10,252 bases of DNA from an uncultured Mesorhizobium sp. (GTDB taxonomy: Bacteria; Pseudomonadota; Alphaproteobacteria; Rhizobiales; Rhizobiaceae): positions 1 to 10,252 of the forward strand of contig CATMOC010000089.1 in NCBI GenBank assembly GCA_950071955.1, read 5' to 3'. Positions 1-10,252 of the stretch are shown here, in pieces (position 1 is the first letter of the stretch; each line of letters opens with the position of its first letter). The notes beneath the pieces are model-generated. The model saw nothing but the letters and a program-made list of their open reading frames with translations, was not told where the DNA came from and did no database searches. The position numbers and the translations under genes were made by a program.

Positions 1-156
1 CCCGCCTTCAATGCTGCCGATCCGGCCATGGGATTGCGGGACGCACGCTATTCTCCGGTTCTCGGCGACTTCCATCCGCGGCGGCCGACCGGTCCCGAGA
101 ACTGGCGGCGGCTGAACGACAGGCTGTCGCCCGCGAACCGGGGGACAGGCTCATGA
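1..156 (+). CDS. C-terminal end of an unrecognised protein upstream of the TolC-like gene (5' partial)
   Basis: Frame 1 is open from the first base to a TGA at 154-156 and gives the last 51 residues of a protein. The fragment is rich in Pro, Arg, Asn and Asp (for example ADPAMGLRDARYSPVLGDF and PTGPENWRRLND) and has no membrane span or cysteine. Its stop overlaps the ATG of the next gene (ATGA, 153-156), so the two are almost certainly translationally coupled and the product probably belongs to the same copper-related operon. I do not recognise a named family in the visible part. The Pro/Arg-rich tail would fit the end of a small exported protein or lipoprotein, but that is a guess. Confidence 0.6.
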   Translation, partial: PAFNAADPAMGLRDARYSPVLGDFHPRRPTGPENWRRLNDRLSPANRGTGS

Positions 157-1604
157 GGCGCGCGGCACGCAGCCTCGCCGCGCTCGTGGCGCCGCTCTTC
201 GTTTCGGCCTGCGTCACGGCCGCCGACGGCCTCGACGATCCGCTCGCCGGGTTCCGGACCGTCTCGGCGAAGACCGCCGCGGCGACGGGCAAGGAAACCG
301 TCTGGGTCCAGTCCAGCGCCGAGGCGCGCGCGCTGGCGGACCGGGTGACCGCGCTGGTCAGGGGCAAGACGATCGGACCGGACCTGGCGGTTCAGGTCGC
401 ACTCCTCAACAACAAGGGCCTGCAGGCCGCCTATGCGGATGTCGGCATGTCGTCGGCCGAGCTGTGGCAGGAGTCCCTTCTCGTCAATCCGCGCGTGTCG
501 GTCGGCATCATGGGGATCAACGGCGGACGTACGGTCGAGACCGCCGTCGTCTCGAACATCCTCGCGCTGGCGACGCGACCGCGCCGCATGGCCGTCGCGG
601 ACGCCCGGTTCAGGCAGGCGCAACTGAGGGCCGCCGAAACGACGCTGCGGCTCGCCGCCGACACGCGCCGCGCCTGGATCGAAGCCGTCGCTGCCTGGGA
701 ACGGGTCGCCTACCTCAACCGGGCTCAGGCGGCCGCCGACGCCGCTTCGGCGCTTGCCGAGAAGCTAGGACAGACAGGAGCGTTCACGAAGACCGGTCAG
801 GCCCGCGAGCATGTCTTCTATGCCGAGCTGGCAGGTCAGACAGCCGAAGCCCGGCTGCAGGCACGGATGTCCAAGGAGGCGCTGACGCGGCTGATGGGCC
901 TGTGGGGGTTCGACGTCGACTATCAAGTTCCGAATGCGCTTCCCTCGCTTCCCGCGAATCCGCTGGCCCGCAAGGACATCGAAGCGCAGGCGCTGCGTAA
1001 CCGTGTCGACCTGGAGATCGCGAAGCTCGAACTGGAGGCGCTCGCGCTATCCTATGGGCTCACCGAGGCGACCCGCTACGTGTCGGATCTCGAACTCATG
1101 AGCGGGGTCGAGATCGAGCGGGAGGAAAGCGAGGACGGCGGCACCGAGACCAAGGTCTTGCTGAACGCCGAGCTCGAATTCGTCATCCCGATCTTCGACA
1201 GCGGGCAGGCCCGCATGCGCAAGGCGGAACTCGCCTACATGCAGGCCGCCAACCTGCTGGCCGAACGCGCGGTCAACATCCGTTCCGAGGCCCGCAGCGC
1301 GTATGACAGCTACCGCTCGACCCACGACATCGCGCGGCACTACCGGGCCAGCGTGGTGCCGCTCCGCACGACGATCGAGGAGGAATCGCTCCTCACCTAC
1401 AACGGCATGATCACCAACACCTTCGAACTGCTCGCCGATACGCGGGCGAAGGTGAACTCGATCATGCTTTCCCTCAACGCCAAGCGCCAGTTCTGGCTGG
1501 CAGACGTGAATCTCGGCACTGCCGTCCATGGCGGGGGCGGGAGCGCTCCCTCCGGCGGAGGCGCCGAGACCGCGGCTGCGGAAGACAGCGGCGGCGGTCA
1601 CTGA
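153..1604 (+). CDS. TolC-family outer-membrane efflux lipoprotein
   Basis: This encodes 483 residues, the usual size of an outer-membrane factor (OMF). The N-terminus is a lipoprotein signal: MRRAARSLAALVAPLFVSAC, with lipobox V-S-A-C and lipidated Cys20. The mature part is largely long helices with heptad-like Ala/Leu/Arg/Glu spacing. It matches the two-repeat OEP layout, roughly residues 75-280 and 285-455, each repeat ending near a Leu/Ala-rich helix. The C-terminal repeat carries the typical end pattern (NTFELLADTRAKVNS...AKRQFWLADVNLG). The last about 25 residues are a Gly/Ala/Ser-rich low-complexity tail. OMFs form trimeric outer-membrane ducts for tripartite pumps. No inner-membrane pump or adaptor gene is visible, so the partner must lie upstream or elsewhere. 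The start is fixed by the ATGA overlap with the preceding gene. The product is probably the exit duct of a copper efflux system, judged from the neighbours rather than from specificity residues. Confidence 0.88.
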   Translation: MRRAARSLAALVAPLFVSACVTAADGLDDPLAGFRTVSAKTAAATGKETVWVQSSAEARALADRVTALVRGKTIGPDLAVQVALLNNKGLQAAYADVGMSSAELWQESLLVNPRVSVGIMGINGGRTVETAVVSNILALATRPRRMAVADARFRQAQLRAAETTLRLAADTRRAWIEAVAAWERVAYLNRAQAAADAASALAEKLGQTGAFTKTGQAREHVFYAELAGQTAEARLQARMSKEALTRLMGLWGFDVDYQVPNALPSLPANPLARKDIEAQALRNRVDLEIAKLELEALALSYGLTEATRYVSDLELMSGVEIEREESEDGGTETKVLLNAELEFVIPIFDSGQARMRKAELAYMQAANLLAERAVNIRSEARSAYDSYRSTHDIARHYRASVVPLRTTIEEESLLTYNGMITNTFELLADTRAKVNSIMLSLNAKRQFWLADVNLGTAVHGGGGSAPSGGGAETAAAEDSGGGH

Positions 1605-1620
1605 CCAGGAGAACAAGACA

Positions 1621-2979
1621 ATGATCACCAGAAGACAGATCCTTGGAGGCGGCGCGTTCCTGGCGAGCGCCGCCGCCTGGACGAAGACCTCGGCGATGGG
1701 CCTTCCAGACGCGCCGATCATGGAATCGCCGGACATGCAGCCGCCGATCTTCCCGTCCAGCGGACCGGACTACCAGCCCGTCGTCACCCTCAACGGCTGG
1801 ACGCTGCCGCACCGGATGACCGCCGGGGTCAAGGAGTTCCACCTCGTGGCCGAACCGGTCGAGCGGGAACTCGGTCCGGGGATGACGGCCTATCTGTGGG
1901 GCTACAACGGCCAGTCTCCGGGGCCGACGATCGAGGCCGTGGAAGGAGACCGGGTCCGCATCTTCGTCACCAACAGGCTTCCGGAGCACACCACCATCCA
2001 CTGGCACGGCATGATCCTGCCGTGCGGCATGGACGGCGTGACAGGTCTGACGCAGCCCGGCATTCCGCCCGGCAAGACCTTCGTCTACGAGTTCGATCTC
2101 GTGAAGAGCGGGACCTTCATGTACCACCCGCATGCCGACGAGATGGTCCAGATGGCGATGGGCATGATGGGCTTCTTCGTCATCCACCCAAGGGACCCCG
2201 CGCTCCACCGCGTCGACCGGGACTTCGTCTTCCTCCTCAACGCCTTCGACATCGAACCGGGCTCCTACGTGCCCCGCGTCATGGAGATGACCGACTTCAA
2301 CCTGTGGACATGGAACAGCCGGGTGTTCCCGGGCATTAGTCACCTGGTCGTGAACAAGGACGACAGGGTGCGGGTGCGGGTCGGCAACCTCACCATGACC
2401 AACCACCCGATCCACATGCACGGCTATGACTTCGAGGTCACGTGCACCGACGGCGGCTGGGTGAGACCGGAGGCACGCTGGCCGGAAGTCTCCATCGACA
2501 TTCCGGTGGGAGCTATGCGCGCCTACGAGTTCGACGCGAAGTACCTCGGCGACTGGGCGATCCACTGCCACAAGTCGCACCACACGATGAACGCGATGGG
2601 CCATGACGTCCCGACCTTCATCGGTGCCGACAAGACCGAGGTCTCCCGGAAGATCCGCACCGTGCAGCCCGAATACATGGCCATGGGCAACCGCGGCATG
2701 GCTGACATGGGCGAGATGGAGATGCCGCTCCCCGACAACACCATCCCGATGATGACGGGCTGGGGACAGTTCGGCGCGATCGAGATGGGCGGCATGTTCT
2801 CGGTCGTGAAGGTCCGCGAGGGCCTCTCTGCCAACGATTACGCCGATCCGGGCTGGTACGAGCACCCGGAAGGCACTGTCGCCTACGAATGGACGGGCGA
2901 CACACCGGCTGCGGCCAAGGCCGCAGACGCACGAACGGTGGCTCCGGCGGCGACGCACGGCGGCCACTCCGATCACTGA
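1621..2979 (+). CDS. Tat-exported multicopper oxidase (CueO/CumA type, copper tolerance)
   Basis: The ATG at 1621, nine bases after AGGAG (1607-1611), gives 452 residues. An in-frame upstream extension would overlap the TolC-like gene and is rejected. The N-terminus is a twin-arginine signal (TRRQIL then a hydrophobic Ala-rich stretch), so the protein is exported folded. All four copper-ligand motifs are present: HWHG (His127, His129), YHPHADE (His169, His171), NHPIHMHG (His262, His265, His267) and HCHKSHHTMNAM (His315, Cys316, His317, His321, Met326). Together these supply the T1 site and the T2/T3 trinuclear cluster. In this family they couple substrate oxidation, including Cu(I) to Cu(II), to reduction of O2 to water. 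A Met-rich stretch lies after the T1 motif (residues about 345-400), and the tail ends in His-rich HGGHSDH. Its place between an OMF and a cupredoxin fits periplasmic copper detoxification. The true substrate cannot be told from sequence. Confidence 0.93.
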   Translation: MITRRQILGGGAFLASAAAWTKTSAMGLPDAPIMESPDMQPPIFPSSGPDYQPVVTLNGWTLPHRMTAGVKEFHLVAEPVERELGPGMTAYLWGYNGQSPGPTIEAVEGDRVRIFVTNRLPEHTTIHWHGMILPCGMDGVTGLTQPGIPPGKTFVYEFDLVKSGTFMYHPHADEMVQMAMGMMGFFVIHPRDPALHRVDRDFVFLLNAFDIEPGSYVPRVMEMTDFNLWTWNSRVFPGISHLVVNKDDRVRVRVGNLTMTNHPIHMHGYDFEVTCTDGGWVRPEARWPEVSIDIPVGAMRAYEFDAKYLGDWAIHCHKSHHTMNAMGHDVPTFIGADKTEVSRKIRTVQPEYMAMGNRGMADMGEMEMPLPDNTIPMMTGWGQFGAIEMGGMFSVVKVREGLSANDYADPGWYEHPEGTVAYEWTGDTPAAAKAADARTVAPAATHGGHSDH

Positions 2980-3004
2980 CGCAACCAGCAACAAGGACCA
3001 CGAA

Positions 3005-3490
3005 ATGAAGACGACTACCGCAGCGCTTGTCGCCTTCCTCGCCCTGACGGGCGGGGCAATCGCAGCCGGAAGCCACGCCGGAGGACATGGCGAGGCAGGC
3101 ATGATGGCGATAGGCAAACCCGGCAAGGCGAAGGATGCTTCCAGAACCGTCACGATCACCATGATGGAACGCGACGACGGCGGCATGGTGTTCGAACCCG
3201 CCTCCCTCGCCATCTCCAAGGGAGAGACCCTCAGATTGAAGTTCGTGAACAAGGGCGAACTCGACCATGAGTTCGTCATGGACGTTCACGACGGCATCAT
3301 GGAGCACAAGGCACTCATGGAGCGCTTTCCCGAGATGGAACATGACGATCCGAACTCGATCCGGCTCGCGCCGGGCGCGACAGGTGAGATCGTCTGGACC
3401 TTCGCGTCGGCGGGCGACTTCGGCTTCGCCTGCCTGATCCCGGGCCACTACGATTCCGGCATGAAGGGCGACATCAGCGTTCACCACTGA
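3005..3490 (+). CDS. periplasmic cupredoxin (type 1 copper protein, CopI-like)
   Basis: The product has 161 residues and a Sec signal peptide (MKTTTAALVAFLALTGGAIA, cleavage near residue 20). A short His/Gly/Met-rich linker follows, then a single plastocyanin/azurin-like domain. Type 1 copper ligands are visible as His88 (LDHEF) and the C-terminal loop Cys143-x4-His148-x4-Met153 (CLIPGHYDSGM). Extra Met and His residues (DVHDGIMEHKALMERF, FPEMEHDD) sit in an insertion between the first His and the Cys, as in copper-tolerance cupredoxins such as CopI. AAGGA at 2993-2997 precedes the ATG by 7 bases, and the gene follows the oxidase by only 25 bases, so they are probably co-transcribed. It probably binds or passes copper or electrons in the periplasm, possibly to or from the adjacent oxidase; that partnership is an inference. 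Confidence 0.88.
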   Translation: MKTTTAALVAFLALTGGAIAAGSHAGGHGEAGMMAIGKPGKAKDASRTVTITMMERDDGGMVFEPASLAISKGETLRLKFVNKGELDHEFVMDVHDGIMEHKALMERFPEMEHDDPNSIRLAPGATGEIVWTFASAGDFGFACLIPGHYDSGMKGDISVHH

Positions 3491-3516
3491 ATTAGCAACA
3501 CGCAAAGGAAGACGAC

Positions 3517-3801
3517 ATGAACAAGACACGCATCCTGCTCGCCACCGCCGCAGCCATCGCGCTCGGAGCAGCCGTAGCCGCCGCACAGGAATACACGGCA
3601 GGCGAAGTGACCAAGATCGATGCCGCGCAGAAGAAGCTGACCATCAAGCACGGAGAACTTGCCAATCTCGACATGCCCGCGATGACGATGGTGTTCGTGG
3701 TTGCGGAGGATTCGATGATCGAGGAGGTCAAGGTGGGCCAGAAGATCGAGTTCACCGCGGACCGGGTCAACGGCCGCATCACGGTCACCGACATCAAATA
3801 G
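3517..3801 (+). CDS. CusF-like periplasmic copper-binding protein
   Basis: The protein has 94 residues with a Sec signal (cleavage near AVAAA-QEY, after residue 23) and a small OB-fold CusF domain. The motif KHGELANLDMPAMTMVF contains the expected Cu(I) ligands: His45, Met56 and Met58. In E. coli CusF a tryptophan stacks on the metal two residues before its first Met ligand region; here that position is Met53 (DMPAMTM). The site is therefore a His/Met/Met/Met type, as in many CusF-like domains outside enterobacteria. CusF proteins carry Cu(I)/Ag(I) to the adaptor of CusCBA-type pumps. Here the visible outer-membrane partner is the TolC-like protein four genes upstream. The ATG at 3517 has AAGGA at 3505-3509. 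The gene starts 26 bases after the cupredoxin stop, in the same apparent operon. Confidence 0.87.
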   Translation: MNKTRILLATAAAIALGAAVAAAQEYTAGEVTKIDAAQKKLTIKHGELANLDMPAMTMVFVVAEDSMIEEVKVGQKIEFTADRVNGRITVTDIK

Positions 3802-3808
3802 GACGGCA

Positions 3809-3834
3809 GGGCGCGGGCTGACACGCCCGCGCCC
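3809..3834 (+). other. GC-only perfect hairpin between cusF-like gene and mini-protein
   Basis: GGGCGCGGGC (3809-3818) and GCCCGCGCCC (3825-3834) pair perfectly over 10 bp around the loop TGACAC. No T-run follows, so it is not a standard intrinsic terminator. It begins 8 bases after the cusF-like stop, and the ribosome site of the next gene starts about 5 bases after it. It could stabilise the upstream mRNA 3' end, limit read-through, or modulate access to the downstream ribosome site. The role is inferred. Confidence 0.55.
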
Positions 3835-3851
3835 GTCGCGGAGGTTGAACC

Positions 3852-3971
3852 ATGATGGAAAACGGAATGGGCGACGGCATGATGTGGGGAATGGGATTGT
3901 GGGGCCTCGTCGGCCTCGTGGTCGTCGCGCTCGTGATCGCCGCGCTCGTCAAATACGTGTTCTTCAGATAG
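3852..3971 (+). CDS. 39-residue Met-rich single-span membrane protein
   Basis: This short ORF has a near-ideal ribosome site (GGAGG 3840-3844, 7 bases before ATG 3852) and a stop TAG at 3969-3971. The first 14 residues hold six Met and several Gly (MMENGMGDGMMWGMG). A hydrophobic span of about residues 16-33 follows, rich in Val, Leu, Ala and Gly, and then a short basic/aromatic tail KYVFFR. The predicted topology is Met-rich N-terminus on the periplasmic side and positive tail in the cytoplasm, by the positive-inside rule. Its stop codon overlaps the ribosome site of the DUF411 gene, which argues that it is translated in the operon. It resembles the small Gly/Met/Trp-rich membrane leaders found near SHOCT-domain proteins in copper islands, but it has no SHOCT domain. 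The function is unknown; Met clusters suggest Cu(I) binding. The ATG at 3855 is an alternative start. Confidence 0.72.
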   Translation: MMENGMGDGMMWGMGLWGLVGLVVVALVIAALVKYVFFR

Positions 3972-3981
3972 GAGACGGACG

Positions 3982-4437
3982 ATGAAGACATTCAACAGGT
4001 TTGCTCGCGCCGCGGCTTTCACGGCTCTGGCGCTGATCAGCCAGGCGGCCTGGGCCGCGGGTTCGATCGAGGTCCTGAAGTCGGCCTCGTGCGGATGCTG
4101 CGTGGCATGGGGCAAGCACATGCGGGAAGCGGGCTACACGGTCGCCGAGCGCGATGTGCCGCTGGCGGAACTCAATGCCGCCAAGGTCGAAGCCGGCCTG
4201 AAGCCAGGCCAGACGTCTTGCCACACAGGCAAGATCGAGGGCTACGTCATAGAGGGCCATGTGCCGGCGCGCGAGGTGAAGCGCCTGCTCGAAGAGCGAC
4301 CGGATGCGATCGGGCTCACGGTTCCGGACATGCCCTACGGTTCGCCGGGCATGGGCGACATGGCGAACGCCGATCCGTATGACGTGATCCTGGTGAAGCG
4401 GGACGGCTCGACGGAAATCTACGCCAGCTACCGCTGA
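3982..4437 (+). CDS. DUF411 / CopG-like periplasmic copper protein
   Basis: The product has 151 residues with a Sec signal ending near AWA-AGS (about residue 26) and then the DUF411 domain. Conserved family features are visible: SASCGCC (Cys37, Cys39, Cys40), TSCHTG (Cys80, His81), YVIEGHVP (His93) and the C-terminal GLTVPDMPYGSPGM loop (Met117, Met124). DUF411 proteins have a thioredoxin-like fold; the Pseudomonas aeruginosa member CopG binds a multinuclear copper cluster through the CxCC and nearby Cys/His residues and is proposed to act in Cu redox chemistry. AGGAG (3970-3974) overlaps the stop of the mini-protein gene, so translation is probably coupled. It is the last gene of the first copper run. 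Its 3' end meets the copper-ATPase remnant on the other strand, with an overlap of about ten bases. Confidence 0.9.
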   Translation: MKTFNRFARAAAFTALALISQAAWAAGSIEVLKSASCGCCVAWGKHMREAGYTVAERDVPLAELNAAKVEAGLKPGQTSCHTGKIEGYVIEGHVPAREVKRLLEERPDAIGLTVPDMPYGSPGMGDMANADPYDVILVKRDGSTEIYASYR

Positions 4438-4621
4438 AGCGGGAGCCACACCGCACCCGCCTGTGGACCATGCGTCCGCAGCCTCTGCGCGTTGCCGAGG
4501 ACGAACGCGCTCGATAGCGCCATCGCGCCCGCGGCAATCGCGGGCGGGACGCGCAGGTCATGCCTTCCATGGGAATGGCGCAGGGCCTGGCTTTCCCGGT
4601 CAGGCGAAGCCGAACGTTCAT
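4428..4621 (-). pseudogene. copA: deletion scar of a Cu(I)-exporting P1B-type ATPase (CopA remnant)
   Basis: Read on the minus strand from ATG at 4621-4619 (GGAAG eight bases upstream), one frame ends in IPMEGMTCAS, the metal-binding start of a CopA N-terminal HMA domain, at about 4576-4547. A different frame, starting at about 4550, reads PPAIAAGAMALSS then GNAQRLR, the conserved last membrane helix and tail of P1B-type copper ATPases, and stops at 4428-4430. The middle of a roughly 800-residue enzyme (second half of the HMA domain, actuator, phosphorylation and nucleotide-binding domains) is missing, and the two ends are out of frame. An internal deletion of over 2 kb best explains this. 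Upstream at 4665-4685 a CueR-like box faces this remnant at the right distance. The short motifs make the call a strong inference, not proof; the alternative is coincidence in two overlapping frames. Confidence 0.7.
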
Positions 4622-4664
4622 CGGCGTTGCTTCCGGAGCATTCCGTCGTCGCCGTGGCAGATGA

Positions 4665-4685
4665 CCCTTCGAGACTATGGAGGGT
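4665..4685 (-). promoter_or_regulatory. decayed CueR-like operator facing the ATPase remnant
   Basis: On the minus strand this 21-bp element agrees with the perfect operator at 4715-4735 at 16 of 21 positions, by my count. An imperfect dyad (GACCCT...AGGGTC) is still visible. The bases where -35 would lie read CCGACC, against TTGACC in the intact copy, and a 19-bp spacer would place -10 at 4658-4663 (CATCTG). The ATPase-remnant ATG lies about 37 bases further. Its centre is 50 bp from that of the intact operator, so the region looks like a former divergent CueR-controlled promoter pair with one side decaying. Confidence 0.5.
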
Positions 4686-4711
4686 CGGGGCAAGTCGATG
4701 AAAATTCGTGC

Positions 4712-4742
4712 TTGACCTTCCAGAGACTGGAAGGTGGATCAA
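4712..4742 (+). promoter_or_regulatory. CueR/MerR-type operator-promoter for the HMA gene
   Basis: TTGACC (-35, 4712-4717) leads into a perfect inverted repeat, 9-bp arms ACCTTCCAG and CTGGAAGGT around AGA (4715-4735). A 19-bp spacer then gives a weak -10, GATCAA (4737-4742). The long spacer with a dyad between -35 and -10 is the hallmark of MerR-family activated promoters, and the arm sequence is that of CueR boxes (CCTTCC...GGAAGG). Transcription would begin near 4749 and run rightward into the HMA and glutaredoxin-MauE genes. No merR/cueR gene is visible in the window. Confidence 0.85.
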
Positions 4743-4776
4743 GTGCGCATCGGTCCAACCCACGGAGAAGACCCGG

Positions 4777-4971
4777 ATGCGATTTCATATCGAGCACATG
4801 ACATGCGGCGGGTGCGCCCGCAGCGTTACGAAGGCCGTCGAGAGCGTCGATCCGCAGGCAAGGGTGAACGCCGACCCCGTGACGAAGACGGTGACGATCG
4901 TATCCGGCGCCTCGACCACCTCGATCTCGAAGGCGCTCGCCGACGCTGGTTACCCCGCGTCCGCCGCTTAA
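4777..4971 (+). CDS. HMA-domain copper chaperone (CopZ-like)
   Basis: The product has 64 residues, a single heavy-metal-associated domain of ferredoxin-like fold. The MTCGGC motif puts the two Cu(I) ligands at Cys10 and Cys13 and is followed by the typical amphipathic helix (ARSVTKAVESV). The C-terminal pattern ISKALADAGYPA is the usual end of the domain. ATG 4777 with GGAG at 4764-4767 is chosen because the longer in-frame ORF beginning at 4708 would start upstream of the promoter's -35. Such proteins carry Cu(I) in the cytoplasm to P1B-type ATPases and regulators. Here the natural ATPase partner next door is only a remnant, so the chaperone must serve another exporter, act as a buffer, or feed the downstream protein. 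Expression is predicted to be copper-induced through the CueR-type operator. Confidence 0.88.
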   Translation: MRFHIEHMTCGGCARSVTKAVESVDPQARVNADPVTKTVTIVSGASTTSISKALADAGYPASAA

Positions 4972-4987
4972 AACGCCAAGTCCGTGG

Positions 4988-5020
4988 CGTCCGGAACCAT
5001 CGCCGCGGCCGGACGGTTTT
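4988..5020 (+). terminator. weak terminator or attenuator between HMA and glutaredoxin-MauE genes
   Basis: CGTCCGG (4988-4994) pairs with CCGGACG (5009-5015) across a 14-base loop, followed by GTTTT (5016-5020). The stem is strong but the loop is long and the T-run is short, so partial termination is more likely than a full stop. It lies in the 69-base gap between two genes that probably share one promoter and could lower expression of the second. Confidence 0.4.
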
Positions 5021-5040
5021 CCGAATGAAAGGATACGCGA

Positions 5041-5802
5041 ATGTCAACCGCGACTGCACGCAAGGCCGAACTCTATCGGATGGTCACACCCGAGCACACC
5101 TGCCCCTGGGGCCTGAAGGCGCTCGACCTCCTGAAGCGCGAAGGCTTCGCGGTCGATGACCATCATCTGAAGTCCCGCGCCGATACCGACGCCTTCAAGG
5201 CCGAGCACAAGGTGGAGACCACGCCCCAGACCTTCATCGACGGCCGCCGCGTCGGGGGCTACGACGATCTACGCGCGTGGCTCGGCAAGGAGGTGAAGGA
5301 TAAGGACGCCGTCACCTACACGCCGGTGCTCGCGCTTTTCGGCATGGCACTCGCGATGGCCCTCGCAGCCAGTTGGTCGGTATACGGAAGCTTCGTGACC
5401 GTGGCAGCTGCCGAGTGGTTCGTGGCCTTCGCCATGTGTCTGCTCGCGCTCCAGAAGCTGAAGGACGTCGACGGCTTCGCGACCACGTTCCTAACCTACG
5501 ACCTGCTCGCGCAGCGCTGGGTCCCATATGGCCGGGTCTACCCTTTCGCCGAAGGGCTCGCGGGCGTGCTCATGGTCTCCGGCGCGCTGATGTGGGTTTC
5601 CGTCCCGGTCGCGCTCTTCATCGGCGGTATCGGCGCGGTGTCGGTCTTTAAGGCCGTCTATGTCGACCGCCGCGAACTGAAGTGCGCCTGTGTCGGCGGC
5701 GACAGCAACGTCCCCCTGGGGTTCGTGTCGCTCACCGAAAACCTGATGATGGTCGGCATGGCCATATGGATGATCCTCAAGCCTGCGGGCCTGGGGCACT
5801 GA
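5041..5802 (+). CDS. glutaredoxin domain fused to MauE/DoxX-like membrane domain
   Basis: The protein has 253 residues. Residues about 9-85 are a glutaredoxin-like domain with active site TCPWG (Cys21, no second Cys, so monothiol type), cis-Pro motif TTPQTF (60-65) and GGYDDL (72-77). Residues about 95-250 form a membrane domain with four to five spans (about 95-116, 119-138, 170-190, 190-207 and 232-248), as in MauE/DoxX-type redox membrane proteins. A CxC pair (Cys215, Cys217, in LKCACVGGDSNVPLG) lies between the last spans. The fusion suggests glutathione- or thiol-linked redox work at the inner membrane, perhaps keeping thiols of exported copper proteins reduced or handling Cu-thiolates; this is inferred. 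AAAGGA (5028-5033) precedes the ATG by 7 bases. It follows the HMA gene and the CueR-type promoter, so copper induction is likely unless the intervening hairpin stops transcription. Confidence 0.87.
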   Translation: MSTATARKAELYRMVTPEHTCPWGLKALDLLKREGFAVDDHHLKSRADTDAFKAEHKVETTPQTFIDGRRVGGYDDLRAWLGKEVKDKDAVTYTPVLALFGMALAMALAASWSVYGSFVTVAAAEWFVAFAMCLLALQKLKDVDGFATTFLTYDLLAQRWVPYGRVYPFAEGLAGVLMVSGALMWVSVPVALFIGGIGAVSVFKAVYVDRRELKCACVGGDSNVPLGFVSLTENLMMVGMAIWMILKPAGLGH

Positions 5803-6139
5803 CCTGAAGAAAACCGAGATAGAGCACGATCATGGCAGGCGGAAGTCACGGTCGGCGGCCCTACCTGTCCTGGGTGACATGATCCTCGGGCTCGTGGTGA
5901 TGTGCGGTCGCGACCAGCTGCCATCACCACCAGGTTCGGCTTCGACGTCGATACGGTGACCGGCGCGCGGCAGCCGCGTCAAGAGCCGCCCCGACCACGC
6001 CAAGGCAGCCATCTCGGTCTCGCCGATCGAGGTGGTCGTCGCGATTCTGATCGCGAACGCGATCGGGCGGGAAGAAGAACCGGGTTTGCGTCCCTTGCCC
6101 ACCCCGCAGATAGAGGAGCGCGGCGGCGCCTACCTCCTG
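5803..6139. other. 337-bp stretch without an intact gene; probable island edge
   Basis: Neither strand carries an ORF I can recognise. The left end has a short ORF at 5832 that looks like a frameshifted remnant (separate entry). The middle contains a small inverted repeat CGCGAT-TCTG-ATCGCG (6040-6055), followed shortly by another CGCGATCG. An AGGAGGT-like string lies just after the gapR stop on the minus strand, but no start codon is placed to use it. No tRNA, attachment-site repeat or insertion-sequence end was seen. It separates accessory copper genes from core genes and is best read as degraded sequence. Confidence 0.5.
5832..5961 (+). pseudogene. possible frameshifted remnant of a small membrane protein
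   Basis: ATG 5832 opens a 16-residue frame (MAGGSHGRRPYLSWVT) that stops at 5880-5882. An overlapping ATG at 5879 continues one frame away as MILGLVVMCGRD, hydrophobic at first, to a stop at 5959-5961. Restoring one base near 5877 would join them into a His-containing N-terminus followed by a membrane span, a layout common among small copper-island membrane proteins. The evidence is short and the identity is not established; chance is quite possible. Confidence 0.25.
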
Positions 6140-6403
6140 CTATTCCATTCCCAGCGCGGCCTTGTAGAGGTCGAGGATCGCTTCTTCCTCTTGTCGTTCG
6201 GCCTGATCCTTCTTGCGCAATCGAATGATGGTGCGGACCGCCTTGGTGTCGAAGCCTGTGCCCTTCATCTCGGCATAGATTTCCTTGATGTCTTCCTGGA
6301 GCTGGGACTTCTCCTCTTCGAGGCGCTCCACTCGTTCGATAAACGCGCGCAGCTGGCCCGCCGCGACGGTCTCGGTTGTGGGTTCGGTGTTTTCTTCGGC
6401 CAT
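6140..6403 (-). CDS. gapR: GapR-family nucleoid-associated protein (DUF2312)
   Basis: The product has 87 residues, close to the 89 of Caulobacter GapR. After a short acidic, Thr-rich N-terminus comes the family core: [21 protein letters not shown], a coiled coil, then [29 protein letters not shown] and a Glu-rich stretch ending [10 protein letters not shown]. GapR forms a multimeric clamp around overtwisted, often AT-rich, DNA, sits ahead of replication and transcription machinery, and stimulates type II topoisomerases. It is widespread and often essential in alphaproteobacteria. The start is supported by GGAG (plus-strand CTCC at 6410-6413) six bases upstream. It is a core gene immediately beside the copper island, transcribed toward it. 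Confidence 0.93.
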
Positions 6404-6575
6404 GTCCTGCTCCGCATCGTGCCTGCGCGCCGCGACTCAAGGGGTCTCCGGCGCGAAATCAGAGGCGCCTCGATGCATCAGCCGACGGCGCCGGGTCAAG
6501 CGCCCGAATTGCCAAATGACATTGGCGAGCCCGGATGTGGACAACAGCGGGGACGAAGGATGGCGCTCGGCGTGT

Positions 6576-6950
6576 TCAGGCGGCCGTGCCGCCCCGCTCG
6601 GTCAGCCGCGAGGTAAGGCCCTCCATGCGCTCGGCCAGCCCGGAGAGCGCGCCAATCAGGGCCGCGTCGTTCTTGTCGGCCTTCACGAGCGCCTCGTCGC
6701 GCGTCTTGCGCAGGATCCCGACCTCGGTCTCGAGACCCGTGACCCTGCGCTGCAGTTCCGACAGTTCGTCCATGACCATGATGCCGGCCATGACGGCGAG
6801 CCGGTGGTCGCCGATCTCGCCGAACGATTCCTTCAGATGCGACACGTAGCGGTCGAAGCGTTGCGCCAGATCGAGAAGATGCTCCTGCTGCCCCTCGTCG
6901 CAGGCCATGCGGTACGACTTGCCGTCGATGGTGACCGTGACCTGCGCCAT
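6576..6950 (-). CDS. zapA: cell division protein ZapA
   Basis: The product has 124 residues. The N-terminal head (residues about 1-60) matches ZapA: AQVTVTIDGKSYRMACDEGQQEHLLDLAQRFDRYV, then IGDHRLAVMAGIMVMDELSEL, the helix that leads into the coiled coil (about 60-105). ZapA binds FtsZ and promotes bundling of protofilaments at the division ring. The length is typical of rhizobial ZapA. AGGAG (plus-strand 6958-6962) lies 7 bases before the start and overlaps the stop codon of the preceding DUF4164 gene, so the two are translationally coupled. The tail after residue 110 (TSRLTERGGTAA) looks flexible. Confidence 0.93.
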   Translation of the reverse strand: MAQVTVTIDGKSYRMACDEGQQEHLLDLAQRFDRYVSHLKESFGEIGDHRLAVMAGIMVMDELSELQRRVTGLETEVGILRKTRDEALVKADKNDAALIGALSGLAERMEGLTSRLTERGGTAA

Positions 6951-6960
6951 GCTGATACTC

Positions 6961-7233
6961 CTATCGATCGAGAACGGCTCGGATCGTTTCCATGGCGGTG
7001 ACGAGGCGGCGCGAGACTTCCTTGTTGGCCTGCTCGAGCCTGTCGGCGCGGGATTCGGAGGCGTCGAGTTCCTGTGCGAGGCGCGAACGGTCTGCGTTCA
7101 TGCGCTGCACCTCGGCTTCCGCCTCCGCGTAGTCCTGATCCTTCTCGGCCCTGGCGGAGACGGCGTTTTCGAGCGCCTCCATGGCTCTCCCGAGCCGGCC
7201 GATGACCTCTTTCAGTGTGGCTTCCGCGGCCAT
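6961..7233 (-). CDS. DUF4164 small coiled-coil protein, partner of zapA
   Basis: The product has 90 residues from ATG 7233, almost wholly one coiled coil (ATLKEVIGRLGRAMEALENAV..., then RMNADRSRLAQELDASESRADRLEQANKEVSRRL), ending TIRAVLDR. This is the DUF4164 family, found directly upstream of zapA in many Rhizobiales; its function is not established, though position and shape suggest a role with the division ring. A start at TTG 7245 is possible in the same frame but is less likely because an ATG lies 12 bases downstream. The stop TAG (6961-6963) overlaps the zapA ribosome site. Transcription probably starts at the promoter at 7284-7313. Confidence 0.85.
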   Translation of the reverse strand: MAAEATLKEVIGRLGRAMEALENAVSARAEKDQDYAEAEAEVQRMNADRSRLAQELDASESRADRLEQANKEVSRRLVTAMETIRAVLDR

Positions 7234-7283
7234 TTCGCCTGGCAATCCCGAATCGCCCGCGTTCCTAACGCGTTACTTTGGAA

Positions 7284-7313
7284 ACATTAGACGGCGCGTG
7301 AAAGGCGCGTCAA
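7284..7313 (-). promoter_or_regulatory. sigma-70-type promoter for DUF4164-zapA
   Basis: On the minus strand TTGACG (plus 7308-7313) and TAATGT (plus 7284-7289) are separated by 18 bases, a good housekeeping promoter. The start would be near 7277, about 44 bases before the ATG at 7233. The predicted start region carries a perfect palindrome TAACGCGTTA (7266-7275) and a GAATC site (7250-7254), a GANTC sequence of the kind methylated by CcrM in alphaproteobacteria. Cell-cycle control would be fitting but is only inferred. Confidence 0.6.
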
Positions 7314-7396
7314 CAAAGTCCGGGCCCGCTCAACAGCAAAGTGGCTATGGCCTGCGCAAAGAAGACGGGAAGAGGGCCGCGGGGGTGCCCGGTTTG

Positions 7397-7424
7397 TTGA
7401 CTCGCCAACGGCACCTGCTATGTG
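7397..7424 (+). promoter_or_regulatory. sigma-70-type promoter for tkt
   Basis: TTGACT (7397-7402), 16 bases, then TATGTG (7419-7424) preceded by TGC, an extended -10. The expected start near 7431 leaves a leader of about 70 bases before tkt. It is divergent from, and separate from, the DUF4164-zapA promoter about 100 bp to the left. Confidence 0.55.
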
Positions 7425-7502
7425 TCGCCTGCCTTTCTGGAGGGCATTCTCGGGGGCCGCACGCATACCGGCCGCCGTCGGCTTCGCGACAAGAGAGCAA
7501 TC

Positions 7503-9497
7503 ATGCCATCACGTGAAAATCATGACCGCATGGCCAATGCGATCCGTTTCCTTTCCGCCGACGCGGTGGAGAAGGCCAATTCGGGGCATCCGGGCCTGCC
7601 GATGGGCGCGGCCGACATCGCGACGGTGCTCTACACCCGCTTCATGAAGCATGATCCGCACCATCCGCACTGGCCCGACCGCGACCGCTTCGTGCTGTCG
7701 GCCGGCCACGGCTCGATGCTGCTCTATTCGCTCCTCTATCTGACGGGATACGAGGACATCACGATCGACGAGATCAAGAATTTCCGCCAGCTCGGATCCA
7801 AGACCGCCGGCCATCCCGAATACGGGCACGCGGCCGGGATAGAGACGACGACCGGCCCGCTCGGCCAGGGGCTGGGCAACGCCGTCGGCATGGCGCTGGC
7901 GGAGCGCATCATGAACGCCCGCTTCGGCGACGCGCTGGTCGACCACTACACCTACGTGCTGGCGGGCGACGGCTGCCTCATGGAAGGCATCAGCCAGGAG
8001 GCGATTGCGTTTGCCGGCCACCTGAGGCTCTCCAAGCTGATCGTCTTCTTCGACGACAACGGCATCTCCATCGACGGGCCAGTGTCGCTTTCGGACTCGA
8101 CCGACCAGTGCGCCCGCTTCGAGGCCTCCGGCTGGCACGTCCAGCGCTGCGACGGCCACGACCCGGACGCCATCGCCGGCGCGATCGAGGCGGCCAAGGC
8201 TTCGGGCAAGCCGAGCATGATCGCCTGCAAGACCACCATCGGTTTCGGCGCGCCGACGCGCGCCGGTTCCAACAAGGCGCACGGATCGCCGCTCGGGCCC
8301 GAAGAGATCGCGGGGGCGCGAAAGGCGCTCGGCTGGGAGGCGAAACCCTTCGTGGTGCCCTCCGAAATCCTCGACATGTGGCGGCTGGCCGGCCTTCGCT
8401 CGGCCAAGGACCGGAAGGAATGGGAACGCCGGCTCGCATCCGCCGAGGCGGAACTGCGCAGCGAGTTCGAGCGCCGCATGCGCGGCGAGCTTCCCGGCGG
8501 CTTCGAGGCCGCCATGGCCGACTACAAGAAACGGCTCGCCAAGGAGAGGCCGAAGCTCGCGACGCGAAAATCCTCTGAGAACGCGCTCGAGGTCATCAAC
8601 GCCGCCGTTCCCGAGACGATCGGCGGGTCGGCCGACCTGACCGGATCGAACAACACCAAGACCAGCCAGACCAAGCCGATCACGCCGAGCGACTATTCAG
8701 GACGCTACGTCTATTACGGCATCCGCGAGCACGGCATGGCGGCGGCCATGAACGGCATGGCGCTGCATGGCGGCATCGTGCCCTATGGCGGCACGTTCCT
8801 CGTCTTCACCGACTACTGCCGTCCGTCGATCCGGCTCGCCGCCCTGATGGGCCAGCGCGTGATCTACGTCATGACGCATGATTCGATCGGCCTCGGCGAA
8901 GACGGCCCCACGCACCAGCCGGTCGAGCAGCTCGCCGCGCTGCGGGCGATCCCGAACCTCCGGGTCTACCGTCCGGCGGACGCGGTGGAAGCCGCCGAAT
9001 GCTGGCAGCTGGCGCTGGAGGACACCAGCGGTCCCTCCGTGCTGGCGCTGACACGGCAGAACCTGCCGGCGGTGCGCACCGAGCACGTCGAGGAGAACCT
9101 CTGCGCCTTCGGCGCCTACGAGCTGGAGACGGCGAGCGACGATGCGGTGGTGACGATCTTCGCCACCGGCTCGGAAGTGGAGATCGCGCTCGCGGCGCGC
9201 CAGCAACTTCAGTCCAACGGTCACCCGACCCGCGTGGTCTCGGTGCCATCGATGGAGCGTTTCGCGCGGCAGTCGCCCGAGTACCGGGCCGCCATGATCG
9301 GCAATGCCCCGGTGAAGGTGGCGATCGAGGCCGGCGTGCGTCAGGCCTGGGACGCCCTCATCGGCCAGGACGGCATTTTCGTCGGCATGCACGGCTTCGG
9401 CGCGAGCGGAAAGTACGAAGAGCTCTACAAGCACTTCGGCATCACCGCCGAAGCGACCGTGGCGGCGGCCGAGAAGCGGCTGCACGGACGAGGCTGA
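7503..9497 (+). CDS. tkt: transketolase
   Basis: The enzyme has 664 residues, full length for a bacterial transketolase (E. coli TktA has 663). It transfers two-carbon ketol units between sugar phosphates in the non-oxidative pentose phosphate pathway and in the Calvin cycle where present; it is cytosolic and uses thiamine diphosphate and a divalent metal. Visible features are the N-terminal [28 protein letters not shown] region (His29), [10 protein letters not shown], the ThDP/metal motif GDG (155-157) running to FFDDNGIS, the REHGM motif (catalytic Glu409, 408-412) and GEDGPTHQP (465-473). ATG 7503 is chosen over an in-frame GTG/ATG further up at about 7422 because the family begins just before [14 protein letters not shown]; the upstream extension overlaps the promoter -10. 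The ribosome site is weak (GAGAG). The order tkt-gap is the usual rhizobial arrangement. Confidence 0.97.
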
Positions 9498-9566
9498 ACG
9501 CGACATCCATGACCGCCGCTGCGCCGGCCGGCAGAGGACCCAGGAATATTTATCGATTGAATTTGC

Positions 9567-9593
9567 TGGCAGAACCCGGTTTCGGTTCTGCCA
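9567..9593 (+). terminator. strong hairpin after tkt (possible terminator or mRNA-stabilising stem)
   Basis: TGGCAGAACC (9567-9576) and GGTTCTGCCA (9584-9593) form a perfect 10-bp stem with loop CGGTTTC, 70 bases after the tkt stop. No T-run follows (GAGCCCTC), so it is not a typical rho-independent terminator. It may act as a 3' stabiliser or a bidirectional stop with other factors. Confidence 0.45.
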
Positions 9594-9637
9594 GAGCCCT
9601 CGCGCGTCTGGATTCCACGCCGCGCTGTCGCTAAGTA

Positions 9638-9664
9638 GCGGCATCCTTTTCGAGAGGGTGCCGC
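9638..9664 (+). promoter_or_regulatory. hairpin in the gap leader
   Basis: GCGGCATCC (9638-9646) pairs with GGGTGCCGC (9656-9664) over 9 positions (one G-T pair) with a 9-base loop. It ends 18 bases before the gap ribosome site AGGAGG (9683-9688). It lies in the tkt-gap intergenic region, where the gap promoter should also be, though I cannot place a convincing -35/-10 pair. The role is unknown. Confidence 0.35.
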
Positions 9665-9696
9665 GCACCCGTCATCCGCGCCAGGAGGTATTCTGA

Positions 9697-10252
9697 ATGA
9701 CCGTCAAAGTCGCCATCAACGGTTTCGGCCGCATCGGCCGCAACATCGTACGCGCAATCTATGAGTCCGGCCGCAAGGACATCGACATCGTTGCGATCAA
9801 CGATCTCGGCCCGGTCGAGACCAATGCGCACCTGTTGCGTTACGACAGCGTCCATGGCCGCTTCCCCTCCGAGGTGACCGTCGTGGGCGACGAGATCCGC
9901 ACGGTGATCGCCGCCCCGATTCCGGTCCAGGAAGGCATCCGCGGGATCCTGTATCTCGATCGAATCGACGAAATTGATCGCCCCTTCGGCGACGAGGAAT
10001 TATGGGGCGCAGGCGTAGCGGCCGGGATCATCGGTGCGGGCTTGTCGGTGGGAGAGGAACTGCAGGACCTGAATCACGATCGTCAGGAACTGGTCCGCAC
10101 CGTGATCGACTCGATGCCCATCATCGGCGAATCCAGTTCGATCGAGGAGATGAGGGTCTTCATCCGCAAGGCTGCACCGACAGGAAGTACCGTACTGATC
10201 CGTGGAGAAACCGGGACCGGCAAGGAACTGGTCGCCCGGGCAATCCATTACC
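9697..10252 (+). CDS. gap: gap (GAPDH) 5' end fused in frame to a GAF/sigma-54 activator fragment (3' partial, chimeric)
   Basis: ATG 9697, with AGGAGG at 9683-9688, opens a frame that runs off the window. Residues 1 to about 66 are glyceraldehyde-3-phosphate dehydrogenase of glycolysis/gluconeogenesis: NAD-binding [10 protein letters not shown] (7-16), [20 protein letters not shown] and VHGRFPSEV, as expected directly after tkt in Rhizobiales. From about residue 67 the protein no longer reads as GAPDH; the expected phosphate/substrate region, the catalytic Cys (about residue 150) and the rest are absent. A GAF-like segment and the start of a sigma-54-type AAA+ domain follow instead. The frame is unbroken across the join. 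A contig chimera is the most likely cause. The gap call is firm for the first about 195 bases only. Confidence 0.85.
9895..10252 (+). other. fragment of a GAF-sigma-54-dependent transcriptional activator joined to gap
   Basis: Residues about 68-125 of the fused frame ([17 protein letters not shown], then [23 protein letters not shown]) have the pattern of the second half of a GAF sensor domain. A linker ([13 protein letters not shown]) leads to the start of a sigma-54 interaction AAA+ domain: [36 protein letters not shown] with Walker A Lys176, ATP-binding in this family. FHA/GAF/sigma-54 regulators of this look are common in Planctomycetes and Myxococcota. Codons such as TTA, GTA, ACA, AGT and ATT appear here but are rare in the rest of the window, which suggests a different source genome. 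The exact join cannot be fixed; GGCGACGAGATCCGC (9886-9900) could be shared by both parents. Confidence 0.75.

Follow-up and report, generated by a model that had tools for sequence, protein, structure and literature searches.

A probable old deletion scar of the copper-exporting ATPase gene copA in a Mesorhizobium copper island

Introduction

In PMC5552934, Rhizobiales are described as carrying multiple Cu-ATPases per genome, and functional redundancy is raised as one hypothesis. Group VII of that source comprises Rhizobiales Cu-ATPases with TRASH/YHS domains, which an intact ATPase encoded on contig C405 of the genome studied here resembles.

The second system of reference is the HMA-type CopA of Aquibium carbonis (locus L025, NZ_RWKW01000055.1), a protein of 832 residues that passes the copper-translocating model TIGR01511. 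We analysed a stretch of 10,252 nucleotides from an uncultured Mesorhizobium sp. (hereafter, the window), in which two stumps correspond to the two ends of this CopA, in the same place and orientation. Compared with the L025 protein, the stretch containing them lacks residues 26 to 794, and with these the second HMA1 Cys, the CPC helix and both the E1-E2 and the hydrolase domain; its frame is broken and it encodes no ATPase.

Results

Two ends of copA abut between the DUF411 and copZ-like genes

The features of the copper island carried by the window are collected in Table 1. The labels CueR-like and copZ-like are presumptive, based on general motif knowledge together with the Pfam HMA match. 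Downstream of the glutaredoxin-MauE gene (5803-6139), a second island gene is reduced to about 100 bases and followed by about 230 bases without a matching locus: compared with all the fetched loci, they found the window's own locus as sole match. After these bases, a chromosomal gapR-zapA-tkt-gapA block begins.

Table 1. Features of the copper island in the window
Feature	Position	Strand	Remarks
OEP-type outer-membrane channel, multicopper oxidase, cupredoxin, CusF (periplasmic/outer-membrane copper genes)	153..3801	+	
DUF411 gene, convergent with the lost copA	3982..4437	+	PF04214, E 7e-26
3' stump of copA	4428..4544	-	match to copA, E 1.5e-8
Junction	4545..4546	-	2 bases belonging to neither stump; stump frames differ
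5' stump of copA	4547..4621	-	aligned with the copA start of L025/L026
Degenerate CueR-like box facing the copA scar	4663..4686	-	31 of 41 columns agree with the consensus of L021, L022, L025 and L026
Well-kept CueR-like box facing the copZ-like gene	4711..4735	+	CTTGACCTTCCAGAGACTGGAAGGT, CTTGACC-TTCCAGAGACTGGAAGGT; 28 of 31 columns
HMA-domain copper chaperone (copZ-like), intact	4777..4971	+	PF00403, E 2e-10
Glutaredoxin-MauE fusion gene, intact	5041..5802	+	PF07291, PF00462
Remnant of second island gene (165 aa in relatives), frame broken	5803..5906	+	relatives' match stops at 5906

The initial annotation had noticed that the motifs EGMTCAS and PAIAAGAMALSSAFVLGNAQRLR abut in two frames of the minus strand, in spite of an expected spacing of 700 or more residues. 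Both motifs are present and meet at 4547/4544, and the expected spacing is right, residues 26 to 794 being those that are missing. Specifically, the 5' stump consists of the start codon and 24 further codons (25 in total), MNVRLRLTGKARPCAIPMEGMTCAS; it ends in EGMTCAS and is cut just 5' of the second Cys in the CxxC of the first HMA domain, which leaves the N-terminal HMA domain with its GMTCxxC motif incomplete in the window. The 3' stump corresponds to the last 38 copA codons and the stop, PAIAAGAMALSS...LPLQR, and overlaps the 3' end of the DUF411 gene by 10 bases. On the minus strand, an open reading frame at 4316-4693 reads ...IPMEGMTCASRPR... and contains IPMEGMTCAS, and another at 4428-4763, in the other frame, reads ...PAIAAGAMALSSAFVLGNAQRLR...; open frames run through both stumps without joining each other. 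The features of a functional P1B-1 ATPase (E1-E2 and hydrolase domains, DKTGT, CPC) are absent from the window, as they belong to the missing residues, and no match to PF00122 was found on its contig.

Each motif is short, which would leave room for a chance resemblance. We aligned each stump locally to the full-length copA genes of L025 and L026, using 1000 dinucleotide shuffles each. The 5' stump scored 51 and 53 (shuffle maxima 33 and 34) and the 3' stump 110 and 102 (maxima 38 and 39) against L025 and L026, respectively, so that none of the 1000 shuffles reached the stump score in any of the four comparisons. Together with the collinear matches to relatives across the whole locus, this places the motifs far above chance and makes a fortuitous likeness vanishingly improbable; we have discarded it.

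Syntenic relatives carry a full-length copA at this position

Searching window positions 4420-4800 against 61 genomes gave matches, mostly short, in 10 of them. Two loci of genome G002 and one of G003, the A. carbonis genome of L025, are matched by both 4420-4544 (E 2e-28 to 6e-24) and 4548-4800 (E 1e-54 to 1e-44). The two query pieces (1-125 and 129-381) abut in the window, but G003 and one G002 locus hold them at a distance of 2308 bases; in the second G002 locus 805 bases separate them.

The synteny comparison that the initial annotation had called for bears out its proposal of an internally deleted P1B ATPase gene between the DUF411 and HMA genes, as three syntenic loci do carry a full-length copA (residues 1-832) there: L022, L023/L025 and L026/L140. 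The relatives concerned are A. carbonis (L025), one G002 locus and a metagenome-assembled genome (L026, in G178), with a copA of 832 codons; in L026, a TAG occurs within the last ten or so codons. With respect to L025, the window misses interval positions 257-2564, about 2.31 kb.

In conclusion, a syntenic full-length orthologue exists, both ends of copA are kept in order and orientation above chance and the frame is disrupted, as in a deletion pseudogene. Judging from these comparisons, minus-strand positions 4428-4621 are very probably an old deletion scar of the gene for the HMA-type copper-exporting P1B-1 ATPase CopA, which has been decaying since. In kind, it is an ordinary pseudogene.

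The stumps and the copA-facing box decay faster than their neighbours

Substitutions were compared with the four loci that have well-kept ends (L021, L022, L025 and L026). Over a small sample of 51 codons (all 25 codons of the 5' stump, codons 1-26 of the 38 in the 3' stump), the scar showed a pN of 0.147-0.156, whereas DUF411 and MauE gave 0.030-0.044. For window-L025, the only pair tested, the Fisher p was 0.039. The 5' stump is the fastest-changing part (pN 0.21-0.23) and the 3' stump is milder (0.08-0.10); the signal of relaxed constraint comes mainly from the 5' stump, the 3' stump alone having 4.5-5.5 nonsynonymous changes. The copZ gene of the window is constrained (pN 0.08-0.10, pN/pS 0.16-0.21) and is more divergent (80-83% DNA identity) than the neighbouring genes.

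Two CueR-like boxes stand back to back in the copA/copZ intergenic region. The CueR-like box that had been thought to face the ATPase remnant is indeed present, although it is oriented to the copZ-like gene, and it is the degenerate second box that faces the scar. Across the 7 loci aligned, the copZ-facing box keeps 90-100% of the consensus over 31 columns (90% in the window). The copA-facing box keeps 93-98% of its consensus in L021, L022, L025 and L026, 86% in L024 (genome G088), 76% in the window and 63% in L029 (G035). The window leader around the copA-facing box stands at 64-80%, so that this box is kept no better than its surroundings, whereas the copZ-facing box is. The proposed ribosome site holds only weakly: before the copA ATG, L025 reads GAAGGAAC where the window has GGAAGCAAC.

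Since DUF411 and MauE change more slowly than the stumps, and the copA-facing box is degraded where the copZ-facing one is kept, these data argue for an old deletion and against an assembly collapse. The latter deserves attention on account of the source assembly, which is fragmented, 70% complete and divided into 611 contigs, and in which a working copA might have been collapsed or its ends joined by a chimeric read. The right end of the window itself has a chimeric look: at 9697-10252, the first 68 or so codons of gapA are intact (93% DNA identity to G001) and continue in frame into a sigma-54 activator gene, and from 9901 the window switches to sequence without a long match in the relatives compared. 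A search of this assembly with the gapA of G001 found no further part of the gene. We take this to be a probable chimera at the end of the contig. Contig C405 has a tail (L208:4033-4324) that likewise departs abruptly from the relatives and, among the fetched loci, matches only itself; it is a possible further case.

For these chimeric-looking contig ends we kept an artefact at the copA junction as a rival. It is nevertheless highly unlikely, as the two sides of the junction are the ends of a single gene in their proper order, with no visible shared word, and as the collapse of a live gene would not leave stumps and a copA-facing box more decayed than DUF411, MauE and the copZ-facing box. Moreover, the best other CopA-like match in the genome is only 51% identical, so that there is no leftover copA middle (in an assembly where contigs may be missing), and other genomes, including one that consists of a single contig, show similar deletions. 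An old deletion is thus the reading that we retain.

Other loci with an internally deleted copA

We examined 80 loci kept of 128, the two G002 loci, 15 further stretches and the window. Among these, copA or what is left of it lies between DUF411 and HMA-MauE in 7 distinct loci, the gene being full in three and deleted in four. L027 stands outside this count, as it has HMA-MauE and no DUF411 or copA was found in its available stretch.

The deleted copA genes of L021, L024 and L029 are like that of the window in position and in having both ends kept and the middle lost; they differ in their breakpoints, and L029 is more decayed. In L021 (L021:4765-5760), residues 1-195 are fused in frame with 693-832 (breakpoint about 195 / 693-696), giving a well-conserved open reading frame of 331 aa that comprises two intact HMA domains, the end of the hydrolase domain and the final helices; no match to the E1-E2 domain was found in it. 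This gene possibly represents a recent loss and is possibly still translated. In L024, HMA1 is fused to HMA2; the gene has a TTG start, is read in more than one frame and resumes within residues 749-767. The 5' part of the L029 gene is decayed and contains a stop codon, and its sequence resumes near the breakpoint of the window.

The in-frame L021 remnant, with its two HMA domains, and the open frames running through both stumps raise the idea that a short HMA peptide or a membrane peptide is still made from the scar and serves the cell. This is very improbable: the frames of the window are not joined, its HMA domain is cut 5' of the second CxxC Cys, its ribosome site and copA-facing box are degraded, the stump of L029 is interrupted by a stop codon, and the start codon of L024 is altered.

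Of the 80 loci, 28 without this gene order match an HMA-type CopA at 59% identity or above. Full-length genes (match >780 residues, no internal stops) account for 24 of the 28, first picked as full-length and then re-checked, with 14 distinct sequences in 9 clusters. In two loci (L035, L045) the match runs off the locus end, and in two more (L048, L049) only a C-terminal copA fragment lies near the contig end. In these Haematobacter loci the fragment occupies L048:18005-18250 and the same positions of L049, preceded in L048 by non-copA sequence; they could be further copA losses. The scar region matched 18 plasmid records, of which we fetched the 7 without a gene listed under the match; copA was full-length in all 7, so that the absence of annotation is a property of the records. 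Elsewhere, copA decay thus seems mostly absent from the sequences compared, with exceptions.

Where DUF411 stands in another synteny (L142-L150), a DNA search with the full copA interval matched, in 7 of the 9 loci, only its last 50-60 bases, corresponding to the DUF411 end, and gave no match in the other two. Mapping with tblastn found no copA beside DUF411 in L151-L154. Within L146, a 22-residue MauE remnant (L146:4808-4873) lies between DUF411 and the 165-aa gene; from this arrangement, the HMA-MauE block seems to have been lost there.

Number of loss events

A DNA tree of DUF411, HMA and MauE places the window and L029 outside the group that contains the full-length loci, within which support is weak; the AU test does not reject monophyly of these three loci (p-AU 0.12). 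A second tree was built from the upstream flank, from the multicopper oxidase to DUF411, which L024 lacks (hence it is not included) and L026 has in part. It puts the window outside (L025,(L021,(L022,L026))) with starred support, and L029 with loci lacking copA. With clades picked after the loci were known, AU tests on this flank reject window+L029+L021 (p-AU 0.0006), window+L029 (5e-5) and window+L021 (0.003). L021 has a long branch in the flank tree and a divergent cupredoxin gene (62%), so that some recombination in the flank is likely.

Given the tree topology, and with deletion taken as irreversible, three or more losses follow, a number that recombination could lower; copA is internally deleted in four of the seven loci, probably by at least three events. 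A single ancestral deletion, later widened and shared by the four loci, with full copies regained by recombination, would agree with the nesting of the L021 deletion in that of L024 and of the L024 deletion in that of the window, with the overlap between the L029 and window deletions (3' edges 11 bases apart) and with the p-AU of 0.12 for full-length monophyly. We consider it unlikely, as the flank tree rejects the three clades named above and nests L021, with starred support, among full-length carriers, and a deletion is irreversible without recombination.

A stronger proposal is that the DUF411-copA-copZ interval is a site of recurrent loss, where at least three lineages would have independently dropped the HMA-type CopA and kept copZ, the CueR-like box and DUF411, driven by selection (e.g. 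a cost of co-expression with the YHS-type ATPase of the island) and not only by drift. On the loci compared we regard this as doubtful.

Other copper-type ATPases in the same genome

The genome of the window encodes three P1B ATPases with E1-E2 domains, on contigs C405, C99 and C166, and all pass TIGR01511 (cut-off 397) with 607.7, 609.2 and 526.7 bits, respectively. The C405 ATPase is intact (801 aa; YHS, HMBD and E1-E2 domains) and provides the best other CopA-like match in the genome (51% identical over residues 166-818). It is like CopA in passing the same copper-type model and unlike the scarred CopA in being intact, with N-terminal YHS and HMBD domains instead of HMA. The C99 ATPase (L209:10-2049) reads ACPDALG, with CPD where copper-type ATPases read CPC, and the C166 ATPase adjoins a ccoG-like gene, a neighbour typical of ATPases for oxidase assembly. 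C405 is therefore the clearest candidate for copper export.

Matches of C405 to L025 and to both G002 loci stop at its position 4032, 33-52 bases before the match of the window starts. As the C405 match ends just upstream of that of the window in these relatives, C405 is very probably the neighbouring piece of the same island, and from this adjacency its ATPase probably belongs to the island as well.

The suggestion that this copper locus lost cytoplasmic export is hence unsupported, an intact copper-type P1B ATPase being encoded on C405 of the same genome. We reject a loss of all cytoplasmic copper export in view of this gene and the two other intact P1B ATPases. G002, G088 and G035, in which the other deleted loci lie, also encode CopA-like ATPases of at least 51% identity, and genomes with a full copA have several too. 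Redundancy therefore permits the loss of copA, and it neither predicts nor explains it here.

Discussion

The data presented above suggest the following course of events. A copA of 832 codons, convergent with DUF411 and divergent from copZ, very probably lost about 2.31 kb internally and has decayed since. Inspected by eye against the relatives, the junction showed no appreciable stretch of microhomology and no shared word, and the deletion may have been a simple illegitimate event. We also considered homologous recombination between HMA1 and HMA2 as its cause, since the window stretch before the junction is like HMA2 at 26 of 29 bases and L024 shows an HMA1/HMA2 fusion; as the wobble bases vary among relatives, this cause is only a possible one for the window. 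The loss would have been tolerated owing to the other copper-type ATPases in the cell, including the YHS/HMBD type probably of the same island, and the stumps may persist because constrained neighbours flank them, with the overlapping end of DUF411 on one side and the promoter of copZ on the other.

Among the matches listed in the literature search, this scar is not described in the titles or abstract openings. Reading the raw sequence brought to light a genuine gene scar of 194 bases that is not visible from the list of open reading frames alone.

Taken together, the loci compared here form a natural series of copA decay at one locus: an in-frame remnant of 331 aa, a frameshifted remnant, two stumps and a more decayed remnant. 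This series bears on whether the many Cu-ATPases of Rhizobiales are functionally redundant, as raised in PMC5552934.
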